From an uncultured Ectothiorhodospiraceae bacterium (lineage in GTDB: Bacteria; Pseudomonadota; Gammaproteobacteria; UBA6429; Thiohalophilaceae), in assembly GCA_947260005.1 (NCBI GenBank), contig CAMYOL010000058.1:62001-126000 (forward strand): a DNA stretch of 64,000 nucleotides, given 5' to 3'. The notes beneath the pieces are model-generated. The model was not told the origin of the DNA, searched no databases, and worked only from the letters and a program-made list of their open reading frames with translations. The translations under genes and the position numbers were made by a program. Below, in pieces: positions 1 to 64,000 of this stretch (the first letter of the stretch is position 1; the number at the start of each line of letters is the position of its first letter).

Positions 1-528
1 ATTGCCATGCCGGCCCTGGATGACCCAAATTTTTCGAAAACGGTCACCTATATGTGCGAACACAATGAGGAAGGAGCAATGGGCCTGGTAATCAATCGTC
101 CCCTGGATCTGGATATCCATGAGTTATTCAGCCATCTTGAAATCGATAACACCCAGCACAATAAGGGCTATATCCCCATTTATCAGGGTGGCCCGGTACA
201 GACTGAACGCGGTTTTGTATTACACCGTGACATCGGCGAGTGGGAGGCCAGCATCAAAGTTAATGAGGACATTGCTATTACCATGTCGCAAGATATTATC
301 GCTGCGATTGCCGATGGCAAAGGACCTAAAGACTTCCTTATCGCCCTTGGCTACGCCGGGTGGGGAGCTGGTCAATTAGAAGCTGAGTTAGCCGCCAATG
401 CCTGGTTGAATGGTCCGGCTGAGGCTGGGATTATTTTTGATGTACCTATCGAACAACGTTGGACGGCTTCGGCCAATCACCTTGGTATTGAACTGAAAAA
501 CATTTCTTCCGACATCGGACACGCTTAA
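1..528 (+). CDS. yqgE: YqgE/AlgH family protein, 5' end cut by the window edge
   Basis: The frame is open from base 1. The codons before the ATG at 7 read Ile-Ala, giving an IAMPALDDPNF stretch that in this family lies a little inside the N-terminus. The real start is therefore left of the window and the ATG at 7 is internal. Other family signatures are GLVINRP and the GYAGWGAGQLE segment near residue 118. Members of this family (UPF0301) are cytoplasmic and have no firmly assigned biochemical activity; AlgH was linked to alginate regulation in Pseudomonas. It sits 11 bases before ruvX, the usual partner, and heads the pyrimidine gene cluster. Confidence 0.95.
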   Translation: MAMPALDDPNFSKTVTYMCEHNEEGAMGLVINRPLDLDIHELFSHLEIDNTQHNKGYIPIYQGGPVQTERGFVLHRDIGEWEASIKVNEDIAITMSQDIIAAIADGKGPKDFLIALGYAGWGAGQLEAELAANAWLNGPAEAGIIFDVPIEQRWTASANHLGIELKNISSDIGHA

Positions 529-539
529 ACTTATCCAAT

Positions 540-956
540 ATGAGCAGCCGCACCATAATAGGCTTTGATTATGGCCAGAGACGAATTGGTATTGCCGTCG
601 GCCAGGAGATCACCCATACCGCACAGGGCCTTGTTACTTTAACCTGCCCCGATGGCCCTGACTGGGATAACATCGACAAGTTACTCAATGAGTGGCGACC
701 TCAATTATTGGTGGTCGGGATGCCTCACAATATGGATGACCGCCCCCATCCTCTTCATAAAGAAGTAAAAGCGTTTGGGAATCAGCTCGCAGAACGTTAC
801 AATCTGCCCGTGGAATGGATGGACGAGCGTCTGAGCTCGGTTGAGGCAGAGGCACAACTGGCAAAAGGCACTAAATCCAGACAAAAAAAGCAAGACAAGG
901 CCGAAATTGATAAATTGGCTGCACAAATCATTTTGCAGTCCTGGCTAAACTCATAG
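540..956 (+). CDS. ruvX: Putative pre-16S rRNA nuclease / Holliday junction resolvase-like YqgF
   Basis: This 138-residue protein has the normal length for YqgF/RuvX and an RNase H-like fold signature. [13 protein letters not shown] near residues 9-21 carries the first acidic residue, [11 protein letters not shown] lies mid-protein, and MDERLSS carries a further acidic residue followed by the helix EAEAQL. The family trims the 5' end of 16S rRNA and has been proposed to process Holliday junctions. It is cytoplasmic. It follows yqgE with an 11-base gap and no clear Shine-Dalgarno sequence, so translation is probably coupled. The order yqgE-ruvX-pyrR-pyrB is shared with Pseudomonas-type genomes. 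Confidence 0.95.
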
Positions 957-988
957 CTGCATACGCAAAACGAAAAAATTTAAAATTT

Positions 989-1495
989 ATGACTAAAATC
1001 CCTGGCCCAGAAGAATTACTACCAAGCATGGTCGAACAGTTGCAGACAATGCTTGCACAAAGAGGTATTAAAGACCCATGCATGATTGGGATCCACACGG
1101 GAGGTGTATGGATTGCAAAAATTTTACATGAAGCACTCGGACTGACGCGGCCACTGGGCACACTCAACATTACCTTCTATCGAGATGATTTTACCCGTAT
1201 CGGCATGCACCCACAGGTCACCCCCTCCAACCTGGAATTTGAAATCGATGACCAGCACATAATTCTTGTAGATGATGTATTGCATACCGGGCGTACCATT
1301 CGTGCGGCACTGAATGAAATCTATGATTATGGTCGACCCGCCTCAGTGATGCTTGCTACCTTAATCGCTCGAGATGGACGAGAATTACCCATATGTGCAG
1401 ATGTAACTGGTGTACAATTACCTCTCGGTCCGGACGAACATATAAAACTGACCGGCCCGGAACCATTAAGTTTTGAAGTGCAGGAGACTTCGTGA
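989..1495 (+). CDS. pyrR: PyrR: pyrimidine regulator / uracil phosphoribosyltransferase
   Basis: The 168-residue protein has a type I phosphoribosyltransferase PRPP loop, [12 protein letters not shown], at residues 92-103, and a PyrR-like N-terminal region ([10 protein letters not shown]). PyrR is bifunctional: it converts uracil and PRPP to UMP and regulates pyr genes. In Gram-positive bacteria it acts by mRNA binding and attenuation; in Pseudomonas a different mode has been proposed. I saw no PyrR-binding attenuator hairpin in the 32 bases upstream. The stop codon overlaps the GTG start of pyrB (GTGA), which indicates coupled translation. Confidence 0.95.
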
Positions 1496-2457
1496 AGCAA
1501 AGTAATATTCAATTTGATAACACCGGCAAACTCCGCCACTTTCTCACTATTGAAGATCTCCCTAAACAAACCCTAATTGATATCCTTGACACTGCTGAAA
1601 ATTTTTCAACCGTAGGCACTCAACGAGCCAAAAAAGTACCGCTGTTGCGCGGCAAGACCATCGTTAATTTGTTCTTCGAGGCCAGCACCCGCACCCGCAC
1701 CACCTTCGAACTAGCAGCAAAACGGCTTTCGGCTGACGTCTTAAACATTAATATCAATACCTCATCGACGAGCAAGGGTGAAAGTCTGTTAGACATGTTA
1801 CGCAACTTTGAAGCCATGCACAGTGATATGTTTATCGTGCGACATAATCAAAGTGGTGCCGCACACTTTATTGCAGAACATGTCGCCCCACATATCAGTG
1901 TTATCAATGCAGGTGACGGCAGTCATGCCCACCCAACCCAGGGCATGTTGGACATGTTCACCATTCGTCGACACAAAAAAGAATTTCATAACCTTCGCGT
2001 CGCCATTATCGGTGACATCATGCATTCGCGAGTCGCACGCTCACAAATCCATGCCTTAAATCGACTGGGCGTACCCGAGGTGAGAGTCGTCGGTCCACAC
2101 ACTCTGATTCCGCGCGATGCCAACGCATTAGGTGTACATGTCTTTCATGATCTAAGAGAAGGGCTAAAAGATGTCGATGTAATTATCATGCTTCGTTTAC
2201 AAAGAGAACGTATGCAAGGCGCGATGCTACCTAGCGAGGCCGAATATTTTTCGCAATATGGACTCACCGAAGAAAAAATACGTATAGCAAAACCCGATGC
2301 CATCGTTATGCACCCGGGCCCAATCAACCGCGGCGTCGAAATTGAATCTTCCGTTGCCGATGGACCGCAATCCGTCATTCTCGAACAGGTAACCAATGGC
2401 ATCGCCGTGCGCATGGCAATTATGTCCATTGCCTTAGGTCGTAAGCAGGAAAGCTAG
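1492..2457 (+). CDS. pyrB: Aspartate carbamoyltransferase catalytic subunit
   Basis: This enzyme condenses carbamoyl phosphate with aspartate, the committed step of UMP synthesis. At 321 residues it has the carbamoyl-phosphate loop [13 protein letters not shown] (residues 61-73), [12 protein letters not shown] and the [11 protein letters not shown] segment near the C-terminus, all normal. It starts at GTG 1492 inside the pyrR stop, preceded by a good Shine-Dalgarno (CAGGAG). The stop at 2455-2457 abuts the ATG of the next gene. No pyrI regulatory chain is present. That, together with the degenerate dihydroorotase next door, points to the Pseudomonas-type enzyme in which PyrB pairs with PyrC'. 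Confidence 0.97.
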
Positions 2458-3744
2458 ATGAAGATTGCGATTACTAATGGCCATGTTATCGACCCGCGTA
2501 ACCAGATTAATCAACGCTGCGATATTTTCATCCAGGATAAAATCATTATTGCTACCGAACACGCACCTGATGGATTTAAGGCCGACACTATTATTGACGC
2601 TGACAAGTTGATCGTCAGCCCCGGTTTTGTTGATTTATGCGCACGCCTACGTGAACCTGGACAGGAACACAAAGGTACAATCATGTCTGAGACTCGTGCC
2701 GCAGTCGCCAGTGGTGTGACCAGCCTGTGCATGCCTCCTGACACGGATCCAGTGCTGGATACACCTGCGGTCATTGAGCTGATCCATCAACGTAACGAAG
2801 AAGCGGGCTTTTGTCGGGTTTACACCTTGGGAGCCTTAACGAAAGGGCTCGAAGGCCAGCATCTTTCAGAAATGGCTCATTTAAAAGACGCCGGTTGCAT
2901 CGGCGTTAGCAACGTCATGCATTGCATTCCCAACCCGCAAGTCTTACGTCGTGCGATGGAATATGCAGCCAGTGTCGACATGACGGTATTTATACATCCA
3001 CAAGATGAAGGTCTGGCTAACAACGGCAGCATTCATGAAGGCATCGTTAGTACCCGACTTGGTCTGGCAGGTGTACCTGAGGCCGCCGAAACTCAGGCCG
3101 TGGCAAATTTTTTAATGTTAATAGAACAAACGGGGACACGTGTGCATTTTTGTCACTTATCGACCGCACGCGCAGTACAAATGATTGGCCGCGCCAAATA
3201 TGACGGACTCGATCTGACCACAGATGTTGCGGCCCATCAACTTCATTTAACTGAAATGGATATTGGTTATTTTAATAGTCAATGTCATGTCCAACCACCA
3301 CTGCGAACCCAACGTGACTGCGAGGCTTTGCGTGCCGCGGTTGCCAGTTCACAAATTGAAGCCATTTGTTCAGACCATCAACCACACGATGTTGATGCCA
3401 AGCTTGCACCGTTTGCCTCAACCGAACCGGGAATATCGTCTATCGAAACTTTATTTCCACTCAGTCTGCGACTAGTCAATGATGGCCTGATAAACATGAC
3501 TGAGCTGGTCGACCGTCTTTCCACGACGCCGGCAGAAATTCTCGGAATTAATGCAGGACACCTTGGGGTTGGTGCCATGGCGGACATAACCATTTTTGAT
3601 CCGAGCAAACACTGGATCTTAAAAACGAACAATTTAGTCAGCGAAGGCAAAAACACCCCATTTGAAAATTGGGAATTTCAGGGCAAAGTTATGAAAACTA
3701 TCTGCGACGGCAAACTTGTTTATGATGCGGATACCACATCATGA
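2458..3744 (+). CDS. pyrC': Dihydroorotase-like protein PyrC', probably catalytically inactive
   Basis: The 428-residue protein aligns by eye to class I dihydroorotases (SPGFVD.., LREPGQEHK, MPPDTDPV, HFCHLSTARAV, ICSDHQPH). The HxH metal-binding pair that should follow PGFVDL is Cys61-Ala62-Arg63. Later ligands (the His of FIHP, the His of HFCHLS, the Asp of CSDH) remain, so the loss is specific. In Pseudomonas such a protein (PyrC'/PyrX) has no dihydroorotase activity and is needed for assembly of active aspartate carbamoyltransferase. I infer the same role, supported by its start directly at the pyrB stop. An active dihydroorotase should be encoded elsewhere. Its end overlaps pyrK by 4 bases. 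Confidence 0.93.
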   Translation: MKIAITNGHVIDPRNQINQRCDIFIQDKIIIATEHAPDGFKADTIIDADKLIVSPGFVDLCARLREPGQEHKGTIMSETRAAVASGVTSLCMPPDTDPVLDTPAVIELIHQRNEEAGFCRVYTLGALTKGLEGQHLSEMAHLKDAGCIGVSNVMHCIPNPQVLRRAMEYAASVDMTVFIHPQDEGLANNGSIHEGIVSTRLGLAGVPEAAETQAVANFLMLIEQTGTRVHFCHLSTARAVQMIGRAKYDGLDLTTDVAAHQLHLTEMDIGYFNSQCHVQPPLRTQRDCEALRAAVASSQIEAICSDHQPHDVDAKLAPFASTEPGISSIETLFPLSLRLVNDGLINMTELVDRLSTTPAEILGINAGHLGVGAMADITIFDPSKHWILKTNNLVSEGKNTPFENWEFQGKVMKTICDGKLVYDADTTS

Positions 3745-4625
3745 ATCAGGCAACAACAAAACCCCACCGCGATACGATTGTCGTTGAGCAGGCTGAAATT
3801 CTAAACCACGATGCCTTTGACGGTGACCAGTACATTATGCGTATACAGGCAGCCAATATTGCTAGACGCGCTCATGCCGGCAGTTTTGTACACATTCAAT
3901 GTGATCCATCGTTGCCCATGCGTCGCCCTATTTCAATCATGCGTGTCGATAAGGAAACTGGTTGGGTTGAATTTTTATATAAAGTTTTTGGGGAAGGTAC
4001 TCGACTTTTATCTCAGCGCAAAGTGGGTGAAGTCCTTGATCTGTTTGGTCCTATCGGTGTACCTTTTATGCTCCATTCAGAGCGTTCTCGCCCTCTGTTA
4101 ATCGGCGGAGGCGTTGGTATACCCCCGATGATTTATCTCGCCGATGAATTGCGTAGCCAAAAAGAATTTAATCCATTTGTGATCATGGGTTCCGAGGTTC
4201 CTTTTCCTTTTTCCCCTCGTCCGTCAACCATGATGTTACCAGGCATGCCTGATGGGGCGATTGCCTGTATGCCTTTACTTGAAGACTGGGGTGTCGCGTC
4301 ACGTCTGACCAGCACCCAGGGTTACCCCGGTTGTTTTGACGGTTTTGTCACTGACCTGGCACGACATTATTTAAACGCATTAAATAAACAACAACGCGAA
4401 CAAATCGAAATATTTAGCTGCGGCCCCACCGTCATGTTAAAGGCCGTGGCGCAACTCGCCAAGGAGTTTGATCTCCCCTGTCAGGTCTCATTAGAAGAAC
4501 ACATGGCCTGTGCCGTTGGTGGCTGTGCAGGTTGTACGGTCAAAATAGAAACCGAATCCGGTCCGGCAATGAAGCGAGTTTGTGTTGATGGGCCCGTCTT
4601 TAATGCCCACCAGGTCGTTTTTTAA
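3741..4625 (+). CDS. pyrK: PyrK-type dihydroorotate dehydrogenase electron transfer subunit
   Basis: This 294-residue ferredoxin-reductase-like flavoprotein has an FAD-binding RRPISI motif (residues 61-66), a glycine-rich IGGGVGIPPM nucleotide motif (121-130), SCGPTVML (227-234) and a C-terminal [2Fe-2S] site with Cys257, Cys262, Cys265 and Cys281. PyrK normally forms a heterotetramer with PyrD of the 1B class and passes electrons from dihydroorotate to NAD. No pyrD lies in the window, so its partner is either elsewhere or different. It overlaps pyrC' by 4 bases (ATGA) and is the last gene of the operon. Confidence 0.9.
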   Translation: MNQATTKPHRDTIVVEQAEILNHDAFDGDQYIMRIQAANIARRAHAGSFVHIQCDPSLPMRRPISIMRVDKETGWVEFLYKVFGEGTRLLSQRKVGEVLDLFGPIGVPFMLHSERSRPLLIGGGVGIPPMIYLADELRSQKEFNPFVIMGSEVPFPFSPRPSTMMLPGMPDGAIACMPLLEDWGVASRLTSTQGYPGCFDGFVTDLARHYLNALNKQQREQIEIFSCGPTVMLKAVAQLAKEFDLPCQVSLEEHMACAVGGCAGCTVKIETESGPAMKRVCVDGPVFNAHQVVF

Positions 4626-4737
4626 ATCCGGAAAATTAACAAAACACGTATTAGCTCACATTTAATAAGACAATAAATAAAGTATTCTGTCGATAGACCA
4701 ATAATTACTTGTACGATTTGTTGTTTGGGGGAATGTG

Positions 4738-5274
4738 ATGCATATCATTTTAAGTGTATTAGGTACCATCGTTACGATATTGTGGCTGCTACACCGCCTG
4801 GCCCAAATGGGCGTTACCCTGGGCGGCTTAAATCCTTTTTTATGGAATCGTCGCAGAAAATGGAAAAAACACCACGATGCGAATCCAATCTTCAAAATAA
4901 CCAGTCCTTTAGAAGCGACGGCGTTACTCATTACCGCCGTTGTAAAAGCAGAAGGCGACATGAGTTCAGAAGAGAAAGCGGAGATTCTTTCCATTTTTGA
5001 ACACGAATTTCATCAAAGCTTCAGTGAAGCTCAGGGATTACTCGTTTCAAGTAGTCATTTACTTGGTAAGGGTGATGAGCTACGTGATAACCTTGAAGGT
5101 GTGCTGACACCAAGTCTGGACTCATTCTCAGATGAACAGGCGCATTCTGCGATCGAATTACTTAACCGGGTTGGCTCTATATCTGGCCGGAGCAGCGAAG
5201 CTCAGAGATCGATCATTCACCCAGCAACTGAGCTACTAACCAGTACAATCCAACCCAAACCAAAATGGAATTAA
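4738..5274 (+). CDS. Membrane-anchored TerB-like domain protein
   Basis: The product has one N-terminal transmembrane helix (about residues 1-20), a basic Arg/Lys patch (NRRRKWKKH), then a helical region. The stretch LEATALLITAVVKAEGDMS followed by EEKAEIL resembles the TerB/DjlA-type metal-binding helical domain seen in tellurite-resistance-like proteins. The start is placed at ATG 4738 and not at the GTG three bases earlier, because a GGGGG Shine-Dalgarno (4727-4731) lies six bases before it. The substrate or partner is unknown. It is a single gene between the pyr operon and the nuclease gene on the opposite strand. Confidence 0.75.
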   Translation: MHIILSVLGTIVTILWLLHRLAQMGVTLGGLNPFLWNRRRKWKKHHDANPIFKITSPLEATALLITAVVKAEGDMSSEEKAEILSIFEHEFHQSFSEAQGLLVSSSHLLGKGDELRDNLEGVLTPSLDSFSDEQAHSAIELLNRVGSISGRSSEAQRSIIHPATELLTSTIQPKPKWN

Positions 5275-5300
5275 TATTAATGGGTTAAAAACTTAGCTTG

Positions 5301-5789
5301 TTATTTATTTTGTTTACGCCAGTCCCAGGGTGCGATGGCATTCGATTTCGCCCACAAGCCTTTTTTTTCTTTGCGTGCAGCTTCCTCATCGTTAACATAG
5401 TGCATGGAATATTTTCGATACGCCCAGGCATAACCATGTTCAACTAATATCTTGTTAAAAGAAACCGTCTCTTCTTCTTTTGGGTAAGGATAGACTGTGG
5501 CGATTAGATGACCTTTACGATCCTTATTTTCATATTTAATCTCGACTTGATATTCTGACAACGATAATAAACTATCGAGCTTTTGGCTGGCACGCTGGCC
5601 AAATTCCTGATCTTTCTCAGGCGCATCGATCCCTTCTAAACGCACAGTGTAATTCTTTTTAGTTTCGTCCTGAAAGACGATCAAGTCACCCGCCAAAACC
5701 TTAACCGCTTTACCTGTAATTGTCTGCGGTTCAGCATAAACGCTATACGACAGGAAAAATAAAAAAGGGTAAACCAACATACGAAACAT
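5301..5789 (-). CDS. Secreted thermonuclease-family (SNase-like) protein
   Basis: After a signal peptide (MFRMLVYPFLFFLSYSVYA) comes a staphylococcal-nuclease fold: the VRLEGIDAPE motif has the catalytic Arg/Asp pattern, GHLIATVY supplies a further core strand, and WAYRKY with the GLWA segment closes the domain. Enzymes of this family cleave DNA and RNA with calcium. The start is set at the ATG at 5787-5789, because GGAGGAGAG lies just upstream; a longer reading beginning 18 bases earlier has no ribosome site. It stands alone and converges on the TerB-like gene. The product is likely periplasmic or extracellular. Confidence 0.88.
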   Translation of the reverse strand: MFRMLVYPFLFFLSYSVYAEPQTITGKAVKVLAGDLIVFQDETKKNYTVRLEGIDAPEKDQEFGQRASQKLDSLLSLSEYQVEIKYENKDRKGHLIATVYPYPKEEETVSFNKILVEHGYAWAYRKYSMHYVNDEEAARKEKKGLWAKSNAIAPWDWRKQNK

Positions 5790-6042
5790 AGCGCTCTCCT
5801 CCACCACCCGAACTCAATCATCCTGGATTAACCGGGTTTCATTAAAATATATTTATTTTTTTATGTGTACGAGTTTATTGATACTGTTTCACTGCCTCAC
5901 CAAATAGAATAAATTGGGTAGATCATACCAATATCAACAACATGCAGATTATATATTCGTTGAAATAACTAATACTGCCAAGCGTAACGAAGGAAATGTT
6001 AAATTTTGAAAAATTTTATATTACTTACTTAAAAATGGGGTA

Positions 6043-7167
6043 TTACTCGGTTTCCTGAATCGTAATACCATCGAGTCCTTGAGCAATGGTATCCGCATCA
6101 CCTTTTGATTCACCGAGTTTAATCATCAGTCGTAGACCATTTGCAGAGTCTGCATGGTTGATAGCATCCTCATAAGTAATCTTGCCATCACGATATAATT
6201 CATAAAGATGTTGATCAAACGTCTGCATGCCTTGTTCACGGGACTTGGCCATCAATTCCTTAAGCGCATGCACCTCACCTTTTTTAATTAAATCAGAAAC
6301 CAGGGGGGTATTAATTAATATCTCAGCACACAACACACGGCTTTGGCCATCCGGTGCGGGGATGAGTTGTTGAGCAACAATGGCTTTTAGATTTAACGAT
6401 AAATCCATCAGCAATTGGTTGCGTCGATCTTCGGGGAAAAAGTTTACGATTCTATCCATCGCCTGATTGGCATTATTCGCATGCAAGGTCGCCAGACATA
6501 AGTGACCTGTTTCAGCAAAGGCAATGGAGTGATCCATGGTATCACGAGTACGTATCTCGCCAATTAGAATTACATCCGGGGCCTGACGTAAGGTGTTTTT
6601 CAACGCAACTTCAAAGGTCTCAGTATCCAGACCCACTTCACGCTGGGTAACGATACAGCCTTCATGTTGGTGGATATATTCAATTGGATCTTCAATAGAG
6701 ATGATATGTCCAGTACTGTTTTTATTACGATAGCCAATCATCGAAGCCAGTGAGGTCGATTTACCAGAACCGGTCGCACCCACAAAAATCACCAGCCCCC
6801 GTTTGGTCATCGCTAAATCTTTAAGTACTGGCGGTAAAGTTAAATCCTCAAACGTCGGAATCTTGGTTTCAATCTTACGCAATACCATGCCGGCATGATT
6901 GCGTTGCTGAAAGGCACTCACCCGAAAACGACCAATCCCCGATGCTGAAATTGCAAAATTGCACTCACGATGTGAATCGAAATCCTGACGTTGTTCCGGT
7001 GTCATTATAGAGTAAACAATTTCACGCGCCTGCGACGGTGTCAGGGTTGCTTGAGTAACCGGATTGATCTTGCCATTCACTTTCAGACTCGGTGCCACCC
7101 CGGCGGTAATAAATAAATCCGACGCCTTTTTATGCACCATTAATTTGAGTAGTGAATTAAAATCCAT
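6043..7167 (-). CDS. pilU: PilU, accessory type IV pilus retraction ATPase
   Basis: At 374 residues it is a PilT/PilU secretion-type ATPase with Walker A GATGSGKS (residues 130-137), IISIEDPIEYIHQ (Asp box), VILIGEIRTRDT (Walker B) and TGHLCLATLHANN (His box). The length, the acidic C-terminus and the position directly after pilT identify it as PilU. PilU cooperates with PilT in pilus disassembly and twitching motility at the inner membrane base. It follows pilT by about 97 bases on the same strand and may be co-transcribed with it. Confidence 0.95.
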   Translation of the reverse strand: MDFNSLLKLMVHKKASDLFITAGVAPSLKVNGKINPVTQATLTPSQAREIVYSIMTPEQRQDFDSHRECNFAISASGIGRFRVSAFQQRNHAGMVLRKIETKIPTFEDLTLPPVLKDLAMTKRGLVIFVGATGSGKSTSLASMIGYRNKNSTGHIISIEDPIEYIHQHEGCIVTQREVGLDTETFEVALKNTLRQAPDVILIGEIRTRDTMDHSIAFAETGHLCLATLHANNANQAMDRIVNFFPEDRRNQLLMDLSLNLKAIVAQQLIPAPDGQSRVLCAEILINTPLVSDLIKKGEVHALKELMAKSREQGMQTFDQHLYELYRDGKITYEDAINHADSANGLRLMIKLGESKGDADTIAQGLDGITIQETE

Positions 7168-7264
7168 AATTTAACCTGTCACGCTAATTTAAATAGCTAT
7201 ACCGACTTAGAGAATAAGCTTTTGTTAGATAAAGATATAGCGAAACCTTTGCTTCATACAAAGA

Positions 7265-8302
7265 TTACGAGAAATCATCTTTGTTAGCAGCACGCATTTT
7301 TGCGTCCTGCTTGCTGATAATACCGCGTTGCAACATATCCTGCAGGCACTGATCGAGTGTCTGCATACCATATTGCTGTCCTGTTTGAATCGCTGAATAC
7401 ATCTGTGCAACCTTGTCTTCACGAATCAGGTTACGAATCGCCGGGGTCCCTATCATTATTTCATGTGCCGCCACACGACCCCCGCCTATTTTTTTCATCA
7501 ATGTTTGGGCGATGACTGCACGTAAAGATTCTGAAAGCATCGAACGCACCATGCCTTTTTCCGCTGCGGGAAACACATCAATAATTCGGTCTATGGTCTT
7601 GGCAGCCGAACTGGTGTGCAAGGTACCAAAAACGAGGTGGCCGGTTTCTGCCGCGGTTAATGCCAGCCGGATTGTTTCCAGATCACGCATCTCGCCCACC
7701 AGGATAATATCCGGGTCTTCACGTAACGCTGAACGTAACGCCTCACCGAAACCCAAAGTGTCTCTGTGCACTTCACGTTGGTTAACGAGGCATTTTTTAC
7801 TCTCGTGCACAAATTCGATCGGATCTTCAATCGTCAGGATATGACCATGCTCATTTTCATTTTTATAATCGATCATCGCTGCGAGCGTGGTCGACTTACC
7901 CGAGCCTGTTGGCCCGGTAACTAACACAATACCACGCGGCTGATCAGACACATCCTTGAAAACTGACGGACAAGCCAGATCTTCAAGCGTGAGGATTTTC
8001 GATGGAATAGTACGAAAAACCGCTCCCGCACCCCGATTGTGATTGAAGGCATTCACACGAAAACGGGCAATCTCGGGTAACTCAAATGAGAAGTCGGTTT
8101 CAAAGTATTCTTCAAAATCCTTGCGTTGTTTATCGTTCATAATGTCGTAAATTAACGCATGGACTGTTTTATGCTCCAGGGCCGGAACATTAATACGACG
8201 CACATCGCCATCGACCCGGATCATGGGCGGTAAGCCTGCTGATAGATGTAGATCTGAAGCCTTGTTTTTAACACTAAAGGCGAGTAACTCTGTAATATCC
8301 AT
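7265..8302 (-). CDS. pilT: PilT, type IV pilus retraction ATPase
   Basis: The 345-residue protein has Walker A GPTGSGKST (130-138), the ILTIEDPIEFVH Asp box, IILVGEMRDLET (Walker B), the TGHLVFGTLHTSSA His box and the C-terminal AIRNLIRE motif that is diagnostic of PilT and required for retraction. It powers pilin removal from the pilus base, so the organism probably has type IV pili. It is transcribed away from yggS, the classical divergent arrangement (pilT / yggS-proC-yggT) in gammaproteobacteria. Confidence 0.97.
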   Translation of the reverse strand: MDITELLAFSVKNKASDLHLSAGLPPMIRVDGDVRRINVPALEHKTVHALIYDIMNDKQRKDFEEYFETDFSFELPEIARFRVNAFNHNRGAGAVFRTIPSKILTLEDLACPSVFKDVSDQPRGIVLVTGPTGSGKSTTLAAMIDYKNENEHGHILTIEDPIEFVHESKKCLVNQREVHRDTLGFGEALRSALREDPDIILVGEMRDLETIRLALTAAETGHLVFGTLHTSSAAKTIDRIIDVFPAAEKGMVRSMLSESLRAVIAQTLMKKIGGGRVAAHEIMIGTPAIRNLIREDKVAQMYSAIQTGQQYGMQTLDQCLQDMLQRGIISKQDAKMRAANKDDFS

Positions 8303-8412
8303 ATGTTTCCCGGAGTAGATTTTTTTTAAATGGTTAGCTCATTTGTTATCGGTATCTTATTGATAAGTCTAAACCTTAACTTTAATGCAAAATTACGACA
8401 AGCGCACATTCC

Positions 8413-9123
8413 ATGACGAGATTGGCCCAAATTGCTCAACAACTAGACAAATTGCAACAACGAATCGAGGCCGCTGCTTCGACAGCAGGTCGCAACGCCG
8501 ATGAAATTCAACTGCTTGCCGTGTCAAAAACACGTCCGGCTGAAGACCTCCAGGCTGCTATCACAGCAGGGCAAACCCGTTTTGGCGAAAGCTACTTGCA
8601 AGAGGCCTTGGAGAAAATCAACGCCCTTAGTCATCTCCGTTGCGAATGGCATTTTATCGGTCCATGCCAAAGCAACAAAACGGCCGCTATCGCCACCGCA
8701 TTCGGTTGGGTTCACAGTATCGATAGAATAAAGATAGCACAGCGTTTGAATGATCAACGCACCTCGAATCAAAGACTAAATATTTGTCTGCAAGTCAATA
8801 TCAGCAAAGAAGCCAGCAAATCCGGAATTGAACCTTCTGAATTACCGGCTCTCGCAGAAGCAGTTGCAGCAATGCCCAGACTGCATTTGCGTGGCTTAAT
8901 GGCATTACCGGCCGCCGAGGCAGACTTTGATAAGCAACGTGCCGCCTTCGCACAAGTAAGAGGCCTGTTTAATGATCTACACAGTAGAGGCCATCAACTT
9001 GATACCCTATCGATGGGTATGAGCCATGACATGGAAGCCGCCATTATGGAAGGGGCGACCCTGGTACGAATTGGCACCGATATTTTCGGTCAGCGACCTG
9101 ACAAACACAAACCCTCCGCTTAA
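8413..9123 (+). CDS. yggS: YggS family pyridoxal phosphate homeostasis protein
   Basis: This 236-residue single-domain alanine racemase-like barrel has the PLP-binding lysine in LLAVSKTRP (Lys39), FGESYLQEA, WHFIGPCQSNK and the SMGMSHDMEAAI phosphate-binding segment followed by VRIGTDIFG. Members bind PLP without a known reaction and maintain vitamin B6 and amino acid balance. The GPCQSNK motif has Cys where GxLQxNK is commonest. It begins the yggS-proC-yggT operon, diverging from pilT across a 110-base gap that must hold both promoters. Confidence 0.95.
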   Translation: MTRLAQIAQQLDKLQQRIEAAASTAGRNADEIQLLAVSKTRPAEDLQAAITAGQTRFGESYLQEALEKINALSHLRCEWHFIGPCQSNKTAAIATAFGWVHSIDRIKIAQRLNDQRTSNQRLNICLQVNISKEASKSGIEPSELPALAEAVAAMPRLHLRGLMALPAAEADFDKQRAAFAQVRGLFNDLHSRGHQLDTLSMGMSHDMEAAIMEGATLVRIGTDIFGQRPDKHKPSA

Positions 9124-9158
9124 CTGACATTACTGGCAAAGCCTGTTAAATTATAGGC

Positions 9159-9977
9159 ATGAGCACACTATCAATAGGATTTATTGGCGCTGGCAACATG
9201 GCCACAGCATTAATTGGCGGTTTGTGTGAAAGTAATTTTGATCCGGCTCAACTTTACGTTGCCGACCCTGACAATGAAAAGATACGAACGCTCGTCGCTT
9301 CTTTTGGTATCAATTCATGTGCAAACAACCAATCTTTAGTTGAACTCAGTGACGTCATTGTCCTCGCGGTAAAACCTCAAGTCATGAAATCGGTGTTGCA
9401 ATCACTTCTGATAAAAAACGGGCAACTCTTGCTCAGTATCGCTGCCGGTCTACGTTGCGATAGCCTGCAAAGCTGGCTCGGCGAGGAATGTGCAATCGTT
9501 CGAAGTATGCCGAATACTCCAGCTCTGGTTCAATGTGGCGCAACCGGCCTGTACGCCAACAAAAAGGTCAGCGATCAACAACGCCAGCAAGCCGAACAAA
9601 TTATGTCCGCCGTTGGCATGACCATTTGGGTCGAACAGGAAACCCAGCTGGATACAGTGACCGCTGTATCAGGCAGTGGCCCGGCGTACTTTTTTTATAT
9701 GATGGAAGCCATTGAAGCGGCTGGAATCGAACTGGGATTATCCGTTGAAACCAGCCGTGCCCTCACCCTACAAACGGCGCTTGGCGCCGCGAAACTAGCG
9801 ATAGAGGCTGAGGAGAGTACGGCGCAATTACGCGCGCGGGTCACCTCACCCGGTGGCACAACGGAGGCCGCGATTAATACGATGCAGTCACACCAAGGAT
9901 TAGATAGTATTAAACAGGCAGTTAACGCGGCCTATAAACGTTCGCAAACGTTAGCTATCGAATTGGCCGACTCTTAA
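9159..9977 (+). CDS. proC: Pyrroline-5-carboxylate reductase
   Basis: The 272-residue protein has an N-terminal Rossmann motif GFIGAGNMA (residues 7-15), VLAVKPQVM, VRSMPNTPALV, and the family signature around SGSGPAYFF with TSPGGTTEAAI near the C-terminus. It catalyses the last step of proline biosynthesis, NAD(P)H-dependent reduction of pyrroline-5-carboxylate, in the cytoplasm. It follows yggS by 35 bases and precedes yggT by 33 bases, as in many proteobacteria. Confidence 0.97.
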   Translation: MSTLSIGFIGAGNMATALIGGLCESNFDPAQLYVADPDNEKIRTLVASFGINSCANNQSLVELSDVIVLAVKPQVMKSVLQSLLIKNGQLLLSIAAGLRCDSLQSWLGEECAIVRSMPNTPALVQCGATGLYANKKVSDQQRQQAEQIMSAVGMTIWVEQETQLDTVTAVSGSGPAYFFYMMEAIEAAGIELGLSVETSRALTLQTALGAAKLAIEAEESTAQLRARVTSPGGTTEAAINTMQSHQGLDSIKQAVNAAYKRSQTLAIELADS

Positions 9978-10010
9978 CAACATTTAACTATTCTTCGCTG
10001 GAGAATTTTA

Positions 10011-10598
10011 ATGGGTTATTTATTACAGTTTACCAACCTGGTCGTCCAAATCCTGTTTGGGATTCTGATCTTCTTTGTCTTAGCTCGTTTTATTCTACAG
10101 CTCGTTCGTGCTGATTTTTACAATCCAATCAGTCAGATGTTTATAAAAGTCACCAATCCCATGTTAAAACCGTTACGGACCTTCATACCGGGTTTTTTGG
10201 GACTGGATGTTGCCGCAATCGTATTGTTACTCATTTTGCAATGCACTGAGTTAGTGCTAACTCATCTTATAGCTGGCTATGGATTGCACAATCCCATCAT
10301 GTTTTCCATTGAAGCGATTGGCCTGCTTATCCAACATGCCGCCCAACTGTATATGATTTGTATCATCGTGATCGTAGTCATGAGTTGGGTAAATCCTGGT
10401 GCCTTTCAACACCCGCTAGCTCAAATAGCGATGCAGATTACTAACCCACTTATGCAACCACTGCGCAAAATGTTGCCAACTCAATCAGGCATTGATTTTA
10501 GCCCGATACTCGCGTTAATTATTATCTTTGCAGTGATGTTTTTAGTGGCAGCCCCACTAATCGATTTGCCACACACCCCCACATTTAAAGGCCCGTGA
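10011..10598 (+). CDS. yggT: YggT family integral membrane protein
   Basis: The 195-residue protein has two copies of the YggT repeat. Each has a hydrophobic helix followed by an amphipathic NPxxxxxR element: first ITNPMLKPLR-like (VTNPMLKPLRTFIP), second ITNPLMQPLRKMLP. A GGAG Shine-Dalgarno precedes the ATG. The family is found in bacteria and plastids and has been linked to osmotic tolerance and membrane organisation; no biochemical activity is certain. The yggU (DUF167) gene that often follows is absent here, so this closes the operon. Confidence 0.93.
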   Translation: MGYLLQFTNLVVQILFGILIFFVLARFILQLVRADFYNPISQMFIKVTNPMLKPLRTFIPGFLGLDVAAIVLLLILQCTELVLTHLIAGYGLHNPIMFSIEAIGLLIQHAAQLYMICIIVIVVMSWVNPGAFQHPLAQIAMQITNPLMQPLRKMLPTQSGIDFSPILALIIIFAVMFLVAAPLIDLPHTPTFKGP

Positions 10599-10999
10599 GC
10601 TCCTGCTATCGCTGATAAAGTATTCTGTTCGTTTTAACTGGGCACGTTTCGACCTATGTCTGTAAAGATCAGGTTCTGGTGTCCATACTGATGTCCTGAA
10701 TATAAAAAGTTACTTGAACTGTCTTTGAATATAAAGCCAACCTGCACCAGTACCGATTCATTGCTAAACTCAGGGGTGTGAGTAAAATTATTGACGAAAA
10801 TATTTTACCACCCAATTTGATTAAATATTGACCTACCATATTGTTAATAAGGTCTAATTAAACTTCCTAGCTGTGATGCCGTTAACATTATTGACCTGAT
10901 TTGAGCTTTGTCACCTAAACTAGTTAAAGGAAATTTGTAATTTCACTATAAAAAAAGCTATATTGATTAGCACGTTACTAGGAAAAGCTGAGAACGTTT
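10599..10999. other. 401-base gene-free stretch upstream of the dynamin-like gene
   Basis: No reading frame with a plausible ribosome site, no tRNA-like fold and no strong terminator were seen. The AT-rich right half (about 10790-10990) probably carries the promoter of the dynamin-like gene, but I could not pick a convincing -35/-10 pair. Confidence 0.5.
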
Positions 11000-12958
11000 A
11001 TGGCCTCTGATCGTTTTACCGACCAAATGCAAGCCTATGGCAAGTGGAAATCGACACTTGCAAAGGCGATTATCAATTACCAGGGCTGGTTAGAGAAAAA
11101 CCAGATGTCGGCTGCCGACCTGGAATTACGTATTTTCGAACTACTCGAACAATTAAAAAGCGACACATTGACAATTGCGTTTGTTGCCGAATTTGCACGT
11201 GGTAAAACCGAACTCATCAATGCCATCTTTTTCTCTGAATACGATCGCCGCCTGCTCCCATCCGAAGCCGGCCGCACGACAATGTGCCCAACCGAATTAT
11301 TTTATGACACTGCTGAAAATGAAAGTTACATTCGCCTACTTCCAATTGAAACACGCTTAGAAGACACCAGTATTTCAGAACACAAAAAAAATCCAATCAA
11401 CTGGACCAATATTAATTTAAACACCAGCTCTTCTGAAGACATGGCTGAAGCCTTTCGTGAAGTGGTCAATACCAAAGCCGTTTCGCAGGAACAGGCACAT
11501 AAACTTGGACTGTTTGATCCCGTACACGATAAAGGGCATATCAATAAAGACGGTAGCGTTGATATTCCAATGTGGCGCCATGCGCTTATAAGCTTCCCAC
11601 ATCCGCTGTTAAAAGAAGGACTCAATATTTTAGATACACCTGGTCTCAATGCGATGGGGGCCGAACCTGAACTGACCCTCAACATGTTACCCAATGCTCA
11701 GGCCGTCGTTTTTGTGCTGGCAGCCGACACCGGTGTGACCAAATCGGACATGGATATGTGGACCCATCATGTAAAAGCATTAAATGCCGATGCCCGTCAT
11801 GCACGTTTGGTCGTGTTAAATAAAATTGACACGCTCTGGGATGAACTCAAAGATGAGGGCTCTATAAACAATACTATTCAGGCCCAGTGCAGTACGGCAG
11901 CTAAGATGTTAGATATTGATGAAAAGAGTGTCTTCCCGGTCTCAGCACAAAAAGGGCTGCTGGCTAAGATACGTCATGACAAAGATTTGGTTGAAAAAAG
12001 TAACATTCTCTCGTTGGAAACGATTCTCTCCACCGATATACTACCGAAAAAACAGGAGATTGTTAGAGATAGTATCGTTGGCGATATCGGCAGCATGGTC
12101 AAACAATCACGCGATCTGATCGCTTCACGCCTGAATGACGCCACTAAGCAATTAAAAGAATTGCAAAACCTCAGTGGAAAAAATGAAGACGTCATTGCCC
12201 ACTTGTTGAAAAAGACCCGCTCTGAACAAGCCATCTACTACAAGAGTGTCGAAAGCTTCCAGGCCAATCGAAAACTGTTTAACGAGGCGCACTCAGAACT
12301 ATTGAGTATCTTAAGCCTGAATGAGTTGGATCAACTCATGTCTAAGACAAGAAAGACGATGGCGGATACCTGGACAACGGTTGGGTTGAAAAATTCGATG
12401 AAGGCCTTCTTTGAGGTGATCACTAATACCATCAAAGCAGCATCAGAACGCACAGATAAGAGTAATATGCTGATCCAGGGAATCTATCGTAAATTCAATG
12501 CGGAACATAATCTGGGTAACTCCAAACCTAAATTATTTAGTATGAGTAAATATAAACGTCATATGGAACGTTTATATCTCGAAGCCGATGCCTATCGTAA
12601 AAGCCCAGTTACAACTATGACGGAACAAAGTTTTGTAATTAAAAAATTCTTTATCTCCATGGTCTCACATGCTCGCAATACTTTTTTTAATGCCCACCAT
12701 GAAGCCGAAGCCTGGGGCAAAGCCGCGATGTCGCCTCTGGTGGCACGAATAAAAGAACATAAAGATCAAATGGAAAAACGTCTGGAAAGTTTGCGTAAAA
12801 TAAATGAATCGCGAGACACCTTACAATCTCGCGTGGCCGAACTGGAACGAAGTGCAGAAACTTTAAATAGCCAACTCGCTGATCTAAATTTATTAATGGA
12901 TACTCTCAACCAACCGTTAGATAATTTTATTAATAACGATAACGCTCAAGTCGCATAA
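11000..12958 (+). CDS. Bacterial dynamin-like GTPase
   Basis: This 652-residue protein has an N-terminal GTPase domain and a long helical C-terminal half. G1 is AEFARGKT (residues 63-70), G2 is the RTTMCPTEL segment (92-100), G3 is DTPG (212-215) and G4 is NKID (274-277). The C-terminus (about 585-640) is predicted coiled coil. The first glycine of the usual GxxxxGK[ST] loop is Ala63; I recall the same change in a group of gammaproteobacterial dynamin-family proteins, so it is probably a subfamily trait. Dynamin-like proteins remodel or tether membranes. It stands alone, with no second dynamin gene in tandem. Confidence 0.87.
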   Translation: MASDRFTDQMQAYGKWKSTLAKAIINYQGWLEKNQMSAADLELRIFELLEQLKSDTLTIAFVAEFARGKTELINAIFFSEYDRRLLPSEAGRTTMCPTELFYDTAENESYIRLLPIETRLEDTSISEHKKNPINWTNINLNTSSSEDMAEAFREVVNTKAVSQEQAHKLGLFDPVHDKGHINKDGSVDIPMWRHALISFPHPLLKEGLNILDTPGLNAMGAEPELTLNMLPNAQAVVFVLAADTGVTKSDMDMWTHHVKALNADARHARLVVLNKIDTLWDELKDEGSINNTIQAQCSTAAKMLDIDEKSVFPVSAQKGLLAKIRHDKDLVEKSNILSLETILSTDILPKKQEIVRDSIVGDIGSMVKQSRDLIASRLNDATKQLKELQNLSGKNEDVIAHLLKKTRSEQAIYYKSVESFQANRKLFNEAHSELLSILSLNELDQLMSKTRKTMADTWTTVGLKNSMKAFFEVITNTIKAASERTDKSNMLIQGIYRKFNAEHNLGNSKPKLFSMSKYKRHMERLYLEADAYRKSPVTTMTEQSFVIKKFFISMVSHARNTFFNAHHEAEAWGKAAMSPLVARIKEHKDQMEKRLESLRKINESRDTLQSRVAELERSAETLNSQLADLNLLMDTLNQPLDNFINNDNAQVA

Positions 12959-13027
12959 CAGACCTCTGCACATTTATCCTGCGATTTTATGTTTAAGTGT
13001 CCAGCCTTTCTGGCGACCGAACCAGAA

Positions 13028-13456
13028 TCAATATTCTTTCGGGAAATCTTTTAAACAACATCGACCTGATGGATTAGCCGTCTCACAGGAACACATTGAT
13101 TCTTTCGTTTGTTTGATAACAAACTCTTTAACTTCTTTATCAGTCGCCGCCTCTTTCTTGCTCACGCCAAAACAGAAACAAATAGCTGTATCCCCAGATT
13201 GTTCTTTGATTCCAATAAGCGTACGCAGTTCTGATTTATTGATCACGGATGTATCTTTTGCAAAATAAACAACTTCACAGGTTGGGTTATGACAATAAAA
13301 AAACGGCTGATCAGAAAACTTAATTTTCCACGCTCGTTTTACATGATGCAATATCGTCTTCAACGGGACAGTCAAACTCTTTTGTCCACAGACGACACAA
13401 TCCTGTTTCAGATTTTTTGATTTAATTTCAATTTCGTTGCTGCAACATTCATCCAC
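13028..13456 (-). CDS. CopZ-like zinc/[2Fe-2S]-binding protein of the mercury module
   Basis: The 142-residue Cys-rich protein has a CVVCG pair (residues 20-24), CHNPTCEVVYF, CFCFG and a C-terminal CSCET plus GRCCL. This spacing matches the N-terminal metal and iron-sulfur domain of Archaeoglobus CopZ (zf_CopZ); the heavy-metal-associated domain of full CopZ is missing. The start may be slightly different, because the first residues overlap the intergenic region. It lies 24 bases after merC on the same strand and so should be induced with it by MerR. A role in binding or trafficking mercury or copper in the cytoplasm is inferred. Confidence 0.8.
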   Translation of the reverse strand: MDECCSNEIEIKSKNLKQDCVVCGQKSLTVPLKTILHHVKRAWKIKFSDQPFFYCHNPTCEVVYFAKDTSVINKSELRTLIGIKEQSGDTAICFCFGVSKKEAATDKEVKEFVIKQTKESMCSCETANPSGRCCLKDFPKEY

Positions 13457-13480
13457 GATTTTTTACCGGGTAAATTAAAA

Positions 13481-13900
13481 TTAGCGGGAATACATTGATG
13501 TGTGAAAATCAGGTGGAGATCGTTTCACAGCAGGTGAGACGATATCCCAAACGGCCACAGCCAACATCGCAAACAGTCCAGCGTAAAATAAATAAGTACT
13601 CCAGCCGTAGCGCCATAAAGGGTAGAGCGTTAATAACACCAAAGCAGGCCCGCACACACCAGCAATTAACCGAATCCAACGTCGATGAAATAAAAACGAA
13701 ATTACATTGGCAATAACGACTAACCACGCAAAGATAGGCAGCAAAGTATTGATGAACACAGCCTCGAATTGCGCCAGAAAACCAAGCCCAAGAGAGACCG
13801 CCAGTGCGCCTAAAGCCGGAAAACAGGATGCACAGCCCATCGCAGCAACAATTGCACTCAGGGTACCTGTGCGGTCAAAAAATCGGGTAAACCACGGCAT
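13481..13900 (-). CDS. merC: MerC-family mercury uptake membrane protein
   Basis: The start is placed at the ATG at 13898-13900 (MPWFTRFFDR), preceded by AGAGG. The frame is open further upstream to 14041 but would run across the merR operator and the start of merR. The 139-residue product has four hydrophobic helices, with the metal-binding pair Cys23-Ala-Ser-Cys26 in the first, as in MerC (GC..CFPA). MerC carries Hg(II) across the inner membrane for reduction by MerA. No merA, merT or merP is in the window. It is the first gene of the operon driven by the divergent MerR promoter. Confidence 0.88.
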   Translation of the reverse strand: MPWFTRFFDRTGTLSAIVAAMGCASCFPALGALAVSLGLGFLAQFEAVFINTLLPIFAWLVVIANVISFLFHRRWIRLIAGVCGPALVLLTLYPLWRYGWSTYLFYAGLFAMLAVAVWDIVSPAVKRSPPDFHTSMYSR

Positions 13901-13933
13901 TTTCAGAGCCTCTGCTTGATTTCTAAAAATGAA

Positions 13934-13965
13934 AGTATAAACTCCGTACCCAGGTACAGAGTCAA
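13934..13965 (-). promoter_or_regulatory. MerR-type promoter and operator for merC-copZ-like
   Basis: On the - strand a -35 TTGACT (13960-13965) is followed by a long 19-20 base spacer and a TATACT/TTATAC -10 (13934-13940). The spacer contains a 22-base imperfect inverted repeat (13941-13962) with half sites ACTCYGTACC and GGTACRGAGT. A dyad inside an over-long spacer is the hallmark of MerR-family activated promoters. It lies between merR and merC and ends 16 bases before merR. Confidence 0.88.
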
Positions 13966-13980
13966 GCAGGAAAGCCCCGA

Positions 13981-14391
13981 ATGAGTAAATTAGATATGGA
14001 CCAAAATGAACTAACCATCGGACGTTTAGCTGAATTTGCAAACGTCAACGTTGAGACTGTGCGTTATTACCAACGAATTGGCCTGGTTGACGAACCTGAA
14101 AAGCCTGAGCAAGGATTTCGAAAATACCCAAACAGCACGGTCAAACAGATAAAATTTATCAAGCGCGCACAACAACTTGGGTTCAATCTGCAAGAAATAA
14201 CCGATTTGCTTGAGCTAGGCGACAGCCATTGCCATGATGTTCGAATCAGAGCTGAACTAAAACGGGACAAGATCTCAAAACAGATTAAAGACTTGCAAGA
14301 TATGCAGACCGCCCTCACAAACTTAATTGATACCTGCCATACTGGAAAAACCGAACCGAAATGTCCCCTCGTCGAGTCGTTATTCGCTTAA
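13981..14391 (+). CDS. merR: MerR, mercury-responsive transcription regulator
   Basis: The 136-residue protein has an N-terminal winged helix (LTIGRLAEFANVNVETVRYY, then the wing GFRKYP), a dimerisation helix and the three mercury-binding cysteines Cys84, Cys119 and Cys128. The last two are in C-x8-C spacing followed by PL, corresponding to Cys82/117/126 of Tn501 MerR. The CueR and ZntR patterns differ, so mercury is the likely inducer. The protein binds the operator at 13941-13962 and should repress its own gene and activate merC. Confidence 0.93.
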   Translation: MSKLDMDQNELTIGRLAEFANVNVETVRYYQRIGLVDEPEKPEQGFRKYPNSTVKQIKFIKRAQQLGFNLQEITDLLELGDSHCHDVRIRAELKRDKISKQIKDLQDMQTALTNLIDTCHTGKTEPKCPLVESLFA

Positions 14392-14637
14392 AACGATAAG
14401 CCGGCCAACCTGATGCTCGAGAAATTCCCATTGATTTAAAGCAGCTTCAATCCATTTTGCTATCTAATATTTTCACGCACATCCCCAAACCAAAAAACGA
14501 ATGATTGATCAAGGGTTACACACCTTTCTCTTTTAAGTACAATAGGCGGCTGAATTTTAGGGGAGCTAGATATTGTCCTGTAAAAACAGGCGCTTAGCTA
14601 AGACCAACAAGATTATTACTATTATTAGGAGCAGCAT

Positions 14638-15525
14638 ATGTCTGCGAAACATCCAGTTATCGCTGTAACGGGCTCTTCAGGCGCCGGCACAACCACCGTA
14701 AAAAACGCGTTCGAGCACATTTTTTTCCGCGAAAAGATAAATCCCCTGGTCATTGAAGGTGACAGTTATCACCGCTATGACCGCGCCTCAATGAAAGCCG
14801 CAATCGAAGAATATGCCGCAAAAGGCAAACAGCTAAGTCATTTTGGACCTGAGTCCAATCATTTTGATACCTTGGCGGAAACCTTTGAGAATTATGGCAA
14901 AACAGGTAAATGTAAGCGTCGCTACTATTTACATAGTGATGAAGAAGCGGCGCAGCATAACGCCCGTCTCTCAACTGACCTGAAACCCGGTGAATTCACT
15001 CCATTTGAAGACATCACTGAACAAACCGATCTACTCTTTTATGAAGGTCTGCATGGCGGTGTGGTTGATGGAAAAACCGATGTGGCTAAGTTCACCGATC
15101 TTTTAGTCGGCGTTGTGCCCATCGTCAACCTTGAGTGGATACAAAAAATTCACCGTGACAATGCCCAGCGTGGTTATTCGGCTGAAGCCATTGTCGACAC
15201 CATCCTACGCCGCATGGATGATTATGTGAATTTCATTACCCCGCAATTCTCGCGCACGGATATTAATTTCCAACGCGTCCCGACGGTGGATACCTCTAAT
15301 CCTTTCATTGCACGCGATATTCCAACCCCCGATGAGAGTTTCATTGTAATTCGTTTCCGCAATCCTGAGCGTGTTGATTTCCCTTACATCTTAAATATGA
15401 TCCAGGATTCGTTCATGTCTCGTCCTAACACCATTGTGGTCCCGGGTGGTAAAATGGGATTTGCGATGGAATTAATTCTTAATCCGGTCATTCATGATTT
15501 GATTGAGCAGAAAAAGAAAGCCTAG
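14638..15525 (+). CDS. prk: Phosphoribulokinase (bacterial class I)
   Basis: This 295-residue protein has a P-loop GSSGAGTTT (12-20), EGDSYHRYDR (substrate and catalytic segment), HFGPESNHFD, FYEGLHGG and the LEWIQKIHRD segment. Phosphoribulokinase makes ribulose-1,5-bisphosphate for RuBisCO and has few other roles, so the organism probably fixes CO2 by the Calvin cycle. A good AGGAG Shine-Dalgarno precedes the ATG. No RuBisCO or other cbb genes are adjacent; such a separate prk is common in proteobacteria. A strong terminator follows, so the gene is monocistronic. Confidence 0.97.
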   Translation: MSAKHPVIAVTGSSGAGTTTVKNAFEHIFFREKINPLVIEGDSYHRYDRASMKAAIEEYAAKGKQLSHFGPESNHFDTLAETFENYGKTGKCKRRYYLHSDEEAAQHNARLSTDLKPGEFTPFEDITEQTDLLFYEGLHGGVVDGKTDVAKFTDLLVGVVPIVNLEWIQKIHRDNAQRGYSAEAIVDTILRRMDDYVNFITPQFSRTDINFQRVPTVDTSNPFIARDIPTPDESFIVIRFRNPERVDFPYILNMIQDSFMSRPNTIVVPGGKMGFAMELILNPVIHDLIEQKKKA

Positions 15526-15545
15526 CAACTTAATGCTAAGTTGAA

Positions 15546-15572
15546 AAAACCGGGCCTGTCCCGGTTTTTTTT
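15546..15572 (+). terminator. Rho-independent terminator of prk
   Basis: A stem of AACCGGG and CCCGGTT around a CCTGT loop is followed by a run of T residues, 20 bases after the prk stop codon. Confidence 0.93.
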
Positions 15573-15602
15573 AGCTTTTTCCACACCTGCCCTTAACACA
15601 AC

Positions 15603-15632
15603 AAGATCCTTCGCTCCGCTCAGGATGACAAA
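15603..15632. repeat. Interspersed palindromic-type repeat (GATCCTTCGC...CAGGATGAC)
   Basis: The 30-base unit starting AAGATCCTTCGC and ending CAGGATGACAAA recurs at 46916-46945 with one changed base in the centre (TCCGCT versus TGCGCT). It lies between the prk terminator and the FIST gene. Such units are small non-coding dispersed repeats known from many bacterial genomes and have no established function. Confidence 0.8.
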
Positions 15633-15736
15633 ATACGAGTACGCTTCGTATCACTGAGAATGAACGTTTCGAATAAATCTGACATCAGGGATAATAGTCA
15701 TACCCTTTAAAGTCAATTTCGATTAGGCTTAAGTTT

Positions 15737-16831
15737 ATGGAACATTTCTTACTGGCTCAAAGTGAAACTCCAGATTGGTCTGATGCTATCGATGAGTGTT
15801 TTAGCCAACTTGGTGCTTTACCGGATGAGGCCACTCTTGGCTTCATCTATGTCACCGACTCCCACGCGCAACACCTCGGAGAAATTCTTCGAAAATTAAA
15901 AGCACTTACCTCCTTAGATGACTGGGTCGGCACTGTTGGTATGGCGGTCTGCGCCACACGCAAAGAATTTAGTGAACAGCCTGCGATCGTGATGTTGGTT
16001 ACTGATATCCCTGAAAAGGATTACTCAATTTTTGACTCTCCAAAACATTTGCCTCCACAGCTTGAAAATAACAACGTCCAGGTGGCTGTTGTTCATGGCG
16101 ATCCACGAAATGGCGAACTCCCCAAGCTAATACACCAGTTACCTGAAGACATTGGTAATGGCTATCTTATCGGAGGCCTTACCTCATCCGATAACTATCA
16201 TTATCAAATTGCTCAAGAGATAAATGAAGGTATGTTATCCGGGGTCGTGTTTAATGATTCCGTCTCACTTGTCACTGGATTAACGCAAGGTTGTTCTCCT
16301 ATTGGTAAAACTCATACCATTACTGAATGCGACAGTAACATTGTTGTCCACCTCGACAATCGCCCGGCACTTGATGTTATGAAAGAAGAAATAGGAGAAG
16401 TATTGGCTCGGGACCTGAATCGAATCGGCGGTTATATTTTTGCAGGCTTTCCAATCAGCGGCTCCGACACAGGCGATTATACTGTACGCAACTTAATGGG
16501 AATTGATAACAACTCAGGCGCTATCGCAATCGGTGAATACATACAAGCCGGTAGTACAATGATGTTTTGCAAGCGCGATGGCAGTACTGCTGTCAAGGAC
16601 CTGCAAAAAATGGTCAACAAATTAAAAAAACGCGCAAAATCTACAATAAAAGGCGGACTCTATTTCAGTTGCCTTGGACGTGGACAACACATGTTTGGTG
16701 AACAACATAAAGAACTGGAATTAATCGCCGACATTCTAGATGATGTACCTTTGGTAGGTTTTTATGCTAATGGTGAAATCGCCGGCGATCAGCTCTACGG
16801 TTATACTGGAGTATTACTTTTATTTTTATAA
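15737..16831 (+). CDS. FIST N- and C-domain sensor protein
   Basis: The 364-residue protein has a FIST_N domain (about 30-210; GNGYLIGGLTSS, ending LTQGCSPIGK) and a FIST_C domain (about 215-350; GIDNNSGAIAIGEYIQAG, YFSCLGRG, VGFYANGEIAG, YGYTGVLLLF). FIST domains are thought to sense small molecules such as amino acids in signal transduction. No signal peptide, transmembrane helix or output domain is attached, so it must act through a partner protein. It is followed 21 bases later by a HIT gene on the same strand, probably co-transcribed. Confidence 0.9.
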   Translation: MEHFLLAQSETPDWSDAIDECFSQLGALPDEATLGFIYVTDSHAQHLGEILRKLKALTSLDDWVGTVGMAVCATRKEFSEQPAIVMLVTDIPEKDYSIFDSPKHLPPQLENNNVQVAVVHGDPRNGELPKLIHQLPEDIGNGYLIGGLTSSDNYHYQIAQEINEGMLSGVVFNDSVSLVTGLTQGCSPIGKTHTITECDSNIVVHLDNRPALDVMKEEIGEVLARDLNRIGGYIFAGFPISGSDTGDYTVRNLMGIDNNSGAIAIGEYIQAGSTMMFCKRDGSTAVKDLQKMVNKLKKRAKSTIKGGLYFSCLGRGQHMFGEQHKELELIADILDDVPLVGFYANGEIAGDQLYGYTGVLLLFL

Positions 16832-16852
16832 GCGCACGCTAAGGAAACGACT

Positions 16853-17197
16853 ATGTCCGACTGTTTGTTTTGTAAATTAGTAAGTGGTGAGATCCCCTGT
16901 GATTTTATCTATGAAGATGATGATGTGGTGGCATTTAACGATGTAAACCCGCAAGCCCCTCACCATTTTCTATGCATCCCGAAGCAACATATTGCCACAA
17001 CGAATGATCTTCAAAGTGAACACGCTCAAATCATGGGTAAATTAATTCTGGCCGCAAAAAAAATCGCAGATGATCGTGGGATCGCAGATGATGGCTATCG
17101 CCTGGTTATGAACTGTAATCAACATGGAGGACAAACCGTTTTTCATATTCACCTGCACGTGCTTGCTGGACGCCAGATGAGTTGGCCGCCAGGTTAG
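16853..17197 (+). CDS. hinT: HIT-family (HinT-like) nucleotide-binding protein
   Basis: The 114-residue protein has the N-terminal CLFCKLVSGEIPC segment and the catalytic triad FHIHLHV (His98, His100, His102), then GRQMSWPPG, typical of HinT-type purine nucleoside phosphoramidases. It hydrolyses AMP-linked amines; its physiological role is poorly defined. It is cytoplasmic. The Cys pair at residues 4 and 7 is common in the family and may bind zinc. Confidence 0.94.
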   Translation: MSDCLFCKLVSGEIPCDFIYEDDDVVAFNDVNPQAPHHFLCIPKQHIATTNDLQSEHAQIMGKLILAAKKIADDRGIADDGYRLVMNCNQHGGQTVFHIHLHVLAGRQMSWPPG

Positions 17198-17225
17198 CTA
17201 TCTGGGTAAGAGACTTAATTTAACG

Positions 17226-18632
17226 CTATTTCACCAAATCCTGGGCCATCACTTTAATGCCCCCATTTAATACGCTGGCATTATAACCACGTTGCACTAA
17301 CAAAAAAGCAGCGGCACTACTACGTCGGCCTGTACTGCAATAACAAATGTATTGCACATCTTTATCGAGCTCATCAATACGAATACGCATTTCATGTAAT
17401 GGAATATTGATCGCTTTCGGTAAGCGGCTAAAAGCATATTCCTTGGCATGGCGCACATCCAGCCAAACGGCACCTTTGTTAGCACTGACCCGCGCATCAT
17501 CAGGGGAAACTCTGGCCAGCATGGGTTCTTTTAGCAATGCATTAAAGTTTTGTTTCGATAATCGCATCAACATGCCATTACCTTTCATGGTAACCGAAGC
17601 ATTTCGTTGAGCATCGGAGACTAAGGCTTCTTCGCCAAAACTGGCACCGGCATTCAAAGTAGCAAGCTCAACCGTTCTCGTCACCAGGGCTTCGCCTTCT
17701 GTCAAAACGTAATAATAATCACCTTCATCACCCTGTTTTACTACCACCTCGCCGTCTTCAACGATGATGGTCTCCATCTTTTCTAACAAGGCCTTGATGT
17801 TTGCTGGAGGCATATTTTTAAAGGCCATAATGTGGCGCATTTTACGAATCCAGCTTTTATCCTCGTCACCAACAAAAGCCGGTATTTCAGGTTCAGCATC
17901 CGGATCAGATTCAACACTTTTTGCATCCGTTTTTTGTTTGGCTGATTTAGATGGCGAAGCGGCTTCGCTACTGCTCTTATTCTTTAACCGCGCATTTTCC
18001 TGACTTGGGGTTTGCTGTTTTTGTTGATCCGGTTCTGCTTTACCACGACCCGACTTTGCCTTGCTAGTCTTATTTTGATCGGTATCGGATTGTTCTGGCT
18101 TGGAATTTTTAGGATCGGAACTTTTAGGATCGGAATTTTCAGATTCGGTATTTTCTGAATCAGCCTGTTTTGTTTCTTTTACCTCAGACGACTCAGGGCT
18201 GGCATCAACACTGGTATCCGATGTTACCTCTGCTGCCTGACTTTCGGCCTCTACCTGTTCAGACACGGCAAGCTGGTCCCACATCATCATATAGTCCAGC
18301 ACACTGTTATCGATTCGCACTAATTCAACTCTACTGAGTGCCATACAAGAGACCTGCCGTGGCTGACTATCATCTAACGGGTGTTTAGATTCTACCTGCC
18401 GGCTGGTGATCACCGAATCGGTTTTCTTATCGGCGCTGCTCAATTGCACATCACCGTCAAGCAGGTAAATGGTTTGATTATCGATATCACCTTCATGAAA
18501 TATATTCACACCGATGGGTAACTTCTCCACATAAGATAACGATACCAGTTCTTCCAGGCGCTCCTCAGAGAGGTTGGAAAGTGGCTCTAATTTCTGCAAC
18601 CGTTCGATACCAATTGATGCATTGTTACTCAT
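17226..18632 (-). CDS. Two cyclic-nucleotide-binding-like domains, disordered linker and rhodanese
   Basis: The 468-residue protein has an N-terminal cNMP-like domain (about 15-115; IFHEGDIDNQTIYLLDGDV), a long acidic Ser/Asp/Glu/Lys-rich low-complexity linker (about 120-245), a second cNMP domain (about 262-370; VKQGDEGDYYYVLTEGEA, GASFGEEALV) and a C-terminal rhodanese domain (about 378-468). The active loop CSTGRRS has Cys432. The second cNMP domain looks more complete than the first. The rhodanese could carry sulfur on Cys432, with nucleotide or another ligand controlling it. No signal peptide is present. It converges on the HIT gene and has its own upstream region. Confidence 0.88.
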   Translation of the reverse strand: MSNNASIGIERLQKLEPLSNLSEERLEELVSLSYVEKLPIGVNIFHEGDIDNQTIYLLDGDVQLSSADKKTDSVITSRQVESKHPLDDSQPRQVSCMALSRVELVRIDNSVLDYMMMWDQLAVSEQVEAESQAAEVTSDTSVDASPESSEVKETKQADSENTESENSDPKSSDPKNSKPEQSDTDQNKTSKAKSGRGKAEPDQQKQQTPSQENARLKNKSSSEAASPSKSAKQKTDAKSVESDPDAEPEIPAFVGDEDKSWIRKMRHIMAFKNMPPANIKALLEKMETIIVEDGEVVVKQGDEGDYYYVLTEGEALVTRTVELATLNAGASFGEEALVSDAQRNASVTMKGNGMLMRLSKQNFNALLKEPMLARVSPDDARVSANKGAVWLDVRHAKEYAFSRLPKAINIPLHEMRIRIDELDKDVQYICYCSTGRRSSAAAFLLVQRGYNASVLNGGIKVMAQDLVK

Positions 18633-18937
18633 TTACAACAAGTCCCTACTAAATTTGGAGAGAACAAAGTCTAGCACCTCAGGCAGCAGTTTTTTAGCAT
18701 TGAAGTGTGAGAATGTCCTCAAATCGTTCCTATCATTAAACATTTTTAGTCTCTGGTCGATATTAATTTGCAACTAACCCTCATCCGTGTATTCGGTTAC
18801 ATGTCGCATAAAAGGAAAACGCAAGTAACAATTATTAACTTAACTTATGCCCATGTCGCTAAAGGATCTGGCCATTTTGGCCGATTTGTTTTGAAACGCT
18901 AGGACTATAAGCACATATAAAAATAGAGGGAATGTAC
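18633..18937. other. Divergent intergenic region, no gene seen
   Basis: About 305 bases separate the cNMP-rhodanese gene (- strand) and the HDOD gene (+ strand). Only a 15-codon frame is present, with no ribosome site. It must hold both promoters; none is distinct enough to name. Confidence 0.5.
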
Positions 18938-20299
18938 GTGTCAAATGATGACCTGATCCTGCAATTGCTAGACCAACAGAAAATTGAGTTCGAGACCATC
19001 CATGCACCTGATGCCATCAGTCTGCAAGAAGACTGGCTCCAGCAAACTGTACCGTTAGAAAATGTTTGCCGGGTATCTTTTCTCCAGGATAACAACGGTC
19101 TTGTCATCGCCTTATATCCAGCCAATCATCTTGTTAACCGAGATAGCCTGAATTCCATTTTACGTCGGCATTTACATTTTATCGAAACAGCCTCAATCAT
19201 CAATAAATTACAGGCATCCATAGAAATGTCTAGCTTTGAGAATGGAACTCAAAATGGCATACAGATTATTATCGATGAACATTTAACCAACTGTGACTTT
19301 GTTTACTTTGAGACGCCCAATTCATGCACGTTACTTAAAGTGCAGAGTGAAGATTTACAGATGCTATCTAAAACTGCCTTGATTGGATCGAATTTTTCAT
19401 CCGTCCCTGAAATAAAAAATAAAAAGCCTACCGATAAGACGCCGCTTAGCATAAAAGAACGAATCGAAAAGATAGAACGTTTGCCAGCATTACCTGATAT
19501 GCCTAGTCGCATTCTAAGCATTCGTAATAATCCTAACAGCACCGTTGATGATCTTGTTGAGATCGTTGAGGCCGACCTGTCCTTAGCAAGTCAAATTATT
19601 CGTTATTCAAACTCAGCTATTTTTAATAATAGAGAAACCGTAACATCACTCAAAGACGCCATTTTTCGTGTGCTAGGATATGAAACTGTACTGCATTTGT
19701 CCTTAGGTTATGCAATGGGTCGGATTTTTAAATTACCTGAACAAGGTCCACTCGGTGAGGAACAATTCTGGAAACATTCCACCTATAGTGCGGCGCTTAC
19801 ACAACAATTAGCAACGGCCATGCCTCGTGCGATTCGCCCTAAACCGGGTATCGCCTATCTAGCTGGTTTATTACATGATGTGGGGTTTCTTGCCCTGCAT
19901 TTATTTTTTAAAAATGAACACGCCTGGCTTAATAAAATGATCAGCGCCAACCCAGAACATGCCATCACCGACATGGAGATGCGCCTGTTGGGCACCACTC
20001 ATACTGAAATTGGTACCTGGCTTATGCAGGCCTGGGATATGCCTGTAGAACTCACCGTCACCGTTAAAGAACACCACAATATGAGCTACGACGGCCCACA
20101 TGCTGAATATCCGTTGTTACTAAATTTATCAGAACGTTTATTAAAAATGCATGGCATGTCCGATGCAGACACTGATGAGATACCGGAAGATCTATTATCA
20201 CGATTAGGTCTTAATGAAGAAGATGTCTTTATAATAATGGACGAGGTGTTACAGGGTGGTGATATTTTATCTGAAATGGCGGAATCGGTTCGAGCCTAG
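18938..20299 (+). CDS. HDOD signalling protein with YbaK-like N-terminal domain
   Basis: Residues 1-150 resemble the YbaK/ProRS-associated deacylase fold (weak similarity by eye). Residues about 180-400 form an HDOD domain: LPALPDMPSRILSI, DLSLASQIIRYSNSAIFNN, IFRVLGYETV, AGLLHDVGFLAL and VKEHHNM. HDOD proteins act in signalling and have no proven phosphodiesterase activity. The GAGGG Shine-Dalgarno at 18926-18930 fits a GTG start at 18938 (seven bases) better than the ATG at 18932 (one base), so I use GTG. The HD pair is intact (LLHDVG). No transmembrane helix is present. Confidence 0.85.
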   Translation: MSNDDLILQLLDQQKIEFETIHAPDAISLQEDWLQQTVPLENVCRVSFLQDNNGLVIALYPANHLVNRDSLNSILRRHLHFIETASIINKLQASIEMSSFENGTQNGIQIIIDEHLTNCDFVYFETPNSCTLLKVQSEDLQMLSKTALIGSNFSSVPEIKNKKPTDKTPLSIKERIEKIERLPALPDMPSRILSIRNNPNSTVDDLVEIVEADLSLASQIIRYSNSAIFNNRETVTSLKDAIFRVLGYETVLHLSLGYAMGRIFKLPEQGPLGEEQFWKHSTYSAALTQQLATAMPRAIRPKPGIAYLAGLLHDVGFLALHLFFKNEHAWLNKMISANPEHAITDMEMRLLGTTHTEIGTWLMQAWDMPVELTVTVKEHHNMSYDGPHAEYPLLLNLSERLLKMHGMSDADTDEIPEDLLSRLGLNEEDVFIIMDEVLQGGDILSEMAESVRA

Positions 20300-20301
20300 C
20301 C

Positions 20302-20880
20302 TCAAACTCGCAGGCCGCCCAGGCGTTTCATTGCATAACTTCGATGCCAGATTAGCCCGCCTACAAATCCAATAATGCAGAACAGTAAAAATAATCCAAA
20401 TTTCCATACATACGATAACCCGGATACCATGTTTTCACTATGTTGATCATCGAGTTGAATACGTAATTCAGCATTCGTTCTTTTAAGTTGCGAAATTTCC
20501 TCACCCAGGCTCCGAGCATTCAGTTCCGCTGCTCGAGCAACCTTCGTTTGTTTTGCCAGATCAGATTGTAATTTTTGATGTTTTTCCTGTAATTGTTGCA
20601 AATGAATTCTCGCAGGTGGTTCCGGTGAAATATAAGTTTTTTTAACCCAGCCAACAATATTGTTGGCACTTTTAATTTTGATATAATTCCCCGATGACTC
20701 GAGTACCGTCAGCTTCATACCAGTGGTTACCACAGAAACGGGCGAAAGCTTATTGCCAGGTTCAGTACGAACACCAACACGTAAACTGTCTTTAACATAA
20801 ACTTCTTGTGCGTGTGACAGCGTATTGGAAACGAGCCCCAAAACGAAAATACTGGCTATGATCAAGGGTTTCCCTGGCAT
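20302..20880 (-). CDS. Signal peptide-SH3-coiled coil-TM protein (TIGR04211/YgiM-like)
   Basis: The 192-residue protein has a signal peptide (to about residue 24), a bacterial SH3 domain (about 25-88; VYVKDSLRVGVRTEPG, VGWVKKTYIS), a coiled coil (95-148) and a C-terminal transmembrane helix (about 158-178) ending in a short basic tail. This is the layout of the E. coli YgiM-type family, whose role is unknown but is presumably at the inner membrane facing the periplasm. It ends 3 bases from the convergent HDOD gene. Confidence 0.9.
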   Translation of the reverse strand: MPGKPLIIASIFVLGLVSNTLSHAQEVYVKDSLRVGVRTEPGNKLSPVSVVTTGMKLTVLESSGNYIKIKSANNIVGWVKKTYISPEPPARIHLQQLQEKHQKLQSDLAKQTKVARAAELNARSLGEEISQLKRTNAELRIQLDDQHSENMVSGLSYVWKFGLFLLFCIIGFVGGLIWHRSYAMKRLGGLRV

Positions 20881-21017
20881 AAATATCCTTGAAACGTGAA
20901 CGTTTGCCTTTAGTAGTTATAAATACGTTGCATTCTGTATCGGCAAAAACAATAGTGACTTTATAGTAAAGGTGGGCAGGAAGTAACCGAAATAGACTGT
21001 TTTTATGTCCAATCTGG

Positions 21018-21398
21018 CTAATTTAGCGATAATTTGTCAAGTGCAAGATACAGGCTATTGGTATCTTCGAGTAAGGGTAAAGTGGAAAGCGATTGGCTTA
21101 AACAGGGTCCGTGTATGCATAAGCCGGAATCCGGCTCAAACAAAGCACCATGCAAGCCACACTGAAGAAGGCGAGAATCTGAATCAAAAAACTGATTCGG
21201 CATCCAGTTTAGGCTTACTCCGGTATGTGGGCAGCAATTCTGATAGGCAAAAAACTCATCGTTCCAGTTAAGTACAAAACCGTCGACTATATGACTTGCA
21301 GATGTCATTTTTTCGACAGGCACTGAAAATTCAAGGCATTGTGCATGTGATAACTGCTGTTTTGAGCAGATAAACCATGCTTTTACATCATCTATCAA
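21018..21398 (-). CDS. Rieske [2Fe-2S] protein
   Basis: The 126-residue single-domain protein has both Rieske ligand pairs: Cys56-Pro-His58 (CCPHTG) and Cys80-x2-His83 (CGLHGALF), followed by the SGLC..GPC.. segment. It resembles the small cytoplasmic Rieske ferredoxins that accompany oxygenases or nitrite reductase NirD; no oxygenase is adjacent. It starts at TTG 21398, 16 bases after yjbQ on the same strand, so it is probably translated as part of a two-gene unit. The redox partner is unknown. Confidence 0.9.
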   Translation of the reverse strand: MIDDVKAWFICSKQQLSHAQCLEFSVPVEKMTSASHIVDGFVLNWNDEFFAYQNCCPHTGVSLNWMPNQFFDSDSRLLQCGLHGALFEPDSGLCIHGPCLSQSLSTLPLLEDTNSLYLALDKLSLN

Positions 21399-21414
21399 AT
21401 CTATTACCCATTAG

Positions 21415-21822
21415 TTAGTGACCGACATGAACGAGCACTTCCCGGATAGTCTGCGCATGTCGATGTTCCCAAAGGTATATCCCCTGCCAAACCCCGAGGC
21501 CTAATGCTGAATTAATGATCGGTATTGATAAAGAGGTGGCTGTTAATGTCGATTTAATATGAGCCGGCATGTCATCAGGGCCTTCACTGGTGTGTGTGTA
21601 TATTTGATCATTTTCAGGTACTAACCGATTCAACCACCGCTCCAGATCATGTTTTGCCGAGGGGTCTGCATTTTCCTGAATTAGCAAACTGGCAGAAGTA
21701 TGACGCACAAAGACCGTGCACAAACCTGAATTTAATCCAGATCCTGAAACGATCGATTCGACTGACGAAGTAATCGGGTGTAATCCTTGATGGGTAACTG
21801 TAATGTGAACTGTTTCAACCAT
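21415..21822 (-). CDS. yjbQ: YjbQ family (UPF0047) protein
   Basis: The 135-residue protein has the family core: VFVRHTSASLLIQENADPS, then THTSEGPDDMPAHIKS, and the final GTWQGIYLWEHR-like segment (GVWQGIYLWEHRH). The conserved His and Asp residues cluster in a metal site. The E. coli protein has weak thiamine phosphate synthase activity; the physiological role is uncertain. It precedes the Rieske gene on the - strand. Confidence 0.93.
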   Translation of the reverse strand: MVETVHITVTHQGLHPITSSVESIVSGSGLNSGLCTVFVRHTSASLLIQENADPSAKHDLERWLNRLVPENDQIYTHTSEGPDDMPAHIKSTLTATSLSIPIINSALGLGVWQGIYLWEHRHAQTIREVLVHVGH

Positions 21823-22045
21823 TTTTACTGTGTTTGTCCCGTTAATTTTAGTGTTTAGATCACAATGCTACATCTGAGCCTGTATTTTAAGGGTTTTTTT
21901 AACTTTTTTTAAAGAAAAATGTGTATTTTTCAGTTCAGATATCTTAAGATTGTGCTATTGTAGCAAGCAACAAAGCAATTTCTATTCAATATTAAGTCAC
22001 TAACAACGAATTTTTTCACCTAACAATCCTTTCAGGAGTCCAATA

Positions 22046-22426
22046 ATGGCGACGAAGAAAAAAGCAAAGAAAAAAGCAAAGAAAAAATCTGCGGTAAAGA
22101 AACCTACCGTTAAAGGTATTCGCGATCCTATGACGAAATCGCAGTTGTATACTAAAATTGCTGATAATCTCGATATGAAGAAAAAAGACGTCGTAGCTGT
22201 ATTTGATGAACTTTCTCTTCTTATCAATGGCCACATCAAAAAAGGCGCGGCGGGTATCTTCACATTACCTGGTTTGTGCAAAATTAAAGTGAAACGCAAG
22301 AAGGCAACCAAGGCTCGCAAGGGAATTAACCCTTTCACTGGTGAACCTACAATCTTTAAAGCTAAACCTGCTTGTAACGTTGTCAAAGTTTTGCCATTAA
22401 AGAATTTAAAAGAGATGGTAAACTAA
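22046..22426 (+). CDS. HU/IHF-family DNA-binding protein with Lys/Ala-rich N-terminal tail
   Basis: The 126-residue protein has a lysine-rich tail (residues 1-20, KKKAK repeats), then an HU fold: MTKSQLYTKIADNLDMKKKDV, GIFTLPGLCKIKVKRKKA (beta arms) and NPFTGEPTIFKAKPACNVVK. The tail resembles histone H1-like extensions. An AGGAG Shine-Dalgarno is present eight bases upstream. HU proteins bend and compact DNA; the tail should raise non-specific affinity. It is monocistronic, with its own terminator. Confidence 0.92.
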   Translation: MATKKKAKKKAKKKSAVKKPTVKGIRDPMTKSQLYTKIADNLDMKKKDVVAVFDELSLLINGHIKKGAAGIFTLPGLCKIKVKRKKATKARKGINPFTGEPTIFKAKPACNVVKVLPLKNLKEMVN

Positions 22427-22437
22427 ATAATATGATA

Positions 22438-22466
22438 AACGGGGCCGATTGGCCCCGTTTTCATTT
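22438..22466. terminator. Bidirectional terminator between the HU and HAD genes
   Basis: A perfect 8-base stem, ACGGGGCC and GGCCCCGT, around GATT is flanked by A/T-rich sequence. It lies between convergent genes; the TTTT on the + side serves the HU gene. Confidence 0.88.
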
Positions 22467-23160
22467 ACCGATTTAGTTTTAATATGTTCTGAACTTCACT
22501 AATATGTTCTATTTCGTAGTGAATAGCCTTTCCTTGTTGTTGTTTTACTTTATCTAATCGATGTGATTTAGAAAATTGTCTGGTTAACACCGTTGTTAAT
22601 CCAGCATTATTTGCCCCTAACAATTCGTTACTTCCTCCATCACCTATAAAAACAGCACGAGAATGCAGCACCTCACAACATTGCAATGCATACTGATAAA
22701 TGTCCCAGTCAGGTTTTTTATAGCCACATTCACAACTAAACACAACATGATCAAACAATTTAGCCAGAGGAGAATTACCCCAGGCAGATACCTCGGCAGT
22801 TGATGCATTTGAAATTAAACATAATTTCAAGCCACTTTGTCTTAACCCGACTAATGAATCAATAATATCGTCTTGAACATGCGATAATGCATAGTCAAAT
22901 CGTCGTTGCCGATGCTCGGTCGCATCCATTATCACCTGATCACTAATTGCACCATCAATGCTGTGTGCCAGGATTCGAATGATCTGCTCATGCTCAGTTG
23001 GTTTGGTGATCTCATGATCTGAACTAAAACAGGCTTTATTCCAAACCTCATGATCAAGACCCAGGACATCTGCTGTAAACCGCCCGATATGTTCTGGGAC
23101 GTCACCAACACTTAAAAGTGTATTAAAAAGATCGAAAAAGAGAGTTGTATATTTTGGCAA
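22465..23160 (-). CDS. HAD-superfamily hydrolase
   Basis: The 231-residue protein has HAD motif I FFDLFNTLL (nucleophile Asp10), motif II LISNAS, motif III lysine in KKPDWDIY and motif IV FIGDGGSNEL. Motif I has Phe where phosphatases usually have the second Asp (DxD), resembling haloacid dehalogenase-like members, so the reaction is uncertain. Translation appears to start at TTG 23160, the first start codon in frame before motif I, without a strong ribosome site. Confidence 0.85.
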   Translation of the reverse strand: MPKYTTLFFDLFNTLLSVGDVPEHIGRFTADVLGLDHEVWNKACFSSDHEITKPTEHEQIIRILAHSIDGAISDQVIMDATEHRQRRFDYALSHVQDDIIDSLVGLRQSGLKLCLISNASTAEVSAWGNSPLAKLFDHVVFSCECGYKKPDWDIYQYALQCCEVLHSRAVFIGDGGSNELLGANNAGLTTVLTRQFSKSHRLDKVKQQQGKAIHYEIEHISEVQNILKLNR

Positions 23161-23237
23161 GAGACTAAAGAATTCCGGGTAATATAACTCAACAGGTTAA
23201 TTTATAAATTAACACTAAATGAACCTATATGAGTAGC

Positions 23238-23813
23238 TTAGAAACGCAAATTGAATCCATAAATAAGCCCTGCATCAACTTCAATATCACTTCCGCTCTC
23301 TATTTCTACTTCAATCTTACGATATCCAACGTAAAAACTCGCCTGTTCGGTAATTGCGTAGTTGACGACGCCACCGTATTCTGTAAAACCATCAGCATCC
23401 TGAAAGCTCGTCACGCTAGGTGCCACATAATAATAAAAACCAACACCAAAACCATTAAAGGCATCCGGAACATATAATAACTCACCGCCGATAGTAATCA
23501 CCGTTGCCTTGGCGGGTGTCTGCCCAGCATGGTTGCCAACATCACCATAATATAAACGAGTGCCAATACCGATACTAAGCGGGTTATCTAATGTATCGTT
23601 GCGGACCAGTAGACCAAGATGAAAAAGTTTATCCTTATCTTCATTAAAATATCCACCTAGCTCCAGATCAGTTGGACCAAACTCTCCTCCAAAAACTTCA
23701 GCAGCATAGACAAACCTCGCACTCTTATTGCTTAATTGAATGTCCAGATCATCTGCAAAAGCCCAGTGCGAAAATAGTAGAGCCATTGTAGTGAGAACGA
23801 TTCTTCTTAACAT
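23238..23813 (-). CDS. YfaZ-family outer membrane protein
   Basis: The 191-residue protein has a signal peptide (to about residue 20, ending AFA) and then alternating hydrophobic strands with glycine and aromatic residues, ending in Phe (GLIYGFNLRF), as in small beta-barrels. The pattern LELGGYFNEDKD and the GVGFYYYVAPS segment match the YfaZ family by eye. AAAGGAAAA precedes the ATG. The function is unknown. It lies 20 bases after the HDOD gene on the - strand and may be in the same operon. Confidence 0.85.
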   Translation of the reverse strand: MLRRIVLTTMALLFSHWAFADDLDIQLSNKSARFVYAAEVFGGEFGPTDLELGGYFNEDKDKLFHLGLLVRNDTLDNPLSIGIGTRLYYGDVGNHAGQTPAKATVITIGGELLYVPDAFNGFGVGFYYYVAPSVTSFQDADGFTEYGGVVNYAITEQASFYVGYRKIEVEIESGSDIEVDAGLIYGFNLRF

Positions 23814-23833
23814 AAAATTTTCCTTTCTTAAAT

Positions 23834-24685
23834 TTAACCATTCAGTAGCCGGATCGTTACATTGATCTCTTCTCTAGCCTGTTCAATTAACTCAATCCCG
23901 GCATGGGGTCCCATCTTTGCCAGACTCAGTTTATTAAACGCTGGCATCCGGCTTAACGGAGGTGTCCCTTGTCGATCATTTAAGCCGAACTGACTATGCA
24001 CATGAGCAACCTGGACGATATCGCTATAAGTTGCCGCTCCATCATGATCTCGATCCCAGTCATCGATCTCAATGGGAACCACACAAATGTCATCACCGAG
24101 CTGCCATTGCTGTAGGATTCTCTGACCCAGACTGCCACGCAACTGTTCAATAACCTCATCAAGTTTGGCAGCTTCATTTTCATCACCGTAAAATCTATCT
24201 GCATAGACTAAGATCGGTAACACGCCTATATCATGCAATAATCCAGCCAGCATAGCTCGATCAGGCTGTAAGCCAGGAGTAACGGTCGCCATCACTTGAG
24301 AAATTGCGGCAACCCGGCAACTGTGTTGCCATAAATTACGGATACGGGTATGCAAGCGCATGGAAGAAACATTAAATATATTATGTATAACCAGAGTGGT
24401 AACCACATCTTTAGCCACTGCAAGACCTAGTAACTGAATAGCTTGCCTTACATCAAAAAGATTTAATTTGGCGCCATACAGAGGTGAATTCGCTATTGTT
24501 AATAAACGGGCAGCCAGAGTCGGATCAAGTTGAATAATCCTGGCGACCTCAGAAATTCCCATATCAGGATTATCTACCGCCTCCTGAATTAGAATAATAA
24601 TCTCAGGTAATGAAGGTAACTCTAGTTTATTTGATTCAGCATCACGTTCAATTTGTACAATCAACTCAAATATATTTTGCGACAT
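23834..24685 (-). CDS. HDOD domain protein
   Basis: The 283-residue protein is an HDOD domain almost from end to end: LELPSLPEIIILIQEAV, DPTLAARLLTIANSPLYG, AIQLLGLAVAKDVVTTLV, LWQHSCRVAAIS and AGLLHDIGVLPIL. It belongs to the one-domain class often found in c-di-GMP-rich genomes. The product is soluble and its role unknown. It is transcribed with the neighbouring - strand genes, with an 80-base gap from the PA2778-like gene. Confidence 0.92.
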   Translation of the reverse strand: MSQNIFELIVQIERDAESNKLELPSLPEIIILIQEAVDNPDMGISEVARIIQLDPTLAARLLTIANSPLYGAKLNLFDVRQAIQLLGLAVAKDVVTTLVIHNIFNVSSMRLHTRIRNLWQHSCRVAAISQVMATVTPGLQPDRAMLAGLLHDIGVLPILVYADRFYGDENEAAKLDEVIEQLRGSLGQRILQQWQLGDDICVVPIEIDDWDRDHDGAATYSDIVQVAHVHSQFGLNDRQGTPPLSRMPAFNKLSLAKMGPHAGIELIEQAREEINVTIRLLNG

Positions 24686-24765
24686 CCGTCATTTGCTCGA
24701 ATTCAACTGCTGATAAATTTTAAAACATATTAAAATTAGTTAAAATCGACTAAACCTAATTTGTT

Positions 24766-25731
24766 TTATTTCTGCTTATTGATAGCCTTATTAATATCAT
24801 TCAGTGTAGACCGATATTCCTCAAGATGCACACCACCAACTTGAATTGCCCGTTCAACATATTCAAGTGCCTTTTGATAATTGCCTTGTTGCATATATAT
24901 TTGTGCCGCATTATTTAATGCTGGCGCATATCGATTATTAATCAAAATCGCTCTCTCGTATTCACGTAATGCTAACTTTTTATTCCCTTGTAAATATAAC
25001 GCATTACCGTAGCCCATTTTTAAATCAAGTGCATCAGGCCAGCGATTGATACCTGATTGATAAGCTGATTCGAGTAACGACCAATTTTTATTTAATTCAA
25101 ATCCAACTAATGACTTCATAAATTCTAATGACGTCCCATCAACCGGCAACTCACCTGGCGCTAAAAGAATTAATGCCCAACGTTGACTTCGTTGCCAGGT
25201 ATATTCAAACGTACGCAGACTCATAACATACCGTTTTGTCGTTCCAGAACGTAGAATCAATTGTTGTTCTGGTAAATTGTATCCAACCACGACTGCATAA
25301 TGCCATTGTGGGTACCAGCTCACACCAAGGTTTTGCAAAACCAATACAGGCCTGCCTGCAGAAACCTCGTATAATAAAACACTCAGCTCAGGTTTTAGCA
25401 CATAGGGAATTAAATCAAAGTGACGTGCTGCATTAACGATTTCTATCTGTAAACTTCCTTTACGCCCTGGTATATATACTCTTTTGACGAGATCATCTAA
25501 ATTGACATCTCTGCCTTGTTGACTAATTAAAGTCGCAAGCGCAGCTGGACCGCATTGAAACTGTTGCTGGGAATAAAAGGGTGTATTGACTAACTCATGG
25601 GGCTGAGCCAGTTTTACGGGAATATCATTAAGCAGGCGATTTGTTTGGGGTGCACCAGCACAAGCAACCAGCAGCAAACAAAAAAACAGGCTGCTTATCG
25701 CTCGACAAGCAGCCCTGGATTTTATTTTCAT
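24766..25731 (-). CDS. PA2778-family C39-like cysteine peptidase lipoprotein with TPRs
   Basis: The 321-residue protein has a lipobox (LLVACAGAP), a C39-like peptidase domain (about 45-195) with catalytic Cys in FQCGPAALATL and His in QWHYAVVVGY, and three tetratricopeptide units (about 215-310) in the C-terminal half. It is immediately downstream of the PA2779-like gene, an arrangement seen widely in gammaproteobacteria. The family is thought to process small secreted substrates; the adjacent PA2779 protein is the natural candidate, but that is inference. Confidence 0.88.
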   Translation of the reverse strand: MKIKSRAACRAISSLFFCLLLVACAGAPQTNRLLNDIPVKLAQPHELVNTPFYSQQQFQCGPAALATLISQQGRDVNLDDLVKRVYIPGRKGSLQIEIVNAARHFDLIPYVLKPELSVLLYEVSAGRPVLVLQNLGVSWYPQWHYAVVVGYNLPEQQLILRSGTTKRYVMSLRTFEYTWQRSQRWALILLAPGELPVDGTSLEFMKSLVGFELNKNWSLLESAYQSGINRWPDALDLKMGYGNALYLQGNKKLALREYERAILINNRYAPALNNAAQIYMQQGNYQKALEYVERAIQVGGVHLEEYRSTLNDINKAINKQK

Positions 25732-25741
25732 TACCTAACAA

Positions 25742-26128
25742 TTATATATTCGGTAGTATGTCGGTCACTCCGGTTACTTCCAGAATAATTAAAACTAACA
25801 GGGCAAGTATTGCCGTTTCGACAAAACCGCTACCCGCTGGCATCTCATTCATATTCGCAGAGAGTTGCTGTACTTCCTGGTTGGTCATGCTGTCAACACG
25901 TGTAATTGCCGAGTCAACATCGACACCGAGATCAATGAGCTGCTCGCGAACATCTTCGCGTGCTATCCAGCTTTTCAATTGTTGCCTGTCTAATTGAGAT
26001 TGTTGAGCAATAAGCAGTTGATCTGAGCTGACTATGCCCGCGTTTGCAGCACCTTGCAAGCCAAGGCTAAAAAACGAAATTATAAATAATGCAGTAAAAA
26101 TACGCTTTGTATGAGCGAGCAAAGACAT
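25742..26128 (-). CDS. PA2779-family secreted small protein
   Basis: The start is placed at the ATG at 26126-26128 (MSLLAHTKRIF), with GGAGGA seven bases upstream; the reading frame extends 102 bases further but without a ribosome site. The 128-residue product has a signal peptide (cleavage near ALA/ANA), the VDSAITRVDSMTNQEVQQL helix typical of PA2779 proteins, and a C-terminal hydrophobic segment (AILALLVLIILEVTGVT) that should anchor it to the inner membrane. It precedes the PA2778-like peptidase gene by 10 bases. Confidence 0.85.
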   Translation of the reverse strand: MSLLAHTKRIFTALFIISFFSLGLQGAANAGIVSSDQLLIAQQSQLDRQQLKSWIAREDVREQLIDLGVDVDSAITRVDSMTNQEVQQLSANMNEMPAGSGFVETAILALLVLIILEVTGVTDILPNI

Positions 26129-26192
26129 GAAATATCCTCCGACAATTTTTAGAATTAGTGAACTGTAAACGAAGCGAGTCTGGCTGCCAAGT

Positions 26193-27140
26193 CTAGTCTT
26201 TATTTTGTAATATATCTTTGATTTCATCAAGGTTCTGATGAGCCTGAGATTCTCCGCTTAGGGCTTCAGTCGTCTCCAATTGATCATGACGATTATGCGC
26301 TTCCAGATCGATACGATCTCGAATCTCAGGATGTTTTTGTACAACTTCAAGAAAAGCAGAACGTTCCACACAAACAAGCTCAACCTGTGATAAAGCTGAT
26401 ACTGTCGCAGTGCGAGGTGACCCGGTTAACAATGACCACTCGCCAAAATAATCACCCGGTTGTAATAAGGCCAGATTTAAATGTTTGCCACCCACGTCAT
26501 GACTGACACGCAGATTACCATATACGACAACAAACAACGATTCGCCAGCCTCGCCTTCTTCAATAAGGATGCTACCAGGAGGGGCGCCAAATACGGTTGA
26601 ATGTTCAACTAATGATTTCATTGATTCATTAGTCAGAAAACGGAACATGGGTACGGTTCGTAATGCCGTTTCCGTTATTCGATCACGGAAACGCTCTAAT
26701 ACGGCATCACGTAATTCTGCTCGAGCTTCAATAATCGAGCGAAGTACTTCGCTGGGTATTTCAAGAACAACGGAAGGACGCGAAACGGTAATATCGCAGA
26801 CACGTGGCATTCCAAATAAAGCCGCAATCTCACCAAAAATTTCACCCTGCTTTAAACTTGCAATATGCGTTTTACTTGAATCCTCTCCAGAGCTGGCCTC
26901 AACCTCACCCACGACTAAAATAAAAAGTTTGTCATCACGTTGCGACTGTCGACACAACTTAACACCTGGCAAGACACTTCGCACCACGCCTCGATCGAGT
27001 AAGTATTGTTTTTCTACGGTTGTCAGTAAATCACCAAAAATCTGGTGTTTATTAACTGCCTGTTCTACTGCATCAATAACCTGCTGATTTTCCACGTTTT
27101 CATCCTTAGATTGCGTGACAATTTTAGAGCATTCCACCAT
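26193..27140 (-). CDS. Protein with two cyclic-nucleotide-binding domains
   Basis: The 315-residue protein has two cNMP domains: about 30-150 (VVGEVEAS, GEIFGEIAALFGMPR) and about 155-280 (LIEEGEAGESLFVVVYGNLRV, GDYFGEWSLLTGSPRTATV). Each keeps the FGE-x-(A/S)LL and R-x-A-type phosphate cassette pattern, the second more completely (PRTATV). No helix-turn-helix or enzyme domain is present, so it is probably a regulatory subunit. The start is ATG 27138-27140, spaced six bases from AAAGG; the GTG at 27146 has no spacing. It is the first gene of the run leading to PA2779, PA2778 and HDOD. Confidence 0.88.
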   Translation of the reverse strand: MVECSKIVTQSKDENVENQQVIDAVEQAVNKHQIFGDLLTTVEKQYLLDRGVVRSVLPGVKLCRQSQRDDKLFILVVGEVEASSGEDSSKTHIASLKQGEIFGEIAALFGMPRVCDITVSRPSVVLEIPSEVLRSIIEARAELRDAVLERFRDRITETALRTVPMFRFLTNESMKSLVEHSTVFGAPPGSILIEEGEAGESLFVVVYGNLRVSHDVGGKHLNLALLQPGDYFGEWSLLTGSPRTATVSALSQVELVCVERSAFLEVVQKHPEIRDRIDLEAHNRHDQLETTEALSGESQAHQNLDEIKDILQNKD

Positions 27141-27274
27141 AATCACCTTTAGCAGTATATGATAACTAATAAAATTTTAAATCAAACACAAGCGTTTAAT
27201 CTTGTCTTACTTAACTATTATTTGCTTTTCATCGACCAACAACGAGTTTAATTGAATTATTTGTGACTTAATCG

Positions 27275-28699
27275 ATGTTTCTGCCATTAGACCGAAAACC
27301 GGATTGGAAAAATCCACCGCTCATCACCCTTATATTAGTTATTGCTAATGTGCTTGCCTTTTACATGTGGCAATTTAACGATGACCAACGTGAACAGACC
27401 ACCTATGAGTATTACACTCAATCCGAATTAGATCTGATTGAACTAAAAGCTTACGTTGAATACAGATTACAACACGAATCCAGTAACACTGAACATTCGG
27501 TAACTCGTGACACCTATGATGAAATGCGCAGTAATGGTGATTTTCAAAATAAACTCGAACAAGAACGGATTATTACACCCGCTTCTGAAAACTATCAAGA
27601 CTGGCGCTTTAAAAGAGAACGTTTTGAACAACTTCGCGACCGCTCGGTATCGAGTAAGTATGCATTTAACCCTTCACAGCCACGATTAATAACTTACTTT
27701 AGCAGTCTGTTTCTGCATGCCGACAGTGGCCATCTATTTGGGAACATTATAATGCTCATCCTGCTAGGCCTGGGTATAGAAATCCTGTTGGGTCGTAGCT
27801 TGTTTTTAATCGGTTATCTATTTTCAGGATTAGCGTCGAATGGTTTATCTGCACTAATTGATGGCGACAAATTTATTTATGGGCTAGGGGCATCGGGTGC
27901 CATTGCCGGGGTCATGGGTATGGCCATCGTTATCTATGGTTTTCGAAAAATTAATTTCTTTTACTTTATGATCTTTTATTTTGATGTCATCAAGGCTCGT
28001 GCAATTTGGTTATTACCCATCTATGTCGTGTCGCAAGCCATTATTGAGTTTGCCTTTAATACGAATACCAATGTCACCGCACACCTTGGTGGATTTCTTG
28101 GCGGGCTGGTATTTGCCGGCATGCTGAAATTTATACCCAACGCTATAAAACATGAATTAATTGATGAATCTCAGCAACAATCAAGTTTTGCCAGTGAGTT
28201 TAATGACGCTCAGGCACTGCTTACAAAGCTGGACATTGAAAATGCTAAGAAAAAATTTCTGGCGCTTGATAAAAAATACCCAAATAATCTGGCTATTCTG
28301 CAGCAGCTCTTCACCATCGCAAAGTACAATCCGGCCTCTGAGGAGTATCACGAACTTGCCTATAAATTATTAAACCTGCCTGGCGCAGACAGTGAGACCA
28401 TCAGTATTATTCATGCAACCTATCGGCACTATGCCAGCCAGGCTAAACCAAGACCTAGATGGACACCTGAATTACTGGCTACGATTGCAGAGAAATTTGC
28501 TAGTAATGAGAAGTTAATCGAAGCCGAGAACATAATTAATTATATGATTAAATCCATTCCCGACTTTGCCCAAAACCCAGCAGGTCTGGCGACATTAGCA
28601 AAACACTATAAAAATATTGAACAAGATAAATATGAGAAGTATCTAAAACTGCTCACTGAGCTCTATCCAGAGAGTAAAGAGGCTCAACAAATTCTGTAA
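27275..28699 (+). CDS. Rhomboid intramembrane serine protease with C-terminal TPR-like tail
   Basis: The 474-residue protein has a first transmembrane helix at 15-33, a soluble insertion (about 40-135), then the rhomboid core: HLFGN (153-157), GLGASGAIAG with catalytic Ser207, and TAHLGGFLGG with catalytic His270. Residues 310-474 are helical with TPR-like periodicity. Rhomboids cleave transmembrane segments within the inner membrane. The large insertion between helices 1 and 2 and the TPR tail are unusual for bacterial members. It converges on the next gene with only three bases between stop codons. Confidence 0.92.
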   Translation: MFLPLDRKPDWKNPPLITLILVIANVLAFYMWQFNDDQREQTTYEYYTQSELDLIELKAYVEYRLQHESSNTEHSVTRDTYDEMRSNGDFQNKLEQERIITPASENYQDWRFKRERFEQLRDRSVSSKYAFNPSQPRLITYFSSLFLHADSGHLFGNIIMLILLGLGIEILLGRSLFLIGYLFSGLASNGLSALIDGDKFIYGLGASGAIAGVMGMAIVIYGFRKINFFYFMIFYFDVIKARAIWLLPIYVVSQAIIEFAFNTNTNVTAHLGGFLGGLVFAGMLKFIPNAIKHELIDESQQQSSFASEFNDAQALLTKLDIENAKKKFLALDKKYPNNLAILQQLFTIAKYNPASEEYHELAYKLLNLPGADSETISIIHATYRHYASQAKPRPRWTPELLATIAEKFASNEKLIEAENIINYMIKSIPDFAQNPAGLATLAKHYKNIEQDKYEKYLKLLTELYPESKEAQQIL

Positions 28700-28702
28700 G
28701 TT

Positions 28703-30169
28703 TTAATGATTCGATATTCGTTGTACAGTCTGTAAATATGCTTCAACTTCACCTGTTAATGGGTGTGTAGCGTAATTCTTGATAAGAAACTGCAGTATCA
28801 TCACGGCGCGCTCATCATCATTTAAATGTTCACTTAACAATTGTGCCACCATCAAATAAGCCTCAGGGATTCCTTCGTAACTTGGAAAATCGCGATGTAA
28901 ATCATTTAATACCACCATCGCTAACTTTGCTTTTCCTTTATGTCGCAAATATCTGGCCATTTCATGACGTTCTACTGCTTTTTCTGGTTTTAATTTTTTA
29001 TCAAATTCGTAACCATCCTGGAATATTTGCGCAGCATTCCCCATTCGATTCTCGCCGATTAAATACGACATAAATTTTTGTGCCTGTTCAAAATGCAGTG
29101 GCTTATTACCTATCAGGCGGAGTAGTTTAAGGATACGTTCATGCGCATCGATGTTATTAGGATTGCTCTTTATAAGCGCACGTAATTGGGACACCGCCTG
29201 CTCCATATTGCCTTCATGGATCAGAATTTCAACTTCACGCATTTCAGGACTAACTCCGACTGTGTCAAATTGCTTATCCTCTTCCTGCTCATGCATCTCA
29301 ACATCAATGCTAAAGCCCAGCACCTCATGGTGTTGATAAAGTATGTAACCCATCATGTTGAAGGTGATAATGTAAAAATACATAGTCAGAAAAACATAAA
29401 CTGCAAATGAAAGCGAAGGATCAATATGTTGTTGCAGTAACGCCAGCAAAAAGCTTTGTGCAATGTCTAATAAATAGAACATCATAAACATGATAAAGTA
29501 GGGCAGACCAATTCGCGTTATCACTGAATAAATTGTGATCGGATTCATCGCACTACTAAAACGATGCTCAATGGCAAGGATCATGATCGCGGCAGGTAGA
29601 CTAATCGAGGTTAATACATTGGCAATGAAATACCCTGTTTGATCAAACATATCCAGCGCTGCACTGGTGAGTAACTTAAAGGCCAACAGGATTGCCAGCA
29701 GTTTAAAAACTATAATGCCATTACCAAATAATTTATCACTATCAATTGCGGTCGGTTTTAAATAACCATGTGCGGTATCTTCCAGCACAGTCTGTGCATA
29801 CTTCAAAAATACTATAATAAATGGAAAAACAAAGATCGAGTTACGTGGAATTTCCAAACCCAGAATGTTTATATCGATATCCCAGCCAGGAACGTAACGA
29901 ATCAGGAAGGCCAGCAGCGTCAACACCAAAATGAGAATGATTGGAGAGGCATACGCAGGATAAATAAAAAATTCCCTCATGCGTAACCAGAACGGTGTAA
30001 TCAAATTCTCAGCACCAAGCGAATCGAGCGTACCTTTACACACTGGGCAATCTGGCGCTTGACCATTGTCCTTTTCGGTAACACAACTCGGGCAATAACT
30101 GATGTGGCATTGGCCACAATTCCAGCGTGCCGGAGTCGTTGTGTGGTATTTACAATTAACGGCGGGCAT
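28703..30169 (-). CDS. Zinc-ribbon multi-pass membrane protein with TPR-like C-terminus
   Basis: The 488-residue protein has a Cys/His-rich N-terminus (about 6-46; CxxC pairs WNCGQC, YCPSC, DCPVC) resembling a B-box or double zinc ribbon, about six transmembrane helices (70-280) and a C-terminal soluble helical region (about 300-488) of TPR type. I do not recognise a named family. The C-terminal half resembles the tail of the rhomboid gene it meets end to end, so the pair may act together, but this is inference. It diverges from the sulfurtransferase gene. Confidence 0.75.
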   Translation of the reverse strand: MPAVNCKYHTTTPARWNCGQCHISYCPSCVTEKDNGQAPDCPVCKGTLDSLGAENLITPFWLRMREFFIYPAYASPIILILVLTLLAFLIRYVPGWDIDINILGLEIPRNSIFVFPFIIVFLKYAQTVLEDTAHGYLKPTAIDSDKLFGNGIIVFKLLAILLAFKLLTSAALDMFDQTGYFIANVLTSISLPAAIMILAIEHRFSSAMNPITIYSVITRIGLPYFIMFMMFYLLDIAQSFLLALLQQHIDPSLSFAVYVFLTMYFYIITFNMMGYILYQHHEVLGFSIDVEMHEQEEDKQFDTVGVSPEMREVEILIHEGNMEQAVSQLRALIKSNPNNIDAHERILKLLRLIGNKPLHFEQAQKFMSYLIGENRMGNAAQIFQDGYEFDKKLKPEKAVERHEMARYLRHKGKAKLAMVVLNDLHRDFPSYEGIPEAYLMVAQLLSEHLNDDERAVMILQFLIKNYATHPLTGEVEAYLQTVQRISNH

Positions 30170-30244
30170 GATCTAATTCACATTATTATCAACAGCTTTA
30201 GACTGAAGAGTAACCACAGCCACGCAGGGATTCAAGATCAGCCT

Positions 30245-31117
30245 ATGTATAAATTCATCATTTCTGTCATCTTGCTCACACAAATCAACATTGTTTGGGC
30301 TACCCAAAATCTAGTCACGACCAAATGGTTAGCCAAAAACCTGAATAATCAGAAAATTGTGTTGATCGATATGTCTGACTCATTGCAATATCAACGCTTT
30401 CATATTCCCGGCGCAATACACCTGCCTTATCAATATTTAAACCAATCCAAACAGCGGGTCAGTTTGAGTATTGGGGCTAAAAACATTATAAAACTGCTCG
30501 GCCAGACAGGTATTAGCCAGGATAGTCATGTGGTTGCCTATGATGATACCGGTGGTCTGCATGCCTCGCGTCTGTTATGGGAACTTGAGCAATTAAACCA
30601 TCCCAAAATGTCATTACTTGACGGCGGACTGGTAAAATGGATTCGTGAGGGACGCAAAATTTCATTTCAAGCGCCATTACCAAAAGCAACAAAGTACACT
30701 GCCAAAAGTATAAGCTCCTCGCGAACAGCCAAAATAAAAGATGTGGCACCTGCTACAAGAGATCAAAATACAATATTGCTTGATGTTCGCAGCCCTGAAG
30801 AATATCGTGGTCACCCTAAGCAACCTCGTAGCGGTCACGTCCCAGGGGCTCTTTTTTGGCAATGGGATCAGGCCCTGAATATTGAAAAGGGTTTCGTTTT
30901 ACAAGACTCTGCATCACTGAAAAAGGAAATGAAACAGTTCGGCCTCACCGATCCTGAACAACCCGTCATAGTCTATTGTCGCTCAGGTCATCGTGCCTCA
31001 CATACCTTTTTCACACTTCGCCAGCTTGGCTTTAAAAACGTAAAACTCTACGATGGTTCGATGAAAGAATACGAAAAAGTAAAAACACTACCGCTGACAA
31101 AAGGAATGAAACCTTAA
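30245..31117 (+). CDS. Secreted two-domain sulfurtransferase (rhodanese)
   Basis: The start is ATG 30245 (MYKFIISVILLTQINIVWA), giving a signal peptide; the frame extends to 30059 but that part is antisense to the previous gene. The 290-residue precursor has an inactive N-terminal rhodanese domain (about 24-150; FHIPGAIHL, VVAYDDTGGLHASRL) and a catalytic C-terminal one (about 165-280) with Cys245 in YCRSGHRAS, the thiosulfate:cyanide / 3-mercaptopyruvate type. A periplasmic location suggests sulfur or cyanide chemistry in the envelope. Confidence 0.9.
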   Translation: MYKFIISVILLTQINIVWATQNLVTTKWLAKNLNNQKIVLIDMSDSLQYQRFHIPGAIHLPYQYLNQSKQRVSLSIGAKNIIKLLGQTGISQDSHVVAYDDTGGLHASRLLWELEQLNHPKMSLLDGGLVKWIREGRKISFQAPLPKATKYTAKSISSSRTAKIKDVAPATRDQNTILLDVRSPEEYRGHPKQPRSGHVPGALFWQWDQALNIEKGFVLQDSASLKKEMKQFGLTDPEQPVIVYCRSGHRASHTFFTLRQLGFKNVKLYDGSMKEYEKVKTLPLTKGMKP

Positions 31118-31183
31118 CGATCAAATGCCTGTCACTCTTAGAGGTCATAGCTGTTATATTTTGTACAAGGCTGTGACATAAAA

Positions 31184-32653
31184 CTAATCAACAGGCACGG
31201 TTCGGTCTTCTGCCCATTGACGCAAAGCACTAATTTTTTCCTCCATGACCACTGACAGAGGTTTAGTCGCTTTGATCTCTTGTTGTATATGGTTGTTATT
31301 CAGGTCGATTTGTTGTGCATGAGCTGAATATATGGCTGAGACCACTGATTGCTCAATCTCGGCTCCCGAAAAACCTTCACTCACTTGAGCGAGCCTGACT
31401 AAATCAAAATCACTACTCTCATACTCACGCCGGCGTAAATGAATCTCATATATTAAAGCACGTGTCATTTCATCAGGCAGATCAACAAAAAAGATCTCAT
31501 CAAATCGACCTTTTCGAATCAACTCAGGAGGTAAACTCTCAATGTCATTCGCTGTGGCGACCAAAAAAATCGCCTTCTTTTTCTCTGCCATCCAGGTTAA
31601 AAAAGTACCTAATACCCGTTTTGAGGTTCCACCGTCGGAATCGCTCACCGATATCCCTTTCTCAAGTTCATCAATCCATAGCACGCAAGGTGACATCACT
31701 TCGGCCGCCTGTAATGATTCACGCAAGTTTCTTTCCGTCTCGCCATGATATTTGTTAAACATAGCGGAGAAGTCGATGCGTAATAATGGAATGCCAAGTA
31801 CCCCCGCTACCGCCTTGGCAGCTAAACTTTTCCCACAACCTTGCACACCTAATAACAAAATGCCTTTTGGCATATCCAGACCCGCTACATTACCCTCAAA
31901 AGCAGGTTGACGTTGTCTTAACCAGGTTTTTAATTTACTGAAACCACCGACATTCGAAAAACTTTCCGTGTCCAGTTCAAAATGCAACATCCCCTCCTTG
32001 CTCAGCAGATTATATTTTGCTTTCATAATCTCAGGAATATCACCAGGCGTAATTGCACCATCGTCATATATAGCGGTACGGGCCAGACGGCGCGCCTCAG
32101 AATGAGTTAAACCGGATAAATTATTCACTAATGCATCAAAAGATCTGGGGTTCGCTTTTACTTTTTTACGTGTTTTTTTCTTCCATTCTTCTGCGATGCG
32201 GTTAACAATCTCACGCAATGCATTTTGATCAGGTAATTCAACATCTACACGTGCACTAAAATTCTTTAATTCAGGTGGTATTTCCAATTCATGGCTTATT
32301 AGCACAATGGTTTGCTGTGTCGCGCTATAACTCAGGGCAATATCTTTTAATAGCCGCACATGCATCGGGTCACTCAAGTACGGATGAAAATCAAGCAGGA
32401 TAAATATACCGGCATTGCCACCTGCTTTAATGTTACCGAGGACTTCACTCGGTTCGGAATTTAGGCGTTGCGGTTCGAAATCAAGATCAATACGTTGCAT
32501 TCCTTCGGTAACGGTCCATTTATAGACCGGCACCCCCATACGAAACTTCATTGCCTGCAGCAAATCCACCGCACGCCGTTCTTCGCGTGTTTCAATCACG
32601 ACAATCGGTATATGAGATTTTAAAACCAGTGCAAGATCGTGTGAATCAGCCAT
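31184..32653 (-). CDS. Ycf46-like AAA+ ATPase
   Basis: The 489-residue protein has an N-terminal region (1-220) that resembles a degenerate ATPase (FILLDFHPYLSDP, LISHELEIPPEL), then an AAA+ module with Walker A GVQGCGKS (269-276), Walker B CVLWIDELEK, a sensor 1 region ATANDIESLP and the arginine-finger region RKGRFDEIFF. This is the layout of plastid and cyanobacterial Ycf46-type proteins, which have been linked to CO2 and photosynthesis regulation in cyanobacteria. The role here is unknown. It has an unusually long upstream region that may contain a structured RNA. Confidence 0.9.
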   Translation of the reverse strand: MADSHDLALVLKSHIPIVVIETREERRAVDLLQAMKFRMGVPVYKWTVTEGMQRIDLDFEPQRLNSEPSEVLGNIKAGGNAGIFILLDFHPYLSDPMHVRLLKDIALSYSATQQTIVLISHELEIPPELKNFSARVDVELPDQNALREIVNRIAEEWKKKTRKKVKANPRSFDALVNNLSGLTHSEARRLARTAIYDDGAITPGDIPEIMKAKYNLLSKEGMLHFELDTESFSNVGGFSKLKTWLRQRQPAFEGNVAGLDMPKGILLLGVQGCGKSLAAKAVAGVLGIPLLRIDFSAMFNKYHGETERNLRESLQAAEVMSPCVLWIDELEKGISVSDSDGGTSKRVLGTFLTWMAEKKKAIFLVATANDIESLPPELIRKGRFDEIFFVDLPDEMTRALIYEIHLRRREYESSDFDLVRLAQVSEGFSGAEIEQSVVSAIYSAHAQQIDLNNNHIQQEIKATKPLSVVMEEKISALRQWAEDRTVPVD

Positions 32654-32846
32654 AAATTAATTAACGGTTTATTGTTGTTATTGTTTTAAGGAGTTTTATT
32701 ATCAAGTACGTCATTAGACATCAGCAATAACGATATCGCAAGTGAAGGAACCACCACTAAGTAAGTCTGTAGTGAAAATAGCTTGGAAATATCAACGCGA
32801 AAAGATCCAAATAAGAAAGGTAATTCAGGTAAAACTTTACTGGCAT

Positions 32847-32892
32847 AAAAAAAACCTCCCCATGGCTTACTCAGTGTCCAGGAGGAGGTTTT
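32847..32892 (-). terminator. Terminator of the candidate small RNA
   Basis: On the - strand, stem AAAACCTCC (complement of 32884-32892) pairs with GGAGGTTTT (complement of 32851-32859) and is followed by eight T residues. The loop is 24 bases. On the + strand the stem is followed by five T residues, so weaker termination that way is possible. Confidence 0.75.
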
Positions 32893-33006
32893 TAAGTCTT
32901 TAACAACAAAGAAAAATGCGAAATTTCTTCCGCCCAGCTACCCACAGGCAACTGGTTCGCTAACCATAGACGTCCAGCACATTGCATGCAAGTGCCAAGA
33001 CTGCAC
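32847..33006 (-). ncRNA. Candidate structured small RNA or 5' leader, - strand
   Basis: Read on the - strand, the stretch starts about seven bases after a TATAAT-like -10 (33013-33018) and contains a near-perfect 19-base palindrome (32977-32995, GCAC...GTGC), a GGTT/AACC hairpin (32954-32965), a CAG/CTG-closed loop (32935-32954) and a final terminator hairpin. It lies about 190 bases before the AAA+ gene start on that strand, so it is either a free small RNA or a leader with an attenuator. I found no match to riboswitch, 6S or SRP consensus from memory. No convincing -35 was seen. Confidence 0.45.
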
Positions 33007-33170
33007 TACCGAATTATAATAATTCATTATAATCAATAACTTAAAAATAGATCTTGGATGATATAGATCGGCTAAGTGCCTGATCATTTTACGAAACTAG
33101 CAAGAACTACGGATATTAAAAAATTTATTATTTAACACAAAATTATAAGATTCTTAGGCTGAGTTGTAGA

Positions 33171-33542
33171 TTATTTAGCCAACGCCAACATAATATCAGG
33201 TAGCCCACTGGCGGTGCCAAGATAAGGGGTAATTTTGATGGCTACGCTGGGTGTGGACTGTTCGAACTGTTGGACAATATCCGGAATATCCTGAGTCACA
33301 TGCCTACCGGCAGACAAAAAATAAGGTAATACAATGACTTCGTCTACACCCTGATTAACACAGTCCTGCAAGCCATCAGGAATCGATGGGTCAGCTAATT
33401 CTAAGAAAGCACAACGAACAAAATCAAAATTAGATTGAGATGAAGACAAAATTTGCGAATGAAGTTGATCCGTTAACACTTTTACTTCTTCATTTGAAGC
33501 TGCACGACGACTGCCATGAGCAACCACTAGTAATGCACGCAC
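33171..33542 (-). CDS. CbiX/SirB-type small chelatase
   Basis: The 123-residue protein has the class II chelatase AHGSRR motif at the N-terminus, VRCAFLELADPSI, and the second-half pattern LPYFLSAGRHVTQDIP with a conserved His. This matches the small CbiX/SirB family that inserts cobalt or iron into sirohydrochlorin for cobalamin or siroheme. The start is taken as GTG 33542, spaced from AAGGG; a TTG 15 bases earlier is the alternative. The gene stands alone, with no other tetrapyrrole genes nearby. Confidence 0.85.
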   Translation of the reverse strand: MRALLVVAHGSRRAASNEEVKVLTDQLHSQILSSSQSNFDFVRCAFLELADPSIPDGLQDCVNQGVDEVIVLPYFLSAGRHVTQDIPDIVQQFEQSTPSVAIKITPYLGTASGLPDIMLALAK

Positions 33543-33613
33543 CTTGTTGCCCTTCAATAAAAATTGAGTCTGCTATTATATAATAATATTACCGACTCTG
33601 AAGTTATTCATTT

Positions 33614-33922
33614 ATGCAGATTAAACAAACAACGCTTGCCCTACTGATCCTGATATTAGTCACATCCACCAGTTGCAGCCGCAATAAAGTTCTCCCCGTT
33701 CACGAACAATGTAGCAAAGACATTGAGCAGGTCAGCCAGTTGCTCAAACAAAAATCGAAATCCTATAATAAAACGGAAACGAATCGAATTCAGAACTTAG
33801 TTACTGCAGCAAAGATCCAGCAACAACATGAGCGCTTTAATGTCTGTGTAGACAAGATGAACCGGGCATTAACCTTGATGAATGCCGATGCAATCAGTAT
33901 TCAAGGTACTAAACAAAACTGA
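33614..33922 (+). CDS. Small lipoprotein of unknown function
   Basis: The 102-residue product has a signal peptide with lipobox TSTSC (Cys near residue 21), then a helical, Lys/Gln-rich region with two more cysteines (QCSKDIEQ, FNVCVDK) that could form a disulfide. No family is recognised. It overlaps the end of the convergent PilZ gene by 14 bases. Confidence 0.75.
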   Translation: MQIKQTTLALLILILVTSTSCSRNKVLPVHEQCSKDIEQVSQLLKQKSKSYNKTETNRIQNLVTAAKIQQQHERFNVCVDKMNRALTLMNADAISIQGTKQN

Positions 33923-34208
33923 TCCCACTTTTAAACTGACCCGACTCGGGACTTGAATACACGACCTTGCCACGTAAGTTAACTTCACGCCATTCATCCT
34001 GACTCAGAATTTTAAAATCAACAATAAGCGTCTGCTTAAGTTCGAGAGGGGAATCGGTCAATACTGAAATACCGAACATAGAAAAGTCTTCCGACATGGA
34101 GAATTTTGCCTCTCCATCGGGCAAGGTCAAATAAACTTCGCGACGAAATATAACGCGATGGTGCTCTCGGCGTTCCTGCATAACTTGCTCTTGATACTCT
34201 TTCAACAA
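33909..34208 (-). CDS. PilZ domain protein
   Basis: The 99-residue product is a stand-alone PilZ domain: RREHHRVIFRREV supplies the RxxxR-type c-di-GMP motif (with His/Arg spacing slightly loose) and EDFSMFGISV the D/NxSxxG motif, followed by beta strands ending GISFV. The frame starts at TTG 34208; an ATG at 34181 (MQERREHHR) is an equally possible start that leaves the domain intact. It may act as a c-di-GMP receptor. Confidence 0.85.
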   Translation of the reverse strand: MLKEYQEQVMQERREHHRVIFRREVYLTLPDGEAKFSMSEDFSMFGISVLTDSPLELKQTLIVDFKILSQDEWREVNLRGKVVYSSPESGQFKSGISFV

Positions 34209-34359
34209 CGGGGGTGGTTGTCAGATTCAGATTAAAGCAAATCTAGTTACTGTTTTAAATGACGGAAGTCGACTTTTAACTCACTGTGACATCTTTTTGT
34301 AATCAATAAGCTGATTCAGGTATGCAGTTTTCCGGTATTGATCGCCAACAGGTTTAATT

Positions 34360-35433
34360 TCACTTTGATTTCGATTTCTTTTCTTTAGTCATGCCGGCCT
34401 TTTGCTGTTGCCACCAAGCGGACCATTGAGATTTACTTGTGCCAAAATTCATCCCGCTTAGATGGTTCAGCGCCTCGCCCGCTCCTTCACGAACAAGCTC
34501 AACAGGATCGTCCAGTGCATCAATCAGCGTATCCATAATCTCAGGGGTATAAAACGCACTCATTGCATAAATCGCATTGGCTCTCACAATCTCATCTTCA
34601 TCTTTTGCCGCCGCTAATAAACTTTTTATTGCGCGAGCATCTCTTAGTTTACCTAACGCCAACACAATCGCAGCACGTACATCAGGCGTTTGCAAAGGTA
34701 ACTGTTCAATGAGAAAAGGCACGGCAATGATGTCATTAATATGTGAGAGTGCATAAACCAAATGAACCCGAGCCTCAGGGGTCACCGTCGTAAAGGCTTC
34801 AGTTATTTTTTGCGCCGCGACCGGATGACGATAATTTCCTAATGCGATGGCCGCCGTTGCCTGCACCCTGCGTGACTTGTCCGTTAACAATTCAATCAAT
34901 ACATCAATCGATTTTGTATTACCAATCTGTCCTAATGCCTTAGCCGCTAATCTACGCACATTAACCGATTCAGATTTTAATGCCATTGCCAGATCATTAA
35001 GTGCAGGCTCGCCAATCTTGGCGAGCGTTAGTGAAGCCTCTTCTGCAGGTGTCGTATCTGAACTTGAACGAAAACCGGAACCTATATAGCGCGACAACAA
35101 TACTGGGGTGTCATCGTTTAATAAATCAATAAGGTATGGAACCGCAGGCGCCGCTCCGCGTCCCAATTTAGCAAGCTGGTAAGCCGCCCAGGCCCGCTCA
35201 ACCGGGTCAGGGTGATACAGTCTTAAAATCTTGTCTTTCACCCGTCGTGGCGTCTTAAGCCTGTTAATTTCAGCCGCCGCCGTCTCATTCGTCACCACAA
35301 CGTCTGGTTGTTCGATAGTGATGGGTTTTCTTTGCGGTTTAGTCGGTTTGGCGTCTACTGGCACTAAAGTACAACCACTAAGCGTCCAGGAAATGAATGC
35401 TAAAACGGCTAAATATTTCAGAACTGGTTGCAT
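34360..35433 (-). CDS. HEAT-repeat lipoprotein
   Basis: The 357-residue protein has a lipobox (LSGCTLVP, Cys21) and then about seven HEAT/PBS-lyase-like repeats (for example LAAKALGQIGNTKSIDVLIE, ATAAIALGNYRHPVA, AAIVLALGKLRDARAIKS, VRANAIYAMSAF). Such repeats form a superhelical protein-binding scaffold. It is probably anchored to the outer membrane, facing the periplasm. The partner is unknown. Nothing in the neighbourhood suggests a phycobilin lyase role. Confidence 0.88.
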   Translation of the reverse strand: MQPVLKYLAVLAFISWTLSGCTLVPVDAKPTKPQRKPITIEQPDVVVTNETAAAEINRLKTPRRVKDKILRLYHPDPVERAWAAYQLAKLGRGAAPAVPYLIDLLNDDTPVLLSRYIGSGFRSSSDTTPAEEASLTLAKIGEPALNDLAMALKSESVNVRRLAAKALGQIGNTKSIDVLIELLTDKSRRVQATAAIALGNYRHPVAAQKITEAFTTVTPEARVHLVYALSHINDIIAVPFLIEQLPLQTPDVRAAIVLALGKLRDARAIKSLLAAAKDEDEIVRANAIYAMSAFYTPEIMDTLIDALDDPVELVREGAGEALNHLSGMNFGTSKSQWSAWWQQQKAGMTKEKKSKSK

Positions 35434-35773
35434 GTGTGGATCTCACTTCTTTTGAGGCCCAGTAATTGTGACATAATCAACTGAATTTTATAGAGATATT
35501 GTCTTCAATATCACAAACAATACAGCGGTTTTAAGTAGTTGAGCAAAATACTGAGATAAATCGAATAAAGTGCTGCAAAAATAACCGGATTAAAATTAAC
35601 AAATATTTACAAAATAAGCATTGTGTTACTAAGGGTTAATTTCTACTTTTAGAGTCAGGGTAACCTATGGAATGCAGTTAGCCGAACCCGACGTTGACAA
35701 GGATGCAACAAAGAAGAGCTATTTCTGTGGGATGTTGAATTGAACTATTTTAAATTTTAAGGACAAGAAGGCT
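35434..35773. other. 340-base divergent region upstream of the Rrf2 gene
   Basis: No gene is visible. It is AT-rich (especially 35490-35640) and separates the HEAT lipoprotein from the Rrf2 regulator, so it should hold both promoters and possibly an Rrf2 operator. I could not define a dyad with confidence. Confidence 0.5.
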
Positions 35774-36199
35774 ATGACTATTTCATCACGTGCACATTAT
35801 GCAATTAAAGCTATGTTAAATTTGGCTTTCCAAATGCCAAATCCTGTGTCACTCACCTCGTTAGCGAAAAAACTGGATATCTCGCTATCGTATCTGGAGC
35901 AAATTTTTGCATTGCTACGCAAAAATAATCTCGTTAAGGGCGTACGCGGTCCAGGTGGAGGATATGTTCTTGGTAAACCGAGTGAAATAATTTCTATTGC
36001 TGAAATTGTTTCTGCGATTGATATCAATCGTAAAACGGCCGCCGACTTTAAAGGACAACCACAATCGGCAACACTTTTCGCCTGGGGTGTTCTGGAGTCT
36101 AAAGTTTCAACTAACCTGGATGGAATTACTTTAGCCGCTATCCATGAAGAAACAGTGGAACGTATGAACATGAACGAAAGTAATATTGTTGCTGCTTAA
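35774..36199 (+). CDS. Rrf2-family transcription regulator without Fe-S cysteines
   Basis: The 141-residue protein has a winged helix (SRAHYAIKAMLNLAF, SLTSLAKKLDISLSYLEQIFALLRKNNLVKGVRGPGGGY) as in IscR. The three cysteines that hold the iron-sulfur cluster in IscR are absent; there is no cysteine in the whole protein. The C-terminal dimer helix is otherwise typical. It is not followed by isc or suf genes and ends at its own terminator. Target genes are unknown; it may sense something other than Fe-S status or bind DNA as an apo form. Confidence 0.9.
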   Translation: MTISSRAHYAIKAMLNLAFQMPNPVSLTSLAKKLDISLSYLEQIFALLRKNNLVKGVRGPGGGYVLGKPSEIISIAEIVSAIDINRKTAADFKGQPQSATLFAWGVLESKVSTNLDGITLAAIHEETVERMNMNESNIVAA

Positions 36200-36223
36200 T
36201 TTCGAATAAGCATAACAATCAAT

Positions 36224-36255
36224 AAAAAGCCCGATCATATGATCGGGCTTTTTTT
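36224..36255 (+). terminator. Terminator of the Rrf2 gene
   Basis: A perfect AGCCCGATCAT / ATGATCGGGCT stem is followed by seven T residues, 25 bases after the stop codon. The A run on the other side could also stop - strand transcription. Confidence 0.95.
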
Positions 36256-36263
36256 ATCCGTAA

Positions 36264-36458
36264 TTAAATATCTGTATGTTGCGAACGTGATTCTGCTTCA
36301 ATAAACACATGTTTCACCACTGGGTATGCTACTTTAATCTCTTTAGTCAATTCCGTTACGCTAGTTTCTATAACCTGAGCTGCAACTTCTTTAGTAATTG
36401 AAATTAAGGAATTACCAATCATTGCAGCATAGATAACCTTTTTAGAGGAACCAGCCAT
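36264..36458 (-). pseudogene. Internally deleted remnant of a CDF cation efflux transporter
   Basis: The 64-residue frame joins two pieces. Residues 1-27 (SSKKVIYAAMIGNSLISITK) match the N-terminus of a CDF transporter, where the first transmembrane helix begins. Residues 28-64 (ELTKEIKVAYPVVKHVFIEA) match the cytoplasmic C-terminus, where LERRIK.AHP.VKRVFIEAQS is typical. The 250-300 residues holding the other helices and the metal sites are missing, so it cannot transport. The frame stays open across the join. Alternatively it is a new small protein made from the two ends. It starts 6 bases after the previous gene. Confidence 0.7.
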
Positions 36459-36464
36459 AAATAA

Positions 36465-36926
36465 TTACATCTTTATATGTTTGAGTAAAAGAATCATCAG
36501 TTTGTGCAGATTTTTGAGTCGAACGGATAAACGAAAATTTGTATTATTGGGGTCAATCTCAATAATGGTTTTTAATTGATCTATCTTTAATACAATGTTC
36601 TCAAATAATTGTTCAGTTTGCCAACCGGCATAGACCTGTAGTGACTTAATATCCTTAGTTAAACGTGTACTCACACGGGTTTTCTTTAAGTCTTTAAAAC
36701 TAAAATCACTCTTTAATGCTTTCTCAGTTTCCACTACCGACAGTTTTTTTATGATCACATGGGTTTTAGATTTGTTTTCTAAAAACAGATTTAGCAAATT
36801 AATATTTTTCTGTAGCTCGAGTAAGACAGCCCGTTGAGTTCCACGGGTATTTTTAAGTAATGACTGAAATATCTTGGCGATATTAGCTGAGGTAGACAGG
36901 CCAGACAAAAAGGCATTTAATACCAA
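36465..36926 (-). CDS. Hypothetical helical protein
   Basis: The 153-residue product is basic, rich in Leu, Lys and Asn, mostly helical, with no signal peptide and no recognised family. Translation would begin at TTG 36926, nine bases from a GGAGG site. It lies between DUF2244 and the CDF remnant on the - strand. It may be real because of the ribosome site and the length, but I cannot assign a function. Confidence 0.55.
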   Translation of the reverse strand: MVLNAFLSGLSTSANIAKIFQSLLKNTRGTQRAVLLELQKNINLLNLFLENKSKTHVIIKKLSVVETEKALKSDFSFKDLKKTRVSTRLTKDIKSLQVYAGWQTEQLFENIVLKIDQLKTIIEIDPNNTNFRLSVRLKNLHKLMILLLKHIKM

Positions 36927-36962
36927 CGTTATTCTCCTCCAAAATTCGTTTTTATTTTTTGT

Positions 36963-37445
36963 TTATAATGCCGTACTAACAAATGGACGCAATTTTGTTA
37001 TTAATTCATTTTTTTCCTGTTCAGTCAAAAAAGCTCCAATCTCAATTTTTTCATACCGACCACGCAATATGATTTTAGTGGCATGCCAGGCATGCCCGGG
37101 TTGTTGCACGATCAATCGAGTCCAAAACAACTCAGATTCCCAGATCGAATGTGGTTGTGCGATACCTTGCTCTACGCGGATTTTTTCCGGTGAAATATGG
37201 ATTACCTGTTTACGATAACACTGTCTGGCCACCCGGTGCATAACCAAAAGCAATACCATTATCTCAACACCGGCAAAGGGCAGGATCATCCACAGACCAA
37301 CGAGCGCAAATGCAACCCCGATACACAAGGCAAAAAAACTAACTATGAATAAAAATACTTTTGTGCTCTGCCAGCGCGCAGACAGATTGGGGCTTAAAAC
37401 GATATAACCGTCATGTCGCTCTATGTCGAGATGTCCCGAGATCAT
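36963..37445 (-). CDS. DUF2244 membrane protein
   Basis: The 160-residue protein has an N-terminal soluble stretch (LSPNLSARWQ), two transmembrane helices (about 29-50 and 52-70; LPFAGVEIMVLLLVMH) and a beta-rich C-terminal domain, as in the DUF2244 family found near cytochrome oxidase genes in proteobacteria. No oxidase genes are adjacent here. The function is unknown; it is an inner membrane protein. Confidence 0.85.
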   Translation of the reverse strand: MISGHLDIERHDGYIVLSPNLSARWQSTKVFLFIVSFFALCIGVAFALVGLWMILPFAGVEIMVLLLVMHRVARQCYRKQVIHISPEKIRVEQGIAQPHSIWESELFWTRLIVQQPGHAWHATKIILRGRYEKIEIGAFLTEQEKNELITKLRPFVSTAL

Positions 37446-37543
37446 ATTTGTTGTTTGATGCCAGCCTGCCGCTAATGGCCACTATCATAATCACATCCGC
37501 TATCAGATTCATTAGGAATAAGGGAGGCTGTGATCGCACATTA

Positions 37544-38431
37544 TTACACCGCCGGTGGCGGGCTCACGATATCTTCATAGGCAAAACGGGAATTGATGTC
37601 ACCACTAAATTCAAACACATCAAGCGTGTTTTCGTAGACGTCTTCGGATATGGCGGGATCCCCTTGCCAGCATCCCAGCTGTTGATATGACTTAATCGTC
37701 GCACTCAAAACGGACTGGTCAATATCGGGGAAAAAATCAGCTTCCAGCCTGGCTATCTCGGCGGCATCCATACTCATTGCCGCCAGACGTCCCCGACGGT
37801 AAGCACGAAAGAAGTCACTGGCCATATCGGTATCTAACCATCCCTGAGTGGCGCACAGGCTGCTAAAGGCAACCGGGCCGACTACCTCACCTACCGCAGC
37901 GACGACCGCTCCCAGACCATCCGCTTCGAGCTGCTGAGCATAGGGACCTTGTTGATGGACATAAGCACCTTGTCCTGCCCGGTAAGCATCATCGATGTCC
38001 TGAACATCGCCCATATCCAGAACATTTAATCTATTAGAATCAATACCTTGCTTATAAAGGGCATAGCGAAACATCGCCAATGGCTGAAAAAAATGATCAA
38101 CCAGCACGGGCCCATCAACCAAATCCTGCCATTGAAAGGATCCCGTTGGCGTTCGACTGGTGATGAAAAATCCATCCCGTTGATTAATTTGGGCAAAATG
38201 ACGAGTCGAACTGGGTTCAGCATTCGACAAGCCAGCAAAACGCGTGGCGACCGCAGATTGGGCCACCTGTACCGTCGACGAATTGAGGCCTTGCTCGATT
38301 GTGTTTGATTCAGATGCTATATCGTAATGCGGTTCGAGACCCTCTTCGGCCAGGTAACCCGCAGCTATGGTTAATAACAGTGGACTGTAAAATGCCGAAT
38401 GCCGTAGCACCCGGATGTGTATAGGTGTCAT
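37544..38431 (-). CDS. THI5/NMT1-like substrate-binding-fold protein without signal peptide
   Basis: The start is set at the ATG at 38429-38431 (MTPIHIRVLRHSAFYSPLLL). The 295-residue product has the NMT1/THI5-like periplasmic-binding fold: RHSAFYSPLLLTIAAGYLAEEGL, VAQSAVATRF, FFQPLAMFRYALYKQGID, GVVGPVAFSSL-like and W-rich C-terminus. No export signal is visible, so it is either cytoplasmic or misassigned at the start. Substrates of the family include pyrimidines and sulfonates. It is isolated from any ABC transporter genes in this window. Confidence 0.75.
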   Translation of the reverse strand: MTPIHIRVLRHSAFYSPLLLTIAAGYLAEEGLEPHYDIASESNTIEQGLNSSTVQVAQSAVATRFAGLSNAEPSSTRHFAQINQRDGFFITSRTPTGSFQWQDLVDGPVLVDHFFQPLAMFRYALYKQGIDSNRLNVLDMGDVQDIDDAYRAGQGAYVHQQGPYAQQLEADGLGAVVAAVGEVVGPVAFSSLCATQGWLDTDMASDFFRAYRRGRLAAMSMDAAEIARLEADFFPDIDQSVLSATIKSYQQLGCWQGDPAISEDVYENTLDVFEFSGDINSRFAYEDIVSPPPAV

Positions 38432-38453
38432 GGAATTTATGAGTAAAATATTA

Positions 38454-38798
38454 TTATTTTTTAGAGACAGCGCTACGCAGCGCATCCAGGGTATAACGTT
38501 CACCGTCAACTTCATAATCAATGAACATTAAGCCCAGACCATCGGCTTCGACACGTATCACCTTCATGTTAAAAGCGATATTGGGTTGAGCAGAGTCCAG
38601 CATATGCATTTTTACATGCGAGCCTGATGGCAATTTGGGAACCGGAAAAGCCTCTACGAAAACACCCGTATCAGAAATATCACGTGTCCGGGCAACCACC
38701 TCTCCGATCGTGGTATGAGTTAATTGAACTCGAGCATTGACCAGACGACGCGCAAAAATCCGCCTCTCAATATAATCCTGTTGTGCACTTGTAGCCAT
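38454..38798 (-). CDS. PilZ domain protein (first of a tandem pair)
   Basis: The 114-residue protein has an N-terminal RRIFARRLVNARVQL (RxxxR) motif, DISDTGVFVEA (DxSxxG) and the C-terminal GLGLMFIDYEVDGERYTLD segment. An AAGGG Shine-Dalgarno precedes the ATG. It is closely similar to the next gene on the same strand, including MLDSA.P.I.FN and the DYE.DG.R.TLD.LR end, so the two arose by duplication. It is probably a c-di-GMP receptor. Confidence 0.88.
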   Translation of the reverse strand: MATSAQQDYIERRIFARRLVNARVQLTHTTIGEVVARTRDISDTGVFVEAFPVPKLPSGSHVKMHMLDSAQPNIAFNMKVIRVEADGLGLMFIDYEVDGERYTLDALRSAVSKK

Positions 38799-38995
38799 CT
38801 GACAACCCTTAGCCGTTCCATTTTAACAATGTCAGATATATTTATAGCTCAATTCATTCTCGAATTCACGCAAATAAGCGCTTGGTTTTACAGGATTTTA
38901 CCGTTTTTAGTAAATTGGGCGTGTAAAATGAGGATTTAACTTAATTATAGAAAGCCAGCGAAAGCGGCAGGCGATATTACGAATTATAAGTAGCA

Positions 38996-39388
38996 CTATG
39001 GAATAGTATGGTGACTCACAACATGAAAGGGGCTTTGCTCGTAAGTCATATCATTTTTACTCACTTGCCACTGACGCCGTAGCTCATCGAGGGTAAATCG
39101 ACGGCCATCCAGTTCGTAATCGACTATCGCCACCCCAAGCCCATTATCCGATGAGTGGATAACGCGTGTATTGAATATTATTCCAGGATTAGCTGAGTCA
39201 AGCATTTGCAAACCAATATGCGCACCGCGCGGAACCCTCGGCAAATCGCTTAAACGGAGAAATATACCGGTATCCGAAACATTAATTGAATAGCCTTCAA
39301 GCGTACCGAGCCGGGAATGACTCACACGCATACGCGCTTGCACTGGAACGCGAGGAAATATACGTCGATCGTCGTTATTTATTGCCAT
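38996..39388 (-). CDS. PilZ domain protein (second of a tandem pair)
   Basis: The start is set at the ATG at 39386-39388 (MAINNDDRRIFPRVPV), eight bases from GAGG; the frame extends to 39469. The product has RRIFPRVPVQARM and NVSDTGIFLRL, the two c-di-GMP motifs, then MLDSANPGIIFN and DYELDGRRFTLDELR, as in the paralogue at 38454. The C-terminal tail (about residues 105-130) is unique to this copy. Confidence 0.87.
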   Translation of the reverse strand: MAINNDDRRIFPRVPVQARMRVSHSRLGTLEGYSINVSDTGIFLRLSDLPRVPRGAHIGLQMLDSANPGIIFNTRVIHSSDNGLGVAIVDYELDGRRFTLDELRRQWQVSKNDMTYEQSPFHVVSHHTIP

Positions 39389-39623
39389 CTGATTAACCTC
39401 ATAACGTCTATCAGACATGCTCTTCCTTAGCGTTACCATAAACGGTTGACTCATTTTCGTTTGCTTCATTGGCGAGCTATATTAGCGTTGTAATATATAG
39501 TCTTTTTGCTCCGTTAGTAACTGTGTTCAGGTCACAGTTTGCAAATTTTTTTCAATAATATTTGTATGGATATTAACAGAAGGGCGTTAAGAAGAGAAAA
39601 TCATTCAACGACGAGGTAATTAC

Positions 39624-39920
39624 TTACAGAAAGCATATCCCAAAGGAAAACTCCTGGAATTGCTCCTGAATATGGCGAACTTCGCCTTTAAGCTCCAGAG
39701 TCCTGATGTCTCCATCCAGGGTCATAATCGACTCAAACTCAAGCACATCACCAGGCTCAAAAGATGAGTGGCTGACCAGCCCCATTCCGCCCATAGAGTA
39801 GTCAAGCACTTCAAGTCGCATGTTGTTGCCTGTCTCGGTGGTCACATTTACCATGCGCCCATATTGGATACGCTTATGCTTGCGCTTTTCCATCAATGCT
39901 GTACCAATTGTTTGAGTCAT
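39624..39920 (-). CDS. PilZ domain protein
   Basis: The 98-residue protein has a KRKHKRIQYGRMVNV motif (RxxxR-like, with Lys residues) and VLDYSMGGMGLV (DxSxxG), then GEVRHIQEQ...FGICFL. It is more distant from the pair at 38454 and 38996 and resembles the copy at 33909. A start at MEKRKHKR nine residues in is also possible. Confidence 0.85.
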   Translation of the reverse strand: MTQTIGTALMEKRKHKRIQYGRMVNVTTETGNNMRLEVLDYSMGGMGLVSHSSFEPGDVLEFESIMTLDGDIRTLELKGEVRHIQEQFQEFSFGICFL

Positions 39921-40119
39921 ATAACGACAAACCTTGTCTATTTTTGCACCTTATAAATAAGTACACCTAATTCTACAATTCGTCAAACCCATAAATAAGG
40001 AGTTAACAGTTTGTAACCTCCTTTAATGTCTTAATACATTCCAACTCATTGATTTTTAATAATCGACTTGAATTATCGAACAAAACAGTAATGTGATAAG
40101 ACCAGTTCGGGTCATAGCA

Positions 40120-40539
40120 TTAAAGCTGCCCAAGATCGATATATTTAATTTTCTTTATGACGAATCTAAGAAAATCATCGTAAATTGGTTCAAGGTAATA
40201 ACCCATTGGCAAATCCAGCACCAGAAAATCATTTTCAACTCGCGTTAGACCATCCACCATGTCGACTCGCTTTAGTAAATCTTCAATGACTTCAACGACG
40301 GCATATTTATCACTGAGCCGAACTAAATAACTCCATTTATAGGTACGTTGTTCAATGGAAATAATGCGGCCATAGTCGTCATCGCTCGCCATCACACAGC
40401 GAACGTCTGGCATTAAGGTAGGTTGTATAATGATGTGGGAATTAAATAACAGCGGTTGCAGAATTTCGTTGCTTTCAAGCCAACGTTCATGTTCTACGCT
40501 GTCACGATTTAAATGATCAATAACTTCCTGTGAAAACAT
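40120..40539 (-). CDS. Hypothetical cytoplasmic protein
   Basis: The 139-residue product has no signal peptide or recognised domain. It is acidic with many Asp/Ile/Tyr/Leu residues (VMASDDDYGRI, LDLPMGYYLEPIYDDF). I place the start at the ATG at 40537-40539 because a GAGGG site lies nine bases before it; a TTG start at 40578 would add 13 residues. It lies just before a small membrane protein gene of the same strand. Confidence 0.65.
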   Translation of the reverse strand: MFSQEVIDHLNRDSVEHERWLESNEILQPLLFNSHIIIQPTLMPDVRCVMASDDDYGRIISIEQRTYKWSYLVRLSDKYAVVEVIEDLLKRVDMVDGLTRVENDFLVLDLPMGYYLEPIYDDFLRFVIKKIKYIDLGQL

Positions 40540-40612
40540 GGCAAAATCCCTCGCGATCGAATTCCGTTTGTCGTCCAATGATCAAATTAGCGTATCACGG
40601 ATGAGTATAATT

Positions 40613-40924
40613 CTACTTCATTTCGACTTTGCCGGCTACGTAGGGAATCACGACCAGGGCAATCAGGCTCGCAACAAGAATATCTCGATCTAAGCCCAAT
40701 TGATCGGCAACAGCAACCGGCAGATTCGCACCAATGGTACTTATAATAACCAGCACAACAAGTAAAAGGCGTCGATGCACAATCAAGCCAGTTATCGCGA
40801 CCGCCGCCAGCGCCGCTAATAAGTAATTTGCATCAAAACCCATCCTGGCAATCATACTGTCAGGCATATTGACTGCGATTGAAAGAAAGATGATCAAAAA
40901 AAATAAAATAAACTTTGCTGCCAT
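40613..40924 (-). CDS. Small three- to four-helix membrane protein
   Basis: The 103-residue product is hydrophobic from end to end, with four predicted helices (about 4-18, 31-48, 51-66 and 82-98) joined by short loops. The two halves resemble each other (NMPDSMIARMGFDANYLLAAL and NLPVAVADQLGLDRDILVASL), suggesting an internal duplication. The ATG at 40922-40924 is preceded by GAGGGG. No family is recognised. Confidence 0.75.
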   Translation of the reverse strand: MAAKFILFFLIIFLSIAVNMPDSMIARMGFDANYLLAALAAVAITGLIVHRRLLLVVLVIISTIGANLPVAVADQLGLDRDILVASLIALVVIPYVAGKVEMK

Positions 40925-41146
40925 CAATACCCCTCAGCCGTCTTGCTGACTTTGCGCTAGATTGATGAATTCCAACACGAGCAAATCGGTAACAACCAAT
41001 CTACTCTACCCCACATAAAATATGGCCTAATCAGGCCCGTTTATTACCAAGATCAATACACAATATTTCGTACCAGGCGCTTGTTTGGCCTACACTTTTT
41101 TCGATTATGCTCGATATATTACCTGTATTCATCATTTAATGAAATC

Positions 41147-42592
41147 ATGCAGCCAGCAGGTAAACAGACCGTTAGTCTTAGTGAATGGACTCGCCGCATT
41201 AGCGAAGAAGAGATGCCGGTATTCGCCCATACCGCACATAGCATCGCCGCCGCTTCATCTGGCGATGAAACCTCTATTGCAGGTTTATCGCATTTAATTC
41301 TGCGCGACAGCACCATGACCGCACGCATCCTGCGTCTGGCCAATAGTGTGTTTTATAACCCGGGAAATCGCCGAATTAATACCATCAGTCGTGCAATCGT
41401 GTTGCTCGGATTTAATGTGGTACGCAGCATGGCGCTTTCCATTGCCATTTTGGATCCCCTGTTAAAAGGGATACAGCATGAACACGCCCTAAAAGAAATG
41501 GCTCGTTCATTTCATGCCGCAGTACAAGCCCGCAACATTGCCTTTCAACGCAAAAGCAATGATCCGGAAGCCGTTTTCGTCGCCGCCTTGCTCTCGCGCC
41601 TGGGCAATATGGCCTTCTGGTGCTTCCCGTATGGCTATGCCAAAAAACTCGATGTCGCTTATCGGGAATGGGAACATCCTGCTAAAGCAGAAGAGGCCGT
41701 GCTTGGATTTAGTTTGAAACAACTCACCATGTCATTAAACAATGAATGGAAGTTAAGTACGTTGCTGGCTGAATATTTCAAAGGCTTAAACAAAGACGAC
41801 GTCGTGATGAAAGACATCGATTACGCCAACAATCTCATCCTGGCCGTCGAAGAAGGCTGGGGCGGAATTAAAACAAAGGACTGTATCCAGAAAATTGCCG
41901 ACCACATTGAATTTACCTTTGATGAAACCAATACCCTGGTCCAGGAGTGTGCTCACGAAGCCGCAAGAACAGCGTCCGAGTATGGCGCTGAAGCAGCAAG
42001 CCAGTTAATTCCGCTGCCCACTCTCAATGAGAATCAGGAACTCGCCCGTGATCAGGATGAAGAACCCCAAGCTAACCACAGTCTGCAAATGGAGATATTA
42101 CGTGAACTCACCACCATGCTACATGAAAAGGCTGAACTCAACGCCATTTTAGGAACTGTTATAGAAGGTATCTACCGTGCCTTGGGTATGGAACGAACTG
42201 TACTCGCTTTTATCTCTCCCAAAGACAATATGCTAATGGCTAAATATACCTTAGGCGACGAAAAAGAAAGACTAAAACGATGTTTTAATTTCTCGACAAA
42301 AGGTAAAAATATCTTTGCCGCACTAATGCGATCGAACTCAGCCTTTTGGTTAAACGATAAAACTCGCGGCGCCATGAATCCTTTGATCACAAAAGAGGTA
42401 AAAACCTGTATCGATACTCTGGAATTTTTCAGTATTCCGATCACCGTAAATGGACAGGGACGAGGTCTAATTTATGCTGACTGTAAACGCAGTGGTCGGA
42501 AATTAACGGCCGATGAATTTCAAACCTTTACCACTTTTGGTGAATATGCATCGATTGCTTTTGATTTAATTGCCTCACAAGCCGGAAAGTAA
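41147..42592 (+). CDS. HDOD-GAF signalling protein
   Basis: The start is set at ATG 41147 (MQPAGKQTVSLSEW). Residues about 15-215 form an HDOD domain (RDSTMTARILRLANSVFYNPG, AIVLLGFNVVRSMALSIAIL) in which the HD pair is replaced by Ser-Arg (ALLSRLGNMAFW). Residues about 320-475 look like a GAF sensor domain (GIYRALGMERTVLAFIS, IDTLEFFSIPITVNGQGRGLIYAD). HDOD proteins often keep only part of the HD site. The ligand of the GAF domain is unknown. The product is cytoplasmic and the gene monocistronic. Confidence 0.85.
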   Translation: MQPAGKQTVSLSEWTRRISEEEMPVFAHTAHSIAAASSGDETSIAGLSHLILRDSTMTARILRLANSVFYNPGNRRINTISRAIVLLGFNVVRSMALSIAILDPLLKGIQHEHALKEMARSFHAAVQARNIAFQRKSNDPEAVFVAALLSRLGNMAFWCFPYGYAKKLDVAYREWEHPAKAEEAVLGFSLKQLTMSLNNEWKLSTLLAEYFKGLNKDDVVMKDIDYANNLILAVEEGWGGIKTKDCIQKIADHIEFTFDETNTLVQECAHEAARTASEYGAEAASQLIPLPTLNENQELARDQDEEPQANHSLQMEILRELTTMLHEKAELNAILGTVIEGIYRALGMERTVLAFISPKDNMLMAKYTLGDEKERLKRCFNFSTKGKNIFAALMRSNSAFWLNDKTRGAMNPLITKEVKTCIDTLEFFSIPITVNGQGRGLIYADCKRSGRKLTADEFQTFTTFGEYASIAFDLIASQAGK

Positions 42593-42607
42593 ATTACCGG
42601 AAAGTAA

Positions 42608-43264
42608 TTAAATGGGCTTTAGTAAATCTGGCGAATTATTTTTAACCGAATTTACCCCGGTACTAACCGCATGATATTGAAGTTCAATATCTTCTCTTGG
42701 TATTAGTAAGGACTGATAACCGTCCGACTCGCCACTCAATAACCAGTCATCAAAATGATCCGGCCTGATGATCACGGGCATGCGATGATGAATATTTTGC
42801 ATAACAGTATTTGCGTTAGTCGTGATTATGCAGAATGAATTGATCTGTTCAGTCTCTGATTGCCATTGCTCCCAGATTCCCGCTAAAGCAAACAGCGATT
42901 GGTTTTCCTGATAAATATAATACGGCTGCTTTGGCCTGGCCTGCCCAGACCATTCATAAAAACCATCAACCGGCACAAGGCAGCGCCGTTGCTTAAACGC
43001 GGATCGGTAGGCTGGCTTTTCTTCGATACTCTCGGCACGCGCATTGATCATATTAAATTTTGTATCGGGCCCTTTTGACCACGAGGGAATTAATCCCCAA
43101 CGCATCAAATCACAGACGCGATGTTGCTGATTAGCATAAACGACAAGACTCATTTGCGTTGGCGCAATGTTATAAGATAAATGGAAGGTCGGTACTTCGC
43201 CATGCAGATGAAAATACTCTAACAAAGAATTCGGTTCTTTGCCTAAGGTAAAACGACCACACAT
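42608..43264 (-). CDS. yedK: SRAP-domain protein (YedK/HMCES)
   Basis: The start is set at the ATG giving MCGRF, because the catalytic Cys2 must follow the removed initiator Met; the frame runs 15 bases further. The product has YNIAPTQ, RWGLIPSW, NARAESIEEKPAY, RCLVPVDGFYEW and HHRMPVI, all diagnostic. HMCES/YedK binds abasic sites in single-stranded DNA and forms a covalent thiazolidine link through Cys2, protecting the site from error-prone repair. The gene stands alone. Confidence 0.95.
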   Translation of the reverse strand: MCGRFTLGKEPNSLLEYFHLHGEVPTFHLSYNIAPTQMSLVVYANQQHRVCDLMRWGLIPSWSKGPDTKFNMINARAESIEEKPAYRSAFKQRRCLVPVDGFYEWSGQARPKQPYYIYQENQSLFALAGIWEQWQSETEQINSFCIITTNANTVMQNIHHRMPVIIRPDHFDDWLLSGESDGYQSLLIPREDIELQYHAVSTGVNSVKNNSPDLLKPI

Positions 43265-43544
43265 AATCTCTCGCTCCAAACCTTTCTATGTCCAGTATAT
43301 TTGAATTTATCCCATTTAAGGTGTTGCTGACAAAAATTGTTTTATTTTAATGTTTTAATTTTCAATAATTTATTAACCCATATAAGTTTTCTAAACTTAG
43401 ATCAACCAATAGATTTTTTGAAATAGTTATCATATTTAATAGATTTCCTTCATACATAATCATAAAGTGGCTTTCAATCCCGGCATAAGCAGGTACACTT
43501 AAGTTTTCATGACCAACAACGACCTATAAGTAATTCGAAACCAC

Positions 43545-44099
43545 GTGTTTAGACCGTCACGACAAAAACGCTTTGAAAAACAAGTCCGTCCGCATTTACA
43601 GCGGCTCTACCAGTATGCCTATCGATTAACCGGCAATGCAGATGATGCAGAAGACATCGTACAAACCTTGTTAATGCGAACTTACGATAAACAAATTGAA
43701 CTCGAGCATCTGGAAAATCCAAAAACCTGGCTCCTAAAGAGCCTCTACCACCAGTTTATTGACTTTACTCGTCAGCAAAAACGCAATCCCAGCGTACCCG
43801 GAAATGAAGATGGCAGTGAAATGCTTCAACATACCAATGATCCAGCGCCAGGGCCGGCTCAGCACCTGGTCCATACCCAATTGTCCCTGCAGTTAACCAA
43901 TGTGCTGAATCAACTGAATGAAGAACATCGACAGCTCATCCTGTTACACGACCTGGAAGGGTACACCCTGGTCGAAATTTCAGAAATCATGGAAACCCCG
44001 GTCGGGACACTAAAATCGAGGCTTCACCGCTGTCGAAAAACCCTACGCGAGTTGATAAGGCGGGAACCCTTTCCTCAAAATAAACGTGTAAATGAATAA
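43545..44099 (+). CDS. ECF-type RNA polymerase sigma factor
   Basis: The 184-residue protein starts at GTG 43545. It has sigma region 2 (LYQYAYRLTGNADDAEDIVQ), a linker (residues about 84-115) and region 4 (LNEEHRQLILLHDLEGYTLVEISEIMETPVGTLKSRLHR). It is followed 11 bases later by a zinc-finger anti-sigma gene, the usual regulatory pair, and by two envelope genes that may be its targets. I could not recognise its target promoter by eye. Confidence 0.95.
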   Translation: MFRPSRQKRFEKQVRPHLQRLYQYAYRLTGNADDAEDIVQTLLMRTYDKQIELEHLENPKTWLLKSLYHQFIDFTRQQKRNPSVPGNEDGSEMLQHTNDPAPGPAQHLVHTQLSLQLTNVLNQLNEEHRQLILLHDLEGYTLVEISEIMETPVGTLKSRLHRCRKTLRELIRREPFPQNKRVNE

Positions 44100-44110
44100 G
44101 GGCTTAATTT

Positions 44111-44779
44111 ATGCAATGTGAACTTATACTCAAACGACTCGATCACTACCTGGATGGCGACCTGCCAAAAGGTGAACGTGACGATATTGATCTGCATCTG
44201 GAAAGTTGTTCAAACTGCCATGCTGAATACAAATATGCCCAGCACGTTATCCAGCAGTGCAAAAACCAACCTCCGATAGAGCCACGTGCAGGTTACGAGC
44301 AACGTATGTTGCATTTTCTCGCCCAGCAGCCAGAAAAACCACGCTATATTATTCCTGCCTGGTTTGCGGCTGGATTCAGCACTGCGGTTGCAGCACTCCT
44401 GGTCGTCTGGTTTATGGTCTTCGACTTAGCCGACCCTGGCCAGGACAGCATGCCTATCATCACCGTTGAGCTGCCTGCCATGCAATCCAGAAAGGTCGAT
44501 CTTGTGTTTAATAGCCCGCGCAGCATTCAGCAAGCCTCGATGAGCATTGAGTTACCTGATGGTACTGAGATCGTTGGTTACCCCAACCAACGCAAGCTCG
44601 AATGGCAAACCGCACTGAAACAAGGTAGCAATCGTCTAAGTTTACCGATTATTATCAAGCACAATCAGGGTGGTACTCTGCTTGCGAAGATTTCACACGG
44701 CGGGCAAACTCGCACTTTTACGCTAAATCTGGTGTCGACCCCTTCATCGTCAGAATTTTTGCCGGTTTTAAGCAGTTAG
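44111..44779 (+). CDS. Zinc-finger anti-sigma factor, membrane-anchored
   Basis: The 222-residue protein has an N-terminal zf-HC2 motif with HLESCSNC (His-x3-Cys-x2-Cys), a single transmembrane helix (about 79-100; FAAGFSTAVAALLVVWFMVF) and a periplasmic C-terminal domain of about 120 residues. It should hold the sigma factor at the inner membrane until a periplasmic signal releases it. The periplasmic part is beta-rich and not recognised. It lies 11 bases after the sigma gene and six bases before the next frame. Confidence 0.9.
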   Translation: MQCELILKRLDHYLDGDLPKGERDDIDLHLESCSNCHAEYKYAQHVIQQCKNQPPIEPRAGYEQRMLHFLAQQPEKPRYIIPAWFAAGFSTAVAALLVVWFMVFDLADPGQDSMPIITVELPAMQSRKVDLVFNSPRSIQQASMSIELPDGTEIVGYPNQRKLEWQTALKQGSNRLSLPIIIKHNQGGTLLAKISHGGQTRTFTLNLVSTPSSSEFLPVLSS

Positions 44780-44802
44780 CGTATGTGTTCAAGGCCTACG
44801 AA

Positions 44803-45267
44803 ATGAATTATTCACCCCTGACCTTTGTCTCCATACTCACAGCTGGGATGGCGCTTGGCGCCATAAGCCCACCGGTTCTTGCGTCTGATCGACCTGATTT
44901 GTCTGACATTACCATGGAAATCATTCGCCACGAAGATGCCCAGGAAATTGTCAATGAAATTGAGTTACCGGAACGGCTTGATACTGAGCGTCATGAGTCG
45001 GAATCCAATGATGACAATGATTCTAATGAAGATTCCAAAGACGATTCGGATGATAAGGAAGACGACAAAGAAACGGAAACACCCGAGCAAGAAGAAGCAC
45101 CTGAAGCACCCGAACCAATGGAAGCCCCTGAGCCTGAAGAACCGCCCGAAGCCCCTGAGCCTGAAGAACCACCCGAGCCTCCTGAGCCTGAAGAACCGCC
45201 CGAAGCCCCTGAGCCTGAGGAACCACCCGAACCTGAAGAGCCACCCGAGCCAGAAGAATCTTCTTAG
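44803..45267 (+). CDS. Secreted acidic protein with Pro/Glu tandem repeats
   Basis: The start is set at ATG 44803 (MNYSPLTFVSILTAGMA), giving a signal peptide ending near VLA; a GTG at 44785 is the alternative. After about 35 residues of ordinary sequence comes a Ser/Asp/Asn/Glu-rich stretch (about 57-100) and then repeats of PEPEEPPEA type to the end. The mature protein is extremely acidic and probably unfolded. It is in line with the sigma and anti-sigma genes, so it is probably regulated with them. No family is recognised. Confidence 0.8.
   Translation: MNYSPLTFVSILTAGMALGAISPPVLASDRPDLSDITMEIIRHEDAQEIVNEIELPERLDTERHESESNDDNDSNEDSKDDSDDKEDDKETETPEQEEAPEAPEPMEAPEPEEPPEAPEPEEPPEPPEPEEPPEAPEPEEPPEPEEPPEPEESS
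45115..45264 (+). repeat. Tandem DNA repeats encoding PEPEEPPEA-type units
   Basis: About 150 bases of imperfect repeats with 27-30-base units of the form GAAGCCCCTGAGCCTGAAGA plus an ACCGCCC or ACCACCC end. They encode the C-terminal repeat of the acidic secreted protein. The number of units is likely to vary between strains. Confidence 0.85.
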
Positions 45268-45381
45268 TCACAAGTAAAGTTGTAAACTAAGGCCCCGTTA
45301 ATATTTCTATTGTAATATTTGCTGTATCTTACTGACTAAACTCGTTTGATTAATCAGGTTTTGGTGTCTATGAGGGGATGC

Positions 45382-46662
45382 ATGTCGTCGTACTGGCGTT
45401 TAACATTACTTATTATCGGATTTATTCTTGCTAGTGCCCAAAGTCTGGCCAACGACAAAGTTTCTTTCGAAAAAGGTGCTCAGGCCTTTGCGCAAAAAAA
45501 TTACTCTCTGGCAATCGACTATTTCAAACAAGCCCAGGCGCAAGGCTATAATCCAAATACAATCAATTATAATTTAGGCGTCAGTTATTTTAAGTTAAAA
45601 CATTACCCGCAAGCTGAAGCATCCTTTCGAATTGCCTTGCGCAGCCCAAAACTTAAGCAACTGGTTCAATACAATCTGGGGCTGGTCAAACTCAAACAGC
45701 AAAATAAAGATGAGGCACACCAGTGGTTCAATCTCGCACAGGATCGGCAGGCCCATTCTCAATACTATAGCGACAAGATTACGAAACTTGCCGCTGCTAT
45801 GGACACTACCCCGACTAAAAAGAAACCCGCTATTTTTCAAATCGATGGTGGCGCAAGTATCTCATATGGTTATGACAGCAACGTCACGCTCACCACCAGC
45901 GGTTCAGCATCGGGCTTATCGGACCAGTTTACGGAAAGCTTTGCCTATTTATATCTTTTAATGCCTTATACCAACCTTAAACTGAACTACTATGATCACA
46001 GCTATACTACCTATGAGCGCAATGATTATCGTCAGCTCGAGGCCCGACTGGAATTCCCGATTGATACGGGTAACTGGACCGTCAAGCCCGGACTGTTCTA
46101 CACCTCAAGCAAACTTGGCCGGCAAGATTATCAGTCCATCAACAATGCGGCATTGGATATAAAATATCGTTTCGCAAAAAAAGATTCATTGTTATTTAAA
46201 TATCAGTACAGTGATATTGAGATTGAGAATCCTTTGTATTTCTATTTAGCCGGCACCCAACAACGACTTCGCGCCCAGCTGATTAATTATACTTTTCTTG
46301 GACAGTTTCGCTTACGCTACGAATATGAATTTAACGATCGGATAAATACGCCGACAGTTGATTATTCTCCAACACGCCACAGCTTGCGTCTTCGTTTAAA
46401 AAATTCATTAAGCAGAAAAATAAAAATGACCAACGAAATTCTCTATCGAAACAGCCTCTATAATCCTGTGGTCAATCCCAATCCGGCCATCAGTGGTCAA
46501 CGAGAAGACAACCGCAAACAATACCGATTCAGTCTCTACGTACTACCCGTTTCCGGCCTCGAGGTTGGCATCAAATATGTTTATACATCAAATGATTCAA
46601 ATTTTGAGCCCGAGGAATATAACAAAGAAGTGACACAGGCTTATTTGTATTACTACTTTTAG
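45382..46662 (+). CDS. TPR-containing outer membrane beta-barrel protein
   Basis: The start is set at ATG 45382 (MSSYWRLTLLIIGFILASAQSLA), a signal peptide; an ATG at 45370 is possible. Residues about 27-150 hold three TPR units (GAQAFAQKNYSLAIDYFKQA, NLGVSYFKLKHYPQAEASFR). From about 165 the sequence alternates hydrophobic and polar residues with many Tyr and ends in aromatic Phe (QAYLYYYF), which fits a beta-barrel of about 14-16 strands. TPR-barrel proteins of this kind resemble export porins of polysaccharide systems, but no such genes are here. It is the last gene of the sigma factor cluster, with a 114-base gap. Confidence 0.85.
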   Translation: MSSYWRLTLLIIGFILASAQSLANDKVSFEKGAQAFAQKNYSLAIDYFKQAQAQGYNPNTINYNLGVSYFKLKHYPQAEASFRIALRSPKLKQLVQYNLGLVKLKQQNKDEAHQWFNLAQDRQAHSQYYSDKITKLAAAMDTTPTKKKPAIFQIDGGASISYGYDSNVTLTTSGSASGLSDQFTESFAYLYLLMPYTNLKLNYYDHSYTTYERNDYRQLEARLEFPIDTGNWTVKPGLFYTSSKLGRQDYQSINNAALDIKYRFAKKDSLLFKYQYSDIEIENPLYFYLAGTQQRLRAQLINYTFLGQFRLRYEYEFNDRINTPTVDYSPTRHSLRLRLKNSLSRKIKMTNEILYRNSLYNPVVNPNPAISGQREDNRKQYRFSLYVLPVSGLEVGIKYVYTSNDSNFEPEEYNKEVTQAYLYYYF

Positions 46663-46980
46663 CTATTGGCTGTTCTGTTAACTCAACTGACATCCTAATC
46701 GGAGCGGAGCGTAGAGAGTGACTGTAGCGAAGCGGAAGAAATACTGCGTGATGCGCGAAGCGCTTCATGGCAGTGACTGCATGAAACGCGCAGCGGTTGA
46801 CCAGAGCGAAGCGTAGGAATACTGCACGAAACGCGAAGCGGTTCAAGGCAGTGCAAAGCATGTGGAGCGCAGCGAAGGATCTTACGACCAAACAGGAAAT
46901 ACCAAACGAAATGCCAAGATCCTTCGCTGCGCTCAGGATGACAAACGCTGCGCTCAGGATGACAAATTACGTGTTTTTGG
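46663..46980. repeat. Cluster of degenerate palindromic repeats
   Basis: This gene-free stretch is packed with GCGAAGCG/CGCAGCG-type units. There is a 19-base perfect inverted repeat (46865-46883 and 46916-46934, GAGCGCAGCGAAGGATCTT and its complement) and two tandem copies of a 21-base unit (46925-46945 and 46946-46966). The outer part (46697-46865) has two looser copies with TACTGC and GAAACGCG. The same core unit occurs at 15603-15632. It separates the barrel gene from dinB. Confidence 0.88.
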
Positions 46981-48210
46981 TTAAATAGTTTGCCGTGGTC
47001 CTTTTGGTTTCCAGGCAGGGGAAATGACATTAGGCATGTCGGAGCGTTTTAACAGGCGCGCGGGACCCAGTGCGAGCTCACCATAACGTTGGTTAATCGT
47101 ATCCACGGTTTTATTAACCGCATCGCGCCCCTCATGTTCTTCAACAAACATCTCTAACTGGCCATCAGCCGGATAGGGATCCAGCGCAGTGATGTGCACC
47201 TGTAACACGCCTTCGCCTCGCCAGTGTTCATCCATCATCTGTCGAGTGAGCGAGCTAATCACTGCACCATCCGTTGTTGACGTCGCCGTCCGGTATGTAT
47301 CACCCAGCCAGCCCTGGCGGGTTAACAAGCCAATGGAAAATGTTTTTGCCTGCAATTTATAACGTCGCAAACGCGTCGCCAGTTTTTCACTCATGTGCAG
47401 GAGATACATGTGTATTATATTGGAATCGATGGTATCTGGTGGCATGACCTTACCATGGCCCATCGACTTGGGCGCGGCAATACTGGTATGCACAGGATCA
47501 GGATCCAGGCCCTGGCACATCAACCAAATACGCCGCCCCGGGTAACCAAAACGTTTACCCATGATGCCAATCGGTAAACGCTCCATATCGCCACAGGTAT
47601 ACACGCCTCGTGCCGCCAGGAAGCGACCAATGCCTTCGGCAATACCACACAGTTTAGTCACCGGTACCTCACGCAAGCGCTGCCTGACCTGCCCCGGTGG
47701 TAAAACACCAATGCCGCTGGGTTTGTGTTCTTTGGCAATGAATTTTGCGCTGGTCTTATCACCGCTAACACCGACGGTACAAGGTAAGTTAACCGCTCGA
47801 TTCACCACCGCTTTGGTTTGCGCGGCAATTGACTGCGGCGAACCCAATAATTTTTGACAATGACTCACATCGAGAAAAGCCTCGTCGACTGAAAATATTT
47901 CCAGATCAGGACTAATCTCATCTCGCAACGCATCCGACATGCGAGTTGCAAGTTGCGCATAGCGCTGTGGACGTGCTGGACGTTGGATTAATTGCGGACA
48001 CAACTGTTGCGCCTCTTTAATACGCATCCCGGTATAAATTCCACGCGCGCGCGCCTCGTATGAGCAAGTGATAATACAGGTGCCGCGCATACCATTGGTG
48101 ACCGCAACCGGTCGTTGTCGTAGTGACGGTTCATCTAATTGCTCGATCGATGCAAAAAAAGCATCCATGTCAACAAAAACAATCGCGCGTGGCCAATGAT
48201 TATCCGACAT
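46981..48210 (-). CDS. dinB: Y-family DNA polymerase IV (DinB)
   Basis: The 409-residue protein has VFVDMDAFFASIEQ, CSYEARARGIYTGM, EIFSVDEAFLDVS (both catalytic acidic pairs intact), GVSGDKTSAKFIAKEHKPSGIGVL and a helix-hairpin-helix region (LCGIAEGIGRFLAARG). It performs error-prone bypass of damaged DNA. The start is set at the ATG at 48208-48210 (MSDNHWPRA); a GTG at 48219 is an alternative. I see no clear LexA box in the short upstream stretch. The C-terminal little-finger domain is present, but there is no obvious terminal clamp-binding peptide. Confidence 0.93.
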   Translation of the reverse strand: MSDNHWPRAIVFVDMDAFFASIEQLDEPSLRQRPVAVTNGMRGTCIITCSYEARARGIYTGMRIKEAQQLCPQLIQRPARPQRYAQLATRMSDALRDEISPDLEIFSVDEAFLDVSHCQKLLGSPQSIAAQTKAVVNRAVNLPCTVGVSGDKTSAKFIAKEHKPSGIGVLPPGQVRQRLREVPVTKLCGIAEGIGRFLAARGVYTCGDMERLPIGIMGKRFGYPGRRIWLMCQGLDPDPVHTSIAAPKSMGHGKVMPPDTIDSNIIHMYLLHMSEKLATRLRRYKLQAKTFSIGLLTRQGWLGDTYRTATSTTDGAVISSLTRQMMDEHWRGEGVLQVHITALDPYPADGQLEMFVEEHEGRDAVNKTVDTINQRYGELALGPARLLKRSDMPNVISPAWKPKGPRQTI

Positions 48211-48350
48211 CAGAATCACTCTACTTCAATCATGTTTACAAAGAGAGGATATTGAAACAAAAGTTATTTCTAGCCGCAAGCAAATTAAAATACTGAGAAA
48301 ATACAATAACTAACTTATACTAAATTAGGAAAAAATATTTGGTGTAGAAA

Positions 48351-48382
48351 AAAACGGCATTGGAATAACCCAATGCCGTTTT
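48351..48382. terminator. Terminator between the FKBP and dinB genes
   Basis: The stem AACGGCATTGG / CCAATGCCGTT has an AATAAC loop and is flanked by A and T runs. On the - strand it follows the FKBP gene by about 80 bases and ends in a T run; on the + strand it ends in TTTT. Confidence 0.88.
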
Positions 48383-48462
48383 AAATTTTTAGCTATACAT
48401 AACGAGATTACATCTCACAACCTCGTATGCATACCGAAGCTTGATACGAATAACTTGTTACA

Positions 48463-49146
48463 TTACTTATCTATAGAAATAAGTTCGATTTCAAAGATTA
48501 AAGTTTCATTTGGTCCAATTGATCCACCAGCACCGCGTTCTCCATATGCCAGCTCAGGTGGAATAACAACCTTCCACTTTGATCCAGTCTGCATCAATGG
48601 TAATACTTCCTGCCAGCCTTTAATAACGCCATTCAGCGGGAAGCTTGCAGGTTTGCCACGTTTGACTGAACTATCAAAAACCGTACCGTCAATCAAAGTA
48701 CCATGATAGTGTACTGTTACTTTGTCGGTTGCCTTAGGTTTAGCACCCTTTGCGTCCTTTAGCACTTCATACTGAATGCCATTAGCCAGCTCTTTAACGC
48801 CTTTGCGTTTTTTATTGTCAGCGCGAAACTTGTCACCCGCAACTTTTTTATCATTGGCGGCTGCTTTTTGCTTGGCCATCATTTTTTGTTGGAACGCTGT
48901 CATAGCCGCTTGCATATCTTCTTTAGAGACTTTTAATTTTGCCCCAGACATGACATCTTCAATGGCCTGGCCAATCACCTTTGGATCAACCTCATTGATT
49001 TTCTGTTGCTTTAACGAGTTGCCCATTTGTACACCAATCGCGTAACTTAATTTATCTTTCTCAGATTTATAATCGGCGGCAATGGCGTTTACCGTTACCA
49101 GCGATAAGCTCGCTGTAATAAGAATTGTTTTTGTAAAATTTTGCAC
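48463..49146 (-). CDS. Secreted FKBP-type peptidyl-prolyl isomerase (FkpA/Mip-like)
   Basis: The 227-residue protein starts at GTG 49146 (AAAGGA upstream) and has a signal peptide (to about residue 23), an N-terminal dimerisation domain of helices (YAIGVQMGNSLKQQKINEV) with a long linker helix (KKRKGVKELANG), and a C-terminal FKBP domain (KVTVHYHGTLIDGTVFDSS, GWQEVLPLM, YGERGAGGSIGPNETLIFEIEL). Such proteins fold envelope proteins and work as periplasmic chaperones. It has its own terminator. Confidence 0.94.
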   Translation of the reverse strand: MQNFTKTILITASLSLVTVNAIAADYKSEKDKLSYAIGVQMGNSLKQQKINEVDPKVIGQAIEDVMSGAKLKVSKEDMQAAMTAFQQKMMAKQKAAANDKKVAGDKFRADNKKRKGVKELANGIQYEVLKDAKGAKPKATDKVTVHYHGTLIDGTVFDSSVKRGKPASFPLNGVIKGWQEVLPLMQTGSKWKVVIPPELAYGERGAGGSIGPNETLIFEIELISIDK

Positions 49147-49325
49147 TTTGTTTTCCTTTAATATTTAAAAAATAAGCTTGTCTAAAATCCTGACTGTATC
49201 TAAGTATGCCTTATACGTAGGCTAAAATATCGACCTGAATCACAACTGAATTGGTAATATCAGCACATATTATAAGTGATTTCAGACCTACCGGCTTGTA
49301 ACAAAAGATGGCCAAACACACAGCT

Positions 49326-49826
49326 TTAATCCAAGCTTTTGACAAACACCAGCATATCGCTGCCGTCCATTAAATAGCTATCAATCTGACCCACCTGTAA
49401 AAAACCCTGGCGCTGGTAAAACGCTAATGCGCGGTTAAAGGTATCATGGCGATAAGTCTCAATGAAGAGCTTTTTATAACCTTTTTCTCGAATTATCTGC
49501 TCGATTTTGTCCAGCATCCATTTGCCGATTCCCTGCCCTTGCAGTTCCGGCTCTACCGCAAACCAGGATAGCCAGATATTTTCACTGGGGCCCCAGCGAT
49601 AACGGTGCAGACCGATGACGCCATTGATTTTCGAGCCATTTTTCGCTAAATAAAAACTTCGCATCGAATCAAGCGGAGTATCACTTTTTGCAGATAAGCA
49701 GGCAAAATGAAAATCAAATGTTTGCCTGGCAAATTCCAACTCATCCGGATTCATTGCCCGTCCTATGAGTGCCTGCACGGCAACCTGATCGTCAGCCGTC
49801 ATCTCAACAAATTCGAGTGGGTTCAT
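49326..49826 (-). CDS. GNAT-family N-acetyltransferase
   Basis: The 166-residue protein has the GNAT core WLSWFAVEPELQGQGIGKWML with the Q/RxxGxG/A acetyl-CoA loop, preceded by a strand and followed by LFIETYRHDTFNRALAFYQRQGF, a typical C-terminal strand-helix. The substrate cannot be deduced. It is the first of a group of - strand genes in 49326-54636 with loose spacing. Confidence 0.88.
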   Translation of the reverse strand: MNPLEFVEMTADDQVAVQALIGRAMNPDELEFARQTFDFHFACLSAKSDTPLDSMRSFYLAKNGSKINGVIGLHRYRWGPSENIWLSWFAVEPELQGQGIGKWMLDKIEQIIREKGYKKLFIETYRHDTFNRALAFYQRQGFLQVGQIDSYLMDGSDMLVFVKSLD

Positions 49827-49865
49827 ATTTTTCTAAACTAGATTTACTACTGGATTAAACCTACC

Positions 49866-50384
49866 CTAATCTGCATTAATCACAATAGTACCGGCAATAT
49901 AATCATGCAGGCATCGGCGCTCAGAACCAAATATCATCAGTACATTCACTAGACCGATTAAGCCGCCAACAAAAGGAATTTGCGCAATCAGTTGCATAGG
50001 GAGATAGCGAACAAAAATGATTTTTGCCGCACCGGGATTTTCGTTCTGTAAATTACTTATCCTAATTGATAGTAATTTTTTACCAATGGTTTGACCATTC
50101 CTATGTAACAGGTATCCGTTGATTGCAAAAAATATAGTCAAACTTAATGCAACCACGATGATCAAAGTTGGCGTATCCGGCTCGATACCATTAGCAAATT
50201 GCTCGAGAACGCCAAACGGATACATGATTCCTACGGTAATAACGGTTGATATAATCCCATCGATGATGGCCGCAGCAAGTCGCTGACCTCTCCCGGCTAA
50301 ATCCGGAGACTCTCCCGTACCGCTATCCGGTTTCTCACCTGTGAGTTCAGATTGTGGCGTACTGTATGGATTGTTCTCATTCAT
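49866..50384 (-). CDS. RDD-family membrane protein
   Basis: The 172-residue protein has an unstructured N-terminus (about 1-28) and then the RDD family pattern: GQRLAAAIIDGIISTVI (with the Arg/Asp pair), helices about 37-56 and 71-92, NGQTIGKKLLSIRI and GLVNVLMIFGSERRCLHDYIAGT. A strong GGGAGGAG Shine-Dalgarno precedes the ATG. The function of this family is unclear; some members help Na+ tolerance. Confidence 0.9.
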   Translation of the reverse strand: MNENNPYSTPQSELTGEKPDSGTGESPDLAGRGQRLAAAIIDGIISTVITVGIMYPFGVLEQFANGIEPDTPTLIIVVALSLTIFFAINGYLLHRNGQTIGKKLLSIRISNLQNENPGAAKIIFVRYLPMQLIAQIPFVGGLIGLVNVLMIFGSERRCLHDYIAGTIVINAD

Positions 50385-50412
50385 ATAACTCCTCCCCCGT
50401 TGTTAGACCATT

Positions 50413-51483
50413 TTAGCTAGCGATATATTGTTGCAGCTGCTGACCATTATTGGCCAACAGCTTATCCAAAAAATCTTTTATTTTATGATTCCCTTCATGC
50501 GGATACTCTCGTAGGTTCTTTTTATAATCGGGTATACTATATATAAAGGCCGCGATCTGATCGACCTGTATGTCAAAACTGGATTTACCAAACCCTTGCT
50601 CTTCTAACATGAGTGCATTGAGTGCCTGCTCAAACTGACCTTCCATCGGTACAGCAAAGTAAGGTTTTCCTAAATACAGTGCTTCAGTAATAAGTGTAAA
50701 ACCGGCCGTAGCAATAATCGCCTTCGACGTTGCCAGGTCATGTAAAAATTTAGTTTTACTAAAAGGTCGATAGTGCAAATTACCGTTTACTTCCTGTTTA
50801 TCATAACCATAAATTATGAATTCCTCACGATCAAAATTTTCCAAAAGAGAAATCAAGCTATCAAAACCCGAGGTGACATAAACTAAAATGTGCTCTTCTT
50901 CTGTCGCTGATAATGCTAATACACTTTCTCGTAAAATGGGTGGAAACAAAAAGGTATGATTATTTTTAACCTCTCCAAAATGAAAAGTCGTGACCAATGA
51001 GATATCTGGTTTTGGTACCATCGCCCTGATAACGGTTTCGGTTATTAGTGCATCCTTGCTTAGTTCATCGGGACGACTGTATTCCATGTAACGCATACGG
51101 TGCTGATTATCCAGTGATATCAGAGGCACATGATAATAATTTGCTAAATAAGCCGTCATCGGCTCAAAATCTGTTATGACACAATTCGGCTTAAACTGTT
51201 TAAACAATTGATGACGAGCTACATTAAAACTTTTTATACCATCCGGAAGCATTTTTAAGTTTTCTAATAAAGTTCGAATAGTTGATATTTTATTATCCTG
51301 ACTATTGATACTAAGACCGGAGATTTCCATAACATCAAAATCGTCTTTCAGATTACGGTAACCGCGATCATAACTTGCTACTTTAAGCTGATGTCCGTGC
51401 CCGACAAGATGAGCCAGTATCTCACGAGCTCGAGATGAATGACCTGAACCTTCCCCTGAAACCCCATATACAATCCTGGCCAT
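50413..51483 (-). CDS. MJ1255-family glycosyltransferase
   Basis: The 356-residue GT-B type protein begins MARIVYGVSGEGSGHSSRA, the glycine-rich nucleotide-sugar loop, and has VITDFEPMTAYLANYYHVPLIS, HMLVYVTSGFDSL-like (ILVYVTSGF) and TAGFTLITEALYLGKPYFAVP with Gly/Glu donor-site residues. This matches the conserved glycosyltransferase family of archaeal MJ1255 and Vibrio VC2487. Donor and acceptor are unknown. It lies just before the HExxH gene on the same strand. Confidence 0.88.
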   Translation of the reverse strand: MARIVYGVSGEGSGHSSRAREILAHLVGHGHQLKVASYDRGYRNLKDDFDVMEISGLSINSQDNKISTIRTLLENLKMLPDGIKSFNVARHQLFKQFKPNCVITDFEPMTAYLANYYHVPLISLDNQHRMRYMEYSRPDELSKDALITETVIRAMVPKPDISLVTTFHFGEVKNNHTFLFPPILRESVLALSATEEEHILVYVTSGFDSLISLLENFDREEFIIYGYDKQEVNGNLHYRPFSKTKFLHDLATSKAIIATAGFTLITEALYLGKPYFAVPMEGQFEQALNALMLEEQGFGKSSFDIQVDQIAAFIYSIPDYKKNLREYPHEGNHKIKDFLDKLLANNGQQLQQYIAS

Positions 51484-51504
51484 GATTAACCTTCAGTCAT
51501 TAAT

Positions 51505-52002
51505 TCATTGTTGTATCTTGAATTCTTGTGTCCATTGATCAGCCCACCAATTGGCATTGGCCTCGGTATTTTTATGCCTGACCTGTTTAGAGTGACTTAA
51601 AAAATGAAAGCACTCATGGGCTAAAGTATGAATGGCACATTCATCCAGGTCATCAAATCTAAAATCCATTGGACCTGAGTACCAACCTTGTTTATAACTT
51701 GATGATGGTATTCGCCCCCAATGTAAATAGGTATAAGGTGGTGCAAGCTCTACATTAACACTGGCACGCAACCTGTAACCCTGTTTGTATCGACGTGAAC
51801 GAGGTCTAGTACGGACAGGGTAACTACAACAGCCATGCAGTATGGCCTTTTTATTTAATGGTAATAGCTTTATCCATTCAAGCAGCTGCGTATCATACAT
51901 TTCTAGTTTTGCTTGTATAAAATGTAAAACATGGGGCATGGTGATTTTATCAATAACTGATGTATCGAAACCAGTCTCACCTTCAGCTACGGCTATCGTC
52001 AT
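51505..52002 (-). CDS. Zincin-like HExxH protein of unknown function
   Basis: The 165-residue protein has a C-terminal HTLAHECFHFLSHSKQ segment that fits HExxH (His129, Glu130, His133), with a possible third ligand Glu147 in KNTEANANWWADQW. This is the spacing of small neutral zinc metallopeptidases, but the N-terminal part (basic, Arg/Tyr-rich) is not recognised. No signal peptide is seen. It lies between the glycosyltransferase and slyX on the - strand. Confidence 0.7.
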   Translation of the reverse strand: MTIAVAEGETGFDTSVIDKITMPHVLHFIQAKLEMYDTQLLEWIKLLPLNKKAILHGCCSYPVRTRPRSRRYKQGYRLRASVNVELAPPYTYLHWGRIPSSSYKQGWYSGPMDFRFDDLDECAIHTLAHECFHFLSHSKQVRHKNTEANANWWADQWTQEFKIQQ

Positions 52003-52011
52003 TTTCTAACT

Positions 52012-52215
52012 CTAGTAATGAGGTGGTGGCGGTTCATTTTCATCATGATGCACAACAGACTCAGATAACGATTGGAGCTTTTTATGTAACAATTCTACCT
52101 GTTCTTTCAGGCTATCAATTTGGGATTGCTGGTCTGTCACAACTGAATTTAATTCACTGATTGTTTCTTCCTGAAAAGCCAGTTGAGTTTCTATTTCTGT
52201 TATTCGTTCAGTCAT
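52012..52215 (-). CDS. slyX: SlyX family protein
   Basis: The 67-residue protein is a heptad coiled coil (ERITEIETQLAFQEETISEL) ending in a Pro-rich EPPPPHY tail, exactly the SlyX pattern. The role of SlyX is not established. It starts 5 bases after the lipoprotein gene on the same strand. Confidence 0.92.
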   Translation of the reverse strand: MTERITEIETQLAFQEETISELNSVVTDQQSQIDSLKEQVELLHKKLQSLSESVVHHDENEPPPPHY

Positions 52216-52220
52216 TTTTA

Positions 52221-52730
52221 TTAAAAATTCGGTGGTTCAAGAGGTTCGTTAAAATTTTTACCCTGCATTGAAAGAATCAGGCATTTTTCCACTATCTCAT
52301 CCAACTCATTATATCGACGGCAAGCCCTGATGACATCCGCCACTTTTTTATATTGCTCATTTGCCAGGAGATCCCAGTTCTTTTCCAGATCATGTTCACA
52401 TTGAACCTTAGCAAAAATTTTCACTGCATTGACAGAAAGTAAATAGTTCGCATAAATGGTTTCAATTATTGGTTTGTATTGCTGATAAAGCAACTTTTTA
52501 TTAGCATCACTCCCGACTGAGAAACCGGATATGTTTATTGTCGCTCGTTTACTGAAACCTTGATCACGTTGTTTGGTCAACGAAACAGAAAACAAAATAT
52601 AATCCTGACAATCTCCAGACAAGGGCCGAACCTTTTTCAGCGGTTTATGCTTCGAAACACAGGCCGATAAACTCAAGGCGATGCCCAGGATCAGAATAAA
52701 AGTTGTACTCTTAAATAAGCTATCTTTCAA
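52221..52730 (-). CDS. Unknown lipoprotein
   Basis: The 169-residue product has a signal peptide and lipobox (SLSACVSK, Cys near residue 24), then a mostly helical mature part with three other cysteines (DCQDY, VQCEHDLEK, RACRRY and EKCLIL). No family is recognised. It is the first gene of the unit ending in slyX and the zincin-like gene. Confidence 0.7.
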   Translation of the reverse strand: MKDSLFKSTTFILILGIALSLSACVSKHKPLKKVRPLSGDCQDYILFSVSLTKQRDQGFSKRATINISGFSVGSDANKKLLYQQYKPIIETIYANYLLSVNAVKIFAKVQCEHDLEKNWDLLANEQYKKVADVIRACRRYNELDEIVEKCLILSMQGKNFNEPLEPPNF

Positions 52731-52793
52731 TTTTATACTTCAATACAATCATATATATTAATTTGGGACTGGGACTTTTATTCGATAGCATAT

Positions 52794-53732
52794 CTAATCG
52801 TCATCGTAAAAATCACTTGCATGTTTTCCGATAAAACGATGAACACGCCGTGTTGGATGAATTCCATCCCAGAATAAATACTCTCGCGGACGATCGCAAA
52901 CCGGCCCCTCAATTACACCTGGCATTATACAGGTCATTTCTGTTTCTTTAAGTTTTAGTTTTTCCTGATTATTGGCTAATGCGGTGAATAACGTAAATAA
53001 ATCAAACTCTCTGAGTTCTATCGGGAAGGCTGATTGATAACTCCTACTGACCTGGGCCAGACCTTGATTATACTGCACACTCAGCATATTCGCTGCGAAT
53101 TGTGCCTGTGGGCCTTGTAGGCGCACAGCAGGAGTTAAAGATAAATCCGGTGCATTAACAATTAAAAAACGATTCGCCCCGGCCTGAATGAGTGCGGCCA
53201 TATTATCACTAACCGATGTTAATGCTTCCTGCAGGATTAGACCACTGCTTACCCCGCCAGGATCGGTGGCCAGTGCAACAATTGCATCACGAATGTCGTT
53301 GCCACCGATAAATAGCACATACAAAACTTCGTCGTTATCCTCGTCAAAATAGGTATTTAAATAGGCCGCCACCTGGGTACTCAGGTTCACACTGCCTTCA
53401 TTACGCGCACGTGAACCCCCGACGGCATAATTCGTGGCACCACGTTTACCAAACGCAGGTTTAGATTTTTGATCCAACTCACGGGCAAAAATTTCAATCC
53501 AGGTCTTACCATTAGAAAAGTGATGACCGCCAACCGCATAAGCTGCATCAGGAATTAGTTGATATGGTGGAACGGACTGCATGCCTGTTAATGCAAAGGC
53601 ATTCCCCGGATCCGATAAACTATCACCAAAAACAACGATTCGTTCTATATCCTGATCGGCATAGACATTCGAAATTACAGCAATTCCAAGCCCTGCTAAC
53701 AATATAAATAATCTTATGGATTTAAATATCAT
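52794..53732 (-). CDS. Secreted SGNH/GDSL esterase
   Basis: The start is set at the ATG at 53730-53732 with GGAGTG upstream (MIFKSIRLFILLAGLGIAV). The 312-residue precursor has block I VVFGDSLSDPGNAF (nucleophile Ser38), the GGNDIRDAI block, and a C-terminal FWDGIHPTRRVH with Asp and His of the triad. Related proteins are lipases, phospholipases and haemolysins of gammaproteobacteria. No autotransporter domain follows, so the product is probably periplasmic or secreted. Confidence 0.92.
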   Translation of the reverse strand: MIFKSIRLFILLAGLGIAVISNVYADQDIERIVVFGDSLSDPGNAFALTGMQSVPPYQLIPDAAYAVGGHHFSNGKTWIEIFARELDQKSKPAFGKRGATNYAVGGSRARNEGSVNLSTQVAAYLNTYFDEDNDEVLYVLFIGGNDIRDAIVALATDPGGVSSGLILQEALTSVSDNMAALIQAGANRFLIVNAPDLSLTPAVRLQGPQAQFAANMLSVQYNQGLAQVSRSYQSAFPIELREFDLFTLFTALANNQEKLKLKETEMTCIMPGVIEGPVCDRPREYLFWDGIHPTRRVHRFIGKHASDFYDDD

Positions 53733-54012
53733 AATAATCACTCCTTTGAATCGAATCCGCATATATCAAGAGTTGATTTTTATTAAAGTGAAACTGTCAG
53801 CCTTTGAGATTACAATAAATAGGCTAAAAAAACCATGCTTTGCATGTCATCGAAATTAATTATCGCGGGTATGATGTTTAAATATAAACATTAACTGACA
53901 TAATACTCATTATTTACATCAAAAAGGCAATGTCGTTAAGAAAATATGAAAATCAAAGCGGTGTTTAACTTTCGACTAATTACCAAACCGCTGTGATTGC
54001 TTTAGAGGGGAA

Positions 54013-54636
54013 TTATTGTCTTTTCAGCAGATATTCCTGTAAGCCATTAGAGAGCAATACCCCTTTTTGCACCATAAATGGAGATAATATCTTTTGTAAC
54101 GCTTCCTTGTAATACATAGGACATGGTGTGGAGTTATTAGAATTATTTTCGACCCAAATCTTATTATCACTCTGGAACGTATAATTCCCAGGTAACTCCG
54201 GCATACTCTCGCGAGTCTGAATATAGATATGCAACATTACATTATCATTAGTATGTTGCAATAGAAATTGAACCACTTCATTGAGCAACCGTGTATCAAG
54301 ATAATTAGGTAAATCCCACAACATAATCAAATTCAGATTAGCTTTATTGTTTTTATATAGTTGTAAATTTTTTACCAGTGCCCGGTTTATTTTTGTCTGA
54401 GTATCAAGCTTCTCCATGTCGATCTCAAGCAACTGTTGACCACATCCTGGTAGATATAACTTACAATGGACACGGGCAAAGTAATCAAGCTGAAATTGAT
54501 TGGCAGGGTTTACATCCAAAATTTCGTAATAGTGATCCGCATCGAATTTATCCAGCAAACCAAACAGCAACGGACTATTCATAGCATAGCCCGTTTGCTG
54601 TGGCGCCAGATGTTCTGCAACAGTTGAAATTAACAT
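54013..54636 (-). CDS. Unknown protein beside bactofilin
   Basis: The 207-residue product has no signal peptide, transmembrane helix or family that I can name. LFGLLDKFDADHYYEILDVNPANQF and LNLIMLWDLPNYLDTRLLNEV read like parts of a Rossmann-type alpha/beta domain, but no AdoMet-binding glycine motif is visible. It starts 40 bases after the bactofilin gene and is probably co-transcribed with it, which makes an assembly or localisation role plausible. Confidence 0.6.
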   Translation of the reverse strand: MLISTVAEHLAPQQTGYAMNSPLLFGLLDKFDADHYYEILDVNPANQFQLDYFARVHCKLYLPGCGQQLLEIDMEKLDTQTKINRALVKNLQLYKNNKANLNLIMLWDLPNYLDTRLLNEVVQFLLQHTNDNVMLHIYIQTRESMPELPGNYTFQSDNKIWVENNSNNSTPCPMYYKEALQKILSPFMVQKGVLLSNGLQEYLLKRQ

Positions 54637-54676
54637 TTCATTAAAGCTGAATGACTACAGAAAAAATACGTAGTCT

Positions 54677-55210
54677 TTATGCCGATTTCAGACCAGATGA
54701 ATTCGAGGAGTTTGATGAGTTCATAGTATTATCTGCTTTCATTAAATCATCTTTTCCTGGCTCCATCTCGATACTACCTTTAAACAAAGCACCATCTTCA
54801 AGCGTTACTCGCGGAGCAATTATATTGCCATGGACATTACCCGTTTGGCGTATCACTACTTTTTCCTCACCAGCCATGTCACCGGAAAGCTCACCTTCGA
54901 CAATGATTTGTTTGGCATTAATATTCGCCTTTACTTTACCGGTATTACTGATGGTAACATTGTGCCCGACAACATTAATGGTTCCATCCACCTCACCCTG
55001 GATAATAAGGTTTTCGTCACCGGTCACGTCACCACGAATTCGGATCGAAGCGCCAATCGCTGCTGAACTGTCTTTGGTCGAACTATTTGATTTTGTTGAC
55101 GACTGGCGAGGTTGTTTCGTTTCGCGTGGCGGCAAATCCACCTCATCCTGAGTCTGGTAAGTCTTTATCTTACTTGAGACGTTTTCTTTAATTTGTTTCA
55201 TGTCTATCAT
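54677..55210 (-). CDS. Bactofilin (DUF583) cytoskeletal protein
   Basis: The start is set at the ATG at 55208-55210 with GGAG upstream (MIDMKQIKENVSSK). The 177-residue protein has a Ser/Thr/Pro/Lys-rich N-terminal segment (about 15-50), a bactofilin beta-helix (about 52-150: IRGDVTGDENLIIQGEVDGTI, then repeated IxVEG, GDMAGEEKVVIRQTGNVHG) and a Ser/Asn-rich C-terminus. Bactofilins polymerise without nucleotide and position enzymes or appendages at the cell pole. It precedes the unknown gene at 54013. Confidence 0.94.
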   Translation of the reverse strand: MIDMKQIKENVSSKIKTYQTQDEVDLPPRETKQPRQSSTKSNSSTKDSSAAIGASIRIRGDVTGDENLIIQGEVDGTINVVGHNVTISNTGKVKANINAKQIIVEGELSGDMAGEEKVVIRQTGNVHGNIIAPRVTLEDGALFKGSIEMEPGKDDLMKADNTMNSSNSSNSSGLKSA

Positions 55211-55366
55211 ACTGTTCTCCAATGAACCTGCTTATATTGGTGAAATAAAAATTCCTTTTTGCATCAAGTAAATGCGTACGACAATTATGAATTCACATTT
55301 AGATAATTGAAATGAACTGTATCACAACAAATCAATATGAAAAAAGTACAATAATACTGCGGAATA

Positions 55367-55570
55367 TTACCCTGATAATGACTGATCGCTTTCTAACTTT
55401 AATTGCTTTAAACACAAATGACATAAACAATCCACATAGTGTTCAGCAATATACTCACGATTTAATCTGGACAACTGAATATTCGAACACTGGCAGTGTT
55501 CAATTTGATTTGCATGGCAGGAAAATTTCTGCTGGCAGCGAGGACAATATTTTTTTTCTGGGCTACCCAT
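55367..55570 (-). CDS. Cysteine-rich CWC-family protein
   Basis: The 67-residue protein has CPRCQ, CHAN, HCQCSN and CLCHLCLKQL, the Cys-rich pattern of the CWC family (zinc-binding proteins of unknown function). It lies between the bactofilin gene and the next - strand gene, in a region without other genes. Confidence 0.82.
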   Translation of the reverse strand: MGSPEKKYCPRCQQKFSCHANQIEHCQCSNIQLSRLNREYIAEHYVDCLCHLCLKQLKLESDQSLSG

Positions 55571-55604
55571 TATTTTTAATAAATACTATCAATTTTATAA
55601 ATAA

Positions 55605-56012
55605 TTAATGAAGTTTTGCATCCGTTGCTAACGATAATGAATCGAGAATACTCTCAATTAAATCATCTTCCTCACCTTCGCTTTCCAGGTCACAATTATA
55701 GGTAACAAAAAGTAATTTATTATCCAGGCAGAGATACCACTCGCACCAATAATTCTCATCTGCCTCGAAACAACAACCTACCCCGGTAAAAGGGCCAAAG
55801 ACCTCATGATGTAATTCAGCACCCGCATCCAAATGTTCAACAACCAGGTCTTCTATATAATCATCATTTATCGGTTCATCTTCGACAACAGCACTCACTA
55901 CCAGGGTACCCTGACCATCTGGATCATACAGGCTAATCATTTCATCGTCTGTTTCGATACTCCAGGTATCAGGAACAGTCAGCTGCCAAAAATCATGCTG
56001 AACTTTTTTCAC
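55605..56012 (-). CDS. Hypothetical acidic protein
   Basis: The 135-residue protein starts at GTG 56012 with GGGAG upstream. It has an acidic middle (EDEPINDDYIEDLVVEHL), an aromatic/Cys segment (GVGCCFEADENYWCEWYLCLDNKL) and no signal peptide. The pattern (WQLTVPDTWSIE... ) resembles small standalone proteins of the DUF type found in gammaproteobacteria, but I cannot name a family. It diverges from the small membrane protein gene at 56101. Confidence 0.65.
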   Translation of the reverse strand: MKKVQHDFWQLTVPDTWSIETDDEMISLYDPDGQGTLVVSAVVEDEPINDDYIEDLVVEHLDAGAELHHEVFGPFTGVGCCFEADENYWCEWYLCLDNKLLFVTYNCDLESEGEEDDLIESILDSLSLATDAKLH

Positions 56013-56100
56013 TTTCTTTCTCCCACCATGAATATATAACCCATATAGAAACGATTAAATATATGCTAGAATATATTTTATACAACTTTAAATACCGACT

Positions 56101-56379
56101 ATGAAAAATTCTTTACGTGCCATATTCTCACCTATCCTTAACTATTTTGAGAAAGGTGATGAGCCATATACTTACAAACCATTGAATCGTAAGATCCTAA
56201 TTTTCATGAGCACATTATTTTTATCATTAGCGATTGTGGTCGCTTATCTGTCACGGGAAAATAGTGACTTAGGATACCTGATCCCGGTCGTCGTCTTTTC
56301 TGCCATCGCCCTGATAGGCCTGGTTGTTGGATTACTCGGAAACGATAGAGCGGTTACAAAAATATGGGGTTCGCGTTAA
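56101..56379 (+). CDS. Small two-helix membrane protein
   Basis: The 92-residue protein has a soluble N-terminal segment (about 1-28) and two transmembrane helices (about 32-50 and 58-77). No family is recognised. It is one of only two + strand genes in 48.2-62.5 kb, converges on the lipoprotein gene at 56383 and stops 3 bases before it. Confidence 0.7.
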   Translation: MKNSLRAIFSPILNYFEKGDEPYTYKPLNRKILIFMSTLFLSLAIVVAYLSRENSDLGYLIPVVVFSAIALIGLVVGLLGNDRAVTKIWGSR

Positions 56380-56382
56380 ACG

Positions 56383-56604
56383 CTAATCACCGTCATCCAG
56401 TACATCTTTTTTGAAGGCTTTAATCGCATCTCGAGTCTCATGACCAATGGTTCTTGTCACATCACGCGTCCCGTGACCAATTTCGCGAGTAACATCACGA
56501 GTACCATGGCCAATATCCCGCCCGGCCTGTTTAAATTCAGCACAGGACAAGGAGAGTAATGAAAACATACTAATGAATATTACTGGGGAAGAAAAAATGC
56601 GCAC
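56383..56604 (-). CDS. Small lipoprotein with three 11-residue repeats
   Basis: The 73-residue protein starts at GTG 56604 with GGAGG upstream, and has a lipobox (SLLSLSC, Cys21). The mature part is mostly three copies of an 11-residue unit, IGHGTRDVTRE-like: DIGHGTRDVTR, EIGHGTRDVTR and TIGHETRDAIK, then a charged tail. Eleven-residue periodicity suggests an amphipathic helix that binds membrane or another helix. No family is recognised. Confidence 0.75.
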   Translation of the reverse strand: MRIFSSPVIFISMFSLLSLSCAEFKQAGRDIGHGTRDVTREIGHGTRDVTRTIGHETRDAIKAFKKDVLDDGD

Positions 56605-56640
56605 AGACCGGCCTCCAAATCATAATAGAATTTAATCAGA

Positions 56641-56922
56641 TTAATCGGTACGGCTGGTAATTTCTAATAAATGGTAGCCAAATTGAGTTTTTACCGGACC
56701 ATGCACTGTATTTAAGGCACCACTGAACACGACTTCATCAAATTCCTTAACCATTTGGCCGGGACCAAATTCGCCAAGATCACCGCCGGATTGACCCGAT
56801 GGGCAACTAGAATGTTGTTTTGCAACTTCACCAAAGTCAGCACCGGCTTCAATCTCACTCTTCAGTTGATTACACTGATCTTCGCTATCCACCAAAATAT
56901 GTCTCGCCGTCGCTTTTGCCAT
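56641..56922 (-). CDS. ppiC: Parvulin-type (PpiC) peptidyl-prolyl isomerase
   Basis: The start is the ATG at 56920-56922 (MAKATARHILVDSEDQC) with AGAGG upstream. The 93-residue product is a lone parvulin domain: ARHILV, GADFGEVAKQHSSCPSGQSGGDLGEFGPGQMV (split here by Cys/Ser-rich loop) and VHGPVKTQFGYHLLEI, which has the three active His/Cys/Gln-type residues. It is cytoplasmic like E. coli PpiC. It lies downstream of the HD-GYP gene on the same strand. Confidence 0.94.
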   Translation of the reverse strand: MAKATARHILVDSEDQCNQLKSEIEAGADFGEVAKQHSSCPSGQSGGDLGEFGPGQMVKEFDEVVFSGALNTVHGPVKTQFGYHLLEITSRTD

Positions 56923-57096
56923 GCTCATTCCTCTTAAATTATGTATCGAAAAAAAGTGTACTGTAAACCTAAACATATTGACTGACAACAAAAAAGCCGT
57001 CTTTGCATCGTAATTTTCGGATGAGGCTTAAATCCCGTGATTATCTCACATTCGGACGAAAAACAACTCAGCCAGCATCAACCTTCGTCTTTGATT

Positions 57097-58122
57097 TTAT
57101 TCGATGAGGCTCTTAATTTTATCGATCTGTTGAGTCGTACTCTGTTGCGGAGTCAATGACTCTTGTTCCAGAATCTTACTGACACTGATTTCACTAACCT
57201 TTGGTTCAATCACCCCTTTTACCTCAAGACGATCTGTTGAATTATCCCATTTTTGGGATAACAGGTTATAGATTTTACGTTGTTTATAAAATTCACCATT
57301 ACTGTCTTTGATAAATAAAACCATGGGCCGTAGCTTGGTTTTCTTTGTGGTTGCAATGACAACAGCCGTTTTCCCATCACTCAGGTTTACAAGCGTACCA
57401 ACGGGGTATATCCCCATACAGCTCATAAATCCCTCGACATATTGCTTATCAAAATGCCCGCTAGTCCAACTATAAATATTTTGTAGCGCTTTATAGGGTG
57501 ATATCCCGTCGTGATAACATCGATCACTGGTAACGGCATCATATACATCAACTATGGAGGTCAGCTTAATATGCTTGCTAATTTGATCATTCGTCAGTTC
57601 GTCTGGATAGCCTTTACCATTAATTCTTTCATGATGGTGCAAAACGATCTCTAATGACTCGTTCGGTATTGCTGCATCTTCTTTTAAAATATTATAGCCT
57701 TCAATCGGATGCGTTTTCATCACCGCAAATTCCTCATCGGTGAACTTACCTGGTTTATCCAGGATCTCGGGCGGAATTCTTAACTTAGCGATATCGTGTA
57801 ATAATGCACCCAGACCAAGTAACTCTAATTCAGTTCTATGAAGATCGAGGTGTTTAGCAAATATAAGGGCTAAGATACATACGTTTATACTATGCGTTAA
57901 TGTATATTCATGACGTGCCTTCAAATGTGTTAACCACATCATCGCATTTGGATTTATTAAAATATTTTCAGCCAGGTTATGCACCAGGCTTTTGGCTTTT
58001 GAAATATCAATCGGTTTAACATTACGTACGTTCTGATGGGTCTTGACGACATAGGTACGGGTATTATTATAAATTTTGCGTGCTAATTGTAGGTGCTCTC
58101 GATAATCATAGCGGGTCGCCAC
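57097..58122 (-). CDS. HD-GYP domain c-di-GMP phosphodiesterase-like protein, N-terminal domain missing
   Basis: The 341-residue product has a complete HD-GYP domain: HSINVCILALIFAKHL, ALLHDIAKLRIP (His109-Asp110), THPIEGYNIL, LHHHERINGKGYPDEL (GYP at 171-173) and VDVYDAVTSDR. C-di-GMP hydrolysis is likely. Typical relatives start with a DUF3391 domain of 90-110 residues; here the frame begins at GTG 58122 and an in-frame stop lies about 95 bases upstream with no ATG between. The 5' end is thus shorter than usual. A weak AGAG is the only ribosome site. Confidence 0.9.
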   Translation of the reverse strand: MATRYDYREHLQLARKIYNNTRTYVVKTHQNVRNVKPIDISKAKSLVHNLAENILINPNAMMWLTHLKARHEYTLTHSINVCILALIFAKHLDLHRTELELLGLGALLHDIAKLRIPPEILDKPGKFTDEEFAVMKTHPIEGYNILKEDAAIPNESLEIVLHHHERINGKGYPDELTNDQISKHIKLTSIVDVYDAVTSDRCYHDGISPYKALQNIYSWTSGHFDKQYVEGFMSCMGIYPVGTLVNLSDGKTAVVIATTKKTKLRPMVLFIKDSNGEFYKQRKIYNLLSQKWDNSTDRLEVKGVIEPKVSEISVSKILEQESLTPQQSTTQQIDKIKSLIE

Positions 58123-58491
58123 ATTCTCTTGTTTATCATTTGCTCCACTCGCAGAGGCAAGGCGTTGACTAAAATTGCTGGCTAGCGTTTGCAGATTTGC
58201 CCGATCCGAGATTTCAGTTTACGGTCAAATAATAATCACTAATATAGGGCAACAGATCACTCTAGCCAGCAAATCTGTGTGTATACATCTTTATCCACTG
58301 AAGAGTATTACATCTGATTGTTAACTTTAACGACATGAAGCATGGTTTTTGTTATGAAATATTAACGAAATCAGTTACATAAATACCAGTTCCGTCATTT
58401 TGATAGCCTATGCCACCATCCCACTCGGATCTTCGTTAAAGCCAGGCACTCAGGTATAATACGAGCATGTGAACAAAAGGTTTTACGAACA
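58123..58491. other. 369-base intergenic region with a short inverted repeat
   Basis: Nothing coding was seen. Two copies of CTGGCTAG / CTAGCCAG (near 58179-58187 and 58263-58271), each beside CAGATTTGC / GCAAATCTG, form a split inverted repeat just upstream of the HD-GYP start. The rest is AT-rich and must hold the divergent promoters of the HD-GYP and glutaredoxin genes. Confidence 0.55.
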
Positions 58492-58878
58492 ATGAAATGG
58501 GTTATTCGAATTTTCTTCCGCACATTACGCCGCATCATTGGACCAATTATGCTGCTGATTGATAAACTGACGACGCCAAAGGGCATCAAACACCCACTGG
58601 AGAAACAACAGCGCCTGAATCAAACAACACAAAATATCGCCCTCTATCAGTTTAAGACATGTCCTTTTTGTATGAAGGTTCGACGTGAAATTAAACGTCA
58701 ATCACTCAATATCGAGCTTCGTGATGCCCAACATGATGAGCATCATCGTCAACAACTGCTCAAAGGCGGCGGACAAATAAAAGTACCCTGCCTGCAAATT
58801 AAAAACTCCGATGGCAATCACCGTTGGTTATATGAATCCACCGACGTGATACAGTATTTAAAAACACTCAGCGCTTAA
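58492..58878 (+). CDS. Glutaredoxin-like protein with N-terminal anchor
   Basis: The 128-residue protein begins with an amphipathic basic/hydrophobic segment (about 1-25) that may be a membrane anchor, then a glutaredoxin fold with the redox site Cys57-Pro-Phe-Cys60 (QFKTCPFCMKVR) and the KVPCLQI and STDVIQYL segments that form the glutathione site. The cis-Pro is present (VPC). It may reduce disulfides near the membrane. It is monocistronic. Confidence 0.9.
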   Translation: MKWVIRIFFRTLRRIIGPIMLLIDKLTTPKGIKHPLEKQQRLNQTTQNIALYQFKTCPFCMKVRREIKRQSLNIELRDAQHDEHHRQQLLKGGGQIKVPCLQIKNSDGNHRWLYESTDVIQYLKTLSA

Positions 58879-59142
58879 CTCTCTACATCGTAAGTGATTC
58901 TTGAAAATAAAAGCATACTACTAAATTATCAATTTATATCTATAAATTGATAATTACCACCCGATCGGGATTGAATGACATGTTTAATACTTAAAGTACA
59001 ACTTAAAAATAACATTTGAATTTAAATATCCTCACTTATAAATAAATATAAATTTTAAAATGCTAAATCGACCAGAAAATTTACTGCTAAAGACCTGGAC
59101 TTCGATAGTTACTTTAGTCAGGGCCAGTAGCGTTTTATAAAA

Positions 59143-59580
59143 TTAAGTCACCAACTTCGATTTTTCAAAAGACTGACCTAGTTGTTCAACCAGCTTTTGT
59201 TGAAGCTTTTGAACTTGTACATCGTCATAAGTGCTCGTTTTATCATTCCCCCACACCACACCCGGCCAGCATGCATCTTGTGGATGACGACTAATAATGT
59301 GTATATGAAGCTGCGAAACCACATTACCAATCATGGCCACATTTAGCTTTGTGTTATTAAAATTCTGTTCTAGAAATGTGGATATCTGGTTTATCTGATC
59401 CAGAATTTGTAGCTGACGATCTTTCGTTAACTTATAAAATTCTATCTCTTGCGTCTCAGGGACAAGAATGAACCATGGATATAATGCATTTCGATTTAAT
59501 AACAGACAACTATCCTTCATCATACCCATAAGATAACAGTCTTGTCTTAGCTTTGGATCCAACTTTGGAGTTTGGGTCAT
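59143..59580 (-). CDS. HIT-domain protein
   Basis: The 145-residue protein has the HIT motif QLHIHIISRHPQD (HxHxH type, with Ile) and NVVSQLHIHI, and the upstream LYPWFILVPE strand common to the short HIT proteins found widely in proteobacteria. The nucleotide substrate is unknown. It is distinct from the HinT-like gene at 16853. It lies upstream of nothing on this strand; the region 58879-59142 is AT-rich and empty. Confidence 0.9.
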   Translation of the reverse strand: MTQTPKLDPKLRQDCYLMGMMKDSCLLLNRNALYPWFILVPETQEIEFYKLTKDRQLQILDQINQISTFLEQNFNNTKLNVAMIGNVVSQLHIHIISRHPQDACWPGVVWGNDKTSTYDDVQVQKLQQKLVEQLGQSFEKSKLVT

Positions 59581-59623
59581 AGTGAGTTTTTATTAAAGTG
59601 ATCCTGAATTAATTAATTATTTT

Positions 59624-59905
59624 CTAATCTTTAATTTCTACACCACGCCAGAACGCGACGTGATTTTTAATCGCTGCGGCAGCAGATTTTGGCTCAGGAT
59701 AATACCATGCGGCATCCTCATTTTTTTCTCCATTGACAACAATTGAATAATAGCTCGCATCACCTTTCCAGGGACAATGGCTTATGGTTTCGCTTATTAC
59801 AAAATATTTCATATCCAAAGAATTGACAGGAAAATAGTGATTATTTTCTACTACCACTGTTTCTTTCGACTCAGCGATAACTTCATTATTCCAAATTGCT
59901 TTCAT
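59624..59905 (-). CDS. DUF427 protein
   Basis: The 93-residue protein has the DUF427 core: WNNEVIAESKETVVVENNHYFP, SHCPWKGDASYYS and AAWYYPEPKSAA. The family is small, cytoplasmic and of unknown function. Its ATG overlaps the stop of the upstream gene (ATGA at 59902-59905), so translation is coupled to the small membrane protein. Confidence 0.92.
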   Translation of the reverse strand: MKAIWNNEVIAESKETVVVENNHYFPVNSLDMKYFVISETISHCPWKGDASYYSIVVNGEKNEDAAWYYPEPKSAAAAIKNHVAFWRGVEIKD

Positions 59906-60108
59906 ATCTTAATAAAATAAGGCAGGGACATAATCAGAACACCGATTATCACTAAGACATAAACGTTCGGGGTAAAATAGGGAAAGATAAATAAGCATAT
60001 CCCGCACAAAAAAGGGACGGGGGCCCGCTGTCTGCGCCCATATATAAAATACCCCATGCCCATGGCACCGAATAATACAGCCCAAATTAATTCTGCCTGA
60101 GTTTCCAT
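59902..60108 (-). CDS. Small membrane protein coupled to DUF427
   Basis: The 68-residue protein has two hydrophobic segments (about 8-24 and 31-46, then 50-65), so two or three transmembrane helices with short loops (GRRQRAPVP). No family is recognised. Overlap of its stop with the start of the DUF427 gene indicates a two-gene operon. Confidence 0.75.
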   Translation of the reverse strand: METQAELIWAVLFGAMGMGYFIYGRRQRAPVPFLCGICLFIFPYFTPNVYVLVIIGVLIMSLPYFIKI

Positions 60109-60275
60109 ATTAGATACCTAATTACGCTATCAAACCCCTCACGGACTATAGAGTTAACTCAGATGAGAAGAATAATACATGATATTCCCGACCTCACTGA
60201 TCTATTTAAATTAGTCACGCTTGAAGCTGCTAACGATGCTTAAAATCTTTTCAAATTAAGTTCCTGAGCCGTTAG

Positions 60276-60830
60276 TTAAATAACTGCTACGCCAAATAAA
60301 TACGGATGTAAAAATATAAAAATACCATACGCAACTATACCTGCCACAATGACAATGGCGTCTTTGGCCAACGGATATTTAGTTTGCTGTTTTTTAGCTC
60401 CACGAAGATTTGCCGAAAACATGTCAAACAAAGCATATACACCGAATGAGCCAAACAAAAAGATTGAAGCAAGATCACCGTTCGCTAGTAAATGCGCAGC
60501 AGACCATAACGCGACACCCCAGAGCATTGGATGACGGGTAAAACGCTTTATGTTACTTTTCATGTTTGCTGCCGCAAGCAAAATCAATGACAACACCATT
60601 AGCACTGGAGCTGCCTTTGTACCCCAATCAGGCGGTAACCATATCGATTGAACACCGGCTTGAGACTTACCGTAGATGATCAATATCAAACCTGTCATTG
60701 CAACAATCGCAAACAGGGCTTGATACTTAGTTTCCCCTAAACGGGTAACAAGCATACTACGGATACCAACCAGACTGGGGATAAGATGTACTGTAAAAAA
60801 TAGCACCATCCCCGCAATTAGAAAATTCAT
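60276..60830 (-). CDS. nnrU: NnrU family membrane protein
   Basis: The 184-residue protein has about six transmembrane helices and the family pattern: VLFFTVHLIPSLVGIR near the N-terminus, RHPMLWGVALWSAAHLLANGD (catalytic-type His/Asn residues) and FDMFSANLRGAKK. NnrU is linked to nitric oxide and nitrite metabolism in denitrifiers, and family members may be isomerase-like. No nir or nor genes are in the window. A GAGGCAG precedes the ATG. Confidence 0.92.
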   Translation of the reverse strand: MNFLIAGMVLFFTVHLIPSLVGIRSMLVTRLGETKYQALFAIVAMTGLILIIYGKSQAGVQSIWLPPDWGTKAAPVLMVLSLILLAAANMKSNIKRFTRHPMLWGVALWSAAHLLANGDLASIFLFGSFGVYALFDMFSANLRGAKKQQTKYPLAKDAIVIVAGIVAYGIFIFLHPYLFGVAVI

Positions 60831-60883
60831 TGTCTGCCTCCAGCCATCACGAGAATCCTGACTCTTGAGTTTCTTAAATACGG

Positions 60884-61054
60884 TTACTTAAACAAACAAT
60901 GCTTAGTGTAATCACCAACCTCATTCACCGTCCACTCACCACGTGGTTTTTCCTTTAATTGAATACACCATTTCTCACTACCGAGCTCCGGCGAGCAGGA
61001 TAAATTCATAGAACTGATAGATAATAACAACAAACACTCGGTTACTAACTTCAT
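60884..61054 (-). CDS. DUF3012 small lipoprotein
   Basis: The 56-residue product has a signal peptide with lipobox NLSC (Cys20), then SPELGSEKWC and EKPRGEWTVNEVGDYTKHCLFK. The pattern C-x(9)-WC...KP.G.WT.NE..D..KHC is that of DUF3012 lipoproteins, with three cysteines in total. It is too short for many gene finders. It lies between the barrel gene and nnrU on the same strand. Confidence 0.88.
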   Translation of the reverse strand: MKLVTECLLLLSISSMNLSCSPELGSEKWCIQLKEKPRGEWTVNEVGDYTKHCLFK

Positions 61055-61069
61055 ACAACCTCAACACGT

Positions 61070-62155
61070 CTAGAAATGAAAAGCAAAACCAGCAAAAATT
61101 CCAATTCCGGAAACATCAACAGTCTCATTATTGTCGCTCTCAGCTGCCGCATCAATATACTTAATCTCTCCAAAGAAACCCACGTCATCACCACGATATT
61201 CCAGGCCACCTAAAAGCTGGTAGGCTATCCCTGTCGCGTCACCTGCCACATTCGGACCACTTATCTCAGTTGAAGCCGAGCCAAGCCCGGCACCGATATA
61301 TGGTTGTAAATTTGATTCACTTCTAAAGTACTGTTTCACATTAGCCGTAATAAGAAACACATCGACGTCATGTTGGTCAGTTTGTCCCACCGTCGTAAAG
61401 CTTGCCGAATAACTTAAAACTTCTCCTCCCAGTGTTAGCCCAGAAGGATATTGGTAATAAGCTTCAATACCGTAAGGACTTACACTATCGTCAAAACTAC
61501 GATCCGCGCTGACAATAAATTGAGTGTCCTCGGATAAGGTCATGGTCCCTAACTTAAGCATAATACCAAAACCACCTGGCTCCACAGGCACATCATATTC
61601 AGATGATCGTTCTGATTCTGGTTCTGCATCATTGCTGCTGGCTTTAGATGGCGTCTTGGGAGCTGCGGCGATGACGACCTTGCTACCTGCGTACTGGCTG
61701 ACCGTGCGCGGATTTTTAAGTAACTGAATAGACGCCAGGCTTGAACGTGATGAACGGGACATCAAACTTAGTTCTGCCTCGGGGCCATCGGCGGTCTCTT
61801 TAACTGAAACTCTGAATAGATAGATTCGACCGGCTTTCGCACGAATAGAATAACCCGCAGACTTTGCTCCCCCCACATTCAGCACAAGCTGACCCGGTGG
61901 TAGTGTCCAGACCGTGAAGGCACCGGGGACTAATCGCCCAATCTCATAATTATTAAGTTTGATAACCGGGGACAGGCTATTACCATCCAGTTGGTATATG
62001 TAAATAACCGCCTTACCCTTTGGAACTGGAAATTCTCTTGTGTATCTGCTCTCAGCGGCCGTACCAAACTCAGGTACAGTAGCGAAAGCCACCTGACTCA
62101 CCAACATCATAACCAACAGCAAGATTAGAAAACCTGAATATTCAATACCCCTCAT
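61070..62155 (-). CDS. Two-domain outer membrane protein (DUF2846-like plus beta-barrel)
   Basis: The 361-residue protein has a signal peptide (to about residue 25) and a strong AAGGAGGG Shine-Dalgarno. Residues about 42-125 resemble DUF2846 (GKAVIYIYQLDGNSLSPVIKL, VPGAFTVWTLPPGQLVLNV). A Ser/Pro/Glu-rich linker (about 155-195) joins a C-terminal barrel (about 200-361) ending GIGIFAGFAFHF with the terminal Phe typical of outer membrane assembly. Its function is unknown; it diverges from the FHA gene. Confidence 0.85.
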   Translation of the reverse strand: MRGIEYSGFLILLLVMMLVSQVAFATVPEFGTAAESRYTREFPVPKGKAVIYIYQLDGNSLSPVIKLNNYEIGRLVPGAFTVWTLPPGQLVLNVGGAKSAGYSIRAKAGRIYLFRVSVKETADGPEAELSLMSRSSRSSLASIQLLKNPRTVSQYAGSKVVIAAAPKTPSKASSNDAEPESERSSEYDVPVEPGGFGIMLKLGTMTLSEDTQFIVSADRSFDDSVSPYGIEAYYQYPSGLTLGGEVLSYSASFTTVGQTDQHDVDVFLITANVKQYFRSESNLQPYIGAGLGSASTEISGPNVAGDATGIAYQLLGGLEYRGDDVGFFGEIKYIDAAAESDNNETVDVSGIGIFAGFAFHF

Positions 62156-62533
62156 ACGGATCCCTCCTTAGATTCACTACAATAGTATCATAAGATGAAC
62201 TACTGCGGCCTTCTTAATAGTCCAATTACAACCCAAAACAGATGTGTAAATGCTGTAGACGATTAAGCCCATCCACGACTTAAAGGGTTAATTTATTGGG
62301 GCTGAAACAGCCGGTTTTTTTGTTTAGAACTTCTACTTATTCTTACATCTTTTAATATTGCTTATTATAAGTTAAGATGCTAGCGAGGTTTTGCTCTCGC
62401 CAATAAATATTTAAAACAAGTGACGCCATATCATTAGAAAAAATCTGACACTATCTGACATTTCAAACTATAGGTTTTATTTTGTTTATCCTATATATTT
62501 CTGTTTTGGCAGGGCATATTGGGGGGAATAATA
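62156..62533. other. 378-base divergent region with a terminator-like hairpin
   Basis: No gene is visible. A GGCTG-AAA-CAGCC stem (62300-62312) with GG and seven T residues lies on the + strand about 200 bases before the FHA gene, with no gene upstream to serve. The rest is AT-rich and should hold promoters of the outer membrane gene and the FHA gene. Confidence 0.5.
62300..62321 (+). terminator. Orphan terminator-like hairpin upstream of the FHA gene
   Basis: A five-base-pair stem GGCTG/CAGCC with AAA loop is followed by GG and a run of seven T residues. No + strand gene lies upstream within the window, so a short transcript or an attenuated leader is implied if the element is real. Confidence 0.4.
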
Positions 62534-62875
62534 ATGGCCGAAGAAGTAGCACAACAATTAGGTATGCGCTTACGCAAGAAAGATGATTTTTCTACACTCA
62601 TTGAACTATCTCATGGTGAAATTATTTTAGGACGATCAACAGAGTGTACGATCGTTATTGAGGATTCAACCGTGAGCGCACGTCATGCGCGTATTTATAC
62701 CTATTTATCCGTCTCATATATTGAAGACATGGACAGCTCAAATGGTACATTTATCAATGAAAATAAAGTCCAGAAACATATCTTAAAACCGGATGATGTT
62801 ATAAGACTGGGTAAATTCCAGCTGATTGTTGATAAAGGACGGGCAACTTCAGAAAATAAGAAAAATTATTTTTGA
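62534..62875 (+). CDS. FHA-domain protein
   Basis: The 113-residue protein starts at ATG 62534 with GGGGGGAA ahead of it. It is one forkhead-associated domain: IILGRSTECTIVIEDSTVSARHARI (Gly33-Arg34, Ser49, His51) and DSSNGTFINENKVQK (Asn70-Gly71-Thr72), the residues that bind phosphothreonine. Such a lone FHA protein usually reads out a Ser/Thr kinase or works in a secretion system. No kinase is in the window. Confidence 0.93.
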   Translation: MAEEVAQQLGMRLRKKDDFSTLIELSHGEIILGRSTECTIVIEDSTVSARHARIYTYLSVSYIEDMDSSNGTFINENKVQKHILKPDDVIRLGKFQLIVDKGRATSENKKNYF

Positions 62876-62951
62876 AATATTTTCTTATTTAGCTGAGGAT
62901 TCTGATTCTTCCCCAATAAAAACCGAATTTGTAATACCATTAAAGGGCATG

Positions 62952-63311
62952 TCATTTTCCAGGTTCACCCGCAAAGAAAGCTTCCATTTCAGAAATGAGT
63001 TTTTCCTGATACTGACGCAACCAGTAATAAAGGTGAAACCGATACTTATTTTCAAACATCAACATGTCTGTATAGGCTTTGACTAACTCACGACGTGCTT
63101 CCTGCATACGGTCTGGTTTTTTATTAAATATCTCATCATACCAGCCCGAAATAAATTCATCATCAAATTGATATTGGCTGCGGATTGTTTTCGTTAAAAA
63201 GTAAGCACACATCCGCTCTTCCGTGAACTTACTTCTTATTACCTTTTCTATCTTTTCTATCTTTTCTATCTTTTCTTCAGCCTCAGTTCACTTATCTACC
63301 ATTCCTGGCAT
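62952..63311 (-). pseudogene. Unknown gene interrupted by an in-frame TGA near its start
   Basis: The ATG at 63309-63311 has a perfect ribosome site (GAGGAG, six bases away) and begins MPGMVDK, then meets TGA (63288-63290, codon 8). The same frame then continues without a stop through EAEEKIEKIEKIEKVIRSKF to the 86-residue part ending GEPGK (62952). One CGA-to-TGA change (Arg to stop) would explain this. The downstream part may still be made from an ATG at 63212. The family is not recognised; the protein is helical and charged. Alternatives are a sequencing error or recoding. Confidence 0.65.
63243..63275. repeat. 9-base tandem repeat CTTTTCTAT, about 3.6 copies
   Basis: Units at 63243-63251, 63252-63260 and 63261-63269 are identical and a partial fourth follows. 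On the - strand the repeat reads as Lys-Ile-Glu codons within the interrupted frame at 62952-63311, so unit number can change without a frameshift. Confidence 0.92.
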
Positions 63312-63411
63312 AACCTACTCCTCTACGATCAGTTTTATCAGTTACTTCTGGATGTATTATTGTTTGAATGATTAAATGAATATATTTATCTCGGGATTAT
63401 TTGTCGCGATC

Positions 63412-63960
63412 TCATTTTTTTGTTATCTGACTATTAATCTCGTTAAAAAAATCACTGTACTCATCATCAGGCATATAGGATGACAATACCTTCATCGCAT
63501 CACAGGCAATATCCGCATGCAATTTTGCTGTATTCCCATCCCCCGTCATCGCAAACCGGCGAGCTGAATGTACATGATCCCATACACAGCGCTGCAACTT
63601 TCCCGACAAATGCAGAGAATCTTCCTGTGCCTGATGATTTTTCAAATACAAAGATAAGCCATTCAGTGTCATAGAACCCATGTTAGTTGAATAGTTCTGA
63701 ATATCATCGGACTCCACTGACGTTAAAGAACTGACCACATTCTGGTATTTTATATCTTGATAATCTTTAACAGAATAATTGCGACTAACCTCTTCGACGA
63801 TCTCATCAATTAATTTATGTAATGCTCCACTAATTTCATGATGATTATCGGAAGGTGATAATGAACGATAACTATGAATCCGGTCATGCAATGACACAAG
63901 AAAAAGTTCGGTATAAAGTCGCCTGATTTTATTAAGAAGTGACTCTTTATGCTCTTTCAT
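63412..63960 (-). CDS. Unknown helical protein at the window edge
   Basis: The 182-residue product begins MKEHKESLLNKIRRL (ATG at 63958-63960, weak GAGA site). The frame is also open to the window edge from 63961 on, so a longer protein is possible. It is mostly helical and polar with no signal peptide (GALHKLIDEIVEEVS, RFAMTGDGNTAKLHADIACDAMKVL). No family is recognised. It is on the same strand as the interrupted gene at 62952, 100 bases away. Confidence 0.65.
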   Translation of the reverse strand: MKEHKESLLNKIRRLYTELFLVSLHDRIHSYRSLSPSDNHHEISGALHKLIDEIVEEVSRNYSVKDYQDIKYQNVVSSLTSVESDDIQNYSTNMGSMTLNGLSLYLKNHQAQEDSLHLSGKLQRCVWDHVHSARRFAMTGDGNTAKLHADIACDAMKVLSSYMPDDEYSDFFNEINSQITKK

Positions 63961-64000
63961 TTTATATCTCGGTCTTCTGTCCTGATAAAACAATAAATGT

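Follow-up and report, generated by a model that had tools for sequence, protein, structure and literature searches.

CDF transporters have a membrane domain of approximately six helices that contains metal-binding residues. In Salmonella, young pseudogenes are rapidly removed by deletion, as set out in the part of the study by Kuo and Ochman on which we draw (2010; PMC2916853), and nothing specific to CDF remnants appeared in the available portions of the literature matches listed. The stretch analysed here (the window) comprises 64,000 nucleotides from an uncultured Ectothiorhodospiraceae bacterium. On its minus strand, the open reading frame listing gave a frame of 64 codons and a stop codon (36264..36458) that begins with ATG and has the C-terminal end VFIEAESRSQHTDI. 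A two-domain profile match identified it as a CDF remnant, in which both ends of a transporter, the first 23 to 27 residues and the last 37 to 41, are present in one frame.

Scans of the 64-residue frame against Pfam and NCBIfam returned no match at E ≤ 1, which is unsurprising because the frame consists of two short pieces, and a profile from close relatives was needed. The references were frames of at least 300 residues with E < 1e-100 to the protein of locus L060, the one relative on which CDF identity was checked (TIGR01297, 157 bits against a cut-off of 82). With the duplicate loci L041, L059, L060 and L067 removed, 43 references were left, and 42 without L015, the ends of which are identical to those of L013; L039 and L040, which are very alike, both stay among the 42. 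The profile HMM made from these near-complete CDF proteins has 318 positions, and it was run with filters off over all stop-to-stop frames of at least 20 residues in the window. The underlying alignment was built with the window pieces present, the profile itself coming from the 42 rows alone.

Against this profile, the references of which had been picked partly by their resemblance to the 64-residue frame, the frame as a whole scored E 1.2e-15 and is thereby homologous to the CDF family, with one domain at profile positions 9-42 (i-E 2.1e-9) and another at positions 276-313 (i-E 1.9e-7). It was the sole strong scorer among the 1,878 window frames, the runner-up having an E of 0.21; among 18,780 shuffled frames, the lowest E was 0.36. 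When the frame was cut between residues 23 and 24, the two halves scored separately at 1.8e-7 and 2.4e-7. The preliminary description had read the frame as two CDF ends brought together by an in-frame deletion, a reading that would be hard to hold if neither half resembled CDF proteins; each half does so by itself, and the reading stands.

The N-terminal piece comprises codons 1-23 (36390..36458, minus strand) and aligns from profile position 10, and the C-terminal piece comprises codons 28-64 with the stop codon (36264..36377, minus strand) and aligns up to position 313. Between them, alignment and profile place a join zone of four codons, 24-27 (EVAA; 36378..36389, minus strand). The join falls somewhere from residue 23 to residue 27. 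K23 goes with the first piece, Q28 and all that follows with the second, and V25, A26 and A27 match both. Because VAA fits both parents, the exact breakpoint cannot be placed, and the division into 27 and 37 residues first proposed is within the possible range. Approximately 240 of the 318 profile positions are absent from the frame, which does not have the membrane domain of a CDF transporter, positions from about 33 to 275 being gone. By the usual CDF layout, we take the N-terminal piece to be the start of the first membrane helix and the C-terminal piece to be the end of the cytoplasmic domain.

The order of genes on the minus strand is DUF2244, a 153-residue gene and the remnant, which begins six bases past the 153-residue gene. 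The DUF2244 membrane protein (36963..37445, minus strand) was assigned by Pfam with E 5.1e-33. The 153-residue gene (36465..36926, minus strand), known from the open reading frame listing and from relatives and without a Pfam match above cut-off, is directly upstream of the CDF slot and served as one marker of it. The second slot marker is the convergent gene of an Rrf2/IscR-type regulator (35774..36199, plus strand), identified by Pfam, NCBIfam and relatives. A hairpin search located a terminator-like hairpin (36224..36253, minus strand), and alignment revealed its inverted repeat at the same place in two genomes of the genus, G001 and G002. The CDF gene was the last on its strand ahead of this hairpin, since the hairpin sits between the remnant and the Rrf2 regulator.

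The 64- and 153-residue proteins were used to search 58 genomes, namely the window's own (G000), three of the same genus, 33 others of the family and 21 of the class; the Rrf2 regulator was searched in 36 of the 58. The slot between the 153-residue gene and the regulator could be read in four relatives, G001, G002, G007 and G019. The preliminary description had proposed a look for the intact gene in related strains; no genome with a readable slot has an uninterrupted CDF gene there. From the stop codon of the 153-residue gene to that of the Rrf2 gene there are 265 bases in the window, 355 in G001, 144 in G002 and 110 in G007. In G001, of the same genus, the copy is broken: it has lost its start codon, has a stop at codon 5 and shifts frame. 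Its pieces correspond to profile positions 15-37, 37-54 and 87-105, with a weak match at 296-315 (E 0.03-0.04; frame E 0.028), and because G001 retains pieces that the window has lost, the window deletion is not common to G001. In G002, also of the genus and the nearest by the 153-residue protein, only a 21-residue frame is left, MAGSSKKVIYAALTRAQHSSI (profile E 0.0061), a scrap that the search with the 64-residue protein missed and that was found through the neighbour genes. The 110 bases between the neighbours in G007 gave no CDF match to the profile.

In G019 the CDF gene is divided between two contigs: the end of C21 carries positions 9-120, and the complementary part, positions 120-313, is near the start of C2. 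The sequences that border the two parts share a 12-base inverted end, and both 137-base ends recur once elsewhere at 100% identity, one on C22 (again at a contig end) and the other on C23. Judged from these ends, the gene was apparently split at profile position 120 by a repeated multi-copy element, one that may be of the IS110 type. Though it extends over two contigs, the full gene content is present in G019 between the same neighbours, as is to be looked for in a relative of a deletion pseudogene.

Other genomes contribute less. G003, of the same genus and approximately 70% complete, gave no match to the 153-residue protein and none to Rrf2 at E ≤ 1e-30, and its slot is unreadable. The Rrf2 gene of G008 and G022 is beside DUF2244 with neither the 153-residue gene nor a CDF gene between them; these two are uninformative on a former CDF gene because the 153-residue gene is missing there as well. 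A complete 316-residue CDF gene adjoins a distant homologue of the 153-residue gene (35% identical) in G012, in reverse order. The 153-residue protein itself has homologues in 10 of the 58 genomes, the window's own included, adjoins a CDF gene in G012 and G019, and may constitute an uncharacterised family. No CDF frame was seen around its homologue in the DNA fetched from G004, G028, G034 and G036. A separate observation concerns the DUF2244 gene of G002 (L062 985-1465), which consists of two overlapping frames of 60 and 109 residues from their start codons; decay beyond the CDF gene, or an assembly error, may be behind this split.

An orthologue family of about 64 residues would speak for a small protein in its own right, as the preliminary description recognised. 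Such an orthologue was looked for in the 58 genomes and in 44 public-genome loci, a set that may leave out the window's own genome or very near records, and within the limits of these searches, which missed the G002 scrap and could miss other very short or diverged forms, none was found. A second genome with the same join as the window was likewise not found among these genomes and loci. The 64-residue protein matched 12 of the 58 genomes, its own included, with 14 matches in total; the matching frames besides those of the window and G001 are of 220-327 residues, apart from one of 83 residues in G023 that is cut by the contig start. Among the 44 loci, 36 have a CDF frame of at least 300 residues. 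The other eight were inspected on the match strand only: L021 has profile positions 9-46 alone and L026 positions 223-311 alone; L029 and L035 have a mid-gene break, perhaps a sequencing error; L007, L036 and L046 are cut by the contig start; and in L024, positions 7-84 are joined out of frame to 277-314, with no surviving frame. The match in L021 (4992-5120), from an uncultured gammaproteobacterium, is a CDF frame of 43 residues with the N-terminal end only. Similar-length orthologues under purifying selection, the mark of a conserved small protein, were not found for the 64-residue frame among the genomes searched.

Other CDF genes are present in these bacteria. The window's own genome, which is 99% complete, has two PF01545 matches at E ≤ 0.001, in frames of 396 and 217 residues, both of other types. 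G001 has three CDF matches (400, 222 and 204 residues), G002 one (395) and G007 three (398, 398 and 235). In the search with the 64-residue protein, an intact copy of the lost subtype was not listed in G000, G001, G002 (approximately 86% complete) or G007 (approximately 71% complete). The other CDF pumps may make the lost transporter dispensable.

Comparison of the window with G002 over codons 2-12 yielded four differences, all of them synonymous, for which the neutral probability is approximately 0.006 (neutral synonymous share 0.28); codon 13 has a non-synonymous difference, but this is at the join of G002. The pattern indicates that, for a large part of the period after the split from G002, selection acted on the gene start at the protein level, most simply on a whole gene in both lineages; exclusively synonymous differences are what two genes intact for much of that period would be expected to show. 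The synonymous distance between G000 and G002 is dS 0.36 for the Rrf2 gene and 1.27 for the 153-residue gene, such distances being saturated (inf) for several pairs. Against the two ends of G001, with one codon omitted that is a stop in G001, dN/dS was 0.10 over 35 codons (17.2 synonymous and 10.8 non-synonymous differences). This value mostly reflects the period when the gene was intact, and for that reason, and because G001 itself is broken, it was not counted as present selection.

Neutral evolution was simulated in 4,000 runs that start from the present sequence. At 0.05 substitutions per site, 64% of the frames were open with a start codon and 93% had lost at most 4 of the 21 conserved residues; the corresponding figures were 21% and 9% at 0.2 substitutions per site, and 13% and 0.9% at 0.3. 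By this model, a remnant half as old as the G002 split would often no longer be open and would be without many of its conserved residues. Of the 25 positions with at least 80% conservation among the references, the actual remnant retains 21, and 4 of the 42 references score as low or lower (9 of 42 and 7 of 42 at cut-offs of 70% and 90%). This count is towards the bottom of the range of the references and equals that of the two parts of G019, also 21 of 25, so that decay of the remnant is hardly visible so far.

We consider it very probable, irrespective of when the deletion occurred, that the 64-codon frame is a pseudogene remnant. Judging from G019, the ancestral row would have run from DUF2244 through the 153-residue gene to a full CDF gene, and past the terminator would have come the convergent Rrf2 gene. 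A single deletion event of approximately 240 codons would then have taken the membrane helices, except for the beginning of the first, and the greater part of the cytoplasmic domain, with rejoining in frame by chance, and the frame would still be open by virtue of its youth. The product, if translated at all, would be without the transport core and most likely has no function. The preliminary description had called the open frame unusual, which is not so: a random deletion preserves the frame one time in three, and in a young remnant there has been little opportunity for a stop to arise. Some observations fit less comfortably with a pseudogene: no relative was found with an uninterrupted CDF gene in the exact slot, G019 alone having the whole content and in two parts; with 21 of 25 conserved positions kept, there is hardly any decay to see; and the G002 scrap is also in frame, so that two in-frame survivors in sister species are a mild coincidence, approximately 1 in 9 if independent. 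The same scrap could be a later stage of the window remnant, which would make the remnant older. One form of the pseudogene reading is accordingly that an old deletion is common to both species and that G002 has since shrunk further; the window and G002 both retain the two extremities of the gene, and both are in frame. G000 and G002 are far apart, however, by the synonymous distances of both marker genes (0.36 and 1.27), and in the simulation a neutral remnant of such age usually has stops and has lost conserved residues. An older deletion of this kind, common to both and followed by shrinkage in G002, is rather unlikely, and less likely than a recent one. The neutral simulation instead argues that the deletion probably came after the split from G002, the nearest sampled species, and the remnant is most likely the recent deletion product of a gene that has been lost repeatedly in this bacterial family.

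The preliminary description had left the choice between a very recent deletion and a small protein kept for another use; the slots of the relatives and the simulation favour the former, and the latter drew no support from G001, G002, G007 or G019. A small protein that is kept and used might be a peptide that binds or regulates another CDF dimer through its C-terminal end. Its frame is open, with an ATG six bases behind the 153-residue gene, both ends are still CDF-like, and all four differences from G002 in codons 2-12 are synonymous (neutral P ~0.006), although a gene intact until recently explains these differences equally well. Moreover, the C-terminal fragment is missing most of its domain, neither the 58 genomes nor the 44 loci have an orthologue of such shape, and the slot is broken in G001, reduced to a scrap in G002, empty in G007 and split in G019. 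We regard a retained small protein as very unlikely, and very slightly more so the version in which this one species translates the end-to-end CDF peptide and has recruited it to a new role, for example that of modulating the remaining CDF transporter on contig C14. Least credible of all is that the deletion is an artefact of assembly or binning and that the organism has a full CDF gene. The genome is in 81 contigs, possibly from a metagenome assembly, and the join was seen in one assembly only, but it lies inside a contig of 171 kb (L047), the two CDF matches of this 99% complete genome to PF01545 are both of other types, and three relatives are without the gene at the same spot, each in a different manner.

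The remnant matters little in itself, ordinary gene decay being the most likely account and not a new small protein. It provides an example of the parallel loss of one transporter gene within one family, by in-frame deletion, as a scrambled copy, a scrap and an empty slot, and by an apparent insertion, and it cautions against taking an open frame, even one in which both ends are conserved, as evidence of a working small protein. When the remnant is set against complete CDFs of the subtype (PF01545, TIGR01297; for example, the 316-residue protein at L060:1459-2406, minus strand), both of its ends align with them residue by residue, and it lacks the membrane core beyond the beginning of helix 1, together with most of the cytoplasmic domain. 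The CDF remnant at L024 (Chromatiales bacterium BM003, 4158-4500) is of the same subtype and passes directly from profile positions 7-84 to 277-314. Judged from its sequence, another bacterium has here undergone a parallel end-to-end deletion, different from that of the window in its out-of-frame join, its larger N-terminal piece and the absence of the searched neighbour genes from the fetched DNA. Unlike the pseudogenes of the Salmonella study, to the extent of the part drawn on here (PMC2916853), the window frame is still open from start to stop; like bacterial deletion pseudogenes as that part presents them, it appears to be a young disrupted gene that deletion has shortened, and in relatives its removal has reached other stages.
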